From a virus: 64,000 nucleotides of DNA. The DNA lies in the IMG/VR virus record IMGVR_UViG_3300007076_000001, positions 1-64,000 of that record; one strand, 5' to 3'. Below are positions 1 through 64,000 of this stretch, one piece after another. Positions within the stretch are counted from its first letter, which is position 1. The number at the start of each line of letters is the position of its first letter. The position numbers were made by a program, and so were the translations under genes. The notes under the pieces were generated by a model. The model worked only from the letters and a program-made list of their open reading frames with translations. It was not told the origin of the DNA and made no database searches.

Positions 1-436
1 CTCCTGTAGAGGTAAGTTTGATGGAGTAGGCAGGGTTCATCCCCATTTTCTTTCCCCTTATATGCTGCATGTAGAACTCTGCAAGGGAGGTTATCCCCTC
101 AAAGAAATACCCTCCATAGAGATGGACCCCCTTTTCTTTATGGTTAGGGGGGATGATCTTCTCACTCTTCCTCACTCCATCCACTATATCCAAAGGCCAA
201 TACCCTTGGACTATCTTATGCATGATAAACATGGGGTTTTGCTCTTGGAGGAGGGAGTAGGGCTCTATAAGTCCTGCCTTGATGTAGGGAAGGATAGGCT
301 TCCACCCCCCTCCATCTGCTGAGACATACCGGATAGGAAGGCCTGTCCTTTCATAGACATATTTAGAGAGGAAGCCTAAGTTAGAGGTCTTGAAGGAACC
401 GGATCGACCATAGAAGCAACCTGTTGTGTTAGCCAT
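1..436 (-). CDS. P-loop NTPase, C-terminus cut by window edge
   Basis: The visible 145 residues begin MANTTGCFYGRSGSFKTSNL. The segment GRSGSFKTS at residues 10-18 is a Walker A loop (G-x4-G-K-[ST] type). HLYGGYFFEGITSL near residue 115 looks like the Walker B strand, with E after a hydrophobic run. This is the pattern of phage AAA/RecA-fold nucleotide-binding proteins, some of which act as Sak-like recombination ATPases; the exact role is not resolved. It overlaps the upstream small gene by 8 bases, so it is in the same minus-strand operon. The gene is open to base 1 and the C-terminal half is missing. Confidence 0.7.
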   Translation of the reverse strand, partial: MANTTGCFYGRSGSFKTSNLGFLSKYVYERTGLPIRYVSADGGGWKPILPYIKAGLIEPYSLLQEQNPMFIMHKIVQGYWPLDIVDGVRKSEKIIPPNHKEKGVHLYGGYFFEGITSLAEFYMQHIRGKKMGMNPAYSIKLTSTG

Positions 437-707
437 TTTCCCCCCTATCTCCCCTAACCTGTCTTATTATTGCTAGGCCTGCCTCTAGCTTCTCCCTCTC
501 CCTATCCAACTCCTCCTCTGACATCTCCTCAAAGGGGGGAGGAGCTAGGATCTCAGGGAACTCCCCAAGGGTAGTGGCAGTTATCTTGATCCTTCTCCCT
601 TCCAGCCCCCACTCCTTACTCCCATGGATAGCCTTGGAGATATTCTCCTCCACTACCTCCCTCGGCCCCTCATAGGAGATTATCCTAAGCACTCTTATTT
701 TATCCAT
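429..707 (-). CDS. Conserved hypothetical small phage protein (92 aa)
   Basis: The product begins MDKIRVLRIISYEGPREVV and contains KITATTLGEFPEIL. The YEGPRE...I..SI.G pattern resembles short phage proteins of unknown function that sit in replication clusters. I chose the ATG at 707 because GGAGG lies 9 bases upstream; the ATG at 713 is too close to it. The charged C-terminal helix (about residues 60-92) overlaps the start of the downstream NTPase, which suggests translational coupling. No catalytic motif is visible. Confidence 0.65.
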   Translation of the reverse strand: MDKIRVLRIISYEGPREVVEENISKAIHGSKEWGLEGRRIKITATTLGEFPEILAPPPFEEMSEEELDREREKLEAGLAIIRQVRGDRGENG

Positions 708-900
708 CGCCATTCACCTCCCTCTCTGGTTCTACCATATCCTTATTCCCCCACTTCCCTCTCCCGCTTCTCTTATAGATACTAATGGTAAGAATCTCCA
801 CCTCCTCCCCATGTACTATATGGAGCATGGTGGAGGTGTTGAGGATAGAGTCGTCGGGGAGGTTGGCTATCTTCTCTATTAGGTCCTTTTTAGTTACCAT
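700..900 (-). CDS. Hypothetical protein (66 aa)
   Basis: A short soluble protein starting MVTKKDLIEKIANLPDDS. The N-terminus looks like a small helical module (KKDLIEKIANLPDD), followed by a basic tail. GGAGAAGG precedes the ATG, and the end overlaps the next gene by 8 bases. I recognise no family. Confidence 0.6.
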   Translation of the reverse strand: MVTKKDLIEKIANLPDDSILNTSTMLHIVHGEEVEILTISIYKRSGRGKWGNKDMVEPEREVNGDG

Positions 901-1234
901 CCTTCTCCTCCATAGCTAATCTCTCTGCATCTATATCCCTCTGCCTAGCTTTCTCTAGGTCGGTGAAGTGGTTAGTACATCCCTCCTCCATGCACATCTC
1001 TTCCCAATGAGGTTGGGATTGGAAGCCTTCCCCCTTTATTCGGATAGAGGTAAAGGCCTGGATGTACTCCCTCACCCCTCCCTCATACTTAACACTATAG
1101 GAACCTTCCTCTGCATCCCAAACCTCCACCACCTTCCTAAAGGTCTTCTTCCTCCCTGTAGCTATCTCCTTTCCCACAAAGCTGTTGAGGAGCTTCTCTA
1201 TCTCTTCCCCTATGGTTGTCTTAGTCTCTGGCAT
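890..1234 (-). CDS. Hypothetical protein (114 aa)
   Basis: Begins MPETKTTIGEEIEKLLNSF, with AAGGAGG 9-10 bases before the ATG. Residues 17-70 (VGKEIATGRKKTFRKVVEVWD...YSVKYEGG) read as a small beta-barrel-like domain. A cysteine pair follows (MCMEEGCTNHF) and then a charged helix. It overlaps the next gene by 11 bases. Function unknown; it could be a small nucleic-acid-binding protein, but nothing proves it. Confidence 0.6.
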   Translation of the reverse strand: MPETKTTIGEEIEKLLNSFVGKEIATGRKKTFRKVVEVWDAEEGSYSVKYEGGVREYIQAFTSIRIKGEGFQSQPHWEEMCMEEGCTNHFTDLEKARQRDIDAERLAMEEKDGN

Positions 1235-1263
1235 TTCTGGAATCCTCCTTCTTTTGGAATAAC

Positions 1264-1357
1264 TTTAGCTCTAGAATCAACAGGGGGTGAGTGAGTCCCC
1301 TTTTCAACCCTTCTTCCAGTAGCGGCGGCTAAGAGTCTAGTTGATTCTAGAGTTAAA
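1264..1357. repeat. 18-bp inverted repeat around a 58-base loop
   Basis: TTTAGCTCTAGAATCAAC (1264-1281) and GTTGATTCTAGAGTTAAA (1340-1357) pair at 17 of 18 positions. The structure fills the gap between two minus-strand genes and begins 2 bases after the stop codon of the upstream one. The loop holds a GGGG...CCCC pair. There is no U-tract on the minus strand, so it is more likely an RNA-processing or stability hairpin than a terminator. Confidence 0.75.
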
Positions 1358-1358
1358 G

Positions 1359-1595
1359 CTACCCCTCCCCTCTATCCTTTGCAGTCCTATGAAGGGCATC
1401 TGCCATCGCTATTACAACTTCATCCTTAGTCCAACTACTTGTGATTAACCTAAGGAACTCCATCATAAGTTTGTTATATAACTCCCTTGGAATCATAACT
1501 ACATTCTCTCCTCTCTTAAGGGGATAGGGATTGGTTAGAGAATTCCTAAGGTCTATAAGTTCATCCATTGTTAGGTACTTTAGGGGGATGGTCAT
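1359..1595 (-). CDS. Hypothetical protein (78 aa)
   Basis: Starts MTIPLKYLTMDELIDLRNSL behind a clear GGAGG site. The ATG overlaps the upstream stop codon (ATGA). The predicted content is helical, with a YNKLMMEFLRLITSSWTKDEVVIAMADALHR segment. The family is not recognised. Confidence 0.6.
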   Translation of the reverse strand: MTIPLKYLTMDELIDLRNSLTNPYPLKRGENVVMIPRELYNKLMMEFLRLITSSWTKDEVVIAMADALHRTAKDRGEG

Positions 1596-1777
1596 TTCCC
1601 TTCCTCCTTTATCTCATAGGTTAAAATTGTCTGCATGGGGTAATAGTCATGTCCATTCAAATGGACAAATATCTTTCCTTTGTAGATTATGTAGAGAGGA
1701 GAGAATGGATAGTTCCAATCTATGTCAAACTCCTCTATCTCTGACACTTTCTCTCCCTTATGTAGAGTGATTATCAT
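1592..1777 (-). CDS. Hypothetical protein (61 aa)
   Basis: A small protein rich in aromatic residues (DIDWNYPFSPLYIIYKGKIF), probably all-beta. GGAGGTGAA precedes the ATG, and the ATG overlaps the upstream stop. It lies inside a chain of stop-start overlaps from 2197 down to 1359. Function unknown. Confidence 0.6.
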   Translation of the reverse strand: MIITLHKGEKVSEIEEFDIDWNYPFSPLYIIYKGKIFVHLNGHDYYPMQTILTYEIKEEGK

Positions 1778-2007
1778 TTCACCTCCGGCAAATCCAACTC
1801 AGTTATAAGATTCATATACTCCTCTAACCCATCCACTGAAGAATCCACCTTGTTAACCAAAAAGGTTAGATCCTTCTCTTTTAACTCCTGGTAGCAGTCA
1901 AGGCAAAAGGGTTTTTCCCTCTGCTTATTCTGCTTACAAGGGCAAACCCCTCCCTCTAGAAGGGCTTGCAACTTTCCATAGGTTGAATTAGAGTGATATG
2001 TCGGCAT
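1774..2007 (-). CDS. Small zinc-ribbon-like protein (77 aa)
   Basis: Four cysteines arranged C-P-C...C-L-D-C (VCPCKQNKQ...PFCLDCYQEL, residues about 22-39) suggest one bound zinc, followed by a helical tail. The start overlaps the end of the upstream zinc-finger gene by 20 bases and its ribosome site is weak, so translation is probably coupled. Family unknown. Confidence 0.6.
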   Translation of the reverse strand: MPTYHSNSTYGKLQALLEGGVCPCKQNKQREKPFCLDCYQELKEKDLTFLVNKVDSSVDGLEEYMNLITELDLPEVK

Positions 2008-2197
2008 AAGCTTTGCACACTCCTTCCACTAATTTCCTCTCCCTTTCTATACTTCTCTTTGTGTTAGGGAGGATTATAGGGGCTTTAACATCCGAATGAT
2101 GAGCATGTAATCTACCTGTGGTACTCCTATAGTATCTTAGATGTCCTCCACAAACTCTACATATTAAAGCTTCTTCTCTAAGCTTATTTATCTTCAT
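1988..2197 (-). CDS. Small zinc-finger protein, HNH-like cysteine pair (69 aa)
   Basis: Contains ICRVCGGHLRYYRSTTGR followed by LHAHHSDV, a CxxC plus HxHH arrangement that could bind zinc. It recalls a minimal HNH/zinc-finger core, but the asparagine/histidine catalytic pair of an HNH nuclease cannot be confirmed. I use the ATG at 2197 because AAAGGA lies just upstream; a TTG at 2212 is the alternative start. It is the neighbour of another small cysteine protein. Confidence 0.55.
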   Translation of the reverse strand: MKINKLREEALICRVCGGHLRYYRSTTGRLHAHHSDVKAPIILPNTKRSIERERKLVEGVCKAYADISL

Positions 2198-2231
2198 CTC
2201 TTTTCCTTTCAAGGAGGTAAAGGAGAAGGTA

Positions 2232-2253
2232 AGGGGAGGAAAGATCCTCCCCT
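2232..2253. other. Intergenic hairpin, 9-bp stem
   Basis: AGGGGAGGA and TCCTCCCCT form a perfect stem around the loop AAGA, between the genes ending at 2260 and starting at 2197. No U-tract follows on the minus strand. It is probably an RNA-stability or processing element. It also sequesters an AGGAGG-like stretch. Confidence 0.5.
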
Positions 2254-2259
2254 ATCTAC

Positions 2260-3015
2260 CTACCCTTCCGCTACCTCCTCTATAACATACTTCCCATCAT
2301 AACTACCCTCTCTATCTAACCTCCACTCCTTCTTCATCTTCACCACTGGCCTCACCCACTCAGTTACCTTCGTCCCATTCCAAAAGGCTTTATAGGAACG
2401 GGAAGCCTTTGTGTCGAGGATCTCTGCTATACTCTCCCAGGTAGCATCCCCATTAGAGGCAGGAAGGTTATAAGCCTCCCCTCTCCCTATCCTCTTCTTA
2501 GGGGCTTCCTTTATCTCCCCACATTCCACCTTCCAAACCTCCCCTCCCCCAAAGGAGAAAGCCTCCTCAGGGGTTTGGAAGATAAGGATGCCATACCCTT
2601 TTGCCCAAAGATGCTTCTCTGCGTAGGTCCTCCTTCCCTTGGGGTAGAAAAGGGCAAGGGGTGGGGGGATGGAGCGGGAGTGGAGTTGATACTCATTTGC
2701 TTCTGAGTTGTAGACACTAGAGAAGATTCGATAGGCGTAGGTTGGAGGAGGGGGAGGGGCTTCCTCTACCTTCTCTACCTTCTCTACCTTCTTGGTCTTC
2801 TTAGGAGTAGGGAGTAATCCTTCTGCCTTAGCTGCTCTAGCTGCTGCTTTGGCTGCCCTAAGGGCCTTCCTCTCAGCCTTCTCCTTCTCAGCCTTAACCT
2901 TAGCTGCCTTCTCCCTAGCTCTCTTATTCTTCTCATCCTTTTGAGCCCTCGTTAAAGGGGCTCTCTTCTTCCTCTTTCCTTCCTCTTTCTCTTCCTTTTG
3001 ATCTTCTTCACTCAT
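2260..3015 (-). CDS. Lys/Ala-rich N-tail protein with conserved C-domain (251 aa)
   Basis: Residues 1-80 are highly charged (RAREKAAKVKAEKEKAERKA), a predicted long helix or disordered basic tail with a KVEKVEKVE triple repeat. Residues about 92-250 look globular: YAYRIFSS, then KGYGILIFQTPEEAFSFGGGEVWKVECG, then TWESIAEIL. No enzyme motif is visible. AAGGAG precedes the ATG. The architecture could suit a nucleic-acid-binding or scaffold-like early protein; this is inference only. Confidence 0.65.
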   Translation of the reverse strand: MSEEDQKEEKEEGKRKKRAPLTRAQKDEKNKRAREKAAKVKAEKEKAERKALRAAKAAARAAKAEGLLPTPKKTKKVEKVEKVEEAPPPPPTYAYRIFSSVYNSEANEYQLHSRSIPPPLALFYPKGRRTYAEKHLWAKGYGILIFQTPEEAFSFGGGEVWKVECGEIKEAPKKRIGRGEAYNLPASNGDATWESIAEILDTKASRSYKAFWNGTKVTEWVRPVVKMKKEWRLDREGSYDGKYVIEEVAEG

Positions 3016-3164
3016 TTGGAATCTCCTTTTCTTCTAAAGTTCAACCTTCCTTCTTGGCCTAATCTGTCATCAAAGCACCTAACAGCCAATAGATTATTTG
3101 CATTAGCCTATCCTCCTTTCCTTCTAAAGTGTTGGGACTTCCCAAATCTGCCCTTCCCTATCCT

Positions 3165-4520
3165 TCATAGCCCCTCCCCTCCCCCATTAAGCTTATCCAA
3201 AAACTCCTGCTCTAACTCATGGTGACTCTTCCTTATCTGATAAAGCTGTCCCCCTACCTTCTCGCCCTCCCAACAATGCCCCGCGTAGTCACAGAAGGCC
3301 CCGAACTTATAGCATTGTTCCCTTCTTTGGGGGAAATAGAAGTTTAGGACTCTTTTATAAGAGGGATTTTTTGCCTCTCTAGGGCCAGGGAGAGTAGGCT
3401 CTAATCCCTTCAAGACCTTCAACTTCTCATATATATCCTCTTCTTGATAAGCATTCTGCTCTATCCAGTTATTAACATCCTCATCATTCCTCATATAGGG
3501 AAAGGGGGTGATTATCATTCTCTCCATCTCCGCCACCTTCCCATCGGCCATCAACCTCTCCACCCACCCCTTTAGGTTATTCTTGAATTCACCTTCCTTC
3601 CATATATCTACCCTCTTCCAGCTTTTGGCACTTAGGGTCCTTTTCTTCCCCTCTTCATCCTCCCAACTCCACTGAGTTGCATACTCTGTGGTGAGTCCAG
3701 TGTCCATCTTCCAAGGGTGAATAAGGGGGGTTTGCTGTTGCTTCCTCTGCAAAGCAGCCCCTCCACCACCTGAGCTAAGGAAAGAGCCATCCCCATAATA
3801 AGCACTCTTCTTCCTTGGCCCTTTAATGAAGAATTCCATCCTTATCCCTCTAACCTCCTCCCCAAAGAGTCTCTCAACCGCAATCATCTCGCTTATGCCC
3901 TGATCGTCATACTTATTCTTATCAACCTTCTCTCCATCTTCATCGAAGGTAGCGGTGTTGTCGTAGGAGGCAGTCTTAAAGCTATCGACATAGAGGGCTT
4001 GATCTACTTTCCCCCTAAACACACAATCTGCCGTACTCATCATTATCCCTTGGGGGGAAAGGGGCCAGTTTATCTCCTTCTCTATGGCCTTCATCTCTGT
4101 CCCTGGAAGGGTAACAACCTCATATTCCTCCTTTAGTCTAGGGTATTGAATAAACCACCAAGTCCATAGGAGGGTTTCTAATAAGGCAAGTTGTTCTTCG
4201 TAGACAAAGAGTTGATCTTCGTTCTCCCCTATGGCTAACTCTTTGGAGAGGGCAGAAGCCTTATAGAGGGAAAGGGCCTCCACCACAGCCTTCTCAGGGT
4301 CCTCCTCTGCCAACATAACTGCCCTGCCATGGTGGGCACAACTCCCAAAGGTGGTATTGATGTTCATCCTAGTAGAAACTACCCCTGTAAGGAGAGCGTG
4401 GTAGTTGAGGAATCTCTCCCTAGGGCAACGATGGTAGGTTATGATGGCAGACCTAGAGGTGACAAACTTCTCCCCTTCTAGGATCTTCTTCCAGTCATCA
4501 AGGGTTAATAGACCTTCCAT
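3165..4520 (-). CDS. PD-(D/E)XK nuclease with Cas4/AddB-type Fe-S cysteines (451 aa)
   Basis: An exonuclease-like protein of the RecB/Cas4 superfamily. SAIITYHRCPRERFLNYH (C32) is the typical N-terminal motif. GKVDQALYVDSFKT (about 170-183) carries the metal-binding aspartates and the catalytic lysine. CYKFGAFCDYAGHC adds C403, C410 and C416. One N-terminal plus three C-terminal cysteines is the known layout of a 4Fe-4S cluster in Cas4 and AddB. HH at 63-64 lies where the family's early histidine sits. It likely processes DNA ends in replication or recombination. It has its own strong promoter (4615-4644). Confidence 0.8.
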   Translation of the reverse strand: MEGLLTLDDWKKILEGEKFVTSRSAIITYHRCPRERFLNYHALLTGVVSTRMNINTTFGSCAHHGRAVMLAEEDPEKAVVEALSLYKASALSKELAIGENEDQLFVYEEQLALLETLLWTWWFIQYPRLKEEYEVVTLPGTEMKAIEKEINWPLSPQGIMMSTADCVFRGKVDQALYVDSFKTASYDNTATFDEDGEKVDKNKYDDQGISEMIAVERLFGEEVRGIRMEFFIKGPRKKSAYYGDGSFLSSGGGGAALQRKQQQTPLIHPWKMDTGLTTEYATQWSWEDEEGKKRTLSAKSWKRVDIWKEGEFKNNLKGWVERLMADGKVAEMERMIITPFPYMRNDEDVNNWIEQNAYQEEDIYEKLKVLKGLEPTLPGPREAKNPSYKRVLNFYFPQRREQCYKFGAFCDYAGHCWEGEKVGGQLYQIRKSHHELEQEFLDKLNGGGEGL

Positions 4521-4601
4521 AAGACGAACCTTCGGCCTTTCTCCACTCTCTTTAACCTTCCAATCTACCTTAAAGTGACCTAGAGGGCGGGGGCAGTCCC
4601 C

Positions 4602-4655
4602 GCCGAATGCGTCGATTTTAGCCGAATCGGGCGGGACCTGTCAAGCAAATTCGGC
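4602..4655. repeat. GCCGAAT operator-like repeats around a promoter
   Basis: GCCGAAT occurs at 4602-4608 and 4621-4627, and inverted (ATTCGGC) at 4649-4655. The copies at 4621 and 4649 flank the -35 box symmetrically and the one at 4602 is downstream of the -10. The arrangement fits a dimeric repressor or activator site. Confidence 0.5.
4615..4644 (-). promoter_or_regulatory. Sigma70-like promoter for the nuclease gene
   Basis: On the minus strand TTGACA (4644-4639), 18 bases, then TAAAAT (4620-4615). The 16-mer GAATTTGCTTGACAGG around the -35 is identical at the promoter at 18552-18581. Transcription would begin near 4608 and enter the nuclease gene at 4520. Confidence 0.75.
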
Positions 4656-4692
4656 AAGCGGGGGTGGATTTTTGCTAGGGTAAGAGCCATTG

Positions 4693-5172
4693 TTACCTTA
4701 GGTTACTCCCTTCCCAACCAAAGACTAGCTTATAATCCTTCGGCATGATATAGAAGATACTACTAACCTCATAAACCCCTCTCTCCTGCATCTCCTCCAA
4801 GTCCCTCTCATACCTCTCCTTCTCCTCAGGTAGGGTATAAGAGAAGGCACTCTTCCTTATCTCTCTAGCTTCCTTATCATAGCAGTGGCAGCAACTAAAC
4901 TCCTCATGCCTTGAATCAATGACAAGGTAGTCCCAATCAGGGCAGGAATGTCTAAACCAAATGGGGGAAAGGGAGGCAATGGAGTGCCAAAGGGCCTCCC
5001 TATACTGCTCCCTAGCTACATTATAGGAGAATAGATTGTCTGCTCTCTCCATGCTTTCCTTATTTCTCTCAGCTACCTTCCCCCATACCCAACTAAACCA
5101 CCTCCCCTTTTCATTTTCCCACATAAGACTCCTTTCATATATAACGGCCTTCATCTCATCTATCTCATTCAT
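4693..5172 (-). CDS. Hypothetical protein (159 aa)
   Basis: Starts MNEIDEMKAVIYERSLMW at an ATG that overlaps the upstream stop (ATGA), which argues against the GTG at 5190. It is rich in Trp, Glu and Arg, with a possible metal site FSCCHCYDKEA near residue 98-106. A long charged helix follows (PEEKERYERDLEEMQERG). No family recognised. Confidence 0.6.
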   Translation of the reverse strand: MNEIDEMKAVIYERSLMWENEKGRWFSWVWGKVAERNKESMERADNLFSYNVAREQYREALWHSIASLSPIWFRHSCPDWDYLVIDSRHEEFSCCHCYDKEAREIRKSAFSYTLPEEKERYERDLEEMQERGVYEVSSIFYIMPKDYKLVFGWEGSNLR

Positions 5173-5423
5173 CTCCCATACCCCCCACACCCCTCATGTT
5201 CCAAATACCACTCCTGCATCTTCATACAATGCATGATCCAAAGCAATACCCTCCTACTCCTCCATTGCTTGTCCTCACTCGCACTCCTGAGTATAGAAGA
5301 AGCTTCTGACATAGAGGGGTAGCTTCTAAACTCTATATAGGTGGCTCCACAGATACAACTCTCCCAATCCACCCACCTCCCTGGAGATTTTGGTTCTCTT
5401 ATGGTTGGATTCCTATAAGCCAT
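5169..5423 (-). CDS. Hypothetical protein (84 aa)
   Basis: Begins MAYRNPTIREPKSPGRWVDW and contains SCICGAT and a C-terminal HEGCGGYGR, so several cysteines and a histidine could bind metal. AAGG lies upstream of the ATG. The end is coupled to the downstream gene by an ATGA overlap. Confidence 0.6.
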   Translation of the reverse strand: MAYRNPTIREPKSPGRWVDWESCICGATYIEFRSYPSMSEASSILRSASEDKQWRSRRVLLWIMHCMKMQEWYLEHEGCGGYGR

Positions 5424-5427
5424 CGGC

Positions 5428-5736
5428 CTAACCTTCTCCCCAATCCTCTATCTCCCTCTCCATCTCCTCCTCCTTAGTCCTTAGAATAATCTCCACCGCC
5501 TCCGTCCTAGCCCAATCATTAACCTTCTCCCTCCCCTTCATAATAGCCCTATATAGCCGCCACTGAAGGGGGGTGAAGGTGGTGAAGGCTTCCCCACTTT
5601 GCACCCTATTGTAGAGATAAAAGGTATCCCTATCGGCCTTCTCCTCTATTTCCTCCCGCACTTCCTCTAAAAGGGTGGGTAAGTCTTCGTCTAGGGCGAT
5701 TAGCTCTGGATTGTCTACGCAATTGTCTTTGTCCAT
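5428..5736 (-). CDS. Hypothetical acidic protein (102 aa)
   Basis: Begins MDKDNCVDNPELIALDEDLP. I chose the ATG at 5736 because GGGAG lies just upstream and longer starts would run back into the ATPase gene. Mostly helical and charged (TLLEEVREEIEEKADRD). It sits directly downstream of the replication ATPase and may be an accessory to it; this is inference from position only. Confidence 0.55.
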   Translation of the reverse strand: MDKDNCVDNPELIALDEDLPTLLEEVREEIEEKADRDTFYLYNRVQSGEAFTTFTPLQWRLYRAIMKGREKVNDWARTEAVEIILRTKEEEMEREIEDWGEG

Positions 5737-5755
5737 CTCTCCCCTTTCCCCCTTC

Positions 5756-7018
5756 CTACTTCTTAGGAGGTCCCCCTTTCTTAAAATCCAACACCTTGGG
5801 GTAGTCATCCCCTAAGGCATTCGCTCTCTTCTTAGCAAACTCTTCAGTGAACTTATAAGTGACAGTTGACCCATTTATAATCCCTTGAAGAACCCCTAAG
5901 GCTACCAACTCCTCACAAACATATTCAATGGAGGAAAATTGCAACCCTGTCCCCTTAACCAACTCCGCTTGAGTAGCCCCTAAACCCACACTATCAAACA
6001 CCTTTAACCTATTAAGGGGGATGGAGTCAAACCCCACCCTCCTCCCCAACTTCACATCCCTCTCATTACACTCCCCCCTTCTAAAGATTCTCGCATGTCC
6101 CATAGTTATCTGCATCATAGCCTGCATGATCCTAGTGGGGGCTTCTGGCTCAGGGACATCTATAATCTTCCCGTTAGCCCTAATAACAGGCCCTCTTAGA
6201 ACAGCTACGAGTTCAGCAAGATGGGTGAATAGGGATTTGTCTGGAGGGGATACTTTTGTAGGAAGAGTTTCTACCCCAATAAGATTCTTGATAAGGATTG
6301 TTAGCTTGTTAATAATAACTGAATGGTCTACTTGGTCTGCTGCTTTGTCTGCTGTAGCTACCCCATCCTCCCTAGGCCACCGGACTTGCACAAATCTCTC
6401 CCCTAGGTCCCTCTGTATCTCACTAGCCCTTTCTATAGCTGAGGTAACAGCCGCCACCACACTTACCTTCCCACTCCAATCCATTGTCTTAGTCCCCTTC
6501 TTAGGGGCATACTTCCCATCATATATCTCTCTCATAACTGCTATAATCTCTTGTTTAGTCTCATACTTCCTCGCTAAGATAGAAGTAAAGTCCTTGAACA
6601 CCAAAACCCCTTGGGTTCTCCCCCCATTCTTCTTTCCTTTGTCCTTGCCTATCTGGGGGAGTTGGAATAGGAGGGAGGACCCCCCATCTTTAACTGCCCT
6701 ACCACTTATAAAGGAGGTAGGGGTTACATCTGAGACTAACATGGTGGAGGGGAGACAGGCTAAAGCATTGCAGATTATGGAGGTTTTACCGCTTCCTGAG
6801 GTTCCTACAACGAACAACCAAACGGGGTCACTATCGAGAAGGACATGGGCTGAGTAGACTGAAAGAGCTATTGCTAAAGCGTCCATGTCGGGCTTGTAGA
6901 ACCAATAGGTTAGATGGGCTAAAATCTCATTCCAACGGTCATTTTTAGCCTTTTCACCCTCTGTAAGTGGTTGAATCTCTTGGGAGGCTTCCTCCATTTT
7001 TGGGGTGTTTTCTACCAT
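5756..7018 (-). CDS. AAA-type replication ATPase / putative helicase (420 aa)
   Basis: Walker A is clear in FVVGTSGSGKTSIICNAL (residues 69-86). A Walker B-like strand GVLVFKDFTS (137-146) has D rather than the usual DE pair, and a sensor-like KVSVVAAVTSAIER lies near 185-198. The C-terminal part (about 335-400, including LGATQAELVKGTGLQFSSIE and a later beta wing) looks like a winged helix. This is the layout of phage replication ATPases of the primase-helicase or helicase-loader type. I cannot decide between them. The gap upstream carries near-DnaA boxes, which fits an origin role. Confidence 0.7.
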   Translation of the reverse strand: MVENTPKMEEASQEIQPLTEGEKAKNDRWNEILAHLTYWFYKPDMDALAIALSVYSAHVLLDSDPVWLFVVGTSGSGKTSIICNALACLPSTMLVSDVTPTSFISGRAVKDGGSSLLFQLPQIGKDKGKKNGGRTQGVLVFKDFTSILARKYETKQEIIAVMREIYDGKYAPKKGTKTMDWSGKVSVVAAVTSAIERASEIQRDLGERFVQVRWPREDGVATADKAADQVDHSVIINKLTILIKNLIGVETLPTKVSPPDKSLFTHLAELVAVLRGPVIRANGKIIDVPEPEAPTRIMQAMMQITMGHARIFRRGECNERDVKLGRRVGFDSIPLNRLKVFDSVGLGATQAELVKGTGLQFSSIEYVCEELVALGVLQGIINGSTVTYKFTEEFAKKRANALGDDYPKVLDFKKGGPPKK

Positions 7019-7039
7019 CAGTTTCCTACCTTTCCCTCT

Positions 7040-7085
7040 CTAACTGTTGATAATTTCCCTTGCTCTTTCCCTAACTGTTGATAAT
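7040..7085. repeat. Two 15-bp direct repeats, near-DnaA boxes
   Basis: CTAACTGTTGATAAT is repeated exactly at 7040-7054 and 7071-7085, 31 bp apart (about three helical turns). The core TGTTGATAA differs by one base from the reverse DnaA box TGTGGATAA. They lie 22-67 bases upstream of the replication ATPase start. They may be initiator or repressor sites. Confidence 0.65.
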
Positions 7086-7260
7086 CTACTCCACAAAGCT
7101 CCCCCTCCCCCTTGAACACTTCTTATTTTAGTTCATGTGTGTATAGGGGGAAATATATGGAGTAGAAAGTCGATTCTAAAGGACTTATTTATTGCGATGA
7201 GGTAAAGGATTGAGTATAAAGGGGTTATCGAATAGGTTGAGGTAGCAGTTGGAGCACTAA

Positions 7261-7290
7261 TTGACATTGGTGAGTCTCCGGGTGTAGGAT
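7261..7290 (+). promoter_or_regulatory. Plus-strand promoter facing antisense to the left arm
   Basis: TTGACA (7261-7266), 18 bases, TAGGAT (7285-7290). Spacer length and -10 match the promoter at 18552-18581. A short palindrome GTAGG-ATGAG-CCTAC overlaps the -10. No plus-strand gene follows, so the product is probably non-coding RNA. Confidence 0.65.
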
Positions 7291-7296
7291 GAGCCT

Positions 7297-7455
7297 ACGG
7301 AAAGCTTAAGGAATTTACCACAAAGGGCCGTGGAAGTCAACCTACCAAAAGGTGGTAAATTCTTCCCTCCTTACGACTTAGAGGATACTTGGACGTAGCT
7401 GATAAGGTCTGTGCCTGAGGTGAGAGGGGAAGATTAGCCTTCCCCTCTCTTCTGC
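7297..7455 (+). ncRNA. Predicted structured non-coding RNA
   Basis: Begins about 7 bases after the -10 of the promoter at 7261. GAATTTACCAC (7311-7321) pairs perfectly with GTGGTAAATTC (7352-7362). Within the loop, CCTACC can instead pair with GGTGG, so two folds exclude each other. At 7423-7450 an 11-bp stem GAGAGGGGAAG/CTTCCCCTCTC is followed by a weak U-rich stretch and is the likely 3' end. It overlaps the 3' end of the minus gene at 7434, so it may act in cis as antisense or in trans. Confidence 0.45.
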
Positions 7456-7634
7456 CTTTCCCCCTCGTTAAATCTAATCTCATCATACCTCCCTTGGGTA
7501 AATGCCTTCATATTCCTATTAACCTCCTTTAAGGCATGCCTTTCTCTATCAGAATAGTTGGCATACCCTACATAACGAACAGCATCCTCCATTGCTATAG
7601 TTAAGAGTATTGTTGCTTCTTGTATGCTCATCAT
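7434..7634 (-). CDS. Hypothetical protein (66 aa)
   Basis: Begins MMSIQEATILLTIAMEDAV; helical, with a RERHALKEVNRNMKAF segment and a basic tail. Its first ATG overlaps the stop codon of the 52-residue gene upstream (ATGA), so the two are coupled. Family unknown. Confidence 0.6.
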   Translation of the reverse strand: MMSIQEATILLTIAMEDAVRYVGYANYSDRERHALKEVNRNMKAFTQGRYDEIRFNEGERQKRGEG

Positions 7635-7789
7635 CTTTTTAACTCTCCTTTTATCTTTTTTCCTTGGGGATAACCAAGGGGAAGCAAGGAGGGATTCAAC
7701 CTAGCAATCGGTTTCTCTGGCCTGTCCATTTTGGGAGGGTAGGTAGCTAATCCACCCTCCCTACTCTGTCCTCGCAGATACTTCGCCAT
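7631..7789 (-). CDS. Small basic protein (52 aa)
   Basis: Reads MAKYLRGQSREGGLATYPPK and continues to a Lys-rich end (GKKIKGELKR). The stop TGA (7633-7631) overlaps the next ATG. A weak ribosome site (GGGAAGG, 12 bases upstream) makes the start less certain. The ORF contains a GGGAGGGT/ACCCTCCC hairpin (7733-7761). Confidence 0.5.
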   Translation of the reverse strand: MAKYLRGQSREGGLATYPPKMDRPEKPIARLNPSLLPLGYPQGKKIKGELKR

Positions 7790-8091
7790 GGTAGGCTGTT
7801 ACCTTCCCTGCTTATTCCCCCCTTAGTTTGCCTTCCTCCCCCTTGCAGGAGAGGGGCATATCAGACAACCCTATAGTAGGCCCAACTTGCCTATTCTTCC
7901 CCTCTAACCTTCCGGCCGGAACAGGAAAGGGGAAAATCCCTTCGGTATGCTAAAGGGCTTGGGCTGTCCAATCTCTTTATAGTCCTTCTATAGCCTCTAT
8001 AACTTTAGCTTGTAACATCTATAGCAATATTCTTGAGACTTAAAGTGGGGAATCACCCTCCACCTATGCAATCCTATCCAACACAGAAATC
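7790..8091. other. 302-base gap with palindromes, no convincing gene
   Basis: The gap holds a perfect 12-base palindrome TTCCGGCCGGAA (7910-7921). On the minus strand only 13-15 codon frames are open. It may be a leader or regulatory RNA region for the downstream small genes. I see no consensus promoter. Confidence 0.4.
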
Positions 8092-8628
8092 TCATATATC
8101 CCCTTTCTCTTCTATCTCTCCTTTCTTCTCCATCATCTCCAAACTCTTTAGATAGCTATTAACCTTCTCAGCCTGTCCCTCCACCACATCCTCTGGGGTA
8201 GGGATCATCTCTGGGTGGGCTAGAAACCACCCTATGGCTACCCCAAAGGTAAAGGAGGAAGCCAAAGCAGTGGTCCGGTTGTAGAGGTGGATCATGTTCT
8301 TCCAAGCTTTAAAGGCATCTAGGAAGGTAGGGATGTCTGTACACTGGCTAAATACCTCTGCTATAAACTTAGCCACTACCTTCCTATTATCCTCTTTGTG
8401 GATTGTACAGTTAGGATCTCCACAAAGGAGAGTTCCTAACGTTATGGAGTTATCTTCTTTCCTAAGAAGGGAGGAGACTATTACCTCTATCTCCTCCTTA
8501 GAAGGGCTAGGATAGCCTGGAAGGCCCCCTCCACCTTGGTTAGAACCCAAGTTATCCCCCTTATCACCCTCTCCTTGAGGATCGAAGTTGGGATATAGAT
8601 TGAAGGGATCGTTATCCTTGTTTGACAT
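8092..8628 (-). CDS. Hypothetical protein with disordered N-tail (178 aa)
   Basis: Residues 1-42 are Asp/Gly/Pro-rich (NQGGGGLPGYPSPS). Residues 43-178 are helical, with a CGDPNCTIH cysteine pair and a hydrophobic ASSFTFGVAIGWFLAHP stretch that could contact a membrane. AAGGAG precedes the ATG. The N-terminal 142 bases overlap another frame that has its own good ribosome site. Confidence 0.6.
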   Translation of the reverse strand: MSNKDNDPFNLYPNFDPQGEGDKGDNLGSNQGGGGLPGYPSPSKEEIEVIVSSLLRKEDNSITLGTLLCGDPNCTIHKEDNRKVVAKFIAEVFSQCTDIPTFLDAFKAWKNMIHLYNRTTALASSFTFGVAIGWFLAHPEMIPTPEDVVEGQAEKVNSYLKSLEMMEKKGEIEEKGDI

Positions 8629-8768
8629 GTCTCTTTCTCCTTTACTTCCAACTGGTTAGCAACCTTAGCCTCCGAAATAAGGAGGCTTTTGACTACCTTG
8701 AGATGCTCGATGAGAGCTAAGTTATAGGATTCACTAGGGTTTCCCTTTACATCTGTGCAGCCTGTCAT
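8487..8768 (-). CDS. Hypothetical protein overlapping the next gene (93 aa)
   Basis: Begins MTGCTDVKGNPSESYNLALI behind AAAGGAG. Residues 1-46 are unique sequence; the last 47 codons share DNA with the N-terminus of the 178-residue protein in another frame. The start and the unique half support a real gene. The long overlap is unusual for this compact but mostly non-nested genome. Confidence 0.5.
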   Translation of the reverse strand: MTGCTDVKGNPSESYNLALIEHLKVVKSLLISEAKVANQLEVKEKETCQTRITIPSIYIPTSILKERVIRGITWVLTKVEGAFQAILALLRRR

Positions 8769-8831
8769 TTCCTATTCTCCTTTGTGGTCAGGGCCTAGCT
8801 AGAAGGGGCTAGGATTGGCTCTGTGAAGGGT

Positions 8832-9440
8832 TTAGGCCTCTGTAGGAGCTATGAGGTCAGGAGCCTCCTCAAGGGCTCCTAGAGGCTCTGAGGGCTTCTC
8901 TACCTCATCAAAGGGATGTCCCTCACACGCCCCCCCAGGCAACTTACAAACCTTACAATCTTGCTGGTAGTAGGAGCCATAGACTATCTTCCTAGCCTCC
9001 TGCTCCTCCTTATCCCCTTCTAGGGCTTCCTTGGCTAGCTTTTCCTCTTTGGCTTTGCTAACCAACTTCATAAGCTTCTCCCACTCTGCCTCCTCCCCCA
9101 TCTCCCCTATAACCACCCCTATCTTTCCCTTCTTTATCGCCTTCTTTAGGGCTTCTGCCCTCGCTATAGCTCCTAACTTTCCAACCATCTTTCTCACCTC
9201 ACTTACCTTATACTCTCCTAAGCTTCTAAGGGTAACCCCATTGACTTGGAGGAGCTTTCCTGTGTTGATAGCATGGTAGATGCTTTTCTCGCTTACTCCT
9301 TTTAGCTTTGCAGCAATGTCTATAGGGACTATGATTTCCCCCTCTATAAGCTCATCTAATCGGAGGATTTCCTTTGAGGTGAGCTTAGAGGCTAGGGATT
9401 TGACTAGTTTGGCATATGTAGAGTTTTGCTTGTTTAACAT
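8832..9440 (-). CDS. Helix-turn-helix DNA-binding protein with Cys cluster (202 aa)
   Basis: IIVPIDIAAKLKGVSEKSIY...INTGKLLQVNG (residues 36-68) has the MerR/excisionase-type HTH signature: an xIAxxLGVSxxxIxxxIxxGxL pattern. Residues about 88-145 are basic and helical. C162, C165, C172 and H175 (CKVCKLPGGACEGH) could bind zinc. It resembles the plus-strand HTH protein at 15846 in layout, with a helical N-terminus ahead of the HTH. There is no ribosome site before the ATG, but a TATATT box lies 5 bases upstream, so the mRNA may be leaderless. Likely a phage regulator. Confidence 0.65.
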   Translation of the reverse strand: MLNKQNSTYAKLVKSLASKLTSKEILRLDELIEGEIIVPIDIAAKLKGVSEKSIYHAINTGKLLQVNGVTLRSLGEYKVSEVRKMVGKLGAIARAEALKKAIKKGKIGVVIGEMGEEAEWEKLMKLVSKAKEEKLAKEALEGDKEEQEARKIVYGSYYQQDCKVCKLPGGACEGHPFDEVEKPSEPLGALEEAPDLIAPTEA

Positions 9441-9445
9441 AATTG

Positions 9446-9451
9446 AATATA
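9446..9451 (-). promoter_or_regulatory. Candidate -10 box for a leaderless HTH mRNA
   Basis: TATATT (9451-9446, minus strand) lies 5 bases from the ATG at 9440 in an AT-rich stretch; a 9-bp GC-rich hairpin (GAAGGGGGA/TCCCCCTTC) sits just upstream. No good -35 is present. Tentative. Confidence 0.3.
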
Positions 9452-9497
9452 ACCTAATTTATCTATTTTAGGGGAAGGGGGAATAAATCCCCCTTCC

Positions 9498-9701
9498 TTA
9501 GACCTCAGCACAGAGAGCTGTTTGCCTACAATCCTCACAAGGGCCATAGGAATGGAATAAGCCATCCCATAGGACCTTAAATCCCTCCTCAGCCCTCTTC
9601 CTAACCTCCTCTGTCTGTCTCTTAAGCCAACACTTCTTACACTCAAAAGCCACTTTCCTATCCCCCTTTCTATTCCTCTTCTTCTTCTTCCTCTCCCTCA
9701 T
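9498..9701 (-). CDS. Small zinc-ribbon protein (67 aa)
   Basis: Begins MRERKKKKRNRKGDRKVAFE, then CKKC and, 30 residues later, CEDCRQTALC: a CxxC...CxxC zinc ribbon with a basic N-tail, typical of small nucleic-acid-binding proteins. GGAGGGGG precedes the ATG at 9701, inside the Glu-codon run that ends the upstream gene (32-base overlap). Confidence 0.6.
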   Translation of the reverse strand: MRERKKKKRNRKGDRKVAFECKKCWLKRQTEEVRKRAEEGFKVLWDGLFHSYGPCEDCRQTALCAEV

Positions 9702-10248
9702 CCCCCTCCTCAGCACTATCCACAAGGGAAGAGAGAGAAGAGTGGTGGGAGGGGTAGTTAGGGAACATAGAGTGGGAGGAGAAGGCTTTCTTAGCCTTCC
9801 ACTTCTCTTCATCCTCCTTCATCTTATCCTCTAGGCTTTTCCAAGGGGGAAGGCCTAATTCCTCAAAGTTAGGCTCCTCCCCACTCTCCACCACCTTCAC
9901 CACCTTTATAATCTTAAGGTCTATGATGGTAAAGGATTGACCATTGGAGAGGCTTACCTCTACACTCTCCACTAAAGAGAAAGGGGTGGTGGTTAGGAGG
10001 CAAGGGTAATACCCCCCTATTGTAGAAGCAAGGGACCCCTTATCAGGCTGCACTCCCTCTAGTATCTTAGCAGAAGTTACCCCCTTTAGCTTCTCCATCC
10101 CTATCAGCCTAGCAAATCCATAGACCCTATTGATTGGGAAGGGGTAGGGGATTTGGAGGTTAATCCCATCTTCCTTAGGCTTAAACTGAGCCACTACCCC
10201 ACCCTTCTCCTTCTCTATCTTTACTTTCTCTACTTTCTCTTCACTCAT
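9670..10248 (-). CDS. Hypothetical protein sharing a motif with the 915-aa protein (192 aa)
   Basis: Begins MSEEKVEKVKIEKEKGG behind AAAGGAG. FPINRVYGFARLIGM (about residues 37-51) closely matches KPINRAYGMATEMTGM near the C-terminus of the 915-residue protein at 12655. Both are followed by a Ser-rich stretch and two beta strands. The C-terminal 30 residues are acidic and end in a Glu run. Probably a paralogous domain of unknown function. It sits in the same operon. Confidence 0.6.
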   Translation of the reverse strand: MSEEKVEKVKIEKEKGGVVAQFKPKEDGINLQIPYPFPINRVYGFARLIGMEKLKGVTSAKILEGVQPDKGSLASTIGGYYPCLLTTTPFSLVESVEVSLSNGQSFTIIDLKIIKVVKVVESGEEPNFEELGLPPWKSLEDKMKEDEEKWKAKKAFSSHSMFPNYPSHHSSLSSLVDSAEEGDEGEEEEEEE

Positions 10249-10250
10249 AG

Positions 10251-10409
10251 TTAGTCTCCTTTTACCTTATCTATCAACCTTCCAATCTCCTCAAATCTCT
10301 CCTTACTTAGGTCCTTATCAAAAGCCCTAAGCCTCATGAGGGCTACTATAATAAGGGATCTTTCCTCGACTGTGAGGGGCTTCATCTCTATGCTATGTCC
10401 TTTAGACAT
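10251..10409 (-). CDS. Small helical protein (52 aa)
   Basis: Begins MSKGHSIEMKPLTVEERSL behind GGAGGTGGGGAG. One or two amphipathic helices (LIIVALMRLRAFDKDLSKER). It overlaps the end of the 78-residue gene by 8 bases and ends 2 bases before the next ATG, so it fills what would otherwise be an empty gap. Function unknown. Confidence 0.7.
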   Translation of the reverse strand: MSKGHSIEMKPLTVEERSLIIVALMRLRAFDKDLSKERFEEIGRLIDKVKGD

Positions 10410-10638
10410 CTCCCCACCTCCCTTTTACCCTCTCTAGAAGTATATCCAATTGCTCCCCATTCACCTCATAGACTTTTAGATTCTTTGTGGGGGCTATAAT
10501 CCACCCTTCAGAAGGGAACATAGATATATCTATATTTCCCCCAAGAGTAGCTTGAAGGAGGGGACATCCCACCTTCATAAGGGATATGTCAAAGGCTATC
10601 TTCCCCTTCCCTCTCCTCTTTATATCTTTGTTAGGCAT
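10402..10638 (-). CDS. Hypothetical protein (78 aa)
   Basis: Begins MPNKDIKRRGKGKIAFDISL and has a beta-rich middle (GWIIAPTKNLKVYEVNGEQL). The start lies inside the end of the DUF6011-like gene (19-base overlap). No motif recognised. Confidence 0.55.
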   Translation of the reverse strand: MPNKDIKRRGKGKIAFDISLMKVGCPLLQATLGGNIDISMFPSEGWIIAPTKNLKVYEVNGEQLDILLERVKGRWGDV

Positions 10639-11015
10639 TCTGGTCCTATCCCCCTTTTTATAGACTCTGGAACTGTTAGGAGCCTATTACATCTCCAACA
10701 TCTCCCACTTTTAAGGGCATAAGCCTTCCCACATTCCTCCTTAGAGGAGGCTAATCTTGCTAAGGCTCGGATAATCCCATTTATCCTAATCCCTTGGTTA
10801 GAGGTAGTCCAACTTCTCCAGAAGATAATCCCTCCATCTGAAGTGATATGCCCAAAGTAGGTGTAGTCCCCCTCATTGTTAGGTCCTGAGAGATACCCCA
10901 CTATCTTACATTCCTTAACGGTATTCTTAAACCCCATCTTAACCCTTATGGTCCGATGCTCCCCAGAGGGGTAGACAATGGTGTAGGTACCACAGGAGAG
11001 GTTTGATAGGTTCAT
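10620..11015 (-). CDS. DUF6011-like zinc protein (131 aa)
   Basis: The C-terminal segment SGRCWRCNRLLTVPESIKRG followed by IGPEC is the recognisable signature of DUF6011-type phage and actinobacterial proteins: CxxCxxxLxxPxSxxxGIGPxC, which probably binds zinc. The N-terminal 90 residues are beta-rich (GTYTIVYPSGEHRTIRVK...YTYFGHI). The molecular function of the family is not established to my knowledge. The ATG overlaps the stop of the membrane micro-protein upstream. Confidence 0.75.
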   Translation of the reverse strand: MNLSNLSCGTYTIVYPSGEHRTIRVKMGFKNTVKECKIVGYLSGPNNEGDYTYFGHITSDGGIIFWRSWTTSNQGIRINGIIRALARLASSKEECGKAYALKSGRCWRCNRLLTVPESIKRGIGPECLTKI

Positions 11016-11149
11016 AGATTCTCCTTTCTATCCTTTCTAAGCTCCCTAAATACTTCAGCTAGAACCCTAGTAACTATAACTAGAAGGGTTAGGAGGATTA
11101 ATGCGATAACCCCTAAGAGAATCAAGGCAACTATCTCCACTATAGACAT
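11012..11149 (-). CDS. Single-pass membrane micro-protein (45 aa)
   Basis: MSIVEIVALILLGVIALILL is the start of one long hydrophobic helix (residues 3-27), then a charged tail RVLAEVFRELRKDRKEN. AGGAGGTG lies 5 bases before the ATG. The stop overlaps the next ATG (ATGA). Likely inner-membrane; the role is unknown. Confidence 0.75.
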   Translation of the reverse strand: MSIVEIVALILLGVIALILLTLLVIVTRVLAEVFRELRKDRKENL

Positions 11150-11150
11150 T

Positions 11151-11288
11151 CTATTCACCTCCTATCCTAATAGTTTCTACCTCTAATATAGGGGTTCCCC
11201 CTATCCCTCTACTAATCCTCTTCTTATTACCCATCCAAATAACATACTCATACTTCGAAGAGAAGCCCCCCTCCCCTAAAATAAACAT
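11151..11288 (-). CDS. Small beta-rich protein (45 aa)
   Basis: Begins MFILGEGGFSSKYEYVIWMG and ends IGGTPILEVETIRIGGE. Its start lies inside the end of the 58-residue gene and its stop is one base from the next ATG, which is the operon's usual spacing. There is no strong ribosome site, so coupled translation is likely. Confidence 0.6.
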   Translation of the reverse strand: MFILGEGGFSSKYEYVIWMGNKKRISRGIGGTPILEVETIRIGGE

Positions 11289-11424
11289 ATTGCTTTGTTG
11301 TAGAGGGGATAATCCTCTCTAACTTCTTTCCCCCATCTGGAAGCTTCTTATAGATTAGATTAGCTACCACAATCACTTCCTTCCTTTTCTCCTGTCCCCT
11401 ACTTTCTAAGGTTGTCAAAGGCAT
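11248..11424 (-). CDS. Hypothetical protein (58 aa)
   Basis: Begins MPLTTLESRGQEKRKEVIVV, with AAAGGGG 7 bases upstream and the ATG two bases after the stop of the 29-residue membrane protein. Middle part ANLIYKKLPDGGKKLERI. Function unknown. Confidence 0.55.
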   Translation of the reverse strand: MPLTTLESRGQEKRKEVIVVANLIYKKLPDGGKKLERIIPSTTKQYVYFRGGGLLFEV

Positions 11425-11425
11425 A

Positions 11426-11515
11426 TCATTTCCCCTTTCTATAATCCACCCACAACCCCCTCCCCACATAGAGGAGGGTTAGGAGAAGGGCAAGGACAAC
11501 CCCTACCCTAGTCAT
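11426..11515 (-). CDS. Membrane micro-protein (29 aa)
   Basis: MTRVGVVLALLLTLLYVGRG is a single hydrophobic helix, followed by LWVDYRKGK. The start overlaps the stop of the phosphatase gene (8-base overlap) and its own stop abuts the next ATG. A membrane micro-protein coupled to a phosphatase could be an anchor or partner; this is inference. Confidence 0.65.
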   Translation of the reverse strand: MTRVGVVLALLLTLLYVGRGLWVDYRKGK

Positions 11516-12449
11516 TAAACCCCTTCACTCCACAGGCAAGGCAATAACCTAACTTCACATCATGTTTACATCTTCCTTCTCTGGTTTCTCTGGTTTCTCT
11601 GGCCCTCTTCTTCCAATCCTCCACACTCTCCCCTTCCAACCTCGCCACTCCTTGGTGGATAACATTAACCTCCCTACCCCTCTTCTCTACCTTCTCCATA
11701 TTCCTTAAGCTACTCTCTACTTCTTTGGGGGAAGGGCAGGGGTCAGTGAAGAGATGCCTAGAGGTGCTAGAGGCTCTCTCTATAGGGAGAAGGTAGGTAG
11801 AGGTATTAACCCCCCTAGCCTTAACCTCTGCCCTACTTCCCCTCCCTGTTATCTCCTCCACATACCTAACCTGCCCATAAGTCTCAATAGCGTGGTGGCA
11901 ATATATCCCCCTTACCTTCTCCACCAAATCAACCCCTTCATCCTCCTCTATCCATTTGGAGCCAAGGCCCGCAAGGATAGCCACAACCGTCCCTGTCCTT
12001 CCATGTCCCCCCATACAATGCACCAACACCTTATAAGCCCCTCCTCTCCTTTTCCTATCCCTACCCTTCTTCCTTAATATCTCAACTAACCCCTTCCAGA
12101 ACTCCCTTGGGTAGGTGGGGACCCCAAAGTCCCTCCAATCAAGATAGAGGTTCTCGGGGCAATAATCCCTAACCAATTTGACTAGATTGATGCTCTTAAG
12201 GATAGAGGAGGTAAGCGACTTAGCTTCTTCCATCCTAAGGTGCTCCCCTGCACTTATAACTAGGTCAAACTTGTGGTAGAAATTTGCTGCCTCTGTCTTA
12301 CTCCCCCCATAAACCTCAAGGCCGTTAACCTCAAAGACTAGCTTAGGCCCCATATGACATAGCCTTTGCCCCCCTGAGGTGTGAGCTTTATCCCCAAAGC
12401 CAAAGGAGTGACTCTCCCAATCTCTCTTACCTTTCTCTTTCTTACTCAT
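11508..12449 (-). CDS. Dual-specificity/tyrosine phosphatase with C-terminal zinc motif (313 aa)
   Basis: VHCMGGHGRTGT (C145, R151) is the complete HCx5R(S/T) phosphate-binding loop of cysteine-based protein phosphatases. LDWRDFGVP (D104/D107), about 40 residues earlier, is the likely general-acid loop. After the catalytic domain comes a charged linker with an RETRETREG repeat, then CKHDVKLGYCLACG (C294, H296, C303, C306), a probable zinc knuckle. Substrate is unknown: a host phosphoprotein, RNA 5' ends or phosphoinositides are all possible for the superfamily. It lies between a 65-residue gene and membrane micro-proteins, downstream of the orphan 915-residue protein. Confidence 0.85.
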   Translation of the reverse strand: MSKKEKGKRDWESHSFGFGDKAHTSGGQRLCHMGPKLVFEVNGLEVYGGSKTEAANFYHKFDLVISAGEHLRMEEAKSLTSSILKSINLVKLVRDYCPENLYLDWRDFGVPTYPREFWKGLVEILRKKGRDRKRRGGAYKVLVHCMGGHGRTGTVVAILAGLGSKWIEEDEGVDLVEKVRGIYCHHAIETYGQVRYVEEITGRGSRAEVKARGVNTSTYLLPIERASSTSRHLFTDPCPSPKEVESSLRNMEKVEKRGREVNVIHQGVARLEGESVEDWKKRARETRETREGRCKHDVKLGYCLACGVKGFND

Positions 12450-12639
12450 CTTCTCCCCCTTCCTCTTTCTCTCCTACAATCTGTACCCCATTAGAGAGAA
12501 TCAACTTCCTGTCCTTGGGCTCCCCTAGCCCCTCTCTAGCCATCTCAGCTAGTTCAAAGAAAGCCTCATTCTCATACCCCCTATGATCCTCAGCATACAT
12601 CTGAGCCTTATCCCTAATCTGTCTCAATATCTCTTCCAT
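12442..12639 (-). CDS. Hypothetical acidic protein (65 aa)
   Basis: Begins MEEILRQIRDKAQMYAEDHR; helical, very acidic C-terminus. GGGAG precedes the ATG. It overlaps the phosphatase start by 8 bases and follows the 915-residue gene by 15 bases. Possibly a phosphatase partner, by position only. Confidence 0.6.
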   Translation of the reverse strand: MEEILRQIRDKAQMYAEDHRGYENEAFFELAEMAREGLGEPKDRKLILSNGVQIVGEKEEGGEDE

Positions 12640-12654
12640 TTCTTCTCCCTTCCC

Positions 12655-15402
12655 TTAAGCTTTAAGCTTCTCTATATTCCCGCTAAACTCCCCACTTGTC
12701 TCTACCTGCAAGACCAACCCCTTAGAATCAGAGAACCTCACAATGGTTAGGTCCCCCGCAAAAACCTCTATGGTTATCTCTGTGTAGAGGCTACTAGAGG
12801 CTAAAGAGGTTATCTTCTTCCCATTAGCTTCCCCTAACTGAGCAATGCTAGTGGCGTAACTTCCCATCCCTGTCATCTCAGTAGCCATCCCATAGGCCCT
12901 ATTGATAGGCTTACAAACTATTTGCACATGAAGGTGACTCCCCATTAGCTTAAACCTCCCCCCTATGGTCAGGAGGGGCTTAAGGAAGAGAAGCTTTTTC
13001 TTCATCTCATCCTGTTGCTCCTCTAAGTTATGGAAGGGATTTTCCTCTACCAAAAGAGAGGGGGTTGGCTTATAGGGGTAGGAAAGCTCAGGAACGGGAA
13101 TAGGAGTAACAGAAGGATAGGTTGTTGAAGGAGTCTCTATCTCTCCTCCCTCCAAAACTTCCTTCCTAACCTCCTTCAATGCCAAAAACTTCCCTTGACT
13201 CCTCATCTTAGAGTCAAACTTCTGCAACACAACCTTCTTAGCCTCATAAGCCCTAGCAGGGCTAAGGAAGAAATGAGGGATCTTTCCCACATCATCGAAA
13301 ACCTGCTTTGTGGAGAGCTTATCTATCCAGCTAAATCCACCCCCATTATGCACCTCATTAATCATGGTGTTGATGTCATCCACGAGGTTCCCTAGGTTAA
13401 GGGAGGTTGGGAGATTAAGGAAGTTCTTTATATCCATAAACACCCTAAGGAGGGAGATAGTGCATTTCCCCCACTTCTTCCCCCCATAAGAGGAGCCCCA
13501 ATGGTGACTCTTATTGAAGAAAGACTCCTTAGCTGCTATAAGGCAAGAGGTTAGAACCTCAAGGTCTAACTTCCAAGCTTTAGCATAGACCAAATCCCTA
13601 CTTGTCTGAGTAACCACCTTTTCTACCTTAGCCTCTTCCAAGGTGGGATTCTTAATAAGGGCTTTTTTGATGAGGATGTTGTTTATATCAGCGGCGGCTT
13701 GTGTCTTATGTCTAGCTTCCCCCAAAGGCAACCCCGCTATCAACCTAGCCCCAATAGCCCACGAGAACCCTATGAACTTAGCGGTAAAGGGGTCCCCAAG
13801 GTCACAATAGGGGTAGAGATGGAGGGCAGCAAGGAAGTTCTTAAGGTCAGCCATAATAGCAGGGACTTGCTTAACCACAAGGGAGGTAGTTAGAGAAGGG
13901 GGAAGGCCCCCTGTTAGGTCAGCATCTAACCCTATTGCTAACCCCTCTCTAAGGGCCTCAAGGTTAGGCTTGTTCTTCTTACCTACCTCAATTATATCCA
14001 TTACCTTAGGAGGAGGGGCTGAGGTGAAGTAAGGGATGCCCTTTTCATTGCAGTGGACCCCAAAGTGACTACTTAACTCCCCACCTTCATGATATACCAC
14101 AGGGGTTATCTCCACCCCTTCCTTATCCTGACTTATCCCCTTCTTCTCCTCTAATAGTCCCTCTACCCACTTCTTCCAATCTATCAATTCCATAGCAGCG
14201 GTGGTGGTCTTTTTGAACTCAGAGACATAAGTAACTGAGAAGACTTGAATGGTCTTAATCTCTCCTCCCCCCATCTTCGGCCCTGCCCTCATCTGCACTA
14301 TCAGAGGGTTACTATCTTGTCCATCATAGAGGAGTTCCGCATAAGGCCACTTCTTATCACTCCAAAAGGCCTTCCTTAACCCCTCCTCATTCTCAGGTCC
14401 TAAGTTAAGGCAGATAGCAACCGCGTCGTCCCCTTGGGTAGCCCCATCATTCCCCTTCCCAAAGGCTATCCTATCAGGGGCCACAACTGCGGAGTAAAGG
14501 CAACTAACCTTATCCATGATGATAAGCTCAGGGACCTCCCCTGTCTCTTTTATCTCATCTAGGATCTTCTCCCCTTCTTGATGAGAGGAGATAACCCTAG
14601 AGTCAACAAACCCATGGACTGGACTCTCAGGGGCAGGCCTAACAAATTTCCCTTGCATCTTCCCTATAAGGGTAGCCCTACTTACCCTTTGGGAAGCCCC
14701 ACTATGGACATGGGTTACTCCCTTCTCTATTTCCCCCTCATAAGAAGAGGCTACCATTGCATTATATATATTATCTGTCCTTGTGTTCCTCCTAACCTTC
14801 TCATCCAAGAACCTCATCCCCTTTATCTTCTGACTTCTAGCAGGGAAGGAGAGGCAGCCTAGGGAGCACACCAAGAACTCTCCCTCTGAGGTATAGGAGG
14901 AAGTGGGGAGGTCGAAATAGGAAGCGGCTGAGGAGGAGTAGGTAGGCTTAGGAGAGCTAGGCACATAGTTATAGGTGCCACCGCTATAGCTCTTGTGGGA
15001 GGTTTTGCTCTTATGGGAGATCCCAAAAGTCCCCCCCTTCTTATGAGATATAGAGGGTTGGGGGGCTACCACCTTTGAGATAACCTCCTTAGCCTTCTTA
15101 TCCGGGTCCTTCTCTAGGATAAGGTCATAATATATCTGATAAGCGGTGGAAGAGTCGGTCCCATAGAACTTATACCCCACCGCCGCACTAGTCCCACCTA
15201 TCCTTCTAGCAAATAGGATGTGGGAGGAGGGGGGATAGTTGGGGGCTACCACCTCTGCTAATTGCTTCGCGGTAAGGATATGCCCTGCCATCTTAAGCTC
15301 TAGCTGCTCAAAGGGATGCACCCCCCATGCTTCCGCCCCACTATAGGAGATATGGAGGTTCTTCTTCCACACATAAGTCTCATATTGGTATATCTTTGGC
15401 AT
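12655..15402 (-). CDS. Orphan large protein (915 aa), function unknown
   Basis: It begins MPKIYQYETYVWKKNLHISY, preceded by AGAGGAGG. A Ser/Thr/His-rich low-complexity segment spans about 113-165 (SHKSKTSHKSYSGGTYNY). The rest is mostly globular. A long mixed region (170-480) includes GNDGATQGDDAVAICL and HFGVHCNEKGIPYF. A helical region (520-700) includes ESFFNKSHHWGSS. The last 100 residues carry KPINRAYGMATEMTGM, shared with the 192-residue protein at 9670. I recognise no family or catalytic motif. It is the largest left-arm gene and opens the operon that includes the phosphatase, so it may be the effector of that set. Confidence 0.75.
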   Translation of the reverse strand: MPKIYQYETYVWKKNLHISYSGAEAWGVHPFEQLELKMAGHILTAKQLAEVVAPNYPPSSHILFARRIGGTSAAVGYKFYGTDSSTAYQIYYDLILEKDPDKKAKEVISKVVAPQPSISHKKGGTFGISHKSKTSHKSYSGGTYNYVPSSPKPTYSSSAASYFDLPTSSYTSEGEFLVCSLGCLSFPARSQKIKGMRFLDEKVRRNTRTDNIYNAMVASSYEGEIEKGVTHVHSGASQRVSRATLIGKMQGKFVRPAPESPVHGFVDSRVISSHQEGEKILDEIKETGEVPELIIMDKVSCLYSAVVAPDRIAFGKGNDGATQGDDAVAICLNLGPENEEGLRKAFWSDKKWPYAELLYDGQDSNPLIVQMRAGPKMGGGEIKTIQVFSVTYVSEFKKTTTAAMELIDWKKWVEGLLEEKKGISQDKEGVEITPVVYHEGGELSSHFGVHCNEKGIPYFTSAPPPKVMDIIEVGKKNKPNLEALREGLAIGLDADLTGGLPPSLTTSLVVKQVPAIMADLKNFLAALHLYPYCDLGDPFTAKFIGFSWAIGARLIAGLPLGEARHKTQAAADINNILIKKALIKNPTLEEAKVEKVVTQTSRDLVYAKAWKLDLEVLTSCLIAAKESFFNKSHHWGSSYGGKKWGKCTISLLRVFMDIKNFLNLPTSLNLGNLVDDINTMINEVHNGGGFSWIDKLSTKQVFDDVGKIPHFFLSPARAYEAKKVVLQKFDSKMRSQGKFLALKEVRKEVLEGGEIETPSTTYPSVTPIPVPELSYPYKPTPSLLVEENPFHNLEEQQDEMKKKLLFLKPLLTIGGRFKLMGSHLHVQIVCKPINRAYGMATEMTGMGSYATSIAQLGEANGKKITSLASSSLYTEITIEVFAGDLTIVRFSDSKGLVLQVETSGEFSGNIEKLKA

Positions 15403-15404
15403 TT

Positions 15405-15503
15405 CTAAAACCTCCTCTTATGAGCCCACCCAAGTACCCCAACCCCAAGGGCAAGGAGTAGCATGCAGGCCGTGAAGGTTAAACTCATTCCTAACATTCC
15501 CAT
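15405..15503 (-). CDS. Membrane micro-protein leading the 915-aa operon (32 aa)
   Basis: MGMLGMSLTFTACMLLLALG... one hydrophobic helix ending WAHKRRF. AAAGGGGAAGAG precedes the ATG. The stop is 2 bases from the ATG of the 915-residue gene, and the micro-protein's own C-terminal codons (AAGAGGAGG) supply that gene's ribosome site. The hydrophobic segment with a central Cys lacks a full lipobox. Confidence 0.65.
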   Translation of the reverse strand: MGMLGMSLTFTACMLLLALGVGVLGWAHKRRF

Positions 15504-15586
15504 CTCTTCCCCTTTTCTAGCCCCCCTTAGCCCCTCCCTTCCCCTCTAGTCTAGCCTAAGGTGGGGTGGAGTGGGGGCGAGTGCCA

Positions 15587-15616
15587 ATATTACCACCACT
15601 GCTTCACGGCTGTCAA
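15587..15616 (-). promoter_or_regulatory. Promoter of the 15.5-kb minus operon
   Basis: TTGACA (15616-15611), 18 bases, TAATAT (15592-15587) on the minus strand, inside TTTTTTGCTTGACAGC. It reads toward the 32-residue and 915-residue genes. An operator-like GCTTCACGGCTGTCAA covers the -35 and the start of the spacer. Confidence 0.75.
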
Positions 15617-15777
15617 GCAAAAAATAAAGCCTTTGGAATCAACGACTTGGGTTTGCTTCACGCCAGTCAATATCCCCCCGACCGCCACCCCTATCCTATT
15701 AGGGTAATTAAGGTTACTGACTTGTCTACTCAAAATAGCTTCCCTCCTCTGAAGCACCTCTGCTTCACCCCAGTCCC
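15601..15777. repeat. Three GCTTCACnCCAGTCAA operator-like repeats
   Basis: Copies at 15601-15616, 15655-15670 and 15762-15777 (spacing 54 and 107 bases); a fourth related copy lies in the promoter at 18566-18581. Two of the four contain a promoter -35 box; the others lack a -10. Likely binding sites for a regulator such as the adjacent HTH protein. Confidence 0.6.
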
Positions 15778-15845
15778 AATTTCCCCTTCCCTCCTACTTA
15801 TACCTATGCTATCATCCCTCTTCTTAATCCCCTAGGTATTCTCTT

Positions 15846-16250
15846 ATGAAAAAACAACCCCCAATTACTCTCCCTTTACCCCCTCCTGATGATGAAGATA
15901 AGGTAGAACTCCAACTAAAAGCCCTCTCTTTATCTCTTGTTAGGTCATATCCTACCCTAATTAATAAGTTAGCCTCCGCAATCATGGCTGATATTACCCC
16001 TATTATAGGTGATTATGTTATTAATCTTCGTCGCTCTATCTTAAAAGAGGAAATCCTCCTTACCCCTAAAAAGGCGGCTGAGTTAAGTGGGGTAAAGTAT
16101 CCTACCCTAATAAAGTGGATTGCTAAGGGGTGGGTTGACCTATTTAGCATAGATGGTAAGGCCCTTGTTTCTCTAAAGCAGGTAAAAGGGGTAAGGGATA
16201 TTAGCCCTGAGGATAGAGCTAATATCCCTGTGGGGAAGGGTTCTTTCTAA
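15846..16250 (+). CDS. Helix-turn-helix regulator, only plus gene of left arm (134 aa)
   Basis: EEILLTPKKAAELSGVKYPT...WIAKGWVDLFSIDGKALVSL (residues 68-100) is an excisionase/MerR-type HTH (TxxxAAxLxGVxxxTLxxWIxxG) ahead of a short beta wing. Residues 1-14 are Pro-rich and 20-65 helical, perhaps for dimerisation. It is divergent from the 15.5-kb minus operon, beside three operator-like repeats, and convergent with the minus gene at 16247 (stop codons overlap). Position and fold suggest a transcription switch for the minus operons. It resembles the HTH protein at 8832. Confidence 0.7.
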   Translation: MKKQPPITLPLPPPDDEDKVELQLKALSLSLVRSYPTLINKLASAIMADITPIIGDYVINLRRSILKEEILLTPKKAAELSGVKYPTLIKWIAKGWVDLFSIDGKALVSLKQVKGVRDISPEDRANIPVGKGSF

Positions 16251-16399
16251 TCTTTCCTCCTTACCCTATCACTCTCTCTATCCTGAGGGTATTCTCCATC
16301 TCTTCTTTTGAGTAGCTCCTCATCTAGAACTAGGTCTAGGATTGTTAGTTCCTCTTTAGTCATGTTAGCAACCCACTCCTGTATTTGTTTGGTTGTCAT
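16247..16399 (-). CDS. Hypothetical protein (50 aa)
   Basis: Begins MTTKQIQEWVANMTKEELTI, with AAGGAGG 8 bases before the ATG (better than a GTG at 16429). Short helical protein ending in a basic tail. Unknown. Confidence 0.55.
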   Translation of the reverse strand: MTTKQIQEWVANMTKEELTILDLVLDEELLKRRDGEYPQDRESDRVRRKD

Positions 16400-16401
16400 G
16401 G

Positions 16402-16791
16402 TTAGAACCTCCTTCTCTCTACTCCCCACTTCTCCATCAACCCTACCATATCTACTCTCTTAGGAACCTCTATCTCTGGAAGGGGAGGGGTAAAGTTATG
16501 CCTTTGGGGCTTAGGGAAGTCTATGAAGTAATAGACCTTCTTATCCCCATCTGCCACTAAATATGTCCTCACCTTAGGGCTATCTATCACTACTACTCCA
16601 TGACCTTTCCTAGGTAACTTCGCTAGGCTACCTAACTTGCTCAGTATAGCCCTCACTTTGGGGCCACTATAGTTCCTATAAACCTTATAGGTTAGAAGGT
16701 TGGTGTAGGTGGTTAGGACCCCTTCACTATTAACCTCTACCTCTATCCTTCTACCGTTGGTTAGCTTGACTGTCTTGGTTACTTCACTCAT
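16402..16791 (-). CDS. Hypothetical protein (129 aa)
   Basis: Begins MSEVTKTVKLTNGRRIEVEV; GGAGG lies upstream of the ATG. A beta-rich N-terminus is followed by AILSKLGSLAKLPRKGHGVV and KVYYFIDFPKP. No family recognised. Confidence 0.6.
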   Translation of the reverse strand: MSEVTKTVKLTNGRRIEVEVNSEGVLTTYTNLLTYKVYRNYSGPKVRAILSKLGSLAKLPRKGHGVVVIDSPKVRTYLVADGDKKVYYFIDFPKPQRHNFTPPLPEIEVPKRVDMVGLMEKWGVERRRF

Positions 16792-16837
16792 TTCTCTTTC
16801 CTCCCTTATCTACCTATATGCTAGGTTGGTTAGATTG

Positions 16838-17036
16838 TTAGTCCTCTATGACTCTCTCACTCAAGTCATGCCTTAGGTGCCCTCTAGTTTCGCTCCTTTC
16901 ATCTTCCCATCCATGTTCCTTATCCCAATCATCTACCATAGCAAGCTCCATAGCTTCTTCTAGGGGTATCAGCTTCTATAACCTTAGACTTTATAGTCTC
17001 TATGGTAGCTTCAGCAAAGATCCTATACTTAGGCAT
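16838..17036 (-). pseudogene. Small gene split by a one-base shift (frame break at 16963-16966)
   Basis: From ATG 17036 (GGAGG upstream) the frame reads MPKYRIFAEATIETIKSKVIEAD and stops after 35 codons at 16929. A second frame, open across the C4 run (GGGG at 16963-16966 on the plus strand), continues LEEAMELAMVDDWDKEHGW and ends at 16838. Joined, ...VIEADTxEEAMELA... matches the common pattern of short phage proteins. The break is a single extra C: a sequencing error, a real mutation or a programmed shift. Confidence 0.6.
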
Positions 17037-17337
17037 CTCTCTTTCCTCCCTTGTCTAGCCCTCTACTCCCTAGGCTTAGCTTGTTGGCCTCTCTAATCTT
17101 CACTATGGTTAAGGGTATATCCACTATAGGCCCCTTCCAATTATCACTCTTAATCCCTGCTAGGGTGGTAAGGTGGATTGGCCTACCCCAACAATAGACT
17201 ATATGGTCTAGTCTATATCCCTTTCCTCTCATCTCTCTGATAAAGGCCCACATCCCTTTCCTCATTACATCATCATCTACCACATTAACATAAGCCACCT
17301 TGGTGTGGCCTATAACTCCATACTCTAGCTTAATCAT
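17029..17337 (-). CDS. Hypothetical protein (102 aa)
   Basis: Begins MIKLEYGVIGHTKVAYVNVV behind AAGGAGG. Mixed alpha/beta, containing YCWGRPIHLTTLAGIK. It overlaps the split gene downstream by 8 bases. Unknown. Confidence 0.6.
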   Translation of the reverse strand: MIKLEYGVIGHTKVAYVNVVDDDVMRKGMWAFIREMRGKGYRLDHIVYCWGRPIHLTTLAGIKSDNWKGPIVDIPLTIVKIREANKLSLGSRGLDKGGKRDA

Positions 17338-17358
17338 CTCTATTCCTCCTTTCTATCC

Positions 17359-17431
17359 TATAGTCTCATCTAATCCCTCTAGGGCTGATATAGTCTAGTT
17401 AATTGATATGCCTAGTGCTAATGTATAGTCT
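17359..17431 (+). repeat. TATAGTCT octamer repeated in the gap before the terminator
   Basis: TATAGTCT at 17359-17366, 17389-17396 and 17424-17431; further copies at 16992-16999 and, inverted, 17196-17203. The three gap copies precede the hairpin terminator at 17464. They may be RNA motifs or protein sites. Confidence 0.5.
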
Positions 17432-17463
17432 CCGCAATCATCAGAGGAGAAGAGATCACCTAT

Positions 17464-17499
17464 AAGGTAGACCCCTCCCTTTAGGGGTCTACCTTTTTA
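17464..17499 (+). terminator. Rho-independent terminator, plus-strand orientation
   Basis: AAGGTAGACCCCT (17464-17476) and AGGGGTCTACCTT (17483-17495) make a perfect 13-bp stem with a 6-base loop; on the plus strand the stem runs into TTTTT. On the minus strand only CCTTATAGG follows. No plus-strand gene ends here, so it may close a plus-strand RNA or insulate against antisense transcription. Confidence 0.75.
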
Positions 17500-17519
17500 G
17501 GCTTTCTATCCCCCCCCCC

Positions 17520-17729
17520 CTATTTAATCGGCCTTAGTTCGTATATCCCCCTTCCAACCTTTCCCCCTTCCAAATCAATTGAATAACCATATATCAGGTT
17601 ATTCTGGAATACCAGAATAGCAGTCTCTTTAGGGAATGCCCCTACTCCCGCTGCTCTGGTATACTTCTTTCGTCCATTCTCCCCCTGCTCTACCTTAAAC
17701 AGAGAGTATAGCCTTTGGTTTGGCATCAT
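17520..17729 (-). CDS. Hypothetical protein (69 aa)
   Basis: Begins MMPNQRLYSLFKVEQGENGR after AAAGGGGGG; beta-rich (AILVFQNNLIYGYSID). The stop is followed by an 11-C run on the plus strand (17510-17520). Unknown. Confidence 0.6.
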   Translation of the reverse strand: MMPNQRLYSLFKVEQGENGRKKYTRAAGVGAFPKETAILVFQNNLIYGYSIDLEGGKVGRGIYELRPIK

Positions 17730-17773
17730 TCCCCCCTTTCAATTGCTGCCCTTGTGGGCGACCTTCCAGCCTT

Positions 17774-17795
17774 GCGAGGGTAACCATACCCTCGC
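17774..17795. other. 8-bp hairpin in the 17.7-17.9 kb gap
   Basis: GCGAGGGT and ACCCTCGC around AACCAT. With a GCCC/GGGC pair beside it and the larger hairpin at 17854, the 178-base gap is highly structured. It may shape the leader of the 69-residue gene. Confidence 0.45.
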
Positions 17796-17853
17796 TCCCC
17801 CAAAAATGCGTCTGTGGTCAAATACGTTCGATTATGAGTGGGTTTGAAAAGAG

Positions 17854-17885
17854 TCAAGGGGGAGCCGATGCTCCCCCTTGATTTT
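17854..17885. terminator. Bidirectional terminator hairpin
   Basis: TCAAGGGGGAGC (17854-17865) and GCTCCCCCTTGA (17870-17881): a perfect 12-bp stem with a 4-base loop. TTTT follows on the plus strand and CTCTTTTC on the minus strand. It sits just after the stop of the 138-residue minus gene, so that operon probably ends here. Confidence 0.7.
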
Positions 17886-17907
17886 GGTCGGTGAGTGGGA
17901 AGTGGGT

Positions 17908-18324
17908 TTACTGCTTTGGAGTAGTTGGAGGCTTAACCCAACTAAGCTTTTCTTTGTTCGACGCGATAAACTCCATAAGCTTATCTTCTGCGTTATACAG
18001 GCACTCAAGGGTAGTCGCATAGAGTGACATCCCAAATTGCTTATTGGCCCCCGGTATACCTTGGAAATGGATTTGCCCCTTCTCTCCGATATACACTCTA
18101 AACTCCCGATCTACTTCTTTCCCCTCTTTATCCTTCCCTTTGTAGGGTACCAACATTTCCCCCGGTTTGGCTACCCTTGCTACCATCGTTCCATTACTCC
18201 CCACAGTCACGTTAAGGCTACTCATTCCAGCCCAAAACCCCTTCTCTTCCTCAGAGGTAAGCTTAAGGTCGGTGAAGGACTTTCCTGCTTTAACAGCGGC
18301 TTGTATCTCGATAAATGTTCTCAT
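17908..18324 (-). CDS. Hypothetical early protein (138 aa)
   Basis: Begins MRTFIEIQAAVKAGKSFTDL after GGGGAAC. Contains LTSEEEKGFWAGMSSLNVTV and a beta-rich EFRVYIGEKGQIHFQGIPG. It is the first gene behind the strong minus promoter at 18552-18581 and is closed by a terminator, so it is a single-gene transcription unit, often a sign of high early expression. Family unknown. Confidence 0.65.
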   Translation of the reverse strand: MRTFIEIQAAVKAGKSFTDLKLTSEEEKGFWAGMSSLNVTVGSNGTMVARVAKPGEMLVPYKGKDKEGKEVDREFRVYIGEKGQIHFQGIPGANKQFGMSLYATTLECLYNAEDKLMEFIASNKEKLSWVKPPTTPKQ

Positions 18325-18928
18325 TTCGTTCCCCTTATCCTCGGCCTAACTAACCTAGTGTGTGCCCTTTGGGGCATCTTACCTTGACTCTACCCAAAGG
18401 GCTTGAGAATGGTAAGCTTGCTTGACTTAGGTTAAAGGCTATTCAACTATCAATGACCACACTCTAGGGTGTAATCTGCGGGAAATTGGGGGGAAGGTCG
18501 ATTGACCGTCGCTTGACTGTCCGTTCCCTTCCCTGTAATCCGACGATGCACATCCTAGCATCGTTGCTTCATTCCTGTCAAGCAAATTCTCCTAACCTAC
18601 TCATTCTAGAGGCTATAATGGTAGAGGTAGAGGCTATGTTGGGATGGTCAGGCCCTAGGATAGGATGTATTGTCTAGGGGGTAGGGGGTGGACTCATTCC
18701 TCCACCTTAACCTCATCTACCAATTTTTTCTCCAAAATTTTTTACTTGGGGGTAAAGGGGGGTGTCATAGTCCCTTGACTTCCCCAACTAATCCCCAGTC
18801 TGTACCCTCTCCCTTTCCCTTCTACCCCTTTGGGGGATTTTATAAGGGTAATAACTCCCCCTTTAAGTATATAAGGTAGGGGCTTTTAAGGGGGAGAAAA
18901 GGGGAAGAAAAGGAGATGAAGAAAGTGC
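18325..18928. other. Gene-free region between divergent transcription units
   Basis: Holds the minus promoter (18552-18581), four TTGACT copies on the plus strand (about 18384, 18423, 18513, 18774), an AT-rich stretch with AATTTTTT twice (18720-18745) and an inverted repeat CTCCCCCTTTAAG/CTTTTAAGGGGGAG (18855-18896). The copy at 18513 has TAATCC 17 bases on and would fire head-on into the minus promoter, but it is weak. No credible gene. Confidence 0.55.
18552..18581 (-). promoter_or_regulatory. Strong minus promoter with operator
   Basis: TTGACA (18581-18576), 18 bases, TAGGAT (18557-18552). ACGATGC (18543-18549) and GCATCGT (18558-18564) form an inverted repeat exactly around the -10, a likely repressor site. 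The upstream 16-mer is identical to that at 4629-4650. Confidence 0.8.
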
Positions 18929-18958
18929 TTGACATCCCTCCCCTCCCTCCCTTACAAT
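18929..18958 (+). promoter_or_regulatory. Late-operon promoter
   Basis: GTGCTTGACA: -35 at 18929-18934, an 18-base pyrimidine-only spacer (TCCCTCCCC...), then TACAAT at 18953-18958. It gives a leader of about 155 bases before the first late gene at 19121. No other comparable plus promoter lies ahead of the structural genes. Confidence 0.75.
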
Positions 18959-19120
18959 CCCTCTTGCAAAGGGGAGGAGGTCGGTGGTGGGGCTCTTGCA
19001 AGTACCAAGTCTGCTTTTCCTAGAAAGCCCGCTCCGAGGTAGCCTCCTTCCCCCTTTTTCCCACCATGGGAAGAAGGAAAGGAAGATAAAGAGGAAGACT
19101 AGAAAGAAAGGGGATTCCAA

Positions 19121-19390
19121 ATGTTCGAACCAGTCTATGAACGTTTCTTAACCATTCGGCACATCGAAGCTTCTTCTTCCCTTAGGGAGAATGAAGAGGG
19201 GGTGGTGGTGGATTGTACTAGGGAGGTAGTTGACACCTATAATTGGCATAGCCAAGGGGAGAAGAGTGACGTGGATATAAGCCTTCATTTCTCTGAGTTT
19301 ACCTCAGGGTTTAAGGTGGGGGATAAGATTAGGGTGGTGGTGGGGTTGGTGGAAAGGAAGGAAGAAGGAAGGGAGGCTAAGAAGAAATGA
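19121..19390 (+). CDS. Hypothetical protein, first late gene (89 aa)
   Basis: Begins MFEPVYERFLTIRHIEASSS after AAAGGGGA. Beta-rich middle (DVDISLHFSEFTSGFKVGDK) and a basic tail. Coupled to the next gene by an ATGA overlap. Unknown. Confidence 0.65.
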   Translation: MFEPVYERFLTIRHIEASSSLRENEEGVVVDCTREVVDTYNWHSQGEKSDVDISLHFSEFTSGFKVGDKIRVVVGLVERKEEGREAKKK

Positions 19391-19776
19391 AAAGAATCTA
19401 TGAGAGCTTCTCAGAGGTAGCGGAGGACTTCGTTGATGGTGACTCCGTTACCCATAAAAACCTCCCCCACAAATCAGACCCTTGCTTATCCTGGCAAGAT
19501 GGGGTGAAGGACTTTGCGGAGGTCCTAGACCTTACCCTTAAGGCCTTTTCCAAGAAGGGGAATCTGATAGTGGAGATAGACCTTTCCCACCTAGCCTTCT
19601 ATGAGACTTTTTGGTTGGCTGCTAGGGAGTGGAGATCGTTGAAGGATAAGGAGATAACCATTCCCTCGACCTTCTCCTTTGACCCCTACAAGGACCCTCC
19701 CAAACAAGCCTCTATATATAAAGGATACGATGAGGGTGACAAGCCATTGGAGGGGGAGAAACCTCTTGACCCCTAA
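19387..19776 (+). CDS. Hypothetical protein (129 aa)
   Basis: Begins MKRIYESFSEVAEDFVDGDS; contains KGNLIVEIDLSHLAFYETFW and a Pro/Asp-rich C-terminus. Start overlaps the upstream stop. The stop lies in a small TTGACC/GGTCAA hairpin. Unknown. Confidence 0.65.
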   Translation: MKRIYESFSEVAEDFVDGDSVTHKNLPHKSDPCLSWQDGVKDFAEVLDLTLKAFSKKGNLIVEIDLSHLAFYETFWLAAREWRSLKDKEITIPSTFSFDPYKDPPKQASIYKGYDEGDKPLEGEKPLDP

Positions 19777-19829
19777 GGTCAATCTATGCTAGGCTTGGCC
19801 TTTCCAAAAGCTTCAACAATTTAGATCGC

Positions 19830-19906
19830 AAGGGGGCCGAATGCTTTAGGGAGTACATCAACTTTAGGTGCTGACAAGTCCTCTCTATACCCTAGTCGGC
19901 CCCCTT
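19830..19906. repeat. 11-bp inverted repeat in a 144-base gap
   Basis: AAGGGGGCCGA (19830-19840) pairs perfectly with TCGGCCCCCTT (19896-19906) across 55 bases, followed by TCCTT. It may be a partial terminator or a processing hairpin between the first two late genes and the rest. Confidence 0.55.
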
Positions 19907-19920
19907 TCCTTAGAGGATAA

Positions 19921-20118
19921 ATGGAAGAAGATCAACCTTATCACTTCTACTCCCCTGCCGAACTCCTCCAAAAAGCGGAGGACTATGAGACCCTTTTGGA
20001 GGAAGCTAAGAGGCAACCTAATAATGAGATAGCTACTAAGGCTTTTGCCAACCTCTCCATCTATTTCAGAACCTTATGCTTTGCTCGACTCAAAGTTGAA
20101 CCAATGCAACCGACCTAA
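19921..20118 (+). CDS. Hypothetical helical protein (65 aa)
   Basis: Begins MEEDQPYHFYSPAELLQKAE; two helices (ELLQKAEDYETLLEEAKRQ, then ATKAFANLSIYFRTLCFARL). GAGGA upstream. Unknown. Confidence 0.65.
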   Translation: MEEDQPYHFYSPAELLQKAEDYETLLEEAKRQPNNEIATKAFANLSIYFRTLCFARLKVEPMQPT

Positions 20119-20142
20119 CCCATCCAAAAAGGAGATTTCCCA

Positions 20143-20607
20143 ATGGCAGATGACACCCCTAAGGCAGCACCTCCCCCCTCCCCCGCTTCTAAAGCTCCTC
20201 CTTCTCCAAAGGTAGAGGCTTCTAAAGTGGAGGAGAAGGTAGAGGAAAAGGTAGCCCCCCAGGACTCCACCCTCTCTGAAGTAAAGGGAGAGGACCAAAC
20301 CCCCAAACCCACCTCTGACACCGCGGGAGTGGAAGCCCTCCAGGATTCCCCCCAAAAGGTCATGTTCGTGGTAGATCGAGATACCAAGGTGGAATGTGAG
20401 GTTCTCCCAGAAGAAGGAAGGGAGTGGAATGGGGTAGATGGGTCAATCCACCTCAGGGCATATATAGATGGGATGAACAGGGACTTCTATAATGTCCGCT
20501 TTGATGCAGGGGGGAAGGAGCCGGGCACCTACCATATAGTGGAGGAGAAGAAGAAGGTGGCAGCAACAGCAGCAACAGCGGCGGCCCCTTCCTCAGTCGA
20601 AGGTTAA
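20143..20607 (+). CDS. Pro/Ala/Lys-rich protein with beta domain (154 aa)
   Basis: Residues 1-65 are a disordered Pro-Ala-Lys-Glu tail (KAAPPPSPASKAPPSPKVEA). Residues 66-140 form a probable small beta domain (KVMFVVDRDTKVECEVLPEE...YHIVEEKKK) with an Ala-rich end. AAGGAG precedes the ATG. Unknown; possibly virion- or nucleoid-associated. Confidence 0.6.
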   Translation: MADDTPKAAPPPSPASKAPPSPKVEASKVEEKVEEKVAPQDSTLSEVKGEDQTPKPTSDTAGVEALQDSPQKVMFVVDRDTKVECEVLPEEGREWNGVDGSIHLRAYIDGMNRDFYNVRFDAGGKEPGTYHIVEEKKKVAATAATAAAPSSVEG

Positions 20608-20675
20608 AAGGCCTCAGAAGGGCCTCTATTAATAAAGGATACAACCTTAGCCCTTTGGGACTAATAAGGAGAGTT

Positions 20676-20930
20676 ATGGCAGAACTAAGCCCCCTACAGC
20701 AGAAACAACTCGAAGAGTATTTCACCTATCACCCTCCAACCTCTGACCAACTCCCTCGCTATGAAGCTATTAGAGGGGCTGCAAAGGAGTTTGCCCACGT
20801 CCTCCTAGCCAATACTCCTCCTTCTGCTGACCAATCAGCTTCTTTAAGGCTCTTAAGGGAAGCGGTTATGACTGCCAACGCTTCTATTGCTTTGGAGGGA
20901 TGTGAGGCGGTTAATCCCCCAAGGAGATAG
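20676..20930 (+). CDS. Acb2/Tad1-type cyclic-oligonucleotide sponge (84 aa)
   Basis: Helical hairpin protein with the recognisable pattern EEYFTYHPPTSDQLPRYEAI, then R-x3-AKEFA (33-40) and LRxLREAVMTANASIA (57-72). This matches what I know of the Acb2/Tad1 hairpin domain: an FTYHPP loop, a helix with R-x3-A-K, and a final AVMxANAxIA helix. Family members that have been tested bind cyclic di/trinucleotides or gcADPR and block CBASS or Thoeris defence; many homologues are untested. The ATG at 20676 has AAGGAG upstream. It lies among small accessory late genes. Function here is inference from family. Confidence 0.72.
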   Translation: MAELSPLQQKQLEEYFTYHPPTSDQLPRYEAIRGAAKEFAHVLLANTPPSADQSASLRLLREAVMTANASIALEGCEAVNPPRR

Positions 20931-20959
20931 GGAGAGGGAAGAAGGAGGAAGGGAGATAG

Positions 20960-21454
20960 GTGAGTAAGAACTTCTCCTCCTTAGATGCCAAGAGTTACTC
21001 ACATCAACTTATCAAAATGGAGGTCTTCTTTATGTCACAGCAACAAGGAATAGTCCTAGTTCTCAACCAACAAGGGGAAGTGGTTAGGGGGTTAGTCTAC
21101 AGGGAGAGCCCTGATGGAAGCTTCACCCCTGATGGCTACCCTCGCCTAGATGTCCTAATCCCCACCGTCAATAGCCAAACAAGGGAAGTTACCTTCTTTG
21201 CGGCGGATAAACTCAGCCATGTGGTGGAGTATGTGCTTTTGGGGGAAAACACCTCTAACTTGGGGGCGAGGGAGAGGGAGGCCCTTACCCATAAGCCAGA
21301 GGGGGAAGAGGTTACTCAGGTGGTTGATGAAGGCCAAGGGGCTAACACTAACCCCCTTACCCCACCTACCCCAGCCCCTCAGTCTACTGGGGCTAAGGCT
21401 CCTGAAGAGGAGACCCACCCCCATAAGGATAAGCACCATAAGGGGGTAGAGTAG
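20960..21454 (+). CDS. Hypothetical protein with disordered C-tail (164 aa)
   Basis: GTG start at 20960 after AAGGGAG; in-frame ATGs at 21017 and 21032 are alternatives. Residues 28-90 are beta-rich (QQGIVLVLNQQGEVVRGLVY...VTFFAADKLSHVVEYVLLGE). The tail is Pro/Glu/His-rich (EETHPHKDKHHKGVE). Unknown. Confidence 0.55.
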   Translation: MSKNFSSLDAKSYSHQLIKMEVFFMSQQQGIVLVLNQQGEVVRGLVYRESPDGSFTPDGYPRLDVLIPTVNSQTREVTFFAADKLSHVVEYVLLGENTSNLGAREREALTHKPEGEEVTQVVDEGQGANTNPLTPPTPAPQSTGAKAPEEETHPHKDKHHKGVE

Positions 21455-22252
21455 ATGTCAACCCACCCACGCCAAATAACCTCCCCTGCTACCCACCTCT
21501 CCCCTCTCCCCCCAGAATCCCCCCTCTTTGAGGTAGGCCAAGAGATAGCCTATATCTATAACAAAGAGGATGTGGTGCCGGGGGTAGTTAAGGCCGTTAA
21601 TGACGAGGGGGATGGCTACTTCACCTACGACCTCGAATGCTTTATCCCCTCCATCTCCTCCCGCATTAAATGGAAGGGCAGTAAGGCTTATAAGAGGAAG
21701 GACTCCGCTGAGTTGCAGCCTAGGTCCTTCCTTAGGGCAAGGGCTTCTGATCCCCGCTCTACCTTCATCAAGGTAGCCCAGGAGATCCCCAACCCAGTCA
21801 AAGGCCAAGAGGGAATCTACCAAACCCACACAACTATCTTTATCGAGGCCCCCCGAAAGTCCAGGGTCCCAAGCATGGGGGAATTCCATACCTCCCTAAT
21901 CGGCACCTTCTTTGACCCCTCCCTCTTCTTCTACAAAGTCTTCTGCTGGAGAGCAGAGAGGCAGGTTGAGAAGGAGACTTTCCCCGCTGAAACCCTCCTT
22001 TTTCCTCTCCCTAAAGAGGGTGAAACAGAGGGGATATATAGGGACTTCAAAAAGGCCTTCTCTCGCTACTTCAAGGAATACCACCAGGGGAGGAAGAGGT
22101 CAGAAACTAAGTGGAATAAGGTAACCATCCAAGCCTTCCTCCCTCCTTCCCTTCCCCTTATGAGAGAAGCAACAGAGGAAGAGGAAGAGACAGAGAAGCA
22201 GAGGCGGATAAGGGAGGCTAGGGAGTTCCTTGCTTCGGAGGGAGCCCTTTAG
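21455..22252 (+). CDS. Hypothetical protein (265 aa)
   Basis: Starts MSTHPRQITSPATHLSPLPP directly after the previous stop. Residues 28-62 (VGQEIAYIYNKEDVVPGVVK) resemble a small SH3/Tudor-like barrel. The C-terminus is an acidic/basic helix (EEEEETEKQRRIREAREFLA). No catalytic motif. Unknown. Confidence 0.6.
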   Translation: MSTHPRQITSPATHLSPLPPESPLFEVGQEIAYIYNKEDVVPGVVKAVNDEGDGYFTYDLECFIPSISSRIKWKGSKAYKRKDSAELQPRSFLRARASDPRSTFIKVAQEIPNPVKGQEGIYQTHTTIFIEAPRKSRVPSMGEFHTSLIGTFFDPSLFFYKVFCWRAERQVEKETFPAETLLFPLPKEGETEGIYRDFKKAFSRYFKEYHQGRKRSETKWNKVTIQAFLPPSLPLMREATEEEEETEKQRRIREAREFLASEGAL

Positions 22253-22262
22253 GAGGAAAGTT

Positions 22263-22598
22263 ATGGCTAAACCAATCTCCCCCGTTATCCCAGGTCAACC
22301 AGAGATAGTTTGGGCAAAAAACCAACCTCCCTACATCCCCCTCCCCTCCTATCGCTACTCCGATGGGGTAGTGGTTAGTAGGTGGGGGTTTTCTTGGAGG
22401 GAAATTTTCCAGATCATTTGGACCCGCAGCATCTACGTCCACCAAATGACCTTTAACCAAGCCCTTCAACCAATCAAAGTCACTTCCTCTCCCCCTCTCC
22501 CTGAACAACCAACTCTGTCTACCCCTCCCATAGATGTGATAGGTAGGCACCTAACCGCTGAAGCTCAAAAAGCCTCAGCAACCTTGGAGGAAGCATAA
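22263..22598 (+). CDS. Hypothetical protein (111 aa)
   Basis: Begins MAKPISPVIPGQPEIVWAKN after AGGAGGAAAG. Contains RWGFSWREIFQIIWTRSIYV, a short aromatic and hydrophobic helix that could touch a membrane. TAATG overlap with the next gene. Confidence 0.6.
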   Translation: MAKPISPVIPGQPEIVWAKNQPPYIPLPSYRYSDGVVVSRWGFSWREIFQIIWTRSIYVHQMTFNQALQPIKVTSSPPLPEQPTLSTPPIDVIGRHLTAEAQKASATLEEA

Positions 22599-22813
22599 TG
22601 GGAAAGAACTGGAAAACCACCCTTGCAGGAGCAGGCTTCGGCGTCCTCAACCTCTTCGTCGGTGGGGGCTTCACTACCCCTGAAGGAAAGATAAATTGGC
22701 AATCCCTTCTCCTTAGCGCAGGCATGATAACAATGGGGGCCTTTGCCAAAGACAACAACGTCACAGGTGGGACAGTCGCCCAACCCACCACAGTTATCCC
22801 CAAAATAACCTAA
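22598..22813 (+). CDS. Small two-helix membrane protein, holin-like candidate (71 aa)
   Basis: MGKNWKTTLAGAGFGVLNLF, then NWQSLLLSAGMITMGAFAKD followed by NNVTGGTV. The KNWKTT..G, Gly-rich hydrophobic segment and ...AKDNNVTGGT ending recur in small phage membrane proteins of unknown role, sometimes near lysis genes. Two weak membrane segments (about 8-25, 36-50). Holin function is only a guess. Confidence 0.6.
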   Translation: MGKNWKTTLAGAGFGVLNLFVGGGFTTPEGKINWQSLLLSAGMITMGAFAKDNNVTGGTVAQPTTVIPKIT

Positions 22814-22825
22814 GGAGGCCTTAAA

Positions 22826-23035
22826 ATGAGTCAATGTTTCACCTGTAACTCCCCTGAGTTCACCCTTGACACAACCTCAGGAGTGATGACCTGTGAGAAC
22901 GGCCATCAGAACTACATAGGTGCCCCTGACCACTACTCCTCCACCAAAGAGATCGACATCCCTTGCAAGGTGGACAGCATGAAGGGGAATACCTCCCCCA
23001 CCAACGCAATAGCAGGGGAAGTAAAGAAGAGGTAA
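22826..23035 (+). CDS. Small zinc-ribbon protein (69 aa)
   Basis: CFTCNSPEFTLDTTSGVMTC...NGHQ (residues 4-27) is a CxxC...CxxxH zinc ribbon. AAGGAGG precedes the ATG. Probably nucleic-acid- or protein-binding; unknown. Confidence 0.6.
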   Translation: MSQCFTCNSPEFTLDTTSGVMTCENGHQNYIGAPDHYSSTKEIDIPCKVDSMKGNTSPTNAIAGEVKKR

Positions 23036-23049
23036 GGGGGAGGTGGGGG

Positions 23050-23244
23050 ATGGCTGAAGAAGGAAAATCCAATTGGATAGCAGGAGCTATCAAGCACAAG
23101 GGGGCTCTCCATAGGGAGCTAGGGGTCCCTGAGGGGAGGAAGATCCCTGCCTCCAAAATAAGAGAGGCTGCCTCTAAGGGAGGGACCTTAGGGAGAAGGG
23201 CTAGATTAGCTCAAACCCTAGGGAAGATGAGGAAGAAAAGGTAG
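23050..23244 (+). CDS. Conserved small basic phage protein (64 aa)
   Basis: Begins MAEEGKSNWIAGAIKHKGAL; WIxGAIKHxGALHxELGVPxGxKIPxxKI...RARLAxTL is a pattern I know from many phage late regions, function unknown. Very basic, perhaps DNA-associated in the capsid. GGGGGAGG precedes the chosen ATG at 23050. Confidence 0.7.
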   Translation: MAEEGKSNWIAGAIKHKGALHRELGVPEGRKIPASKIREAASKGGTLGRRARLAQTLGKMRKKR

Positions 23245-23246
23245 GG

Positions 23247-23522
23247 ATGTTCCTTAAACTCCTAAAGGCCTTCGTTAAAATCTACTCTGAGGTTCGCCGC
23301 ATAAGGGAGATCCTCGAACTTGTCTACTCTCAGGAGATAGAAAGGGGGGAATTCATAAAGAGGTATAGCAAGAAGCCTCTCCCCCCTGCTTGGGCTGAAG
23401 TAACCTATAGGCCCCCCAAAAGAGATGAGTATGATGAGATAGAGAAAGCCCTTGAGATGGAAGAGGATGAGATAGGGATTGCCCTTGAGGACTATAAGGA
23501 GGAGGAAGAGGTTGATCTATGA
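23247..23522 (+). CDS. Hypothetical protein (91 aa)
   Basis: Begins MFLKLLKAFVKIYSEVRRIR; an N-terminal amphipathic helix and an acidic C-terminus (EEDEIGIALEDYKEEEEVDL). Its stop overlaps the next start. Unknown. Confidence 0.6.
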   Translation: MFLKLLKAFVKIYSEVRRIREILELVYSQEIERGEFIKRYSKKPLPPAWAEVTYRPPKRDEYDEIEKALEMEEDEIGIALEDYKEEEEVDL

Positions 23523-24394
23523 TGGATGAAGAAGGAGGTATGCAAAATGATGGGGTTAATTCTAGTGGGGATTCTCCTGATCCTTCTGCCCTCTTTGCCG
23601 CTATTAAAGAGAAGGCTGCTTCCAAGGCTTCAGGGGCAAAAGGGGGGAAAAGTAAGCCGGAGCCGAAGAAGAAGCCAGATGTACGGGCGCTATCGAAATT
23701 AACATTACCCTTAACTTTGAATCAATACTTCGGCCAATACATCCCCAACATCCAAAACTGCCTTATCTTCCTAGAGAGATTCGTAGGGGATGATGAGACA
23801 GTTGCGAAGGTGATTAAAACCTGGAGGAAGGTCAACAAAACCACCCACCTCTCCGACAGCTTAGACCTAGACAAACTAGCTTCTGAAAGTGGGATCTCCA
23901 AGGGAGAATTTCGCCGCATGATAATCAACGCCCTAGACCTTCTAGGCGACGAAGAAGCCATGATGATGCTTCGCCTCAACAAGACCAACCTTATCCAAAA
24001 GTCCATAGAGGTAGCCCTTAGCGACGACGACCCCAACTCCTACCTAGAAAGGGGGAAGCTTTTGGAGTTCTATGGCTTCCGCCTTATCCCCAAGGGAGCA
24101 CAGGTTAGCATCAACGTAGACAAATCTACTAATATTGCCAACTCCAACAACACTGCCACCCTCAACGTTGGCCTCCCTTCCTTCTCTTCCTCCATCGCTG
24201 AAACAGAGAAGGTAGTTGCTTCCGCTATGCAGGAGGTTATAGAGGAGTCACAAGGACAGGAAGAAATAGATATAGAGGGGGTAGTGGTAGAGGAAGGGCA
24301 AGAAGGGCAAGAAGGGCAAAAGCTCCTCCCTGAACCCTCCTCCTTTCTCGACCTAGTAACCCAAACTGAAGGAGTAGAGTTGAAAAATGCCTAA
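23519..24394 (+). CDS. Putative small terminase subunit (291 aa)
   Basis: Position, two genes before the large terminase, suggests DNA recognition for packaging. Residues 1-55 are a Lys/Ala-rich tail. The region LDLDKLASESGISKGEFRRM (about 119-138) is an HTH-like segment, followed by a helical oligomerisation-type domain and KAQVSINVDKST...NTATLNVGL. The C-terminus is acidic with an EGQEGQEGQ repeat. I do not recognise a named family; the call rests on context and the HTH. Confidence 0.5.
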   Translation: MMDEEGGMQNDGVNSSGDSPDPSALFAAIKEKAASKASGAKGGKSKPEPKKKPDVRALSKLTLPLTLNQYFGQYIPNIQNCLIFLERFVGDDETVAKVIKTWRKVNKTTHLSDSLDLDKLASESGISKGEFRRMIINALDLLGDEEAMMMLRLNKTNLIQKSIEVALSDDDPNSYLERGKLLEFYGFRLIPKGAQVSINVDKSTNIANSNNTATLNVGLPSFSSSIAETEKVVASAMQEVIEESQGQEEIDIEGVVVEEGQEGQEGQKLLPEPSSFLDLVTQTEGVELKNA

Positions 24395-24707
24395 TCCCCC
24401 CAATGGTTCCAATAACCCCAACGGCCCAAACTTCCCCACAAAGGTAATAGGAAAGTGTGTTCAGTGCCAAACCCCCATCTCTACCCCCTTCCCTCCCCTA
24501 GTAACCTTCAACTCCCCCACAGTCTCCTCTATCCTAGTCCCCCACCCAAAGGGGGCAACCTGCCCAAAATGTAACCTATGGCATATGATTATCATCAACG
24601 CCCCTGCTTGCTCCATTGCCCTAGCTCTCCTCCCTGCTGAGAAGCCAACCCTTAATGATGATAACTTAATCGAAGAGGTGAAATCCCTCCCCTCCATTAT
24701 TCAATAA
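24387..24707 (+). CDS. Zinc-ribbon protein next to terminase (106 aa)
   Basis: CVQCQTPISTP...(about 33 residues)...TCPKCNLWH gives a CxxC...CxxC zinc site. The N-terminus is Asn/Pro-rich and the C-terminus helical. Starts inside the previous gene (8-base overlap). Unknown. Confidence 0.6.
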   Translation: MPNPPNGSNNPNGPNFPTKVIGKCVQCQTPISTPFPPLVTFNSPTVSSILVPHPKGATCPKCNLWHMIIINAPACSIALALLPAEKPTLNDDNLIEEVKSLPSIIQ

Positions 24708-24728
24708 CCCTAATGACCCCCAAAGAAG

Positions 24729-27014
24729 ATGTATTCCCCCAAAATAATCTCCCAAAAGCTCTCAACTATCCAATCTAAAATAGACTATCGCCCTAAGCCC
24801 CTCCAATTTACCCTCCGTCCATACACAGTAGCAGAATCTCGCTTCTACACTAACCACCTCTATGGGCTAGTTGAGGGGAAATATGTCCCAGGGAAGCCAA
24901 AAACCTGGCAATTTAATAGACCTCTCCTTCAAGATGAACTTAACTTTATAGAAAATGAGCGAATCCTTTGCCAAAACTCCTTCCTTTATTGCGCCACCCA
25001 CTACTACTTTGTCAAACTATCTCACACCTCCGAGAACCTATCCCTCTTTAGCCCTTGGGTATCCCAAAAGATCATCCTAGATATGTGGTCAGAGGCCGAA
25101 GAAGCCTTCTTTGCCATCATGATGATCTACCTTAAGGCCCGCCAGCTTGGGGTATCCACCGTTAATGAACTAGCAATAGCTCACCGCATCCACTTCTACA
25201 CCGAAAAGAATGCCCTAGTTGCCTCTTCCGACCCCGACAAAACCAAAAAGATGGCGGGGATGATGAAGAGGTGTTGGGATAATACCCCTCCATGGCTTAT
25301 TGGGGAATATACCATTACAGAATCTAAGGAACTATGGGCGAACTTCCCAGAAAACAAATCCTCAGTCACCTGTCAGCATGGAACAGGCCTTTCTGGGATA
25401 GCTAGAGGGGACTCCCCTGATCTTGTCCATGTCTCGGAGTTGCCAGATTTCAACAACCCCACAGCGGACGTTGACGAAGCCCTCATCAACACCATCCATG
25501 AGAACCCCACCACCTTCTTTGTTTTGGAAAGTACCGCCAAAGGGAAGACCGGAAAGGGGGAGTGGTGGTATGAGAAGTGGAAATGGGCCAAAGAGAACTA
25601 CCCCAAGAACAAAACTCGCTTCCGCCCTGTCTTCCTCCCTTGGTTTATCGGCACAGACATCTACCCAACTACCACTTGGGCACACCAATTCCTCCCTAAG
25701 CCTCTCTCTGGCCCCAAAGCGAAGTGGCAGCCCTCCAAAGTAACCGCCCTCCACGCCCTCAAATGCAAAGAGTATGTTGAGGAGAGCCCCCAACTCCAAA
25801 AATACCTTGGAGAAGGCTGGTCCCTCCCTCTAAGGCAGCAATATTTCTGGGAATTCATCCGAGCAGAGTATGAGGAGAAGGACCAACTCTTCTCCTTCTA
25901 CACAGAACTATGCGCGTCTGACCAAGAGGCCTTCCAAAGAAGCGGAAAGGGGGTTATTTCCATTGAACAAGCGGAGTATCTCCGCAATACTGCCAAAAAG
26001 CTCGCCCTTTTCCACGGTAAGCCCGCCGTTTTTGCCATTATAGGCGAAGGAGTCCAGCCTGAGCATGAACCAGACCTCGATGAAATCGACACAAGCCGCC
26101 CCTACATCAAAATTCTCTCTGATTGGGACCAATCTTCTGACCCAAAGGTCTACTACCTCATTCCCCTCCACCACCACCCTAATGTGTGGGACAAAAGGCT
26201 TTTTATATGGGAGTTTCCCTTCCCAAAAGTCAAAATAGATGGGAAGATGGGGGAGGTTGAACAAGAATACTCAACAGGGGTGGATGGATCGGAGGGGTTG
26301 GAGGGAAGGGGGGATAACTCTTCCATCCAAGTAGTCAAAAAAGGCTCCCTCTTGTGGCAAGCGGAGCAGGTAGCGGAGTTTGTTTGCTCCTCCATGATGA
26401 CAATAGAACTCCTCCCCTACACCCTCGCCATAGGTTCCTTCTTCTCCAAGCGATCAAAGGAATATGTCAATCAATGCCGCCAAACCATAGAGATTAACTT
26501 TGGGGGGAGTGGCCTTCAGCATAACATTAGGCTTGCAGGGTGGAGTAACTTCCACCGTTGGGAAGGCGCTTATGATAACCTAAAGAGAAGAAGCGCCCAT
26601 AAGATGGGGTGGGAAACTAACGCCTGGAGTCGCCCCCTCCTCATGGGTCCTGTTATAAGGGCAATAAAGGGAGGCTTCTTCAAACTCAACAGCCCTTACC
26701 TCATAGAAGAGTTGACTAACTTGCAGAGGGACCTCCACGACAACCAACGGATAGAAGCTAAGGGTTCCGACCATGACGACCGCTTCTTCTCAGCCGCCCC
26801 TGCCTTCTTCTCCCTCCATGCTTGGGAACTCTATATGATGAGCAAGGGGGATAAGTCCATCACTCAAATGTTCAAAGGCTACAAAGAAGAGGCTGTCCCA
26901 GGCGAAGGGGAATTAACCTTAGCAGAGGCTATTGCAGCCACAGAGAAGAATAGTAACTATGAGGGGAAGGTTTCTCACTATGTCTATAATAATGTCCTTC
27001 CCACTTTGGACTAA
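24729..27014 (+). CDS. terL: Large terminase subunit (761 aa)
   Basis: Two-domain DNA-packaging motor. LKARQLGVSTV (residues 135-145) is the adapted Walker A loop, DLVHVSELPDF (231-241) the Walker B strand with catalytic Glu, and FFVLESTAKG (263-272) the coupling motif. The C-terminal RNase H-like nuclease supplies KILSDWDQ (D465) and SDHDDRF (681-686). At 761 residues it is longer than most large terminases (450-650), with extra sequence between the ATPase and nuclease domains. The acidic loop with TGVDGSEG near 517 is low-complexity. Confidence 0.92.
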   Translation: MYSPKIISQKLSTIQSKIDYRPKPLQFTLRPYTVAESRFYTNHLYGLVEGKYVPGKPKTWQFNRPLLQDELNFIENERILCQNSFLYCATHYYFVKLSHTSENLSLFSPWVSQKIILDMWSEAEEAFFAIMMIYLKARQLGVSTVNELAIAHRIHFYTEKNALVASSDPDKTKKMAGMMKRCWDNTPPWLIGEYTITESKELWANFPENKSSVTCQHGTGLSGIARGDSPDLVHVSELPDFNNPTADVDEALINTIHENPTTFFVLESTAKGKTGKGEWWYEKWKWAKENYPKNKTRFRPVFLPWFIGTDIYPTTTWAHQFLPKPLSGPKAKWQPSKVTALHALKCKEYVEESPQLQKYLGEGWSLPLRQQYFWEFIRAEYEEKDQLFSFYTELCASDQEAFQRSGKGVISIEQAEYLRNTAKKLALFHGKPAVFAIIGEGVQPEHEPDLDEIDTSRPYIKILSDWDQSSDPKVYYLIPLHHHPNVWDKRLFIWEFPFPKVKIDGKMGEVEQEYSTGVDGSEGLEGRGDNSSIQVVKKGSLLWQAEQVAEFVCSSMMTIELLPYTLAIGSFFSKRSKEYVNQCRQTIEINFGGSGLQHNIRLAGWSNFHRWEGAYDNLKRRSAHKMGWETNAWSRPLLMGPVIRAIKGGFFKLNSPYLIEELTNLQRDLHDNQRIEAKGSDHDDRFFSAAPAFFSLHAWELYMMSKGDKSITQMFKGYKEEAVPGEGELTLAEAIAATEKNSNYEGKVSHYVYNNVLPTLD

Positions 27015-27047
27015 CCTGTTGACTTTCCTAAGAAAGGGGGCTACCCT

Positions 27048-27311
27048 ATGTCGATGAACCGAAGGGCTTTTATCCGAAGGACTATCTTAGGTGGAGTGGG
27101 GTTGGCTCTAACTCCTCTGGTTAAAGCACTTCCCCTCTCCAATGTAGCAACTATTAAGGAGTTTGACCATCTCTATATCCTAAGAATAGTAGGGCCTAGA
27201 ATAAGAGATGATATGTTCAAATGCACCCCTTTTCTAGCCTACCTAAGGAAGAATAGTATGAAGTGTAATGGAGGAACCTCCATCATCTTCCCTTTCAAGG
27301 AGGCCCAATGA
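27048..27311 (+). CDS. Tat-signal protein fused to a coat-protein N-arm-like segment (87 aa)
   Basis: MSMNRRAFIRRTILGGVGLA is a textbook twin-arginine signal (NRRAFIRR, hydrophobic core, then ALP). The mature part GPRIRDDMFKCTPFLAYLRK... and NGGTSIIFPF lines up with residues 16-49 of the coat protein at 32324 (RPKVIADLAF, KKSPFLAFLRA, SGGAFIQNTF). It therefore looks like a detached, exportable copy of the coat N-terminal arm. AAAGGGGG precedes the ATG and the gene is coupled to the next (ATGA). Whether it is exported or is a decay product is unknown. Confidence 0.65.
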   Translation: MSMNRRAFIRRTILGGVGLALTPLVKALPLSNVATIKEFDHLYILRIVGPRIRDDMFKCTPFLAYLRKNSMKCNGGTSIIFPFKEAQ

Positions 27312-27922
27312 TCCTCCACAACTACGAATGCTCCTCAGGCCATATCTTTGAGGCGATGACCTCTGATGCCTCCAAAAAGAAGGTCTGCAAAGTAGAGGGC
27401 TGCCGTCGAAGGGCCTCTGTGGTCTATCTCCCCCGCCGTTCCTTCGAAACAGCCAAGACCTTCACCCCCACCCTTCTCTACACCAATTCCAAAGGGGAAG
27501 TCTTCAACCCAGTCAACCCCGCCTTCCCCATCCCCAAACGCCTAGAGAAGCACCTTAAGAAGAAAGGGTTCACCCCTATCCACCTCAACACCTTCCGCGA
27601 CTACGAAAAATTCCGCCGCTCTCAAGTCATCGTCCAAAGGGACAAAGCTGACTACATCAATCATCTTGAACAAGTCGACTACAACCAATCTCTCAAAAAG
27701 GGCTTTGAGGAGCTAAAAGCAGGGGGATTCATCGAGCTAACCGACGAAAAGGGCCGAATCAAGAAGGTCAAATATCCCCCTCTCGACCAAATGCATCCCT
27801 CTATCCGTCGCCTAGCGGAGTATGCGATGGAGAGGAATGGGGACTTCCGCTTTAGGACAGAAGATACCAATCCCTTTATAGCGGCTTTTGAGAATGACGG
27901 GTTGAAGCAGGGAGGTAGATAA
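27308..27922 (+). CDS. FmdB-type zinc-ribbon protein (204 aa)
   Basis: NYECSSGHIFEAM...KVCKVEGCRRRASVVY (residues 4-41) is the FmdB/CxxC regulatory zinc-ribbon pattern, common in phage packaging modules. The remainder is basic and helical (RLEKHLKKKGFTPIHLNTFR) with an RIKKVKYPP patch. AAGGAGG precedes the ATG. Likely a morphogenesis accessory. Confidence 0.65.
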   Translation: MILHNYECSSGHIFEAMTSDASKKKVCKVEGCRRRASVVYLPRRSFETAKTFTPTLLYTNSKGEVFNPVNPAFPIPKRLEKHLKKKGFTPIHLNTFRDYEKFRRSQVIVQRDKADYINHLEQVDYNQSLKKGFEELKAGGFIELTDEKGRIKKVKYPPLDQMHPSIRRLAEYAMERNGDFRFRTEDTNPFIAAFENDGLKQGGR

Positions 27923-27924
27923 AG

Positions 27925-28170
27925 ATGGATGAGAAGCCAATTGCTCCTCCCCCCTCCACCCTTAATAAATTCTGGGGTAACTGTGAAGAGGGGGTCTTCC
28001 AATCCTCTGACTATGCTACCTATGCGGTAACTGGGGTGAAGACCAATGAAGAAGGAGAGGTTATTAAATCAGGTACTATTCGCCGGACCAAAAAGAAGGC
28101 TTATCTACGCCTCTCATCCAAGCAACGTAGGCAGATTAGAAAGCTCTTAAAGAATGGAGGCAGCCCCTAA
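27925..28170 (+). CDS. Hypothetical basic protein (81 aa)
   Basis: Begins MDEKPIAPPPSTLNKFWGNC; basic C-terminus (RRTKKKAYLRLSSKQRRQIR). GGGAGG upstream; its stop overlaps the portal start. Unknown. Confidence 0.6.
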   Translation: MDEKPIAPPPSTLNKFWGNCEEGVFQSSDYATYAVTGVKTNEEGEVIKSGTIRRTKKKAYLRLSSKQRRQIRKLLKNGGSP

Positions 28171-30401
28171 TGTCCTATATCCCCTCCCCCTCAATCCTCA
28201 ACTCCAACCCCAATGAACCCATCTACAAGGAATATGTCTGCCCTCCCTACCCTCAAGGAGGCTCAATCAAGGAGATAGAACTCCATGAGCAGAAGCTCCT
28301 TGCTTGGGTTCGTCGATGTAGAGAAGAAGGAGAGGCCTATTTCAAATCCTGCCGCGCCTATGAATCCCTTGATACAGTCCTAGACATCCTCTGTGGGAAG
28401 ATAAACCTCCAGGCCCCCGCTGAGAAGCTCTCCCTTATATTCCTCAACACCATTAAAAGAAACATAAAGGAGATGATCGCTACCCTCGCCAATATCCGTC
28501 CCTCTTGGTACTACGAAGCTAACTCCACCAAAGACCCTAATCTTCTTAAACAAGCGAGAATCCAAAATGGCCTATCTGATGATTGGTATAGAAGGAGATT
28601 CATAGATAGAGAGATAAAGAAGATGCTCCAATGGGCTCTCCCAGAAGGTACAAGTTATATAAGCCCCGTCTGGAACCCCCACCTCGATGGCCTCAACCAA
28701 GGGAACATAGAAATTAAACATTATAGGTATAATCAAGTCTATCCAACCCAACTAGGCCCTGAGTTCGACCTCCAACGTGCCTACACAGTTACCATGGAGG
28801 AGGAAACCCCCTACCTCCGAGTCTGCAAGATGTTCCCCCATAAGGCCCATCTTATCCGTCCTGACCGTGGGATGGTAAAGGTTAATAGCCTTTTCCAAAG
28901 TGGGGTAAGGGTGGTAACAGATGCAATAGGGGCAATCCGCCAAGCAGACCAAAAGAAACCTAACCAAACCCACCCCTCCCCAGTCACCGATGTCTTCTAC
29001 ACCTACGTTGATGACTTCTCCACTAACCGCCTTGACTACCCCATTCCTATGGGGGAAGGGAATAACTGGGGATATATAGTCCCTGTTAAGGGGGATAAGA
29101 TCCTCTCCCATTATACCTCCTCAGGGGAGCCAGTCCTCAAAACAGCCACCTTTGAGGACTGCTATCTCTACCCAAACCGTCGCCTTATTATCTCCACCAA
29201 CACTTGCATCCTCTACGACGGTCCTTCCTTCTGGTGGCATGGGAAGGTCCCTATTATTAAGTATAGCCCTGACAGTTGGGTTTTCTCCTATCTTGGCTTC
29301 TCAGTTGTCTCAGAGGTTCTCTCCCTTGAGAAGTCCTCCATTAACATGCGCCGCGCTGTGGAGGATGCCCTTCAACTATCCATAGACCCTCCCCTTGTGG
29401 TAGATGAAATCTCTGTGGCGAAGTCAAAGGCTGGATCCAACTCCATTCGCACCCCAGGTAAGCGCATCCGAGGGAAGCTCCAGATGGGGGACTTCATAAA
29501 GCCCATTCTCCCCCCTACCTCCTATAAGGTAGGCATGGAGCACTTCAATTACATCCAAGAAGTAGAGGACAAAATAGCCTATATAATGGGGGTACCTGAT
29601 CTCAAGGAACTCCAAAAGGCCAATCAAATCCCCTCCGCTGACTCCATAGAGAAGTTCTTCCAGCAGGCGGGGGCTATCGTAACAGATATGTCTCGCTCAA
29701 TGGACCCGGTTGTCTGCCAAATGGCGGATATGAACCGCTATTATTTCTTCCAGTTCTACGATCTAGCCAAACGTATTCGCATCCTAGGGGAAGATGGGAT
29801 AACCCCAGAAGACTACGACTTTGAGCCCGGCACCCTTATCCCCACTTCCCTCCCCTATGAACCCCTCTCAACCGATGGCACCTCCATTATCTCCTCCACC
29901 TATGTCCAGAGGGTAAAGCACCACATCAACTCCTTCTCCACTGCTATCCATCCGACTTCCCTCCATCAAATCACCAATATGGCAAGGAAGCTCCTTAGGA
30001 TGCAAGCCTCTAAGGTTAACCCCCTTCTTATCTCCGCAGAGACAATTGCTAAGGATCTGGATATTGAGAATTGGGGACACCTCGAAGGGGATACCGAGTT
30101 AGAGAAGAAGATGTCTGAGCTTAAGATAATGCAGCAGCAGCAGAACCAAGCCCTCTTTGCTCAGGGAATAGTCTCCCTTATCCTCCAGCAACTAGCCCAA
30201 CAAAATTCCCCTGAGGCTGCCCTAGGGGAAGGAGCTTCTCAACTAGCAGAAGCCCTAAAGGGGGGAATAGAAGGTGGAGGGGAAGGTGGAGCGGGAGGGG
30301 TAGCAACGGGGGGAGCCCCAGTAGGCCGTCCTCCTTCCTTCAACAATGAACCTAGACAGGTAATAAAGGATGGGGGAACTAGGTCTATAGTAGCTACCTA
30401 A
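28170..30401 (+). CDS. Portal protein (743 aa)
   Basis: Dodecameric head-tail vertex through which DNA passes. Placed between terminase and scaffold. Typical podovirus-portal segments: TIKRNIKEMIATLANIRPSWYYEA (about 93-116), MLQWALPEGTSYISPVWNPH (152-171), and a helical stem/clip region around SLEKSSINMRRAVEDALQLS and VEDKIAYIMGVPDLKELQK. The C-terminal 50 residues are Gly-rich (GGIEGGGEGGAGG). Length fits P22-like portals (about 725). Confidence 0.85.
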   Translation: MSYIPSPSILNSNPNEPIYKEYVCPPYPQGGSIKEIELHEQKLLAWVRRCREEGEAYFKSCRAYESLDTVLDILCGKINLQAPAEKLSLIFLNTIKRNIKEMIATLANIRPSWYYEANSTKDPNLLKQARIQNGLSDDWYRRRFIDREIKKMLQWALPEGTSYISPVWNPHLDGLNQGNIEIKHYRYNQVYPTQLGPEFDLQRAYTVTMEEETPYLRVCKMFPHKAHLIRPDRGMVKVNSLFQSGVRVVTDAIGAIRQADQKKPNQTHPSPVTDVFYTYVDDFSTNRLDYPIPMGEGNNWGYIVPVKGDKILSHYTSSGEPVLKTATFEDCYLYPNRRLIISTNTCILYDGPSFWWHGKVPIIKYSPDSWVFSYLGFSVVSEVLSLEKSSINMRRAVEDALQLSIDPPLVVDEISVAKSKAGSNSIRTPGKRIRGKLQMGDFIKPILPPTSYKVGMEHFNYIQEVEDKIAYIMGVPDLKELQKANQIPSADSIEKFFQQAGAIVTDMSRSMDPVVCQMADMNRYYFFQFYDLAKRIRILGEDGITPEDYDFEPGTLIPTSLPYEPLSTDGTSIISSTYVQRVKHHINSFSTAIHPTSLHQITNMARKLLRMQASKVNPLLISAETIAKDLDIENWGHLEGDTELEKKMSELKIMQQQQNQALFAQGIVSLILQQLAQQNSPEAALGEGASQLAEALKGGIEGGGEGGAGGVATGGAPVGRPPSFNNEPRQVIKDGGTRSIVAT

Positions 30402-30425
30402 CTTCTAAGGAGAAGCAAAAAAAGG

Positions 30426-30659
30426 ATGTCCACAGAGCCAAAATCAATCCCCTTACCCTCCCATGCTCTCAAGAAGGTTATAAACACCTATCAAGTCCAT
30501 ACCTCTGACATCGAAGCCCTCCTTCTTGAGCTAAAAGAAGCGAAGGTTTCAGGTAAGCTTATCATCGACATATACTTAGGGGGGATTGGAGGGGTGGAAT
30601 TTGAGCAACTTCTCAAGAGGTATAAGGTTCCTCCGCAACCCCCTAACCCCTCTCCTTAG
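30426..30659 (+). CDS. Hypothetical protein (77 aa)
   Basis: Begins MSTEPKSIPLPSHALKKVIN; AAGGAG upstream. Contains ALLLELKEAKVSGKLIIDIY and a Pro-rich end. Last gene before the terminator at 30778. Unknown. Confidence 0.65.
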   Translation: MSTEPKSIPLPSHALKKVINTYQVHTSDIEALLLELKEAKVSGKLIIDIYLGGIGGVEFEQLLKRYKVPPQPPNPSP

Positions 30660-30678
30660 CCTCCTTTTGGAAAACCTC

Positions 30679-30708
30679 TTGCATCTCCCCTCCCTCCTAT
30701 GCTATATC
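30679..30708 (+). promoter_or_regulatory. Candidate internal late promoter
   Basis: TTGCAT (30679-30684), 18 bases containing CTCCCCTCCCTCC, TATATC (30703-30708). The pyrimidine spacer resembles that of the late promoter at 18929. It lies only about 70 bases before a terminator, so it could make a short RNA or boost scaffold/coat transcription by read-through. Confidence 0.35.
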
Positions 30709-30777
30709 TCCTCTGACACACTCGTTTCCGTTTTGATGTTTCTGGAATCCCTGGAGAGTTCAACGGTAAAACTCGCA

Positions 30778-30809
30778 GAGGTCCACCCCAAAAAGGTGGG
30801 CCTCTTTTT
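30778..30809 (+). terminator. Rho-independent terminator after the portal block
   Basis: GAGGTCCACC (30778-30787) and GGTGGGCCTC (30795-30804) form a 10-bp stem (one G-T pair) with a 7-base loop, followed by TTTTTCTTTT. It should reduce transcription from the early-late block into scaffold and coat genes, or end a short RNA from the promoter at 30679. Confidence 0.8.
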
Positions 30810-30838
30810 CTTTTCCTGACTTCTCTGGAGGCTAAAAA

Positions 30839-31171
30839 ATGGCGTCAATGCCAATGGGATCAATCTTTAGCGGTGGGGGAAACACCCCCCAAGGTGCCTC
30901 TCCAACCGCCCCCTCTCCATCGCCTTCTCTCCCCATAGGAGGGCAAGGCCCCGATCCCTCAGCCTCCCCAAATCCAGAAATGTCAGCAGCCCGACAACTC
31001 ATCTCCCAAGTAGCCAAGGTAGCTTCTTCCCTAAAAGAACTTGCCTCAACCTACCCAGAGATGGGTCCAACGGCTAACCAAGCTATGGAAGTCCTCCAAG
31101 GGGGGATGACCAAGGCTATTCAAGGGATGAGAAATTCAGAAGGAGAAGGAAACTCCCCCTCCTATGCCTAG
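30839..31171 (+). CDS. Small structural-module protein (110 aa)
   Basis: N-terminal 45 residues are Pro/Ser/Gly-rich and disordered; residues 48-95 are helical (AARQLISQVAKVASSLKELA...NQAMEVLQGGMTKAIQGM). GGAGG precedes the ATG. Similar Pro-rich plus helix proteins sit between portal and scaffold in podoviruses; role unknown. Confidence 0.6.
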   Translation: MASMPMGSIFSGGGNTPQGASPTAPSPSPSLPIGGQGPDPSASPNPEMSAARQLISQVAKVASSLKELASTYPEMGPTANQAMEVLQGGMTKAIQGMRNSEGEGNSPSYA

Positions 31172-31310
31172 ATTGGACCTTACCACTTTTACTACCCATA
31201 TCCAATCTTCCCCTAGAAGGGCGGCCTTCCGCACTCCCCTTCCCCTTTCCCTCCCTACCTTACTAACCCTTAAACCCACTGCACCCCCAAAGGAGGTGGA
31301 CTATGCCTAA
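31164..31310 (+). CDS. Small protein bridging two genes (48 aa)
   Basis: MPRLDLTTFTTHIQSSPRRA... continuing through a Leu/Pro-rich middle to VDYA. The start overlaps the previous gene by 8 bases and the stop overlaps the scaffold start by 8, exactly filling a 131-base gap. AAGGA is 13 bases upstream. Unknown; plausible but unproven. Confidence 0.5.
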   Translation: MPRLDLTTFTTHIQSSPRRAAFRTPLPLSLPTLLTLKPTAPPKEVDYA

Positions 31311-32259
31311 GCCAAAACCAAAACTCGACCCTGATGTTGAGGAGTTCTACAAGCAACTTGTTGACAAAGGGGGCTTATCCGAAGAGGAGCAAGACCTCCT
31401 AAACACCCTTCTTACCAAAGAAGAGGTACAAAAGGAATTCAAATCTGGAGTCCATGCAAGGAAGCTAACAGACCGAGAAGTGGATGCTACTAAGAAGGAA
31501 AGGAAGGCCTTTGAGGAAGCTCACACCCAGAAGATGAAGGAGCTTGAGGATCTCGAAACCTCCCTCACCACCGCCTCCACCTCTGAGGTAGCTGCTATAA
31601 AAGCCCAACTTACCTCGGTCAAGAAGCAACTTTACTCCATTTGGGAGAAAGCTCAGGAATACAAAGGGGGGAATGAGTTCCTTAAGGAGGTTGGGTTAGA
31701 GGATGTTTCCAAGATAGGGGACACCCCTCCCACCAAGACCAAGAAGGACGACGCCCCTACCCCTACAGCAGAGGAAATCCTCAAGCAGGTAGAAGGGTCA
31801 GTCTCCACTGACATAAAGCGCCTTGCTCAATGGACGGTGGACTCCCGCAAGATAGAGAGGGAGTATGAAGCCCTTACTGGGAAGCAGATAGATTGGGATG
31901 ACTTCCAAACCAAGATAGTAGCAGCCAAGGGGGACTACGCAAAGGCCTACCTAGAAGGCTATGACATCCCTGCCCTCCGTGAGAAGAAGAAAGAATCTGA
32001 GATAGAAGCTCGCCTCCAAAAGCAATTTGACGAAAAGCTCTCCCAAGAGCGGGCAAAGCTCTCCCTTCCTACCAATGAAAGGAAGATGGAGGGGAGTGAC
32101 TTCTACAAAGCAGTGGAGTCAACCGTCTCCCCCGAGGAGAAAAAGGCTAGGGAACTTGTTGCCCCCGGCATCACCGATAAAGCAGAAACAATTTCAGCCG
32201 CCGCTTCCATGTTCTCTAAGATAATGGCGAAGAAGGAGAAGGAAGAGGCGACTGTTTAA
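31303..32259 (+). CDS. Scaffolding-like protein (318 aa)
   Basis: Placed immediately before the coat gene. It is highly charged and helical throughout, with a coiled coil at about 65-125 (ERKAFEEAHTQKMKELEDLE) and a second at about 225-255. Basic C-terminal helix (SKIMAKKEKEEATV), the usual coat-binding part of scaffolds. No other motif. Call by position and composition. Confidence 0.65.
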   Translation: MPKPKPKLDPDVEEFYKQLVDKGGLSEEEQDLLNTLLTKEEVQKEFKSGVHARKLTDREVDATKKERKAFEEAHTQKMKELEDLETSLTTASTSEVAAIKAQLTSVKKQLYSIWEKAQEYKGGNEFLKEVGLEDVSKIGDTPPTKTKKDDAPTPTAEEILKQVEGSVSTDIKRLAQWTVDSRKIEREYEALTGKQIDWDDFQTKIVAAKGDYAKAYLEGYDIPALREKKKESEIEARLQKQFDEKLSQERAKLSLPTNERKMEGSDFYKAVESTVSPEEKKARELVAPGITDKAETISAAASMFSKIMAKKEKEEATV

Positions 32260-32323
32260 CCCCACCTGAGCAACCCAACAGGTAAGCTAAGGAGGGCTAT
32301 AGGGAAGAAGGAGAAGGAGAAAT

Positions 32324-33451
32324 ATGGCAAACCTGTTGGACGAATTAAATGCTACCACTCTGAAGGTAATTAGGCCAAAGGTTATAGCAGACTTGGCATT
32401 CAAAAAGAAGTCTCCCTTCCTGGCCTTCCTCAGAGCTCACGCCCTCCCACACTCAGGGGGTGCTTTCATCCAGAATACCTTCGCCTACGCAAAAAGCATA
32501 GGTGGGAGCTACGCGAAGGGTGATACCTTCGACATGAACCGGGTACAGCTTCTCGACGCGACGAAGTTCGATGTCCGCTACTATGAGCAGAATGATACCC
32601 AGTTTGAGGAAGACATCGACGTGGAGAACAAAGGTGAGGCGGCGGTTTTCTCCATCATAACCGCCCACCAAGAGGTCCTCATGCTTACCATGAATGAGAA
32701 CCTCGCCATTGAGCTTAACCGCCATGGTCAGCCCTCCTCCACCACCGTTTTGGATAGTCGCACCACCTCTATCAATGGCATCTCTGAGATGTATAACGAT
32801 GGGGTGACAAACTCTTGGGATGGTAATGTCTTCCCTCTCTATGGTCAGCAAACCCGCAATGGCACCATAGGAGCCGCCCTTAACTCAGTTCCCTTCTTCT
32901 TTGGGGACTCCACGGGGGCAGCCGGGCCAGTTACCTATGCTAACCTCCTTGAGCAATACCTTGATGCCTCTGGAGGTGATTGGTCGCCTAATATCTGCCG
33001 GGGTAACAAGGCAGTCTTCGCCTACATTATGGAAAGGCTACAACCTCAGCAAAGGTTTGGTTCCGAAAAGAACTTCATTTGGGGTGGGGAAAGCTTCTCC
33101 CTTATGGGAATGGAGTTCATGCGGGATGAGTATTGCCCCTCTAGTCGCTTTGGCATCAACGACCCCCGCACAGGTAACTACCTTACCTCTACCTTTACCT
33201 CAGCAGCCACCCCCGCTGCTGCCTCAAACCTCCCCGCCTCCACCACCATCACGGTAGGGGAGACGGTCTTCATGGAGAACACCAAGACCTTCCAGATGCA
33301 CCTTTCGGACTCTGAGAGATTCCGCTTCGGGTGGACGGGGTATAAGGAGGCTCAGAACTCGACCATCGTGGCAGGGCAACTCCTTGTGGCCCTCAACGTC
33401 CTCTGCCAATACCCATGGGCGAATAAGCAGGGGTATGGGATTAATTCCTAA
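32324..33451 (+). CDS. Major capsid (coat) protein, P22-like (375 aa)
   Basis: HK97-fold coat. The N-arm RPKVIADLAFKKKSPFLAFL, then a GGAFIQNTFAYAKS strand, matches the start of podovirus coat proteins. NKAVFAYIMERLQPQQRF, GMEFMRDEYCPSSRFGI and TKTFQMHLSDSERFRFG are typical later segments. Two in-tandem GGAG sites precede the ATG, and a stable hairpin follows the gene, both consistent with high expression. Confidence 0.85.
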   Translation: MANLLDELNATTLKVIRPKVIADLAFKKKSPFLAFLRAHALPHSGGAFIQNTFAYAKSIGGSYAKGDTFDMNRVQLLDATKFDVRYYEQNDTQFEEDIDVENKGEAAVFSIITAHQEVLMLTMNENLAIELNRHGQPSSTTVLDSRTTSINGISEMYNDGVTNSWDGNVFPLYGQQTRNGTIGAALNSVPFFFGDSTGAAGPVTYANLLEQYLDASGGDWSPNICRGNKAVFAYIMERLQPQQRFGSEKNFIWGGESFSLMGMEFMRDEYCPSSRFGINDPRTGNYLTSTFTSAATPAAASNLPASTTITVGETVFMENTKTFQMHLSDSERFRFGWTGYKEAQNSTIVAGQLLVALNVLCQYPWANKQGYGINS

Positions 33452-33464
33452 TTGAGATAACCTT

Positions 33465-33487
33465 CTAGCCTCCCCAAAAGAGGCTAG
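33465..33487 (+). other. Stem-loop after the coat gene
   Basis: CTAGCCTC (33465-33472) and GAGGCTAG (33480-33487) pair perfectly around CCCAAAA. There is no U-tract, so it is probably an mRNA 3'-stabilising hairpin rather than a terminator. Confidence 0.6.
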
Positions 33488-33514
33488 GCTAGTTGAAAGA
33501 GAAGGAGAAAGAAA

Positions 33515-34150
33515 ATGGCGAATCCATTCTTGAACACAATGCAACTTGCAGAGGGGTATCTCAATGGGGGAGGTGGACCCCTTATTGGCAAGTCAGTCTC
33601 CCCAGATAACCTCCCTGCTGAGGACTATGGGGGCTTACTTGGGAAGGTCCTTGTGGTGGACGATGCAGAAGCCCTTAAGCTCTCCCTAACTGCCACAGGT
33701 ACCCTCCGGGCAGGTGCTTACATGAGGGTTCTCACCAAAGCGGGTTCCGCTGCTGCCCCTGCTAGAGGGATAGGCTGCTTCTGGGATACCTCTGCTAACA
33801 ATGGCTATAAGCTGAAGGTGGTAACCCCTGACATCTCTGCCACTGTGATAAGCGACTTTGCAGGGGTCTATGTGGATGTTCCAGCTAAGGGTTCCTATTG
33901 CTGGATTCAGATTGGGGGACTAGCTTCCCTCCTTGGAGCCGCTGCTGTGGCCTCTGCCGTTGCTGGAAACCTCTGTGTTTTCACTGGCCTTGCCACCAAT
34001 ACCTTTGATGGTATAGCTGATGCTACTGACTACTATGCAACTGCTGGTGCAGGTAAGAGGGTAGTGGGGACGTGGTATGAAGCCCCTGCCTCAGGTCTTA
34101 TCAAACTCGCTTGGCTAAAGACCATGCAAGCGACGGGGTTTGGCCTCTAA
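33515..34150 (+). CDS. Capsid-associated/decoration protein candidate (211 aa)
   Basis: Follows the coat gene. Ala/Gly-rich and beta-rich (TATGTLRAGAYMRVLTKAGS, VYVDVPAKGSYCWIQIGGLA), without transmembrane or enzyme motifs. Composition and position fit a head-decoration or head-fibre protein. Confidence 0.6.
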   Translation: MANPFLNTMQLAEGYLNGGGGPLIGKSVSPDNLPAEDYGGLLGKVLVVDDAEALKLSLTATGTLRAGAYMRVLTKAGSAAAPARGIGCFWDTSANNGYKLKVVTPDISATVISDFAGVYVDVPAKGSYCWIQIGGLASLLGAAAVASAVAGNLCVFTGLATNTFDGIADATDYYATAGAGKRVVGTWYEAPASGLIKLAWLKTMQATGFGL

Positions 34151-34183
34151 GCCTCTGGGGAAAGGAAAAAGGAGGATTAAAAG

Positions 34184-34522
34184 ATGGCTGAAACTAATGT
34201 CCTTGGAGGATTAGGTTACTTCCCCTTTGCTTCCGCTGATGGTTTATCTGCCAAGTTTGTAGACCATGACGGCCCTGCTTCCTACACCACAGGCGGGGAA
34301 ATAGTAACAGGGGCGAAACTTGGCTTCAAGCAGATAGCCTTTATCGCTGGTTCTGTTTCTGCTGATGGGACAGACCTAGTAGAGGGGTTTGTGGGGCAGA
34401 AGAAGATGGCTTCCTCCGCCAAACTTATCTGGTCTGTCCGCACCACTGGGGCAGAAGAAGCCAACGCTACTAACCTATCCGCCAAATCTGTGAAGCTTTT
34501 GGTGGTTGGGTTTGCCGCTTAG
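34184..34522 (+). CDS. Small virion protein (112 aa)
   Basis: Begins MAETNVLGGLGYFPFASADG after AAAGGAGG; all-beta composition (TTGGEIVTGAKLGFKQIAFI). Located between decoration and connector genes, so probably structural. No named family. Confidence 0.55.
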   Translation: MAETNVLGGLGYFPFASADGLSAKFVDHDGPASYTTGGEIVTGAKLGFKQIAFIAGSVSADGTDLVEGFVGQKKMASSAKLIWSVRTTGAEEANATNLSAKSVKLLVVGFAA

Positions 34523-34545
34523 AGTGGGGTAGGGAAGGTGTTTAA

Positions 34546-34581
34546 GGAGATTCAGGAGATTCAGGAGATTCAGGAGGTTCA
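34546..34581 (+). repeat. Four tandem 9-bp units carrying ribosome-binding sites
   Basis: GGAGATTCA at 34546, 34555 and 34564, then GGAGGTTCA at 34573-34581, directly abutting the ATG at 34582. Each unit offers a GGAG core; the last is closest to the start. It is not coding. Confidence 0.85.
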
Positions 34582-35580
34582 ATGGCTCTTACCTATAAAG
34601 AATTCTACTCCGAACTCCTCAACACCTTCCCTAAGCTCTCCATCTTTCAGGCCAAGAGACTTATCAACCGGGCCTTACAGGAAATCTATAACTCCCGTCA
34701 ATGGTCCTTCCTTAGAGCCTTCGGCCTTCTCTATTCCCCTGCTCTTATCTCCACCGGCTCCTTTAACGTTACCCAGTTCTCAAATGTGGCTGTGGCAGAT
34801 GCCACTGCTATAACAGCCCTAACTGGCCTCTCCAACCCCCTTATCACTTCCAGGCAAATCCGCTTTGGAGCTTCCCCTCCCTATAACATAACCGCCTTTG
34901 ACTCTGGCACTGGTAACCTAACCCTTGATCGCCCTGTGGTGGAAACCTCCAATGCAGCAAGCACCTATCGCCTCTACCGCGCCTACTACGGTCCCCCTTT
35001 GATTGGGGTAAATGGGGTAGAGACAACCGACTTTAAGCGTTATAACTCCATCTACAACCCTGCTATATCCCAATACTTCGTTAAGCTCCACCTTCCTGGG
35101 GATCTCCTCAACCAACTAGACCCCCAAAGGAATCAATTTTCTAATCCCCGTTATCTCTATTCCCATGCTTCTTCCTCTACCGGCACCCCTATATTTGAGA
35201 TGCACCCCCATTCCATCGCTGCTGCTGGTTTCCCTTGCTCCTTCCAACGCAAAGGGATATTCCTAACCAACGACTCTGATGTGCTCCCCCTTATCCTCGA
35301 TGACCTTCTAGTCATGGAAGCAGCCTCTATGCATGCCTGTGATTGGGCTGCCAAGAACGTCGCTCGCTACCCAGAGCTAAAGGGGGTTAACTGGGTCCTT
35401 ATGGGGCAGAAGCATAAAAAGGCCTACTCCAACATAAATGCGGCTGATCCTGGCCTTCTCGAACTAGCTCATAGAGACGATGAAGAAGCCTACCCACAAG
35501 ATGAAGTTATAAAGGATTCCTATAGGAAGATAAGGGTGGTTGGGACGGATGATGCTACTGGGTTCTTTTCTATTCCATGA
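34582..35580 (+). CDS. Connector/tail-adaptor protein (332 aa)
   Basis: Begins MALTYKEFYSELLNTFPKLS; LINRALQEIYNSRQWSFLRA near residues 27-46 is the helical start common to phage neck/adaptor proteins, followed by a beta-rich body (RLYRAYYGPP) and a helix LVMEAASMHACDWAAKN. Probably binds the portal ring. Position before the fibre genes agrees. Confidence 0.6.
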   Translation: MALTYKEFYSELLNTFPKLSIFQAKRLINRALQEIYNSRQWSFLRAFGLLYSPALISTGSFNVTQFSNVAVADATAITALTGLSNPLITSRQIRFGASPPYNITAFDSGTGNLTLDRPVVETSNAASTYRLYRAYYGPPLIGVNGVETTDFKRYNSIYNPAISQYFVKLHLPGDLLNQLDPQRNQFSNPRYLYSHASSSTGTPIFEMHPHSIAAAGFPCSFQRKGIFLTNDSDVLPLILDDLLVMEAASMHACDWAAKNVARYPELKGVNWVLMGQKHKKAYSNINAADPGLLELAHRDDEEAYPQDEVIKDSYRKIRVVGTDDATGFFSIP

Positions 35581-35602
35581 TCTTTTTTAATAAGGAGAAA
35601 CT

Positions 35603-35824
35603 ATGGCTGACAAATCGACAACTCCATACCCTGCTAACCAGGGACAGATTGCATCCCCCCAAACCGTAGACGTGGTGGACTCCCTCAATCGTGGCACTGG
35701 TAACTCCATGCCGGTGAAGCACAATGAGCACCTCTATGGGGGAGGAGGGAAGGGTGGGAGCATAAACACCCCTGCTGACCCAATTGTTAAATCCCTAAAG
35801 GAAACCTCAACCCTCAAGCCCTAA
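35603..35824 (+). CDS. Hypothetical protein (73 aa)
   Basis: Begins MADKSTTPYPANQGQIASPQ; Gly/Asn-rich and probably disordered (HLYGGGGKGGSINTPADP). AAGGAG upstream. Unknown. Confidence 0.55.
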   Translation: MADKSTTPYPANQGQIASPQTVDVVDSLNRGTGNSMPVKHNEHLYGGGGKGGSINTPADPIVKSLKETSTLKP

Positions 35825-35851
35825 CCCAAGGGAGGGAAAGAGGAGGAACCA

Positions 35852-38299
35852 ATGAAAAAGCTTCTCCTAGTAGCTTCCTTGCTACTAGCTATTTCTGCAT
35901 CCACCCATGCCCAGAGCAAAATAGATGGGTGGTGTGAGCAAGGCAACCACACAGTCTCAACCCAAGGCCTTATCTCCACCACAAAGGTACAACAATCCTA
36001 CCCCTCTTGCACCGTCACTATCTTCGATGCTGGCACCTCTAACCTCTCAACCATCTTCTCAGACATGCTCTCTACCCCCAAGGTGAACCCCTTCACCGCT
36101 GACTCAACTGGCTATTGGTTCTTCTATGCCAATAACGGCCTTTATGACATTCGCTTTTCTGGGGCAGGGATCGCTTCCCCTTTTACCTTAGGGGACCATA
36201 AGATAGGGGATGCCACCACGGGGGTTGGGGGGTCAGGCACCGCCAACAGGGTAGCCAAATTCACCGCCTCTACCACAGTTGGGAACTCCCAAATAACCGA
36301 CAACGGCACCTCCGTTGGTATCAACAACACCTCCCCTGATGCTTCTGCCCTTTTAGACCTAACCTCCACCACGAGGGCTCTCCTTCTCCCTCGGATGACT
36401 ACCACCCAAAGGGATGCTATAGCAGCCCCCGCTGATGGCCTAGTCATCTACAACACCACCACCAACGCTTTTAACATAAGGGCAAGTGGAGCATGGGGGG
36501 CGGTTTCTGGGGGAGGGTTGGTAGATCCAGGGGCAAATGGAATGCTCGCCCGCACAGCATTAAATACTACCGTTGCACGTACCATAACAGGTACAGCTAA
36601 TCAAGTTACTCTAGCTAATGGTGATGGATCTGGCAACCCCACTATTTCCCTCCCCTCTACCGTCATCCTAACCACAGCCCTTGTAGCTCCCACCATTGCA
36701 GGGGGGGTTAACTCAACCGATGATCTTATCTTAGTAGGGACAACCAATGGAACTTCCACCAATGGAGATGTAACTATCCCCCTTCCCTCTACTGCCAAGC
36801 TCTCTATTGGTCCCTCAACCCATCGCCTCCTCTATGACCCCTACTCCACCGACACTGCCAATGGCTCCCCTGTTATAATCTTCACCCCTCCCTTCCAGAC
36901 CACTGGCCCCCGCAATGTAGGGATAATGGTGAAGCCAACCTTTGGCACCTTAACCGACAACACTCTTTTCCTAACTGCCTATAACGGACAATATGGCCTC
37001 CCCACTACCGTCCCTGCTGGTACTAAGGGAGCCCTCTCTGTCTATGAGGGCACCATAGATACCTCCCAAGCAGTAGCAGATATAGTCAACAACGAAGCAG
37101 GGCATCTACTTGGGGGTACATTCTTTATCCGAGGTGGAGCCCCCTATGATGGGGTAGACCTAGCCTTCACTATCTCCACAGTAGCCCCAGGTAACACAGG
37201 GATTCGTGGGATAAACATGTCCTTTACGAACAACATAGCCTCCACTAATGTCTTTGGCCTCTATGTCCAGCAAGCGGGGGCTAACGTAGCTACCTCAGGC
37301 CTTGTTATAACTGGCAACTGGACCAATGGGATTGACCTATCAGCAGGGGGACTCACCAATGCTATTAAGATAGCTAATGGTCAAGCGGTGGTAGCAGGAG
37401 GGGTTAATATCCTCTACCGTGATGTTGCTTCTACCTTTGCTACTATCGACTCCGATCTAGTCATTAACGTAGCTAACCCCTTCGTCCAACTTGGCTCCGC
37501 TGCTACTGGATGGCTCTACCAAGTGGTGGATGGTCCCCCAGACCGCCTTCGCTTCTTTCGCCAAGGCCTAGGGGAAGCCTTCTTTGTAGACAATCAAAAC
37601 ACAGGCAATCTAGTTATGGGTTCCCCTACCTCAGGAGCCCTCGCCACTGGAGCTACCAACTCCTTCTTCTACCTAACCTCCATGGCAGGAGCCCCAACAG
37701 GTACCCCGACCGCCTACACCGCTAAAATAGCTGAGGTCTACGACTCCACCAACGACATCCTCTATCTCAACAATGGTGGGGCAGGCCTATGGAAAACCAT
37801 CAACGCAACCAACCCCTTTCGAGGTACCCTCATCACGGGAACCGGCTTCACCACCAACGATGGAGGCCGCTTTAACCGGGTGTTCCACAAAATAACCGTC
37901 ACCAACGCTGCTTTCACCTGTGCTGCCCTAACCTGTGACGTAACTATCTTCACTCTCCCCGCCAAAACCCGCCTTGTTTCTATCATAGCTGACACCACCA
38001 CTGTCTATACTGGGGGTATAGTAACAGCAGCTTCTATGATAGTAGGAAAGACGGTTGGGGGAAATGAATACTTATTGACACATGATATAAAAACAGCTAC
38101 GATAGTCAGGGGGCTAGTAACTGGGGATATGGGGGCTACCCTAGCAACAGCAGCGGGGGTCCCAGTCCAGGGAGGTGATCTTCCAAGCTGGACCGCAACC
38201 ACAAACGTCTCGGTTCGGATAACTACTGTAACAGGTAATGTTAACGCCCTAACCCAAGGCTCCACGACCTACTATATCATTACAGAGAGGATGCTCTAA
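35852..38299 (+). CDS. Tail fibre-like protein with Sec signal peptide (815 aa)
   Basis: MKKLLLVASLLLAISASTHA followed by QSK is a clear signal peptide with an A-x-A-type site. The mature part is Thr/Ser/Asn/Gly-rich and beta-repetitive, including the fibre motif TTTQRDAIAAPADGLVIYNT near residue 190 and GVGGSGTANRVAKF ahead of it. Such sequences form trimeric beta fibres. The C-terminal 130 residues (FNRVFHKITVTNAAFTCAAL...YYIITERML) look like a head domain. A signal peptide on a virion fibre is unusual. Confidence 0.7.
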   Translation: MKKLLLVASLLLAISASTHAQSKIDGWCEQGNHTVSTQGLISTTKVQQSYPSCTVTIFDAGTSNLSTIFSDMLSTPKVNPFTADSTGYWFFYANNGLYDIRFSGAGIASPFTLGDHKIGDATTGVGGSGTANRVAKFTASTTVGNSQITDNGTSVGINNTSPDASALLDLTSTTRALLLPRMTTTQRDAIAAPADGLVIYNTTTNAFNIRASGAWGAVSGGGLVDPGANGMLARTALNTTVARTITGTANQVTLANGDGSGNPTISLPSTVILTTALVAPTIAGGVNSTDDLILVGTTNGTSTNGDVTIPLPSTAKLSIGPSTHRLLYDPYSTDTANGSPVIIFTPPFQTTGPRNVGIMVKPTFGTLTDNTLFLTAYNGQYGLPTTVPAGTKGALSVYEGTIDTSQAVADIVNNEAGHLLGGTFFIRGGAPYDGVDLAFTISTVAPGNTGIRGINMSFTNNIASTNVFGLYVQQAGANVATSGLVITGNWTNGIDLSAGGLTNAIKIANGQAVVAGGVNILYRDVASTFATIDSDLVINVANPFVQLGSAATGWLYQVVDGPPDRLRFFRQGLGEAFFVDNQNTGNLVMGSPTSGALATGATNSFFYLTSMAGAPTGTPTAYTAKIAEVYDSTNDILYLNNGGAGLWKTINATNPFRGTLITGTGFTTNDGGRFNRVFHKITVTNAAFTCAALTCDVTIFTLPAKTRLVSIIADTTTVYTGGIVTAASMIVGKTVGGNEYLLTHDIKTATIVRGLVTGDMGATLATAAGVPVQGGDLPSWTATTNVSVRITTVTGNVNALTQGSTTYYIITERML

Positions 38300-38300
38300 C

Positions 38301-38639
38301 ATGAAGCAAAGAGATAAGTTATTTTGCTTGATTGTCTTAACCATAGTGATGCTTCTTGGTACCATAGGGACAGAACTAGCTAATGGATCTAGAGGGGACA
38401 CCCCCAAAGGGGTAACAACCTCCATCAAGATCGAAGGAGATGACGCTTCCCGCATAAGGGACTCCTACAACAACATGGTTATGGCCCAACAGAACTTCCA
38501 ATATAACATCCTTCAAGCCCGCTATAACCTACAAGTGCCAAAGGAGTATATCTTTAACATCCAAACCTTTTCCTTTGACTCCCCTCCACCTACCCCTCTT
38601 ACCCCTCCAAAGGAAAAGAAGGAGGTTCCCAAGCCCTAA
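38301..38639 (+). CDS. Membrane-anchored small protein (112 aa)
   Basis: One N-terminal hydrophobic helix (KLFCLIVLTIVMLLGTIGTE, residues 6-25), then a helical region SYNNMVMAQQNFQYNILQAR and a Pro/Lys-rich tail. It may be a signal-anchor protein or a spanin-like element, but no partner is seen. GAGAGG upstream. Confidence 0.5.
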   Translation: MKQRDKLFCLIVLTIVMLLGTIGTELANGSRGDTPKGVTTSIKIEGDDASRIRDSYNNMVMAQQNFQYNILQARYNLQVPKEYIFNIQTFSFDSPPPTPLTPPKEKKEVPKP

Positions 38640-40048
38640 TGTCCTCTTCTTTCCTAGCCTCCCTCTTCCAATGGCTAACATTCTCTGACCTTAAAGCCGC
38701 CTTAGCCTCCCGCCTTGGCGACCCCCTTAAGGTCCATTGGATAGACGACGAATTAGGTAGGTACATAAAGGAAGCCCTCCGCACCTATAACGCAATCTCC
38801 CAACTCCAACGAACCCGGGTGGTCTTCCCAACTAAGGTAGGAAAGGCCTTCTATGATCTAACCTCCACTGCTGATCCAGACACCTTTGTAGGGGGAACAG
38901 GAGTCTTAACCACCAACCCCCCTCTCAACTGTGGCTATTCTATTCTCGACCAAGAACTTATCAATGACATCCAATACCCCCTCATTGAACCCATAACAAC
39001 CAACTTTACCGTCCTTGGCCTCCCTCCCCCAACTGACCAATTCACCTTGGACGACATAACAAGGGCGATTGAACGAAGGAGAAACCTATTCCTCCTCCAC
39101 ACAGCTACCCACATCTCTCACTCTCAACCTAACTACCCTGCTCCCCCTAACTCAGGTAGAGTCCCCCTCTCAGACTCCACTATCTCCCTAAGGAGGATCT
39201 CCTGGAGGAATGCAGATGGAGCTTATACCCCTCTCTACAGGGAGGATGAAAACGAGGCAAACCTCCTTCTCCTTGATTGGGGAGTTAACTCCTCTATCCC
39301 CCAAGCCTATGCCCAATATCTAACTCCCCCTTCTTCTGTCCAAATCATCCCCCCTTCCAACGACGCGGGGAAGCTTGACATTCTCTCTACTATCTCCCCC
39401 GCTGACCTAAACCCTGCTGTGGGGACTCTCCTCTCCATCCCTGATGACTGGGCTTGGGTTCTTAAGTATGGCTCCCTATCTGACCTTCTAACCAAAGACT
39501 CCCAATCCTCTGACCCCCGCTTTGCCTATGCAGAACAGAGGTATGTGGATGGCCTTCGTCTAGCCTCAATGCTCCCCCTTATTCAACAAGCAGTTATAAA
39601 TGGCTCTTATGTCCAACCCACTTCCCTCTCTGATCTAGATGCGGCTATCCCCTCTTGGCAAAACGATACCCCGGCTGCCCCAACTACCCTTGCTATAGCA
39701 GGGAGAAACCTAGTTGCCCTCTATCCTGTTCCTGACTCAGCCGCTTATGAGGTACAACTTGACATAACTAGAAACTTCCCTGTCCCTGTCATCAGCACTG
39801 ATAAGGTTCAGATCCCTAGGGAAAGCATAGCTAGGATTCTCGACTATTGCGTCCACCTTGCTACCTTCAAGGAGGGGTTAGCGGAGTTTGAACAAACCTA
39901 CCCCCTTGCAACCTCCTTTATGCAACACTGCCTCTTACATAATTCTATCCTATCAGCCGAGGCAAGTCATTATGATATAGTGAAGGGGTTCTCTTCTAAG
40001 GAGGAGATAGACAGACCTAGATACTACCAAAAGGAGGAAGTGGCATGA
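38639..40048 (+). CDS. Virion neck/tail accessory protein (469 aa)
   Basis: FSDLKAALASRLGDPLKVHW-IDDELGRYIKEALRTYN (16-53) is a pattern I associate with conserved phage structural proteins that act at the neck. A central DDWAWVLKYGSLSDLLTKDS and C-terminal YPVPDSAAYEVQLDITR follow. Starts at TAATG on the previous stop. Likely part of the connector complex. Confidence 0.55.
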   Translation: MSSSFLASLFQWLTFSDLKAALASRLGDPLKVHWIDDELGRYIKEALRTYNAISQLQRTRVVFPTKVGKAFYDLTSTADPDTFVGGTGVLTTNPPLNCGYSILDQELINDIQYPLIEPITTNFTVLGLPPPTDQFTLDDITRAIERRRNLFLLHTATHISHSQPNYPAPPNSGRVPLSDSTISLRRISWRNADGAYTPLYREDENEANLLLLDWGVNSSIPQAYAQYLTPPSSVQIIPPSNDAGKLDILSTISPADLNPAVGTLLSIPDDWAWVLKYGSLSDLLTKDSQSSDPRFAYAEQRYVDGLRLASMLPLIQQAVINGSYVQPTSLSDLDAAIPSWQNDTPAAPTTLAIAGRNLVALYPVPDSAAYEVQLDITRNFPVPVISTDKVQIPRESIARILDYCVHLATFKEGLAEFEQTYPLATSFMQHCLLHNSILSAEASHYDIVKGFSSKEEIDRPRYYQKEEVA

Positions 40049-40230
40049 ATCCAGCTTTTAAGAAGATGATAGAGGCAAAAAGGGCCAGCAAGGGGGGTAA
40101 GGGGGGAGCAACCTCCAAGGCGATGAAGGAAGGTTCCCCTGCTGAGGAAGCAGGAGAGAGCAGGGCAGTAGAGGCAAGGGAGATGAAGAAGGGGAAGAAT
40201 AGAGGGAAGGGTAAGAGAGGGAAATACTAG
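40045..40230 (+). CDS. Small Lys/Gly-rich protein (61 aa)
   Basis: MNPAFKKMIEAKRASKGGKG..., ending GKNRGKGKRGKY. Strongly basic, with AAGGAGG upstream and ATGA coupling. It could be a DNA- or RNA-binding virion peptide. Confidence 0.6.
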   Translation: MNPAFKKMIEAKRASKGGKGGATSKAMKEGSPAEEAGESRAVEAREMKKGKNRGKGKRGKY

Positions 40231-40251
40231 AGGGGAGAAGGGGGGCTAGTT

Positions 40252-40476
40252 ATGCCAGGGAGTAAGTTCTCTAAGAAGGTAGATACCCCTAAGAAGGAAA
40301 GACAATGGGAGCACGTCTATGAGTCTGTCCTTTCTAGGGGTGGGGATAAGGGGTCTGCGATAAGGCAAGCCTCTGGGGTTATCAAGAAGGAAAGCTCCCC
40401 CTCTTCCACCAGAGAGGAGAAGCCTGAGCCAATAAGGAAGCTTAGGGGTAGGAGAAGGGGAAGCATGAGGGCTTAA
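40252..40476 (+). CDS. Conserved small phage protein, RQWxHVYES motif (74 aa)
   Basis: KERQWEHVYESVLSRGGDKG...AIRQASGVIKK (16-46) is a pattern widespread in phage structural regions, with the order RQWxHVYxSxxxxGxxxxxAxxxA. Function unknown. Basic tail with RGRRRGS. Confidence 0.65.
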   Translation: MPGSKFSKKVDTPKKERQWEHVYESVLSRGGDKGSAIRQASGVIKKESSPSSTREEKPEPIRKLRGRRRGSMRA

Positions 40477-40643
40477 TGGGAAGGCAAATGAAGAAAAGGG
40501 TGGAAAAAGGGAACACCATAAGGGCTGGAGCTACCAAGAAGGCCGAGAGAAAGACTTCTTGCCTCCACTCCCGAAAGGCTCACTATGAAATATATTGTGG
40601 CTTCGCTTGCTCTCGTTGTTCTTGTATCACTCCTAGAACCTAG
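40476..40643 (+). CDS. Possible small basic protein overlapping the nozzle gene (55 aa)
   Basis: TAATG start on the previous stop; reads MGRQMKKRVEKGNTIRAGAT... with a C-terminal CGFACSRCSC cluster. The last 19 codons lie in another frame of the 1395-residue gene. No strong ribosome site. Uncertain; it may only be spacer. Confidence 0.3.
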   Translation: MGRQMKKRVEKGNTIRAGATKKAERKTSCLHSRKAHYEIYCGFACSRCSCITPRT

Positions 40644-43600
40644 AAGAGAAGGGGGAGAGGGGGGAGAGGTGGCTTTTAAGCGTCCAAAATCTAATAGGTA
40701 TGCCTTAGGGGGGCTCCACCTAGCTTCCTCTGTTGATGCTATGCCTCCCTTCAAATACCCTATCCTCAAAAATGTCCGTTCCTATAAGGAGGGGGTAATC
40801 CAACCACGCCCCGGCCAACTTGTCTACAACTCCATAGCTATCCCTGACTCTATCCTCCACTCCATAGATAGGATGAACTCTGATCTCCCCACAGCTTCCC
40901 AAGCTTTTGCTTTCCTTATAGGGGCAGGTTCCTCCCTCTATACCGACAACTCTCTTCACACAGGCTTAGTCCTTAGAGCTTCGGGGTTCTCGGGGGACCC
41001 CCTATCCTTCTGCTCTTTCCGCCCTAATAACTCCCCCGAGCCCTTCGACTATATAGGTGATCGCACCAAGATGGGGAAAGTTAAGGTAGATGGGACCTTC
41101 CGCAACATGGGAATAGTTCCTCCCTCTGTCCCCCCAACAGGCCCGGGCACAACAGTTCCCTCCCTAAATAGTTTCCAATCCACCACCATAGACGATGGCT
41201 ATTTCACCGCTGGAGGATGGGTAACTGATACCCCTGCTAACATGGCTAATACAGTCAACGCAGGGACCGCTGCTAATGACGCCGCAACTCTCCTCTATGA
41301 CTCAGGCTCAACTGGATGGGCTTGTGTTGGGGTAGCAGCCCCCCTAGACTCCTCCGCTTATGACCTAGGAGCTATTGTTATCCTTAATGAGGGTGGGGTA
41401 AATGCGGAGAAGGTTATAATCCAGAACCTCTTCAAACCCATCAAAACCACAACAGTAGCCTCTATCATCTACGATAATGGGGTAGGACCGGGGCTTTGTA
41501 CTATCCAACCAACTGCTTCTAAGCATAAAGCTTGGGAAGCAGACACCATGATTAAGATAAATACAGAGTTTGTCAGGGTCCTCTCTGTTTCCTTTGGGCA
41601 AGATGATGTCCCTTCTATCCGCTGCTCTACTACCTCCACCCACGTGGCGGGGGAATCCCTTTCAGGCTTACTCAACTTCCGAGCTTTCTTTAACAACGTC
41701 CATACTACAGGGGAAATAATCTTTATTCGGTCTATTATCTTCCAGATGGGAGTAGGGACTATCCTTGGCTCCCTCGCCCCCAACACCCCCACCCAAGTAG
41801 GGACAGCAACAAAGGTTGCCGTTCTTGACCTAGGTAACGTAGGGGGGAGGGCTATCCAAGATGATGATGAAGTCAACCTTGTTGTTCAGATAAACCATGG
41901 TACTTCTGCGGCGGCCCCCCTCCCAACTATTCAAGAAGTTCAATTCCAACTTGACTGTGGAAATGGGACATTCACTAACTACTTCGCTATAATCCTCCGT
42001 CCCTCTGATCTAACCCCCGCCACCGACTCAGGCACTACCTCCACTCTAGCAGCCCGACAACAAGCTGTTACTCGCTCTGCTGCTGATGATACCATCTCTC
42101 CCTTTGAAACCACCCAATCTATCACAAGGGAGAAACTCCAGCGGAGATTAGCTAGGGCTCAGGCTAGAGGAGCTACTAATAAGGTAGCGAAGATCCAAGC
42201 TAAACTAGCAGGATTAGATGGGGGAACAGGAGGAAGTGGTGGGTCTGGAGGGAGTGGTGGGGAAGGGGGAAGTACGACCTCAGGAGGGGGAACTGGTTCA
42301 GGCACTTCCATCCAGGTCCCCCCATCCTCCATAGATGAATTCCCAATTAGGGTAAAGGTGAAGGATGTAACTAGGGTAGGGGCTGATTTTGGGAAGGGGT
42401 GGGCAGACATCTCCAAACTTAGGGTAAGACTTCTCTTCTCCAACCCAAACTCAGTTGCGGTAGCCCCCAAGGTTCGTCTCTCCTCATGGTGGATAGGAGG
42501 GGCGTTTGGGCCTGATGCAGGCGACCGAGGGACCCCCTACACCTATCGCTTCCGCTATCGTTCCTCTGAGAGTGGGGCAAAATCATATTGGTCCCCTGCT
42601 ACTCGCTCTGGGGTAATTCCCCGTCGCCAACGTGTCCAACTTGTCGGCACCCCCTCCCCTGATGCTCAAGCAGATAAGATGGATTGGGCTAGGTTTGGGG
42701 GGTCTATCCTTAAGTGGAAGCTCATCGGCACTGCCCCCAACTCAACCGCTACCTTCAACGATGACTTCCCCGACGACACCCTTACCTCCCCTGATCTCGA
42801 TATTGACATAACGGAGGGCTTCCAACCCTTCCCAATCCAAGGCCTTCCTGTCACGGGCACTTGCTCTACCTCAGGAACCATGGTGACAGTCACCGCCGGG
42901 TCTATCTCCACCTCTATGGCCCCTGGTACAGATGTGGTGATAAACGGTATCCACTGTACCCTCTATGCTCCCCCTATCTCTACAACCCGCTTTGAGATAG
43001 TAGAGTCGATAGGCACCCTTGTTGGGGTTTCCCTCTTTATCCCTGCTCCTACCCTAATGGGCCAACCCCTCCCCTCCCTTTGGGGACCCTTCGGCCAAGG
43101 GGAACAAGGGTCTGTGATGTTTGCCTGTGGGGATCTCTCTAACCCCGGTCGCCTCTATTGGACAAACCCTGATGACCCTGACTTCTCCAACTACCGCAAC
43201 TCTTTAGATGTAACCTCCCCATCTGAGCCCCTAATGGGGGGCTTTATGTTCGACAACAAATCTTTCGTTTTCTCCACCCAAGACCTCTACTACATCTATC
43301 CCTCTCAAACCATCCTAGGCCGTCTAACCTTCAAAGCCTCTCGCTCTGGCCTTGGGAAAGGGGTAGTTGGGCGCTACTCCTTCTGCGTCTACAACGGTAA
43401 GGTCTACTTTATTTCCCCTGATGGTATCTATGTAACAGAGGGATCTATCCCCCAACTTATCACCCCCGACCTAACCCCCCTCTTCCCCCATGAAGGACAG
43501 CCGGGGGTAACAACCAATGGGTATATCCCTCCTGACTTCACCCTTCCTAACTTCCTCCGCTTGGCAGGAGGGAATGGGGAGATTAGATTTGACTATAAAG

Positions 43601-44772
43601 CAACCGACTCCAACTTCTATTCCCTCACCTTTAAGGAAAGCGGAGGAGCTTGGCTCCCCGACACCTATGGCCGCCCTGTTACCTGCTCCTATTGTGAAGA
43701 AGGGGAAGAGGGGAAGGGAACTGGGAGGTGGTTTGTTGGGTCTACCAACGGTAAGCTCTACACCCTCTCAGGCTCCTCAGACGACGGCCTTTCCATCTCC
43801 TGTCAAGTCCGTCACCCCTCCGACTCCTATGGGGATGATCGCTCTGAGAAGCTATGGGGGGACTTCCTCCTTGATTGCAACCCCAACGGGGCAAACATAA
43901 CCGCCCAACCCGGCTTCAATAACTACGCCACCCTCACTACCCCCCTTACTTTCTCTGATGGGGCAAGGATAGAACCTCCCACTATAATCGACATAAACTC
44001 AGGGATGGGAATCTACGCCCGCAACGCTACCCTTGATGTTTCTTGGTCTTCTATCTTAACCCCTGAACTTTTCTTCTGGGAACCCTCTGTTATTGACAAA
44101 CCAGAAGATTCAGCCCGTCGAGTAACCGACTTCTATAACGCGGGGATGGAACAAGCAAAGTGGTGGCAGGGCCTTAGGATTCGCTTCAACACATACGGGG
44201 TGGCGAAGTCCTTCAAGGTGCAAGCTGACAACGGGGTGAATGGGGTATTCACGGACGTTCCGGGGGCAACCTTTACCCTCACCTCCAACGGGGAGAGCGT
44301 CCAAGCAGTCTCCTTCCCTATCCCCTATATCGCCCATCTCTCTCGCCTTCTCCCCACCGACTCCATCCCTTGGTCTGTTATAGATGTGGAGTGGGTAACC
44401 GAACCCGAACCTGAGCTTGTTCTCCTCTATGAACCCCAACCCTCCACTTATGGGATGAGGGGATTTTGGTTTAGTCGTGACCAATATATAGCTCATGTCT
44501 CTACTGCTCCCCTCTCTCTTGTCTTCATAGCAGATGGAGTAACCCAACCAACCCTAACCATCCCCTCAAGTGGGGGGATCTTCAAGAAGGACTACGTTCA
44601 GCTTCCTGCGCTAAAGCAAAAGGTCCTCCAACATATCCTCTCCTCTACCCAACCCTTCCGCCTCTACCGAGATGCCTGTGAGGTGAAGATTAAAAGTTGG
44701 GGGAGTTCAGAGGCTTTTAGAACAATCAATCCCTTTGGGGATGTCCACAACACCTTCGGGGCGAGGGTCTAA
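40585..44772 (+). CDS. Large tail/nozzle-like virion protein (1395 aa)
   Basis: Near residue 53, MPPFKYPILKNVRSYKEGVI-QPRPGQ starts the conserved part known from large podovirus tail-tube proteins. NSPEPFDYIGDRTKMGKVKV and DGTFRNMGIVPP follow. A Gly/Ser linker spans about 548-575. Later strands (YNGKVYFISPDGIYVTEGSI, WFVGSTNGKLYTLSGSSDDG) look like beta-propeller blades. If the ATG at 40585 is used, MKYIVASLALVVLVSLL forms a hydrophobic N-terminus; the ATG at 40741 lacks a ribosome site. Probably the tail nozzle. Confidence 0.65.
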   Translation: MKYIVASLALVVLVSLLEPRREGGEGGEVAFKRPKSNRYALGGLHLASSVDAMPPFKYPILKNVRSYKEGVIQPRPGQLVYNSIAIPDSILHSIDRMNSDLPTASQAFAFLIGAGSSLYTDNSLHTGLVLRASGFSGDPLSFCSFRPNNSPEPFDYIGDRTKMGKVKVDGTFRNMGIVPPSVPPTGPGTTVPSLNSFQSTTIDDGYFTAGGWVTDTPANMANTVNAGTAANDAATLLYDSGSTGWACVGVAAPLDSSAYDLGAIVILNEGGVNAEKVIIQNLFKPIKTTTVASIIYDNGVGPGLCTIQPTASKHKAWEADTMIKINTEFVRVLSVSFGQDDVPSIRCSTTSTHVAGESLSGLLNFRAFFNNVHTTGEIIFIRSIIFQMGVGTILGSLAPNTPTQVGTATKVAVLDLGNVGGRAIQDDDEVNLVVQINHGTSAAAPLPTIQEVQFQLDCGNGTFTNYFAIILRPSDLTPATDSGTTSTLAARQQAVTRSAADDTISPFETTQSITREKLQRRLARAQARGATNKVAKIQAKLAGLDGGTGGSGGSGGSGGEGGSTTSGGGTGSGTSIQVPPSSIDEFPIRVKVKDVTRVGADFGKGWADISKLRVRLLFSNPNSVAVAPKVRLSSWWIGGAFGPDAGDRGTPYTYRFRYRSSESGAKSYWSPATRSGVIPRRQRVQLVGTPSPDAQADKMDWARFGGSILKWKLIGTAPNSTATFNDDFPDDTLTSPDLDIDITEGFQPFPIQGLPVTGTCSTSGTMVTVTAGSISTSMAPGTDVVINGIHCTLYAPPISTTRFEIVESIGTLVGVSLFIPAPTLMGQPLPSLWGPFGQGEQGSVMFACGDLSNPGRLYWTNPDDPDFSNYRNSLDVTSPSEPLMGGFMFDNKSFVFSTQDLYYIYPSQTILGRLTFKASRSGLGKGVVGRYSFCVYNGKVYFISPDGIYVTEGSIPQLITPDLTPLFPHEGQPGVTTNGYIPPDFTLPNFLRLAGGNGEIRFDYKATDSNFYSLTFKESGGAWLPDTYGRPVTCSYCEEGEEGKGTGRWFVGSTNGKLYTLSGSSDDGLSISCQVRHPSDSYGDDRSEKLWGDFLLDCNPNGANITAQPGFNNYATLTTPLTFSDGARIEPPTIIDINSGMGIYARNATLDVSWSSILTPELFFWEPSVIDKPEDSARRVTDFYNAGMEQAKWWQGLRIRFNTYGVAKSFKVQADNGVNGVFTDVPGATFTLTSNGESVQAVSFPIPYIAHLSRLLPTDSIPWSVIDVEWVTEPEPELVLLYEPQPSTYGMRGFWFSRDQYIAHVSTAPLSLVFIADGVTQPTLTIPSSGGIFKKDYVQLPALKQKVLQHILSSTQPFRLYRDACEVKIKSWGSSEAFRTINPFGDVHNTFGARV

Positions 44773-44785
44773 GGAGGAAAAGGAA

Positions 44786-45106
44786 ATGGCTAATGACTTC
44801 TATCGGATAATAACCCTAACCAATGCAAACCAGAACTACTCCCTCTATTCCCTTATGGTTCTGGTCGATGCAAATGTGGCTAGGAACTTCATGCAGCTTC
44901 AAATCTCAGCCCCCGACTCCAACACTAACAACATAGCTCTTGGGGCTAATACTATGGCTGGTATAACTGATGGAGATCAACTCTTCCCAACCTCCTCTAG
45001 GAACTTGGAGTCAAGTAATGGGAAGAATGAAATCTCCGTAACTAATAAGTTTGTCCGGTCAGATGCAGCAGGGCAAAAGCTTTTCATAAGGGGGATGTGT
45101 CACTAA
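44786..45106 (+). CDS. Small virion protein (106 aa)
   Basis: Begins MANDFYRIITLTNANQNYSL after AAGGAGG, which makes the ATG at 44786 the right start. All-beta, Asn/Ser-rich. Shared stop-start (TAATG) with the next fibre gene. Function unknown. Confidence 0.6.
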   Translation: MANDFYRIITLTNANQNYSLYSLMVLVDANVARNFMQLQISAPDSNTNNIALGANTMAGITDGDQLFPTSSRNLESSNGKNEISVTNKFVRSDAAGQKLFIRGMCH

Positions 45107-46662
45107 TGATAAGAACAACAAAGAAATTTCTCTCTTCCTTTCTTCTCCTTCTTCTCTTAGTTACTCACCTCTATGGGCAACAGGACCCTGCGGCGGTAGT
45201 TCGCTTTGGGACAGCCCTTCCTGCTTCCTGTAATCCTGCTGGCCCAAATATCTTCTTCAAAACCTCTGCAACTATTGGCCTCTACCAATGCCTAACCCCC
45301 AATGCGTGGACTATTGTGGTGCCGGGGGGTGGAGGAACTGGGAATGTAACTACGGCTGTTACCCTAACAGCCAATGCTATAGTCCTAGGAAATGGGACGG
45401 TTGATACAAAGGTTCTTGCCTCCTTGGGCTCATCAGGGCAGGTTCTAACCTCCAATGGTGCAGGTGTTCCCCCCTCCTTTCAAGCCTCTCCTGGCTTAAC
45501 TGTTGGTACAACCACAATAACGGGAGGAACTTCCACAAGGATCTTCTTCAATAATGCAGGGGTCTTAGGGGAATATACCCTCTCTGGTACTGGCACAGTT
45601 GTAGCAATGGCTACCTCTCCAGACATAACCACTTCCCTAACCACCCCCTCTGCTTCCTTCTCTCTAGTCAATGCTAATGCTACCACAGTTAACCTTGCTG
45701 GAGCAGCAACCACCTTAAACTTAGGGGCTAATGCTGCTATGGTGCTAAACTTTGGGGGAGGAGCTACAGCAGCAGAGTTCCGCTTCCTAGAACCCTCTGG
45801 CTCCGGTACTAACTTCACTGCCTTCAAAGCAGTTGCCCAAGCAGCTAACATAACCTATTCCCTCCCTGCAACGGTTGGAGCAGCAGGGACCTTCCTTAGG
45901 GATGCAGCAGGGAACGGAGTGCTTGATTGGGCTATCCCTGCTGGTTCGGGAACTATTAACTCAGGAGTAACCAATGCTATTCCTAAATATACAGCGGCTA
46001 CAACTATAGATGATTCCCTTCTAACCGATGATGGAACCACTCTATCCTACACAGGAACAGGAGGATTCTCTCTAACAGGGGGGACAGGAGCGGGGACTCT
46101 AGAGCTTATCCAAGGAACAGCCCCCTCTCTTGGTACTACTTCAGTTAAACTCTATGCTGATACCGCTGTTACTTCCTATAAACTTCGTCTTCCTGCTGCC
46201 GCGGGTACGGGTTTCCTTTTAGGAACTAACACAGCTAATGATGTAGTTCTAACCTCTGTTGGTTTCACTGGAACTGGAAATGTAGTGAGAGACACTAGCC
46301 CCAACGTGACTGGCCTAACTGTCTCTAATGCAGCAGTCACCAACAACGTAGTTCAAAATAGCCAAAGTGCAGCCTACACAACCGTCCTAGCAGATGCAGG
46401 GAAGCATATTCTTCATCCTACGGCTGATAACAACCCTAGGACCTTTACTATTGACTCTAACGCCAATGTTGCTTACCCCATTGGTACCACTATAACCTTT
46501 GTAAACCAGATCAACACAGTGACTATAGCAATTACCTCGGACACTCTAGTCCTAGCAGGAGCAGGAACCACAGGCTCCCGTACTTTAGCAGCTAATGGGA
46601 TTGCTACAGCTATTAAGATAGCTTCAACTGTGTGGATTATCAATGGAACGGGACTTACCTAA
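45106..46662 (+). CDS. Fibre-like protein with Sec signal peptide (518 aa)
   Basis: MIRTTKKFLSSFLLLLLLVT-HLYGQQ is a signal peptide, cut probably at YGQ. Mature part: AVVRFGTALPASCNPAGPNI, then long Thr/Ala/Gly repeats (VLGNGTVDTKVLASLGSSGQ-VLTSNGAG) typical of phage fibre shafts. C-terminal IASTVWIINGTGLT. Second of four consecutive exported-type tail proteins. Confidence 0.65.
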   Translation: MIRTTKKFLSSFLLLLLLVTHLYGQQDPAAVVRFGTALPASCNPAGPNIFFKTSATIGLYQCLTPNAWTIVVPGGGGTGNVTTAVTLTANAIVLGNGTVDTKVLASLGSSGQVLTSNGAGVPPSFQASPGLTVGTTTITGGTSTRIFFNNAGVLGEYTLSGTGTVVAMATSPDITTSLTTPSASFSLVNANATTVNLAGAATTLNLGANAAMVLNFGGGATAAEFRFLEPSGSGTNFTAFKAVAQAANITYSLPATVGAAGTFLRDAAGNGVLDWAIPAGSGTINSGVTNAIPKYTAATTIDDSLLTDDGTTLSYTGTGGFSLTGGTGAGTLELIQGTAPSLGTTSVKLYADTAVTSYKLRLPAAAGTGFLLGTNTANDVVLTSVGFTGTGNVVRDTSPNVTGLTVSNAAVTNNVVQNSQSAAYTTVLADAGKHILHPTADNNPRTFTIDSNANVAYPIGTTITFVNQINTVTIAITSDTLVLAGAGTTGSRTLAANGIATAIKIASTVWIINGTGLT

Positions 46663-46663
46663 A

Positions 46664-47392
46664 ATGAAAAAGCCTCTTCTTTTATCTCTTCTCTTTCTTT
46701 TCCTCCTTCTAGTGCCTGTTACTGCCTTTCCTCAATCTGCTCAGTCACAGGTAATGATTAGTCACCACATTACAGGAGGTGGGAGTGCCCCTGTCTTTGA
46801 TGCAGCAACTACTAGTACCAACGTTACAAGTTTCTCCCATACTTGTACGGGTTCAAATAGGTTCCTCTTAGTGTCTATCTCCTCGGATGCAGGTGGGGGA
46901 ACAACTTGGACAGCAGCAACCTATAACAGCGTTAGCATGACCTTAGTTGATACTCTCAACAATGCTACCGATGGGGCTAACGTCCGCATAACTGTCTACT
47001 CCCTTATTGCTCCTGCCTCAGGGTCTAACACTGTTGCTGTAACTAGAACAGGTCCTCCTGCTAACTTTATAGTCATAGCTGCAAGTTTCACTGGGGTTAA
47101 TCAAACTACTCCCTTAGGTACCTCTGTTACAGGTTCAGGAACAACTGCTACTCAACCGAGTGTAACTGTGACAAGTGGGGCTAGTGAATTAGTCTATGAT
47201 GCAATAGCAACCCTCAACTCCAATGCTGATACCTTTACCGCAGGGAGTGGACAGACTAAAAGGGCTAGTGCTGATGACGCAGGGAATGTAGGAGGTGCTA
47301 CCTCAACAGAAGCGGGGGCTGCTTCAGTAGTTATGGATTGGTCATCCCCAACCCGCTATTGGAGTTCTTTAGGGGTAAGTATTAAGCCATGA
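46664..47392 (+). CDS. Secreted-type beta protein of the tail module (242 aa)
   Basis: MKKPLLLSLLFLFLLLVPVT...AFPQ is a strong signal peptide. The rest is a Ser/Thr-rich beta sandwich (NRFLLVSISSDAGGGTTWTA; SVTVTSGASELVYDAIATL) ending WSSLGVSIKP, a domain type seen in exported adhesins. I use ATG 46664, two bases after the previous stop. Confidence 0.6.
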   Translation: MKKPLLLSLLFLFLLLVPVTAFPQSAQSQVMISHHITGGGSAPVFDAATTSTNVTSFSHTCTGSNRFLLVSISSDAGGGTTWTAATYNSVSMTLVDTLNNATDGANVRITVYSLIAPASGSNTVAVTRTGPPANFIVIAASFTGVNQTTPLGTSVTGSGTTATQPSVTVTSGASELVYDAIATLNSNADTFTAGSGQTKRASADDAGNVGGATSTEAGAASVVMDWSSPTRYWSSLGVSIKP

Positions 47393-49191
47393 AATATCTA
47401 GGTCTTTTATTTCTCCTAATTATTTGTCTATCCCTTCCTTCTTCAGCACAAGCAGCAACCTACTATTCAAGTGCTACTGGAAGTGGAACAACCTGCTCTA
47501 TAGGTAGCCCCTGTGACCTCCAAGCGGGCCTTGACAAATTAGCTGCTGGTGATACCCTTCTTGTTCGTAGTATAGGAGGGACTTATAATGGGAAGTTTAC
47601 TATCTCTACCTCTGGGTCTTCAGGTAGTCGGATAACCATTCAAGCCTACCCTTCAGAGTGGCCTCTTATAGATGGCTTCCTATCAACCACCTTAAATGGT
47701 GCTATTAACTCCTCCACAACTACCATTGTCTTAACTAGTGGGGTTGGATTCCCCAATGGCTTCGTCATAACCTTCCATGATGGGACGGAAGGGAGTGAGG
47801 AACAGGTAATGCTTGGGGGGAAGAGTGGTAACACCTATAGCTCATGTACAAGGGCATGGAATGGTACAACTGCTGTTAGTCACTCAAATGGGGCAACTAT
47901 TATCCTAGGGGGAAATCAATTTGATGTTAGTGGGAGCTTTCTAACCTTTAAGAACCTCACCATAACCAACACTGACCCTACCCGAATTCAAACCCCTGCC
48001 AATAGTCAAAATGCTCCTCACTTAAGGGGAGAGAGTTTCTTTAATACTGGTGATAATAATCAGTTCATCAACTGTGTGGTTAGCAATATGCAGGATGGGA
48101 TTTTTAATGGGCCTGCTGCCTCAGGACCCGAAATCTATGGATGTCTATTCTACAACAATGGGTATGTGGCGGGAGGAGCTTATAATGGTCATGGGCTCTA
48201 TCTAATCCATGAAGATGGGGCAGCAACAGCTAATGTAAAAGAGAATATAATCTTCAACAACTCGAATCATGGTATAAAGGGGGATAGTCAAAATGGTTCG
48301 ACCATCAATATTTTTAATGAGGGGAATATATCCTTCAACACAGGGGCTTGGACTAATGGTTCTAGTCGCAACTTTAATATCCTCATGTCCACTAACAATG
48401 GGACAGCCTCGGGAATAACTGTTAAGGACAACTTCACTTTCCATCCTGATGGAAAAAACGGAACGAATCTAAAGCTAAATATGTCTGGGGGGAGTCTGTC
48501 TGTTACAGGGAATTGGATAGCCCATGGAATTCCGGTTGATATTGCGAATTCAACTCCATTAACGTTTACGGGTAATAATGTTAGAGGAACAAATAATTCT
48601 GGAGGTGGTAACAACACCATCATCCTCCATATTCCAGCAGCCAGCCCCTCTACTACATGGAACTCTAACTCCTATTTCAACTCCATTACCAGTGGTCTAG
48701 GGTACTACTTCGATACAGGAAGCTCTAATCTATCATTCTCTCAATGGAAAACAAATTCAGGATTTGATGGTTCAACTACAGAAACCCTAAGTGCTCCGGG
48801 GAGTAATTGGACTTTTGCTAGGGCAAACATCTATGATGCTAATAGAGCTAATGCTATTGTCTATAATTGGACTGGAGGAACAACTGCAACGGTAAGTGTG
48901 GCAGGAGTGTTCAATAATGGAGATACCATAGCTATCCATGTAGCAGAGGAAGGGACCTTCCCTGCTGGTACCCCTACTTCATCTGTAGTAGTAAGTGGAG
49001 GGAATATAACCGTTCCAATGAATGGCACTTCTGTTGTTAGTCAAGTTGGATCTGATGGTTCAATAATAGTCACCCCTATCACTATGCGACCGACCTTTGC
49101 AGCTTTCGTCCTCTATCGAACTGCTCAGGTTGCGGTAGGGAGTACAGTTAGTGGAAAAGCAACTCTAAGTGGGAAGGCTAAGATTAACTAG
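47389..49191 (+). CDS. Right-handed beta-helix protein with signal peptide (600 aa)
   Basis: MKYLGLLFLLIICLSLPSSA-QAATYY is a signal peptide. ATYYSSATGSGTTCS..CDLQAGLDKLAAGDTLLVR is the start of pectate-lyase-like/polysaccharide-lyase beta-helix proteins, followed by ITIQAYPSEWPLIDG and repeated N-rich coils (FLTFKNLTITN, FINCVVSNMQDGIFNG). Likely a tailspike or depolymerase binding or cutting a surface glycan; no catalytic triad is assignable. ATGA overlap with the previous gene. Confidence 0.7.
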   Translation: MKYLGLLFLLIICLSLPSSAQAATYYSSATGSGTTCSIGSPCDLQAGLDKLAAGDTLLVRSIGGTYNGKFTISTSGSSGSRITIQAYPSEWPLIDGFLSTTLNGAINSSTTTIVLTSGVGFPNGFVITFHDGTEGSEEQVMLGGKSGNTYSSCTRAWNGTTAVSHSNGATIILGGNQFDVSGSFLTFKNLTITNTDPTRIQTPANSQNAPHLRGESFFNTGDNNQFINCVVSNMQDGIFNGPAASGPEIYGCLFYNNGYVAGGAYNGHGLYLIHEDGAATANVKENIIFNNSNHGIKGDSQNGSTINIFNEGNISFNTGAWTNGSSRNFNILMSTNNGTASGITVKDNFTFHPDGKNGTNLKLNMSGGSLSVTGNWIAHGIPVDIANSTPLTFTGNNVRGTNNSGGGNNTIILHIPAASPSTTWNSNSYFNSITSGLGYYFDTGSSNLSFSQWKTNSGFDGSTTETLSAPGSNWTFARANIYDANRANAIVYNWTGGTTATVSVAGVFNNGDTIAIHVAEEGTFPAGTPTSSVVVSGGNITVPMNGTSVVSQVGSDGSIIVTPITMRPTFAAFVLYRTAQVAVGSTVSGKATLSGKAKIN

Positions 49192-50286
49192 ATGCCTATT
49201 GCTCCACCAAACCTTCCAAACTTTGACCGTCGTGTAGGGGAATACCTCCGCCTTTTAGCACAGGAGCATAACGACCTAGAGGGGAAACTAACTAGATTCT
49301 ACCAACAATACCAATCCACCCCGCTTCCCTCTGTCTCTCCTCCCCTCCCGACCGACCCTAACCCAACTTCTCCTGATCCAACTTCTCCTGTGGGGGCTGG
49401 AGTTGGGGGTGGAGGAGATGGAGGGGGAGGTGGGAGGGGTGGAGATTTAGGAGGGGAAGGATTAGGTGGGCCGGGTGGATCTGGAGGGGTAGGAGGGGTA
49501 GGAGGGGTAGGGAGGGACCTTCCTCTTGCTTCTATCTTATCTGCTAGAAGCTCCTCCCCTCTCCACCTCGATTCCCTCCCTGGGCGCTCGGGCAATCCCC
49601 AGATCCCCTTCTGCCCTCGTGTAGCTGAACTCCCCTCTATAGGCGACCCCCAGAGCCAAGAAGGTTCCCTTTGCATCTTCAACAATGGCATCTATCAATT
49701 CGATGGACAGACTTGGGGGTTTATCTCAGGGTCTTCCCCAGTTGTTGGAGGGAATGAAAAGGTCTACCTCCAAAATAGAACAACAGTTGCCTTTAGTGGA
49801 GCAGCCGCTACTGATGGGGTACTCCACCAAAACACCCCCATCCTTCCTGCTGACTTCAACGCCTTAGGAAAGATCCTCCATGTCTATGCAACTGGCTCCT
49901 ATAGGACTCAAGCAGGGCAAACCCCTACCCTTCTAATAAAGGTATTCCTAGACTTCATAGGTACCTCCCCAACAACCCTCCTTCAATGGCAGACAGCAGC
50001 GACAACTGCTAGTGTCATTAACCAATGGTCCCTTGATGCTTACATCTCAGTTAATAACCCAGGAGGGGTGGGGGCAGGGGCATTGAGAGCTACAGGGGAT
50101 TTTAGGATAGGGCTTAATGCAGCTAACTTCATTGAGACAGTTCAGGTAGCTAATCCCTTTGGGGGGCTTGTTGATCTAACTATCAACCACTCCCTTGACT
50201 TCACGGGACAATTCAGCACCCAAACAGGAGGCACCCCCTTTAACTCCATTACCCAAGATTGGACTTTAATTGAACTCTTAAATTAG
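49192..50286 (+). CDS. Fibre protein with collagen-like Gly linker (364 aa)
   Basis: N-terminal helix (FDRRVGEYLRLLAQEHNDLE) likely docks to the tail, then a Pro-rich segment and a Gly-rich linker (about 66-105, GGEGLGGPGGSGG, VGG triplets), then FNNGIYQFDGQTWGFIS and a jelly-roll-like C-terminal domain (GKILHVYATGSYRTQAGQTP). No signal peptide, unlike the three preceding genes. Confidence 0.65.
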   Translation: MPIAPPNLPNFDRRVGEYLRLLAQEHNDLEGKLTRFYQQYQSTPLPSVSPPLPTDPNPTSPDPTSPVGAGVGGGGDGGGGGRGGDLGGEGLGGPGGSGGVGGVGGVGRDLPLASILSARSSSPLHLDSLPGRSGNPQIPFCPRVAELPSIGDPQSQEGSLCIFNNGIYQFDGQTWGFISGSSPVVGGNEKVYLQNRTTVAFSGAAATDGVLHQNTPILPADFNALGKILHVYATGSYRTQAGQTPTLLIKVFLDFIGTSPTTLLQWQTAATTASVINQWSLDAYISVNNPGGVGAGALRATGDFRIGLNAANFIETVQVANPFGGLVDLTINHSLDFTGQFSTQTGGTPFNSITQDWTLIELLN

Positions 50287-50297
50287 AAGGAGTAACT

Positions 50298-50681
50298 ATG
50301 GCAGCAATAGCACCGGAGATAATCCTCTCCTCCTACTTCCTCGATCCCGAAGATTACCACCGCCTCACCCCCATCTTTGAGGAGAATGAAGGAGCCCTAC
50401 CCCTCCCCTCCATCTCCCAGATAGCTGTAGTAGAGAGGGAGGACACTAATGAGATAGTGGGGTTCTATGTCTTTCAGCTTATCCCCCATGCTGAACCGAT
50501 GTGGATACACCCTGACTTCCGCTCATCGGGGGTGTGGGTGCAGCTTGCTTCTATGATAGAGCCCCTTACCAATCGGAGAGACACCTATATTATAGCAACG
50601 ACTCCTCAAACTATTGCGATGTGTGATAGACTAGGCCTTGCCAAGATTGAGCATCCGGTTTATGTTAAGAGGGCAATCTAA
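50298..50681 (+). CDS. GNAT-like acetyltransferase-fold protein (127 aa)
   Basis: ISQIAVVEREDTNEIVGFYV-FQLIPHAEPMWIHPDFRSSGV and a final IAMCDRLGLAKIEHPVYVK follow the GNAT fold: strand pair, HPxxRxxGx acetyl-CoA loop, C-terminal strand. The loop is degenerate (DFRSSGVW). Such proteins occur in phage tail modules with unknown substrate. GGAG upstream. Confidence 0.6.
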   Translation: MAAIAPEIILSSYFLDPEDYHRLTPIFEENEGALPLPSISQIAVVEREDTNEIVGFYVFQLIPHAEPMWIHPDFRSSGVWVQLASMIEPLTNRRDTYIIATTPQTIAMCDRLGLAKIEHPVYVKRAI

Positions 50682-50715
50682 CAGCCTTAGCCCTTTTTGC
50701 TAAGTGAGGTAGATA

Positions 50716-51402
50716 ATGGGGTTCGGAGGCCAAAGTAGTGCAGAGAAAGCTCGCTCCGCTGATATAGGTTCTTCAGCTACACAACTTAAGGGCATAGCCA
50801 ACACAGCACAGGACCGTTCGGCCAATGCCTTCAAGATGTTTCAGAAGTCAGGCAAGACAGCCTTGGACTTCTTCAAGAACCTTACCACTGGCGACAGGAG
50901 CGCCCTCAACGAATTTTTAGGCCCTGAGCGATCTGCTATCTCCAACTCCTTTGGCGGCTCCATACGGGCCAACAAGGAGCTTTCCCCAAGGGGGGCTGGC
51001 GGGGCTGGAGCACAAACCGACCTCTCCATAGCTGCTGACACTGCCTTAGGGGAACTCCCTATGAAGGCCCGGAATATGGCTGCCAACGCCCTTAGCTCCC
51101 TCTCCTCCACCTTTGGGGGGCTAAGTCAGGGGTTCACCTCCGAAGCTCTAAGTGGCTTAGGGGAATCCGCAGGGTTAAACTTCCAACTCAATAAGGAGCA
51201 AGAGGAGATAAGGGCTAGAAAGGCTGCTCTATTAGGGCAACTCGGCCAAGCTATAGGGGCAGGGGTTGGGGGGATCGCTACTGGGGGGTTATCTACAGGG
51301 ATAGGGTTTGGGAAGAATGCTGCTAAGAGTGGAGGGGGGAACCTTCTTAACCTTCCCCATTCTTCTGCTGCTGGTGGGGCTATCCCAGGCTTTGACTTCT
51401 AA
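50716..51402 (+). CDS. Internal virion protein candidate (228 aa)
   Basis: Ala/Gly/Ser-rich helical protein: SATQLKGIANTAQDRSANAF, LSIAADTALGELPMKARNMA, then Gly-rich IGAGVGGIATGGLSTGIGFG that could insert in membrane. Composition and position match small inner-core proteins of T7-like podoviruses (ejection proteins). Confidence 0.55.
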   Translation: MGFGGQSSAEKARSADIGSSATQLKGIANTAQDRSANAFKMFQKSGKTALDFFKNLTTGDRSALNEFLGPERSAISNSFGGSIRANKELSPRGAGGAGAQTDLSIAADTALGELPMKARNMAANALSSLSSTFGGLSQGFTSEALSGLGESAGLNFQLNKEQEEIRARKAALLGQLGQAIGAGVGGIATGGLSTGIGFGKNAAKSGGGNLLNLPHSSAAGGAIPGFDF

Positions 51403-51422
51403 GGGGGAAGGAGGGGGAAACT

Positions 51423-51557
51423 ATGGCCGATATGAAACCCATAACCTGGAAGGTCAAACTTATCTCCCTCATCCTCCTTCCCTTCTCCCCCTTTGCCTAC
51501 CTAAGCTTCTACCTCTTCCTCAAGGAAAAGCTTAGATCCCTAAAGGAGGCCTTCTAA
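51423..51557 (+). CDS. Membrane micro-protein (44 aa)
   Basis: MADMKPITWKVKLISLILLP...FAYLSFYLFLKEKLRSLKEAF: a hydrophobic segment at about 13-33 with a basic/acidic tail. GGAGGGGG precedes the ATG; its stop is one base from the next ATG, whose AAGGAGG lies inside this gene. Holin or ejection-channel peptide are possible roles. Confidence 0.75.
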   Translation: MADMKPITWKVKLISLILLPFSPFAYLSFYLFLKEKLRSLKEAF

Positions 51558-51558
51558 T

Positions 51559-52950
51559 ATGTCTTCTCCAGCAGGTTCTTTCCTAACTGGCCTCCTTGGG
51601 GGAACCATCCAATCCTCCCTTGCTGCCTCTGAAAAGAAGCACAAGGAGGACCTAGACAATGAAGCGAACCACTTCCGCATCCTCCACGATGCCTTCCAAA
51701 CGGCGGTGCAAAGGGGGGATGCCCCCGCTATAGCCCACATCCTCCGCACCACAGAGGAGATGCAACAGAATTCCCTAGAGGGGAAGACAGGGGGGAAGGC
51801 TAAGGCTGCTAAGGGGAAACAGCAGGGGATAATGAGTACCTTTGCTGATATGATTGAAGGGGGAAAGCCTACTGGGGGGATGGAGCCGACCCCCGAGGCA
51901 ACCCAAGCCACCGAAGCAAACAAGGAACTCGCCCCTTTAGATCAAACCCGCCCAAGGGTAGCTACCCAACCAGAGCTAACCAAGCCCCTCTTCCAATCCA
52001 ACGAGGAGTTAGCAGCGAGGGAGTTAGAAGCTCAGGAGAAGAAACTTAAAGCCCTTGAGCCCTATAAGCTAAGGGAGATAGAAGCTAGATCACAAGCCTC
52101 CATGAGGGCTGATGCGGAGAAACAAAGGATTAGAAGCGAGTATCGGATGCAGTATGGGAAGATGCTTCAGGAAGGGAGGGAGAACTTAGACCTCAAGAAA
52201 ACAGCCCTAGCAATAAAGGCCTCTGCTGAGAATGAAGGGACCCCCATCTCCGATGAGGAAGCCCAAGCAAGGGCAGGGGCTATGATAACCCAAGAACGAC
52301 AGGGGAAGATGTCCCTTATCAACGCTCGCCAAACCCACATGGCTTCCTCTGATGCAAGATCAGATAAGCGACTAGAGGATATGATTCGCCACCATAAGGC
52401 CATAGAGGATCACCTTAAGGTTATAGAGGGGCAGGCTAACCGCCGCCTCTCCCAAGGGGATCAACGCCTTCTCAATAATGCTCCTGAGTTAAAGGGGTAT
52501 ATAGAGCAGGCGAAGAACCTAAGGGGAAAGGCAGCGGAGTATGGGAAGGCCATGCGACAAGCCTATGCCATAATGAACAACCCCCTTCAAACCGACCCCA
52601 CTGTCCTAGCGGAAGCTCGAAAGACCTACGACAATGCGGAGATGCAGAAGAGTCAGATAGATGAGGAGATGGCGACTAACTTGGAGAGGTTTAAGACCAA
52701 GGCGGCTGCCGCAGGGATGCCTTTAGTGGAGGAAGAGGAAGGAGGGGAGGGTAAATCCCTAACCCCTAAGACCCCTAAAGCTCCAGGTAAATCCCTAAAG
52801 AAAGCCTCCACCTCCTATCAAGGAGCTATCTTCCCTGCCTCGGCCCTCCAAAAAGCAGCAGCAGAGGCCTTTCCAGGGGATAGGGATGGGGTTAATAAGC
52901 TTAGAAAGGAACTAGCAAATAGGAAGGTAGTTATTGCTGAAGATCAGTAA
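51559..52950 (+). CDS. Internal core/ejection protein, coiled coil (463 aa)
   Basis: Helical and charged: FRILHDAFQTAVQRGDAPAI near the N-terminus, coiled coils (AARELEAQEKKLKALEPYKL; KAIEDHLKVIEGQANRRLSQ). Sits directly before the 1748-residue protein, as the middle core protein does in T7-like phages. No enzyme motif. Confidence 0.6.
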   Translation: MSSPAGSFLTGLLGGTIQSSLAASEKKHKEDLDNEANHFRILHDAFQTAVQRGDAPAIAHILRTTEEMQQNSLEGKTGGKAKAAKGKQQGIMSTFADMIEGGKPTGGMEPTPEATQATEANKELAPLDQTRPRVATQPELTKPLFQSNEELAARELEAQEKKLKALEPYKLREIEARSQASMRADAEKQRIRSEYRMQYGKMLQEGRENLDLKKTALAIKASAENEGTPISDEEAQARAGAMITQERQGKMSLINARQTHMASSDARSDKRLEDMIRHHKAIEDHLKVIEGQANRRLSQGDQRLLNNAPELKGYIEQAKNLRGKAAEYGKAMRQAYAIMNNPLQTDPTVLAEARKTYDNAEMQKSQIDEEMATNLERFKTKAAAAGMPLVEEEEGGEGKSLTPKTPKAPGKSLKKASTSYQGAIFPASALQKAAAEAFPGDRDGVNKLRKELANRKVVIAEDQ

Positions 52951-52959
52951 GGATGATGA

Positions 52960-55900
52960 ATGTCCACTTCTATAGATGACGTTATCAACAAGTACCTACC
53001 TAAGGGGGCTTCTCCTTCCACCTCTCCCCAGAAGTCTGCCTCCAATGACCTATTCAATGAAGCTTATTCCAAATTAGAAAAGGATTTTGAGTATACCTTT
53101 GGTAAGCCCCTTACCTCTAAGGACAATCCTCTTCACCATCGTCCCTCTCTAGAAGGTAGAGCTAGAGATGCTAGGACTAGGGATAAGACCCCTGAGGAAC
53201 AAGCGTGGATTGACAAGAGGGCTAATGAACTTGGCCTTGATGTGTTAACTGCTTCAGGGAAGGAAAGTTGGGCAACCGGCCCCCATAAGCATATAGAGGC
53301 AAAAGATCCCACAGACATTATTATCAACAAGTATATCAATAGAGCCTCCTCTACCCCCTCTACCCCCTCTACCTCTTCCCATCAAATAGGAGGAGAGACT
53401 CCCTCTCCCTTACCACCTTCGACTGCCATAGCAGGGAAAGGTCTTGATCTCTCCTCCTTCTCTGCTGGTAAGAAGAGTTTAGAGAGGACAGTTAAGAAGA
53501 AACTCTCCATAGACAAGAGGGCTCTCCCCGCCTTCATCTCCTCCATCCAAGGGGAAACAGATGAGGATAGGGAGAAGCAGGTACAGGATATAATCTCTCG
53601 ATATGGGCATACCCCAACAGGGCCTCCCCCTAAGAATGCCTACCAAGAGGTTATCTCTAGAATCCCCTCCCCTATCCCTATCCCCTACTCCTATGAGTCA
53701 GCACAGGAGATAGGAGGGAACCTCTCCAACACCGCCACTCTTGCCTATAATGTGGCGATGGGGAAGCCAGGGGTTGCTTTTGATCCTGCCTATGAGAAGG
53801 AACAGAAGGATAACTTAGTTACTGGAGTGATAACCCCCCAGATAGATGAGTTCAAAAAAGCCTTGGCAGATATGGAGGAGGAGCATAAGCTCCACCCTGA
53901 GATCCCCATAGGGGATGCCCGCCTTTTCTCCCTAAAAGCTATGCTCCATACCATAGCGGGGGCCGTCCCCTTTGCTGGCCCTTCTGCTTCTAGAGCTATA
54001 GAGAACTTCCAGAAGGGGAGAGTTGAGGAAGGCATCCTCGATAGCATGGAAACCCTCGCCATTGTCGTCCCCGCTGTTCATGGGGCTAGAGGAGGGATAG
54101 GGAAGGGGGAGGCTACCCCTAAGACTCTCTCCCCCAAGGAGGAGTTTAAGACAATCGGGAGGCAGAAGGAGCTAGTTCCTCCTACTCCTAAAGAGGCACC
54201 TACTACTACTACTACTACAACCATTCTCCCTAAAGCCCCGCCCGTTGATACTACAGGCCTCACAATGCCGGGGATGGGTCAAGCTATAGCTGATAACATG
54301 TATCAGTCTATGTTTGATAACCTAAGCAAGAATAAGTATCCAGAGCCGGGTAAGAAGGCCAATCAAAGTCCTTTCGCCCTTCACCTAATGGAGGCTTGGG
54401 ATAAGGGAGAGATTAAGAGCATAGAGGACATAAAGACCCTAGCTAGTAAATTCAATGCCAAGAAGTTGACTCCCCCCGAACCAACAATGTCCCCCACTGG
54501 CTCTGGCACCTCCGTTCTCTCCCAGAAGGTACTAGATGGGAGAGATGAGACAGAAGCTCTAATCACCACAACTCCCTCCAAGGGAGGCTATGAAGTCAAC
54601 GACCTTGTTCGCCATGAAGCCTTTGCAGGTGGAGAGCCCCTTAAGGTAAAGGAGGTTAACCCTGACCATATAGTAGTGACCAAGCCTAGTGGGAAGAAAC
54701 TCACCATCTATAACAACTCTACTATCTATGGGGAGTTGGAGAAGAAGGTTGGGGAGGGGTGGGTGAAGGGGGAGACTCCTAAGGTAGAAGAAGCTAAGGT
54801 TGAAGAAGAGGCCAAAACCAAGGAACCTCCAACAGTTCAAAAACTCTCCTTCCCTTTCAACAACCATGAAGTTACATTCCCTGATGGTACTCGCTATAGG
54901 ATATTCAGAAACACCGACTCCTCGGGTCCTGGTTGGTTTCTTGAGGGGACCACTGAGAAGGGTAAGTCTACTATGGAGCCCCATACTTCATGGGGAAAGG
55001 ATCGTCACCTTGGGTATACCAAGGCGGAGGCCCTAGAAACCCTCCAAAAGGGACATGAGGAAGGGAAGTATAAGGGATTTGAGTTAGACCCTAAGGCTCC
55101 CTTAACCCCTGAGGCTAAGGAGATAGCGGAGACTTTCCACTCCATTAATAACTATAGTGATGAGGATGTAGTAAAGGCTTATAGCTTAGTAGAGGACCCA
55201 AATGATGAGACAGGATGGAAAGATGGACTAACTCCAACAGCAGTTCATGAGAATTGGATAGATGGTAAGGTTAGTGAGTTTGCTAAGGAGATGAGGGTTT
55301 CCCCACAAGAGGCTTATGAACGTCTGATAAATATGAAGAAGGAGGAATACCTTCCCGAGAAGAAGACCTTAACTAGGAAGGAAAAGAAGGTAAGGGAGCT
55401 TCAAAAAGGAAAGGCAGAGAAGGCCCTTCAAAGAAAAGGGGATGAGGCGAAGTTTGATGAGAAGTTAGAAGGAGAGGGGTATATCCCCTTCACCTCCCTC
55501 AAAAAGAATCAAACCCTCTACTCCCCAGAAGGCCCAGTCAAGGTGAAGGTGATAGGGGAGAAGACTATTGTGGTGAGGGATGCTGAGGGAGATTTGATTC
55601 ATGTGTCTAAGGGGAGTGAGTTGCATAAGGGGCTTTCCCTTGAGAAGGCTAAGACTACTAATCCTAATCAAGAGTATATAGATTCCTTAATCCATGACCA
55701 TAAGAGGGAAGCCCTTGGGAATAAGCTTGTGGCTGAGGGTAAGTATGGATATACTGAGCCTCAAGCAGAGCTAGATGGGATCTCCTTAGCATCCTTAGAG
55801 GATGAGATAGGTCAAAGGAGTGCAGAGTTATTAAAGGAAGGTAAGATAACACAAGAGGAACTAGACAACATATTATATACTGATTTTAGTGAAGGAAAGG

Positions 55901-58206
55901 GTAAATCAGTCGGAGCAGCCCACCCCTCCAACTTCCCAGTAACCCCCGACATAACCCAACTAGGGGAGGATATTCGTCAACGTGCCCAAGGGAATATCCC
56001 TACTGAAGATTATTCCTTAGGGGATCGTCTAGCTAGGGGAATAGCTAAGACCAAGGAGACTATCCAGAACATCTCCGATGCTGCCACCGCTACCGCCCAC
56101 CATATCTGGGAGGTGGTTAAGCGCCCCTCAGAGATAATCTCTGAATTCCAAAAGGTGGTAGATCAGTGGCAAGGGAAGAGACAAGAGGGGATGCTTTCTT
56201 CTAAAGACTTCGAGAAGGTAGTCAAAAAAGCCATAACCTCGAAGCTCCAACGGGATGCGATGACCCTCTACCGGGATACAGGTGGGGATAAGACTCTCCT
56301 CCAAGAAGGTGCCCTTCGATCCCCCGACCCAATGCGAAGAAAGGCCTATGAAGCAGCCCTCTCCCTAACCCAAGATCAAATAGATATAGTCAATAACGTT
56401 GGCTCTTACTTCGACGCAATGCTTCAGCATGGGCTAGATGAAGGGATGCTTTGGACTCAGCTAGAGAACTACATCAATAGAGTCTACGACAAGGAGAGTG
56501 CCCTTCGCCTTATAAGCAGGGTCCAAGGGGACTTCCAACAAGGCATCCTCCCCACCGCTTTCCAACATGCAAAAAGGCGCTTCTATAAATACCTCCTCGA
56601 TGCAGAAATGCAGGGGATGAAGCCTAAGACCACCGACATAGCCGAACTAATCCCTATCTACAACGCTGAATTCAACAACACTATGGCTGCGAGAGGGTTC
56701 GTTAGGGATGCTTATGGGGTGATTGCCCCAGATGGCCGCCCTGTTCTACTTGTCCTTGGCTCTAAATCCACCAAGACCTCCCTTGCTGGAAACACCTACG
56801 ACATAATAAGGCCAAAGGGGAAGAAGGATGCCTTTAACCCCACCTACCCTGACCTTATTGTTGACCCCTCAGGCTACGTCGCTAAAGAACTTCCTGGGTT
56901 CAAAAACTGGAAGTTGCTAGAATGGGGGGATGATGGAAGGCCGGTCTATGTAGAAGCCCAGATAGGTATCCATCCTGACTACATAGGGGAGTTTAAGAGG
57001 AGATTGGGGAATAGCCCCTTCGATGAATCCCCTGTTGGGAGGTTAGCCAAGCGAGTTAAGGCAGAAATAAAGGCCCCCAAGATGGCCTTCTCAGCCTTCC
57101 ACCAAGTAGCGGTAGATGTCCATGCCCTTACCCACCGCGTCTTCAACCCTTACCAAGGGGTAGATGTTGCTAGAATCCCTAGGCAGTTTATGGACTATAT
57201 CCTTAAGGGGGAATCCCCTGACACCATGAAAACCCCTCTCTATGACCCCTCCAACCCAATGCATAAAAAGGCAGTCTACTCGGGGGTTAAGTTGGTGGAC
57301 TCTAGGGGGATCTCTTCCTTTGCTGAGGGGGTAAGTGGGGGAGAAAGTATCTTCAAAATCCCCATCCTAGGTAAAAGGTTAAGTGCCTACACCCACTGGT
57401 TATTCGAGGACCACATTCCCCGCCTTAAACTCATGTACTATGAGCAAGCCTACGTTAGAAACATGAAGGGGTATGCCAAGCAATTAGCTTCAGGGAAGAT
57501 AACTGAGCCTGAGATTGCTCGAATGACTGCTAACCAAACTAACGCTTCTTTTGGGGAACTCAACTATGAGCAGATGGGCCGGTCTAAGTTCGCCCAAGAC
57601 ATCATGGGGTTTGCCCTTCTAGCCCCTGACTTCACAGAAGCCCGCCTTCGCTATGTGGGGCAAGCCCTTAAACCCTACGGGAGGGAGCAAAGGATAGCTC
57701 TTGGCCTTGGTGCCCTCGCCATGTACACAACAGCTAGAATCCTAAATGGGGTGTTCAACAATGGGGAAACCCACTGGGATGACCCTAAGCATGCGTTTGA
57801 GGTGAAGGTAGGGGAGAAATGGATAGGGGTTAGGTCAGTCCCCGGCGACTTAATCCACCTATATAATGAACCGGGGCAATCTATCGTTGACCGCTTATCT
57901 CCCCCAATCCAAATAGGAGCTACCCTTGTAACAGGAAGGGATAGGTTTGGGGAGAAAATAGTCCCCCAAGATAAGCTCTCCATTACCAAAGAAGCCGCAA
58001 AGCAACTCATCCCCATGTCATTTAACAAAGACCTCCAAACCTCCATCCTCCAAGCCATTGGCCTCTCTGTCCGCAAATACGTCCCTCCTTCAAAGACCTC
58101 CTACTTTGAAAAGAAAGGGGAGCTTGAGGAGAAACAAAAGGAGCTTAGACAAAAGGCAAGGGAGAACAAGAAGATATTCCCACTATCTCAAACGCCCGAA
58201 CAATAA
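52960..58206 (+). CDS. Giant internal virion protein with M15-like N-domain (1748 aa)
   Basis: Probably ejected with the DNA, like T7 gp16. Residues about 45-115 look like a D,D-peptidase M15-type domain: HHRPSLEGRARDARTR (H59/H60, D70), an EEQAWIDKRANELGLDVL helix-strand and TGPHKHIEA (H109, H111). The usual first zinc histidine is shifted, so activity is uncertain. A TPSTPSTSS linker follows. Several strand-rich repeats with KG..V.GEKTIVVRD lie in the middle. The helical C-terminal third (1050-1748) includes PKMAFSAFHQVAVDVHALTH and a lysine-rich end. If active it would locally open peptidoglycan. Confidence 0.7.
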   Translation: MSTSIDDVINKYLPKGASPSTSPQKSASNDLFNEAYSKLEKDFEYTFGKPLTSKDNPLHHRPSLEGRARDARTRDKTPEEQAWIDKRANELGLDVLTASGKESWATGPHKHIEAKDPTDIIINKYINRASSTPSTPSTSSHQIGGETPSPLPPSTAIAGKGLDLSSFSAGKKSLERTVKKKLSIDKRALPAFISSIQGETDEDREKQVQDIISRYGHTPTGPPPKNAYQEVISRIPSPIPIPYSYESAQEIGGNLSNTATLAYNVAMGKPGVAFDPAYEKEQKDNLVTGVITPQIDEFKKALADMEEEHKLHPEIPIGDARLFSLKAMLHTIAGAVPFAGPSASRAIENFQKGRVEEGILDSMETLAIVVPAVHGARGGIGKGEATPKTLSPKEEFKTIGRQKELVPPTPKEAPTTTTTTTILPKAPPVDTTGLTMPGMGQAIADNMYQSMFDNLSKNKYPEPGKKANQSPFALHLMEAWDKGEIKSIEDIKTLASKFNAKKLTPPEPTMSPTGSGTSVLSQKVLDGRDETEALITTTPSKGGYEVNDLVRHEAFAGGEPLKVKEVNPDHIVVTKPSGKKLTIYNNSTIYGELEKKVGEGWVKGETPKVEEAKVEEEAKTKEPPTVQKLSFPFNNHEVTFPDGTRYRIFRNTDSSGPGWFLEGTTEKGKSTMEPHTSWGKDRHLGYTKAEALETLQKGHEEGKYKGFELDPKAPLTPEAKEIAETFHSINNYSDEDVVKAYSLVEDPNDETGWKDGLTPTAVHENWIDGKVSEFAKEMRVSPQEAYERLINMKKEEYLPEKKTLTRKEKKVRELQKGKAEKALQRKGDEAKFDEKLEGEGYIPFTSLKKNQTLYSPEGPVKVKVIGEKTIVVRDAEGDLIHVSKGSELHKGLSLEKAKTTNPNQEYIDSLIHDHKREALGNKLVAEGKYGYTEPQAELDGISLASLEDEIGQRSAELLKEGKITQEELDNILYTDFSEGKGKSVGAAHPSNFPVTPDITQLGEDIRQRAQGNIPTEDYSLGDRLARGIAKTKETIQNISDAATATAHHIWEVVKRPSEIISEFQKVVDQWQGKRQEGMLSSKDFEKVVKKAITSKLQRDAMTLYRDTGGDKTLLQEGALRSPDPMRRKAYEAALSLTQDQIDIVNNVGSYFDAMLQHGLDEGMLWTQLENYINRVYDKESALRLISRVQGDFQQGILPTAFQHAKRRFYKYLLDAEMQGMKPKTTDIAELIPIYNAEFNNTMAARGFVRDAYGVIAPDGRPVLLVLGSKSTKTSLAGNTYDIIRPKGKKDAFNPTYPDLIVDPSGYVAKELPGFKNWKLLEWGDDGRPVYVEAQIGIHPDYIGEFKRRLGNSPFDESPVGRLAKRVKAEIKAPKMAFSAFHQVAVDVHALTHRVFNPYQGVDVARIPRQFMDYILKGESPDTMKTPLYDPSNPMHKKAVYSGVKLVDSRGISSFAEGVSGGESIFKIPILGKRLSAYTHWLFEDHIPRLKLMYYEQAYVRNMKGYAKQLASGKITEPEIARMTANQTNASFGELNYEQMGRSKFAQDIMGFALLAPDFTEARLRYVGQALKPYGREQRIALGLGALAMYTTARILNGVFNNGETHWDDPKHAFEVKVGEKWIGVRSVPGDLIHLYNEPGQSIVDRLSPPIQIGATLVTGRDRFGEKIVPQDKLSITKEAAKQLIPMSFNKDLQTSILQAIGLSVRKYVPPSKTSYFEKKGELEEKQKELRQKARENKKIFPLSQTPEQ

Positions 58207-58396
58207 ACCACAGCTTTTCTAATCTCGTGCAAAGGAAAAGAATTTTATGGAATCAATTTGGAACCCTGCAACCCTAGGAAAAGAAGAAAGAGGAAAGGTT
58301 GTTAGTCACGTTGGTCACATTGGTCAGAACTGTCCCCAAGAGAGCCCCTTTGAAGAAGAAGAAACAGAAGAAGCAAAGAAAGAGAAGGAGGCAGGT

Positions 58397-58678
58397 ATGC
58401 CGATTACAAAGGAGAAACCTAACTCGAATACAGTGGGAATCTTTGCCATCTTCTTAACCCTCGTAGTCCAAACTGCTGCTATTGCTTACTGGGCTGGAGG
58501 GATAAGTGCTAGGCAAACAACCTTTGATAGTAGCCAAGATAAGATAGACCAACGGCTACAGTACATTCAAACTCAGAATGAGGTAGCTGCTAAGAACTAT
58601 GCTAAGATGGAGGGGAGATTGGATGCTATGGAGAAGAATATCCAAACTCTTCAGGTGGAGAAAGCAAAAAGGAGGTAG
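58397..58678 (+). CDS. Single-pass membrane protein, holin-like (93 aa)
   Basis: MPITKEKPNSNTVGIFAIFL...TLVVQTAAIAYWAGGISA is one membrane helix (about 12-34), then a coiled tail (QDKIDQRLQYIQTQNEVAAK). GGAGG lies 9 bases before ATG 58397. An earlier ATG at 58247 would add 50 residues, including a SHVGHIGQ stretch encoded by 9-bp repeats. Similar proteins lie in phage lysis or tail regions; role unproven. Confidence 0.6.
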   Translation: MPITKEKPNSNTVGIFAIFLTLVVQTAAIAYWAGGISARQTTFDSSQDKIDQRLQYIQTQNEVAAKNYAKMEGRLDAMEKNIQTLQVEKAKRR

Positions 58679-58680
58679 TT

Positions 58681-58959
58681 ATGCCAGATGAAGGAAGTGG
58701 TGGGGGGAGTGGGGGATTTGAATGTCCCCCATGTAAGCTTCTCCTTTGTAGTGGAGGGGAAGTGGCGGGAGGGGCTGCTTCCCTAGTCCAATATGCTCAA
58801 GCTTATGGGGCGGTTGTTCTCCAAAGATCCCTAATGGGAAGGGCTGTCTCTAAGGAGCTAAAGGATAGGCATGCAAAGATCCTTGAGAGACAGGGGGATA
58901 CTTTGGCTGAAATGCAAGGGGAGTTAGAGGAGATGGCAAGGGAAGTTGGGGGGTTGTAA
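58681..58959 (+). CDS. Hypothetical protein with Cys-rich start (92 aa)
   Basis: MPDEGSGGGSGGFECPPCKL...LCSGGEVAGG: Gly-rich, then CPPC, then a helix ending in an amphipathic coil (KDRHAKILERQGDTLAEMQG). AAGGAGG upstream; TAATG with the next gene. Unknown. Confidence 0.6.
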   Translation: MPDEGSGGGSGGFECPPCKLLLCSGGEVAGGAASLVQYAQAYGAVVLQRSLMGRAVSKELKDRHAKILERQGDTLAEMQGELEEMAREVGGL

Positions 58960-59249
58960 TGGTAGCAGGTAAATCCCCTCAAAACACTTCGGCTAGACTA
59001 GCTGAGTTATTCATGATAGTAACTCAGCTAGTCGAAAAGCTTGACCTTCTATCCAAGAAAATGGATGTTATCCAAGAAATAAAGATGACAAAGATGGCTG
59101 AGGACATTGCCAAACTAGACAAGCAAGCGGCACTGGCAGGGCAGAACCTCGATAGACTCCAAAAGGTAGTCTATGGGATTATAACGGCGGTTAGCCTCCA
59201 ACTCCTAACGGTTATAACTGGGGTGATAGTATGGCTGATAAAGAAGTAG
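58959..59249 (+). CDS. Tail-anchored coiled-coil membrane protein (96 aa)
   Basis: Residues 10-70 are a coiled coil (RLAELFMIVTQLVEKLDLLS, KMAEDIAKLDKQAALAGQNL); residues 73-94 are one C-terminal membrane helix (GIITAVSLQLLTVITGVIVW). This resembles XhlA-type haemolysin/holin accessory proteins in architecture. Function inferred weakly. DNA TAGCTGAGTT...AACTCAGCTA (59001-59032) in the gene is an incidental inverted repeat. Confidence 0.6.
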   Translation: MVAGKSPQNTSARLAELFMIVTQLVEKLDLLSKKMDVIQEIKMTKMAEDIAKLDKQAALAGQNLDRLQKVVYGIITAVSLQLLTVITGVIVWLIKK

Positions 59250-59668
59250 ATTTGGACTCCCTTAAGGTCCGCCTTTTAGGGCTTAGGGCTTCTTTGGATA
59301 GGGAGGTGTGGACGGATATATTAAGGGCGAGTGTAGCTGCTATTGTGGTGGATATGGAAAGTCAGTATATAGTTGACTCCACCTCTACAGCAGATGAGCT
59401 ATTTGGGTATATAGAGGGGGAGTTAGTGGGGAAACCTCTTGATGTTCTCCTTCCTAGCCACTTAAGACCTACCCATAAGGAGAATGTGAAGAAGTTCTCT
59501 GATAGTCCTAGCAATAGGACTATGGGGATAGGGGCTGCTCTGAATATAGTTGGGGCTAAGAAGGTAGCAGTGGGGAAGTATGAGGAGATTAAGCTTGTTA
59601 TATCCCTTAGGACTAAGATGATTGGGGAGGCTAGGTGTGCCGTTGCTATCATCACTGAAAGATTTTAG
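59231..59668 (+). CDS. Stand-alone PAS-domain protein (145 aa)
   Basis: Residues about 30-140 form a PAS sensor fold: AAIVVDMESQYIVDSTSTAD-ELFGYIEGELVGKPLDVLLP, then HLRPTHKENVKKFSDSPSNR-TMGIG, then strands with VAVGKYEEIKLVISLRTK. No kinase, cyclase or HTH is attached. It is the last late gene and overlaps the previous by 19 bases and the opposing gene by 17. PAS domains bind small ligands or dimerise; a ligand or partner is not deducible. Confidence 0.75.
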   Translation: MADKEVDLDSLKVRLLGLRASLDREVWTDILRASVAAIVVDMESQYIVDSTSTADELFGYIEGELVGKPLDVLLPSHLRPTHKENVKKFSDSPSNRTMGIGAALNIVGAKKVAVGKYEEIKLVISLRTKMIGEARCAVAIITERF

Positions 59669-59936
59669 TTCTATTAAAAGTCTCTATCTCTACTCTCCAC
59701 TTCCACTCCTCCTCCCTACACCAAAGGCAAATCTCCACAAAGGGATACCCCTCCATCTTCGGGTGCCACTTATGCACCTCTCTCCTATCCACCAACTCTA
59801 AGGCAGGGGGGAACTCTCCACTGGTTAGCTCTTGGCGGCAAATAAGGCAGTCCTCCCCACATTCCCCCTCGAAGTGGAGGAGAAGGAGGAAGTCTATGGA
59901 GTCGAGAAGGGGAGGGAGGGAGAAGGGGTTACTCAT
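59652..59936 (-). CDS. Zinc-ribbon-like protein (94 aa)
   Basis: CGEDCLICRQE...EICLWCREEE (C26-x3-C30-x2-C33 and a second CxxC about 40 residues later) suggests one or two zinc sites; the C-terminus is basic/aromatic. Converges on the late operon with overlapping 3' ends and no strong terminator. Unknown. Confidence 0.6.
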   Translation of the reverse strand: MSNPFSLPPLLDSIDFLLLLHFEGECGEDCLICRQELTSGEFPPALELVDRREVHKWHPKMEGYPFVEICLWCREEEWKWRVEIETFNRTKIFQ

Positions 59937-60159
59937 TATCTAAATCTCCCTCTTTAGTTGCTTCACAATCTAATCTAAGAGGCAGGGGGCCATTAATAAA
60001 GAGTTGGTTCTTGGAATAGACTGTATAGCACATACTTCCTATCCTCAACATCGTCCCTATTGGGAGGGTGGAGAGATCAAAAGGGATTTTAAGGGTTATG
60101 ATTCCCGAGAGAAAGTCATAACTTTCCAAGGCAAAGCCAGAGGTTAAGGTTACTATCAT
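59929..60159 (-). CDS. Hypothetical protein (76 aa)
   Basis: Begins MIVTLTSGFALESYDFLSGI; beta-rich. GAGGAAG upstream; overlaps the gene on each side by a few bases. Unknown. Confidence 0.6.
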   Translation of the reverse strand: MIVTLTSGFALESYDFLSGIITLKIPFDLSTLPIGTMLRIGSMCYTVYSKNQLFINGPLPLRLDCEATKEGDLDNE

Positions 60160-60347
60160 ATCTTCCTCACTTTCACCTTAGTTATCTGATTATATCCAAA
60201 CATCTGAAGAAGCTCCTTTGCCCTCTCCTCCTTCTCTCGCCTGTAGACAGGGTTGGAAGAAGGGAAGTGAGATATATGTTCTCCTTCTTCTATCTCAAAC
60301 TCTAACTTGACTAGATGCTTTCTTACCTTGCCGGTGGAGTCAATCAT
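60156..60347 (-). CDS. Hypothetical protein (63 aa)
   Basis: Begins MIDSTGKVRKHLVKLEFEIE; basic C-terminus. GAAGGAGG upstream, with the ATG in the last codons of the polymerase gene (ATGA overlap). It is probably co-translated with the polymerase. Unknown. Confidence 0.6.
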   Translation of the reverse strand: MIDSTGKVRKHLVKLEFEIEEGEHISHFPSSNPVYRREKEERAKELLQMFGYNQITKVKVRKI

Positions 60348-63300
60348 AAGCTAACCTCCTTCATCTCGGCTAGGTTGTGGCCGACTTTTATATCCACCTC
60401 GCAGTGGAAGCCCTCTGGCATTGTCCAATTCACCAACACCTTACTCCTTCTCCTCATCACTGTCAACACCTTCTTCATCACCTCCTCCCACTCCTCTTCC
60501 CTCGGTTCAAATCTAAAATCATCATGCACCATATTAACCAACCTAGCTTTATCCAATAAACCTGGGGTAGAGAGGTAAGGTTGGAGGCTCCCCCCTATCA
60601 TAGAAAGGACTTCTCCCCCATCTTCTAAGATCCTAAGGTTCTCCCTCATGTGGCAGAAGGCGTTAGCCGCCACAGGATAAGCCATAGCTTGTTGAGCTTG
60701 CTCCCCCTTCTTTATAGAAAGGACATTCCCCCACTTATCATACCTCGGCTCCCCTGCTGCCCAAAACCACCGACGAAAGCCAAAGGGGATGTCAATATAG
60801 TTTTGATTGTCTGCTAAGGCAATTATCTTATCCTGAAATTTGAATACCCTTGGGAAAAGCCTCCTCAGCAACTCATAAAGCTTCTTAACCTTCTTCTTCC
60901 CCTGTGCCTCAGCCTCAACCTGCCACCTCGCCATTCCTGTCCTTAGGTCCACCTCCAAAGGATTACTCCTCTTCTTCCCCCACCCCTTCAACACCTCCTC
61001 CATCTTAGGATTAAAGTCCTCCTTATACCTCTCATAGCACCCCTCTTCCGACAGTCCAAACCCTATCCCAAGTATAGCATGTTTAGCTTGGTCATCTCTT
61101 AGACTCTTATAAGCTCCCTTAACCTCCTTCAACCACCCCCTAAGCTTCTCATCCTCCCACCCTATAGCCACATCTGCCTCAGGAAGACTGACCATGTGGG
61201 CAGTTACATAACTGTGGATGTCAAGTCTAGCCAGCCTTATATAGTCTGGGTCTTCTGCTAAGAACCCCAACATAAGGGCATGGTAGCTCTTGTAGTCCAA
61301 CTTAGTCAGAACATGCCCTTCCTTTGCCTCTATAGTCTCATTGAACTTAATGGCTAAGGTAGAGTGGACTGGCCCCTGTTGGATATTAGGGTCCCTGCTA
61401 GAGGTCTGCACAGTTGGGGGGCGGAAAGTGAAGGTTGTATGGACTCTACCGTCCTCCCCTGGCTTCCATCCCTTCTTCCCATTCTTCCCTCCCCCCAAGA
61501 AGGAGCCTTCCATCTTTGTTAGCTCCCTATACTCCACCATCAAACTATAAACTTTATCCCCTGTCTTAATAGCCAGCCCCTTCAACACCCCCTTCGAGGT
61601 AGAAAGGTCCTTCTCTTCATCCTCAAAGTCATGAAGGTCAATCTTACTTCTACTTTCCTTCGCTATATTAATAGCTAACTTAGCAGCTATCTTCTCATGC
61701 TTCTTATATTTAATAAGGTCACTTACCTGTGGGGGACTATTGGGGTTAAAGGGGATGACTTTGCAATACCTTCTCACAGTCCTAAAGCCCCTCCCCTGAC
61801 AAGCAGGGCATACCATGAAGACCCCATCACTCCCCTTTATCTCCCCATTCTGCCTACAAAATCCACAACTCCCTTGCTTAAACCCCACCACTCCCAACCC
61901 CGCCCCCTCAGCTACCTCTTCTAAGGGATTGGTAAAAAGTGTCTCCACCCCCACCCCCATCTTAGTCGCCGCCAAAATAAGCTGCACCTTTAAATCAGCA
62001 GGGACATTCTTATACCCCTCCTCTGGGTGGTATCTATTGAACTGACTAGATACCCTCTCCTTTAACTCCCCCTCTATCTCCCCCTTCCTAAGGTGGATGG
62101 CTTCCTTAAAGACCTCTTGCTTCTTTTGGTTAACAGGGTAGCCTCTATCTTGAGTCTTAATAAGGATAGGCTTTACCTTATAGACAAGTTCCTCATATCC
62201 CCTCCAAAGATCCCTATCCTTTAGCCTCTTAGGTAGGTGCTCCATTATCCTGAGGGGTGCATCTGTATCGGCTATGCCATAGAAGGCCAAACTTTGCCCT
62301 GAGAGATGTTTCCAAGGGAAGGGGAAGTTGAAGTAACTAGCTGTAGCTTGCAGCCCTATAGGGATGTCACTTTGGTAGTGGTGCATCATCCACATGGTAT
62401 CATCGACCCTACCATTTATAACAACCCCCGCTTTTTGGAGGATAGGGCGGTCAAAGTCCCAGAAGTTATGCCCTACTTTGGGGTTAGGTAAGGACATGAT
62501 CTTCTTAAATATACTGATGAAAGGTTCCTCCCAAGGGAAGGCTATCCCCGAGGAGGGGGCTATGGAGAGTTGGACTTGCTTTATATACTCCCCATAGTCA
62601 TCTATCTCATCCTCTTCCTTTCCTATACTTTCCTTCGTTTCTATATCTATAGAGACTAGGGTGAGGGGGTTTCCCTTTAGGTGCTGCCATAACCCTACCG
62701 CTGCTTCATAGGAAGGAGAGAGGATATACTTAAGGGACTTATCTTCCATAGGGTTCATTATGAACTCAGGGGAGGTTCCTTGAGCTATCCCAAAAGCTTT
62801 TAGGTAGTCAAAGAGAAGAATCCCCATTAGATGTGCGTTTCCCCTTCTGATGTAGGAGGGGTGGAAGGTTGGGACAACGAGAGTAGAGGGATAACGAGAA
62901 GAAGCAAAGACATACCCTCTAACCATGTTAATATTGAGATTATGACCCTCAAGTCCGGTGAGGTGCTTAAAAGGAACAGCACCAAGAGCAAGAATAACCT
63001 TAGGCTTGAACTTATTGACAACCCTATCGAAATGGACTTTGCAGTGGTTAACCGCTTCATATTCCCACCCCATCCCTAGCAAGTGGTCCTGAGGGGGACG
63101 ACACATGCATAGGTTGTTAAAGGTTAGTTGACCCCTAGTGTGTTTTGCCTTCTCCCTTATTACCCTATGGAGGATACTCCCTGCTTGGGCAGAGGGGCGA
63201 AAGGGGAGGCCTTCGAGGATTTCGTTGTAGCCAGGACTTTCCCCAGTGAGAAGAAGGGGGGTAGAGCCATTTCCCTCAGGTAGAATAAATCCCTCCCCTA

Positions 63301-63355
63301 TATCCTCAAGGGGGCAGCCTTGACATTCTTTAGGCTTTTGAATGAATTGAGGCAT
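60344..63355 (-). CDS. DNA polymerase A fused to UDG-like and exonuclease domains (1003 aa)
   Basis: Residues 5-185 are a family-4-type uracil-DNA glycosylase module: CxxC (C11, C14), TGESPGYNEILEG (37-49), CMCRPP (83-88), C105, VPTFHPSYI (161-169). The four cysteines fit a 4Fe-4S cluster. Residues 221-360 are a 3'-5' exonuclease: IDIET (D227, E229), HNFWDFD (286-292), a YxxxD near 349-353. Residues 487-509 insert a CxxC...CxxC zinc module. The polymerase has motif A with D677 (LDYKSYHALM), motif B R743/K748 and motif C HDD (934-936, usually HDE). It is the replicative polymerase. Confidence 0.9.
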   Translation of the reverse strand: MPQFIQKPKECQGCPLEDIGEGFILPEGNGSTPLLLTGESPGYNEILEGLPFRPSAQAGSILHRVIREKAKHTRGQLTFNNLCMCRPPQDHLLGMGWEYEAVNHCKVHFDRVVNKFKPKVILALGAVPFKHLTGLEGHNLNINMVRGYVFASSRYPSTLVVPTFHPSYIRRGNAHLMGILLFDYLKAFGIAQGTSPEFIMNPMEDKSLKYILSPSYEAAVGLWQHLKGNPLTLVSIDIETKESIGKEEDEIDDYGEYIKQVQLSIAPSSGIAFPWEEPFISIFKKIMSLPNPKVGHNFWDFDRPILQKAGVVINGRVDDTMWMMHHYQSDIPIGLQATASYFNFPFPWKHLSGQSLAFYGIADTDAPLRIMEHLPKRLKDRDLWRGYEELVYKVKPILIKTQDRGYPVNQKKQEVFKEAIHLRKGEIEGELKERVSSQFNRYHPEEGYKNVPADLKVQLILAATKMGVGVETLFTNPLEEVAEGAGLGVVGFKQGSCGFCRQNGEIKGSDGVFMVCPACQGRGFRTVRRYCKVIPFNPNSPPQVSDLIKYKKHEKIAAKLAINIAKESRSKIDLHDFEDEEKDLSTSKGVLKGLAIKTGDKVYSLMVEYRELTKMEGSFLGGGKNGKKGWKPGEDGRVHTTFTFRPPTVQTSSRDPNIQQGPVHSTLAIKFNETIEAKEGHVLTKLDYKSYHALMLGFLAEDPDYIRLARLDIHSYVTAHMVSLPEADVAIGWEDEKLRGWLKEVKGAYKSLRDDQAKHAILGIGFGLSEEGCYERYKEDFNPKMEEVLKGWGKKRSNPLEVDLRTGMARWQVEAEAQGKKKVKKLYELLRRLFPRVFKFQDKIIALADNQNYIDIPFGFRRWFWAAGEPRYDKWGNVLSIKKGEQAQQAMAYPVAANAFCHMRENLRILEDGGEVLSMIGGSLQPYLSTPGLLDKARLVNMVHDDFRFEPREEEWEEVMKKVLTVMRRRSKVLVNWTMPEGFHCEVDIKVGHNLAEMKEVSL

Positions 63356-63605
63356 TGATTATCATCCTTCCTAGAATTTTCCCCTCCAATCTAAACTCTG
63401 CTACCTCCCCATCAAACTCCCCCATCCTGACATAAGCTCTATGGAAGGCTCGATAGTGGGCAACATCTTTGTCTAGGGCTAAGATAGACCTATAGGTTTT
63501 TGGGTCAGCTACTATAAGGTCAGGAGCTATATTCCCAAGGCAGCATTCTGTGAAGGCCTCTCGGAGATTTGCATAGCTGAACTCACTCACTATCTTCTCT
63601 ATCAT
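63330..63605 (-). CDS. Hypothetical protein (91 aa)
   Basis: Begins MIEKIVSEFSYANLREAFTE; contains APDLIVADPKTYRSILALD and a beta-rich end. GGAGGG upstream; overlaps the polymerase start by 26 bases. The 'LIVADPKTY' stretch resembles a loop seen in HK97-fold proteins, too short to rely on. Confidence 0.55.
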   Translation of the reverse strand: MIEKIVSEFSYANLREAFTECCLGNIAPDLIVADPKTYRSILALDKDVAHYRAFHRAYVRMGEFDGEVAEFRLEGKILGRMIINASIHSKA

Positions 63606-63618
63606 CTAACCCTCCACC

Positions 63619-63732
63619 TTATCTGTAGCATAAGGATATCTGCCTATAGTTACTAGCATAGAAATTCATCTTCTTCATGTTGTCTTGTTTGTCTGGACCA
63701 CTTCCTATTCTTCCACTTACATAGATCTTCAT
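63619..63732 (-). CDS. Truncated DUF4406-like small protein (37 aa)
   Basis: MKIYVSGRIGSGPDKQDNMK... starts like the DUF4406/nucleoside-deoxyribosyltransferase-like fold (MKIYxSGxI) but stops after 37 residues where relatives run to about 100. GGAGGAGG precedes the ATG, so translation is likely. A remnant or a mini-protein. Confidence 0.45.
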   Translation of the reverse strand: MKIYVSGRIGSGPDKQDNMKKMNFYASNYRQISLCYR

Positions 63733-63745
63733 GTGTTCCTCCTCC

Positions 63746-64000
63746 TTATCCCCCTGAAATCTCAAACCCATATCCAGACCCCCTAATGGTAAACCCCTGC
63801 TTCCACTTCTCCCCCTTCTCCCCCTCCCCTCCCCCCTCCATCTCATACTTCTCCAACTCCTTCAGCGCCGCCTCCATCCCCTTCTTATCCCCCTCCATCA
63901 CCCTTAACCTCTCATCTATACTCCCCACTTGTTGATCCACGATGATCTGGGCTAGGTTAAGCTCCCCCTTCCCCACATCCCCCTTCCACTTCACCTTCTT
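63746..64000 (-). CDS. Hypothetical protein, N-terminus cut by window edge
   Basis: Open from the right edge: GKGELNLAQIIVDQQVGSID...ERLRVMEGDKKGMEAALKEL (coiled helix), a GGGEGEKGEKWK linker and KQGFTIRGSGYGFEISGG at the end. A GTG at 63994 is possible, but the frame continues beyond the window. Unknown. Confidence 0.5.
   Translation of the reverse strand, partial: KKVKWKGDVGKGELNLAQIIVDQQVGSIDERLRVMEGDKKGMEAALKELEKYEMEGGGEGEKGEKWKQGFTIRGSGYGFEISGG

Follow-up and report, generated by a model that had tools for sequence, protein, structure and literature searches.

Our data give good support to the existence of a recurrent class of phage genes that join a Tat-type leader to one or more pieces of the major capsid protein (MCP) of the phage itself. 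One member, here named Tat87, lies in the window, that is, the whole stretch of 64,000 nucleotides analysed here, from an uncultured virus record of 69,718 bases. It is well supported as a real, translated-looking phage gene of this recurrent class. The features of the window are the following.

24729..27014, + strand: terminase large subunit (TerL), directly upstream of Tat87 (PHROG 5989)
27030..27040, + strand: Shine-Dalgarno sequence AAGAAAGGGGG, 7 bases 5' of the Tat87 ATG, rated good from the sequence
27048..27311, + strand: Tat87, 87-aa protein with a Tat-type leader and a copy of the MCP N-arm (open reading frame, MCP match)
27048..27137, + strand: putative Tat-type leader of Tat87, MSMNRRAFIRRTILGGVGLALTPLVKALPL (RRxF motif, hydrophobic core)
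27180..27308, + strand: copy of the capsid N-arm and first E-loop strand, Tat87 residues 45-87 (alignment to MCP 12-57)
27308..27922, + strand: gene directly downstream of Tat87, with a zinc-ribbon-like N-terminus, its start overlapping the Tat87 stop
28170..30401, + strand: portal protein (PHROG 156, E 9.5e-11)
32324..33451, + strand: MCP, HK97 fold (NF033394, PHROG 9953, AF2 and Foldseek)
32357..32494, + strand: MCP residues 12-57, the region matched by the Tat87 copy (alignment; N-arm and E-loop by model)
63330..63605, - strand: possible second gene for a capsid piece (91 aa, leaderless), resembling MCP 200-235 (MCP profile)

The open reading frame (ORF) of the initial annotation is present, and the gene run in this phage is TerL, Tat87, P204, P81 and portal. 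The stop codon of Tat87 and the start codon of the following gene share an ATGA at 27308, and Tat87 is thus taken as part of a TerL-to-portal operon. A motif scan of the N-terminus MSMNRRAFIRRTILGGVGLALTP found an RRxF(L/I) motif and a hydrophobic core; the leader carries RRAFIRR (two RR pairs), a core rich in glycine, and a lysine after the core. Tat87 reached the curated cut-off of neither PF10518 nor TIGR01409 (12.5 bits for the leader, under the 16.7 of the latter), and the relative L026 passes that of TIGR01409 (21.2 bits). Because Tat87 itself stays below the cut-off, its assignment is based on the motif and on the better-scoring relatives, and the leader would be of the Tat type. Also, the two linkers that follow the core in the class, WPFRV[YF]SFP and DPE[KR]LLWVPG, are missing from Tat87, which shows TPLVKALPLSN there, with a loose resemblance only; its membership is therefore one of architecture, not of linker. 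The AlphaFold model of Tat87 alone had a pLDDT of 45 and was uninformative.

The MCP of this phage is, as judged from its predicted structure, a genuine HK97-fold capsid protein. It matched PHROG 9953 (major head protein), its AlphaFold model (pLDDT 72) gave phage capsids and related HK97-fold shells as top Foldseek matches (E to 1e-11), and it scored 58.9 bits against NCBIfam NF033394, below the cut-off of 80. Given this fold, the Tat87 copy spans, in the model, the helices of the N-arm (20-24 and 31-39) together with the first strand of the E-loop (48-54). MCP 12-57 is all that is represented in Tat87, which does not hold the full N-arm, E-loop, P- and A-domains.

The initial annotation had described Tat87 as a Tat-signal peptide joined to a copied coat N-arm. 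Both halves are borne out, the first by the motif and the second by the alignment of Tat87 residues 45-87 with MCP 12-57, for which the Smith-Waterman score was 62 (BLOSUM62, 11/1; z = 8.6-9.3). In the comparison with shuffled sequences suggested there, the alignment stood well clear of chance: none of 20,000 shuffles came up to the real score. Over the whole 64 kb, the MCP was the second-best frame behind the Tat87 ORF itself (65, next 40); it ranked first of 28 own-genome proteins for the tail (z 9.8), and tblastn of Tat87 in its own genome returned, apart from Tat87, only the MCP (E 4.5e-4). MCPs of other phages in this clade did as well as the own one or better (L105, 70; L006, 63; L104, 61; own MCP, 62), with z of 7-11 over five own-clade MCPs, and those of more distant clades gave no comparable score, which is the pattern predicted by true homology. 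The origin of the Tat87 piece by duplication from a same-clade MCP is well supported.

Using profiles of the portal and TerL, we gathered about 170 IMG/VR loci that are related or bear TerL. Within the nearest clade (L006, L101-L105, L107 and L108), Tat87 was not found between TerL and portal; several of these loci have a zinc-ribbon-like gene in that gap. Tat87 is therefore considered an accessory gene. Cys-pair N-termini like that of the gene at 27308-27922 were observed in genes after TerL in L101, L102, L104 and L108. The MCP, TerL and portal show a distant kinship (28-30% identity) to those of the Acidobacteriota phages Tunturi 1 and 2, which have no Tat87-like gene at the corresponding place. 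Tunturiibacter phages, the cultured phages closest to this one, show none between TerL and portal. None of the cultured phages in the collection gave a version of Tat87, and a tblastn search of the phage collection with Tat87, L083 and L042 gave no match. Neither Tat87 nor the MCP, used as a single-protein query on viral contigs, returned anything, and the MCP alignment did not either. In L020-L022, L046, L049 and L122, TerL is seemingly split in two ORFs corresponding to its ATPase and nuclease parts.

Among more distant relatives, small Tat-leader ORFs occur again in or near the TerL-portal gap: inside it in L042 (with a homologue upstream of TerL in L054), directly upstream of TerL in L083 and L084, and in or near it in L026, L094, L034 and L035. 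The last four constitute a Tat-leader family with a Cys-rich tail (CGTRFRWYLG..C.CP.C) in the TerL-portal slot (L026 4803-5126, L094 8526-8867, L034, L035). The absence from relatives that the initial annotation had named as an argument against its reading was in part observed: the nearest relatives lack Tat87 in their TerL-portal gap, but the architecture recurs elsewhere.

DNA patterns built from the two conserved linkers, which select on the leader alone and sample just part of the class, retrieved 52 contig stretches with small Tat-leader proteins, mostly of 66-183 aa, from diverse and unrelated uncultured phages. The evidence for the class comes mostly from metagenomic contigs, most of them read in pieces, with MCPs located by family profiles. 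The genes are usually on the same strand as the MCP and in the packaging region, about 4-9 kb upstream of it in many records. Tat models matched 17-21 of 51 members. PHROG 283 (major head protein) was the only structural-annotation family matched by several of these 51, and PHROGs and NCBIfam each independently gave capsid families for several members. The same patterns on genome contigs gave 0 matches for DPE..LLWVPG and 2 for WPFRV, one class-like and without a leader in an Acidobacteria MAG, the other only a short frame in a Saprospiraceae MAG. At the end of the Acidobacteria MAG stretch (L327, near 7819-8000), the linker WPFRVYSFPSEL and a leaderless capsid-like tail directly follow a possible TIR-like ORF, which offers a lead to the host.

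Whether the tails are MCP pieces was assessed by a rank test, each tail being compared with every ORF of 180 aa or more in its own genome, ordered by shuffle z-score. The MCP was the top match for 19 of 37 tails (1.3 expected). Six of these cases did not come from the leader patterns (the window, G003x, G025x, G024x, G024y and G015x); for the leader-selected tails alone, a set that includes a few close relatives and in which the top entry of L208 is a partial copy of the same MCP, the MCP came first in 13/31 (about 1 expected), with z ≥ 4.5 in 11/31. As controls, 128 same-strand leaderless small ORFs from the same genomes placed the MCP first twice (3.9 expected), and none reached z ≥ 4.5. In the reverse direction, a profile of 16 P22-type MCPs searched against 13,423 ORFs found mostly Tat-leader genes once MCPs and truncated MCPs were set aside, three of them previously unknown (G025, and G024 twice). 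The only matches of G025 (L323:15997-16281:-) were annotated capsid proteins, found in 44 records of cultured or deposited phages at 33-54% identity (E to 1e-11). About half or more of the class tails have no clear MCP match, and no convincing similarity to the MCP was found for the Cys-rich tails of L026/L094 and the L020-L024 tail. The impression by eye of an N-arm copy in L083/L084 proved weak (57 of 3,000 shuffles as high, MCP rank 2). In L096, a Tat-like leader is followed by a stretch of the TerL nuclease domain (1439-2218, E about 1e-18 to TerL proteins); this contig begins close upstream, and a split TerL is an alternative reading.

The copied pieces measure about 20-70 MCP residues and derive most often from the N-arm, but also from about 200-306 and 350-407. 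The clearest are about 33-65% identical to the own MCP; being clade-matched yet diverged, they are not fresh duplications. The order of pieces may be swapped, as in the L042 tail (spine helix 115-138, then N-arm 5-29) and in L212/L213 (370-386, then 311-329). An initial impression of reversed MCP order in all composite tails did not hold, since a stricter test gave three reversed cases (two lineages) and two weak forward ones. Strong purifying selection was seen for one pair, the L181/L192 tails (dN 0.037, dS 0.376, dN/dS about 0.1); other pairs were saturated, too close, or near neutral (L178b/L205b). Some genomes carry two or three such genes (G001, G003, G024, G027, G047). Another possibility put forward initially for Tat87, a duplicated fragment, holds as to its origin; as a one-off event it is insufficient, because the same architecture is found in many phages with other coat pieces.

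Capsid pieces without a leader were also observed. G034, G035 and G041 (L293:11401-11688 -, L294:14837-15121 +, L306:10428-10715 +) are near-identical leaderless ORFs of 94-95 aa that copy the C-terminal part of their own MCP. In L062 (5853-6185), a small leaderless ORF has an in-frame Met from which it begins like the own MCP N-terminus (MANPIYDEISVRTIEYLRNEVVFN) and later diverges. In the window, the gene at 63330-63605 matched the MCP profile with an E-value of 0.014 in 23,536 ORFs, and it was closer to the L105 MCP (z 6.5, 0/2,000 shuffles) than to its own (z 2.7). The existence of such genes suggests that the capsid piece, and not the leader alone, matters.

As to function, the reading that we favour, tentatively and from sequence, is a membrane-tethered or exported capsid mimic that would compete for an MCP-binding partner. 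The leader would bring the protein to the inner membrane, either by Tat export or as an uncleaved anchor parked there, and the capsid-like tail would then compete with the real MCP for a partner recognising MCP sequence; the most plausible candidates are a capsid sensor of the host and some other factor directed against capsids. Such a host partner is favoured because capsid sensors are known (PMC9712102, PMC11312562) and because the gene is patchy and variable, with pieces that differ between lineages. The variety of pieces and the presence of two or three genes per phage are expected if the partner sees different capsid sites in each host. The chimera itself, its recurrence, the clade match to the MCP and the purifying selection in one pair also speak for mimicry. 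The weak link is export: the MCP is cytoplasmic and not normally periplasmic, and an exported protein makes a poor cytoplasmic decoy. The fit would be better for an uncleaved anchor on the cytoplasmic side, though the Tat motif would then be unneeded. The periplasmic decoy, which was among the options first listed for Tat87, is accordingly a possible role as far as the decoy is concerned, with a putative periplasmic location. Also against mimicry are the leader score below the Tat cut-off here, the patchy presence of the gene, and the many tails without a clear MCP match, some being TerL-like (L096) or of the Cys-rich family (L026, L094). Moreover, the Thoeris system of staphylococci reportedly senses the MCP as a hexamer (PMC11312562), and by analogy a short or permuted piece may not imitate a hexamer.

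A second explanation, possible though in our opinion rather unlikely, is gene birth by recombination: a Tat-leader gene of the packaging module would repeatedly capture fragments of neighbouring late genes, above all of the MCP, and the tail would be mostly filler or re-used for another periplasmic task, the resemblance to the MCP reflecting ancestry only. Pieces drawn from all over the MCP, the permuted order in L212/L213 and L042, as recombination between tandem copies would give, the TerL nuclease in place of MCP in the L096 tail, and the patchy presence among relatives agree with it. However, the L181/L192 tail is under purifying selection, the MCP is far ahead of late genes whose length is comparable or greater, and leaderless MCP-piece genes (G034, G035, G041) exist too.

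We regard as unlikely that these proteins are membrane-tethered factors of capsid assembly or nucleation, in which the leader would act as an inner-membrane anchor and the tail would join the first MCP capsomers, the portal or a scaffold, with head formation beginning at the membrane beside the portal. The place of Tat87 between TerL and portal, the same-strand position upstream of the MCP in many records and, on the segment map, the N-terminal arm as the piece copied most often would suit this role, but other members copy middle, C-terminal or permuted pieces. As copied pieces vary and their order is sometimes permuted, an assembly factor is less likely; also, the gene is missing from most relatives and is thus not needed for assembly.

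Still less probable to us is a weapon against competing phages, the capsid piece poisoning the capsid assembly of a co-infecting relative (dominant-negative superinfection exclusion). Blockers of virion assembly are known (Tab, PMC10884400), the genes are multi-copy and patchy as other exclusion genes are, and tails match the clade MCP, sometimes that of another phage better (L105 70 vs own 62); on the other hand, the MCP of the carrier would also be threatened, and a Tat leader would take the product out of the cytoplasm. Finally, chance similarity in an ordinary secreted protein is hardly tenable: profile E-values of Tat87 in pooled ORF sets are merely about 1e-2 to 1e-4, but it is contradicted by the pairwise and shuffle tests, by the clade-specific match and by the recurrence seen against matched controls, and for the tails in general the control-ORF comparison rules it out.

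Returning to capsid mimicry, a bolder and more doubtful extension is that many uncultured phages hold a modular Tat-leader arsenal that would show pieces of their own MCP at or beyond the inner membrane, against capsid-recognising host immunity (or rival phages), with a rapid turnover of pieces from lineage to lineage that follows the shifts in the recognised capsid site. If the tails are capsid mimics, a membrane-associated capsid-recognising partner is implied, and capsid sensing in uncultured soil bacteria becomes testable. Should they be no more than products of recombination, they would still constitute a striking natural record of coat-gene fragments recycled into new genes.

We found the combination of a Tat leader and a piece of the own coat described nowhere in the PHROGs, Pfam, NCBIfam and open-access papers checked: the three family collections gave no counterpart of the class, and the open-access literature, in a search that left subscription papers and preprints largely outside, gave no report of Tat-capsid chimeras. 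With Tat signal-peptide proteins (TIGR01409, PF10518), the class shares the RRxFL motif, a hydrophobic core free of acidic residues and a basic residue behind it. Among known Tat cargoes, folded enzymes and cofactor proteins of cells predominate, whereas the cargo here is a short viral coat piece. The class also differs from Tat proteins by the conserved linkers after the core in most members (WPFRVYSFP, DPERLLWVPG) and by the lack of a clear AxA cleavage site. With HK97-fold MCPs (NF033394 capsid_maj_Podo; PF11651 P22 coat; PHROG 283), the tail is homologous over short, clade-matched parts; from about 20-70 residues, sometimes permuted, no capsid subunit can fold. Capsid-sensing defences exist, such as CapRel (PMC9712102) and Thoeris (PMC11312562), and the likeness of the Tat87 class to these systems is by analogy only. 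Similarly, DSAD1 is a phage protein that counters DSR2, a sensor of the tail tube (PMC11087589). The logic possibly shared with this pair, a phage protein set against a structural-protein sensor, is one of analogy. To our knowledge, Sid and Tab are not MCP fragments and have no Tat leader, and on these grounds they are set apart from the class. Nevertheless, Sid of the satellite P4 (PDB 7jw1) and Tab (PMC10884400) are small proteins that act on virion assembly, as members of the class possibly do.
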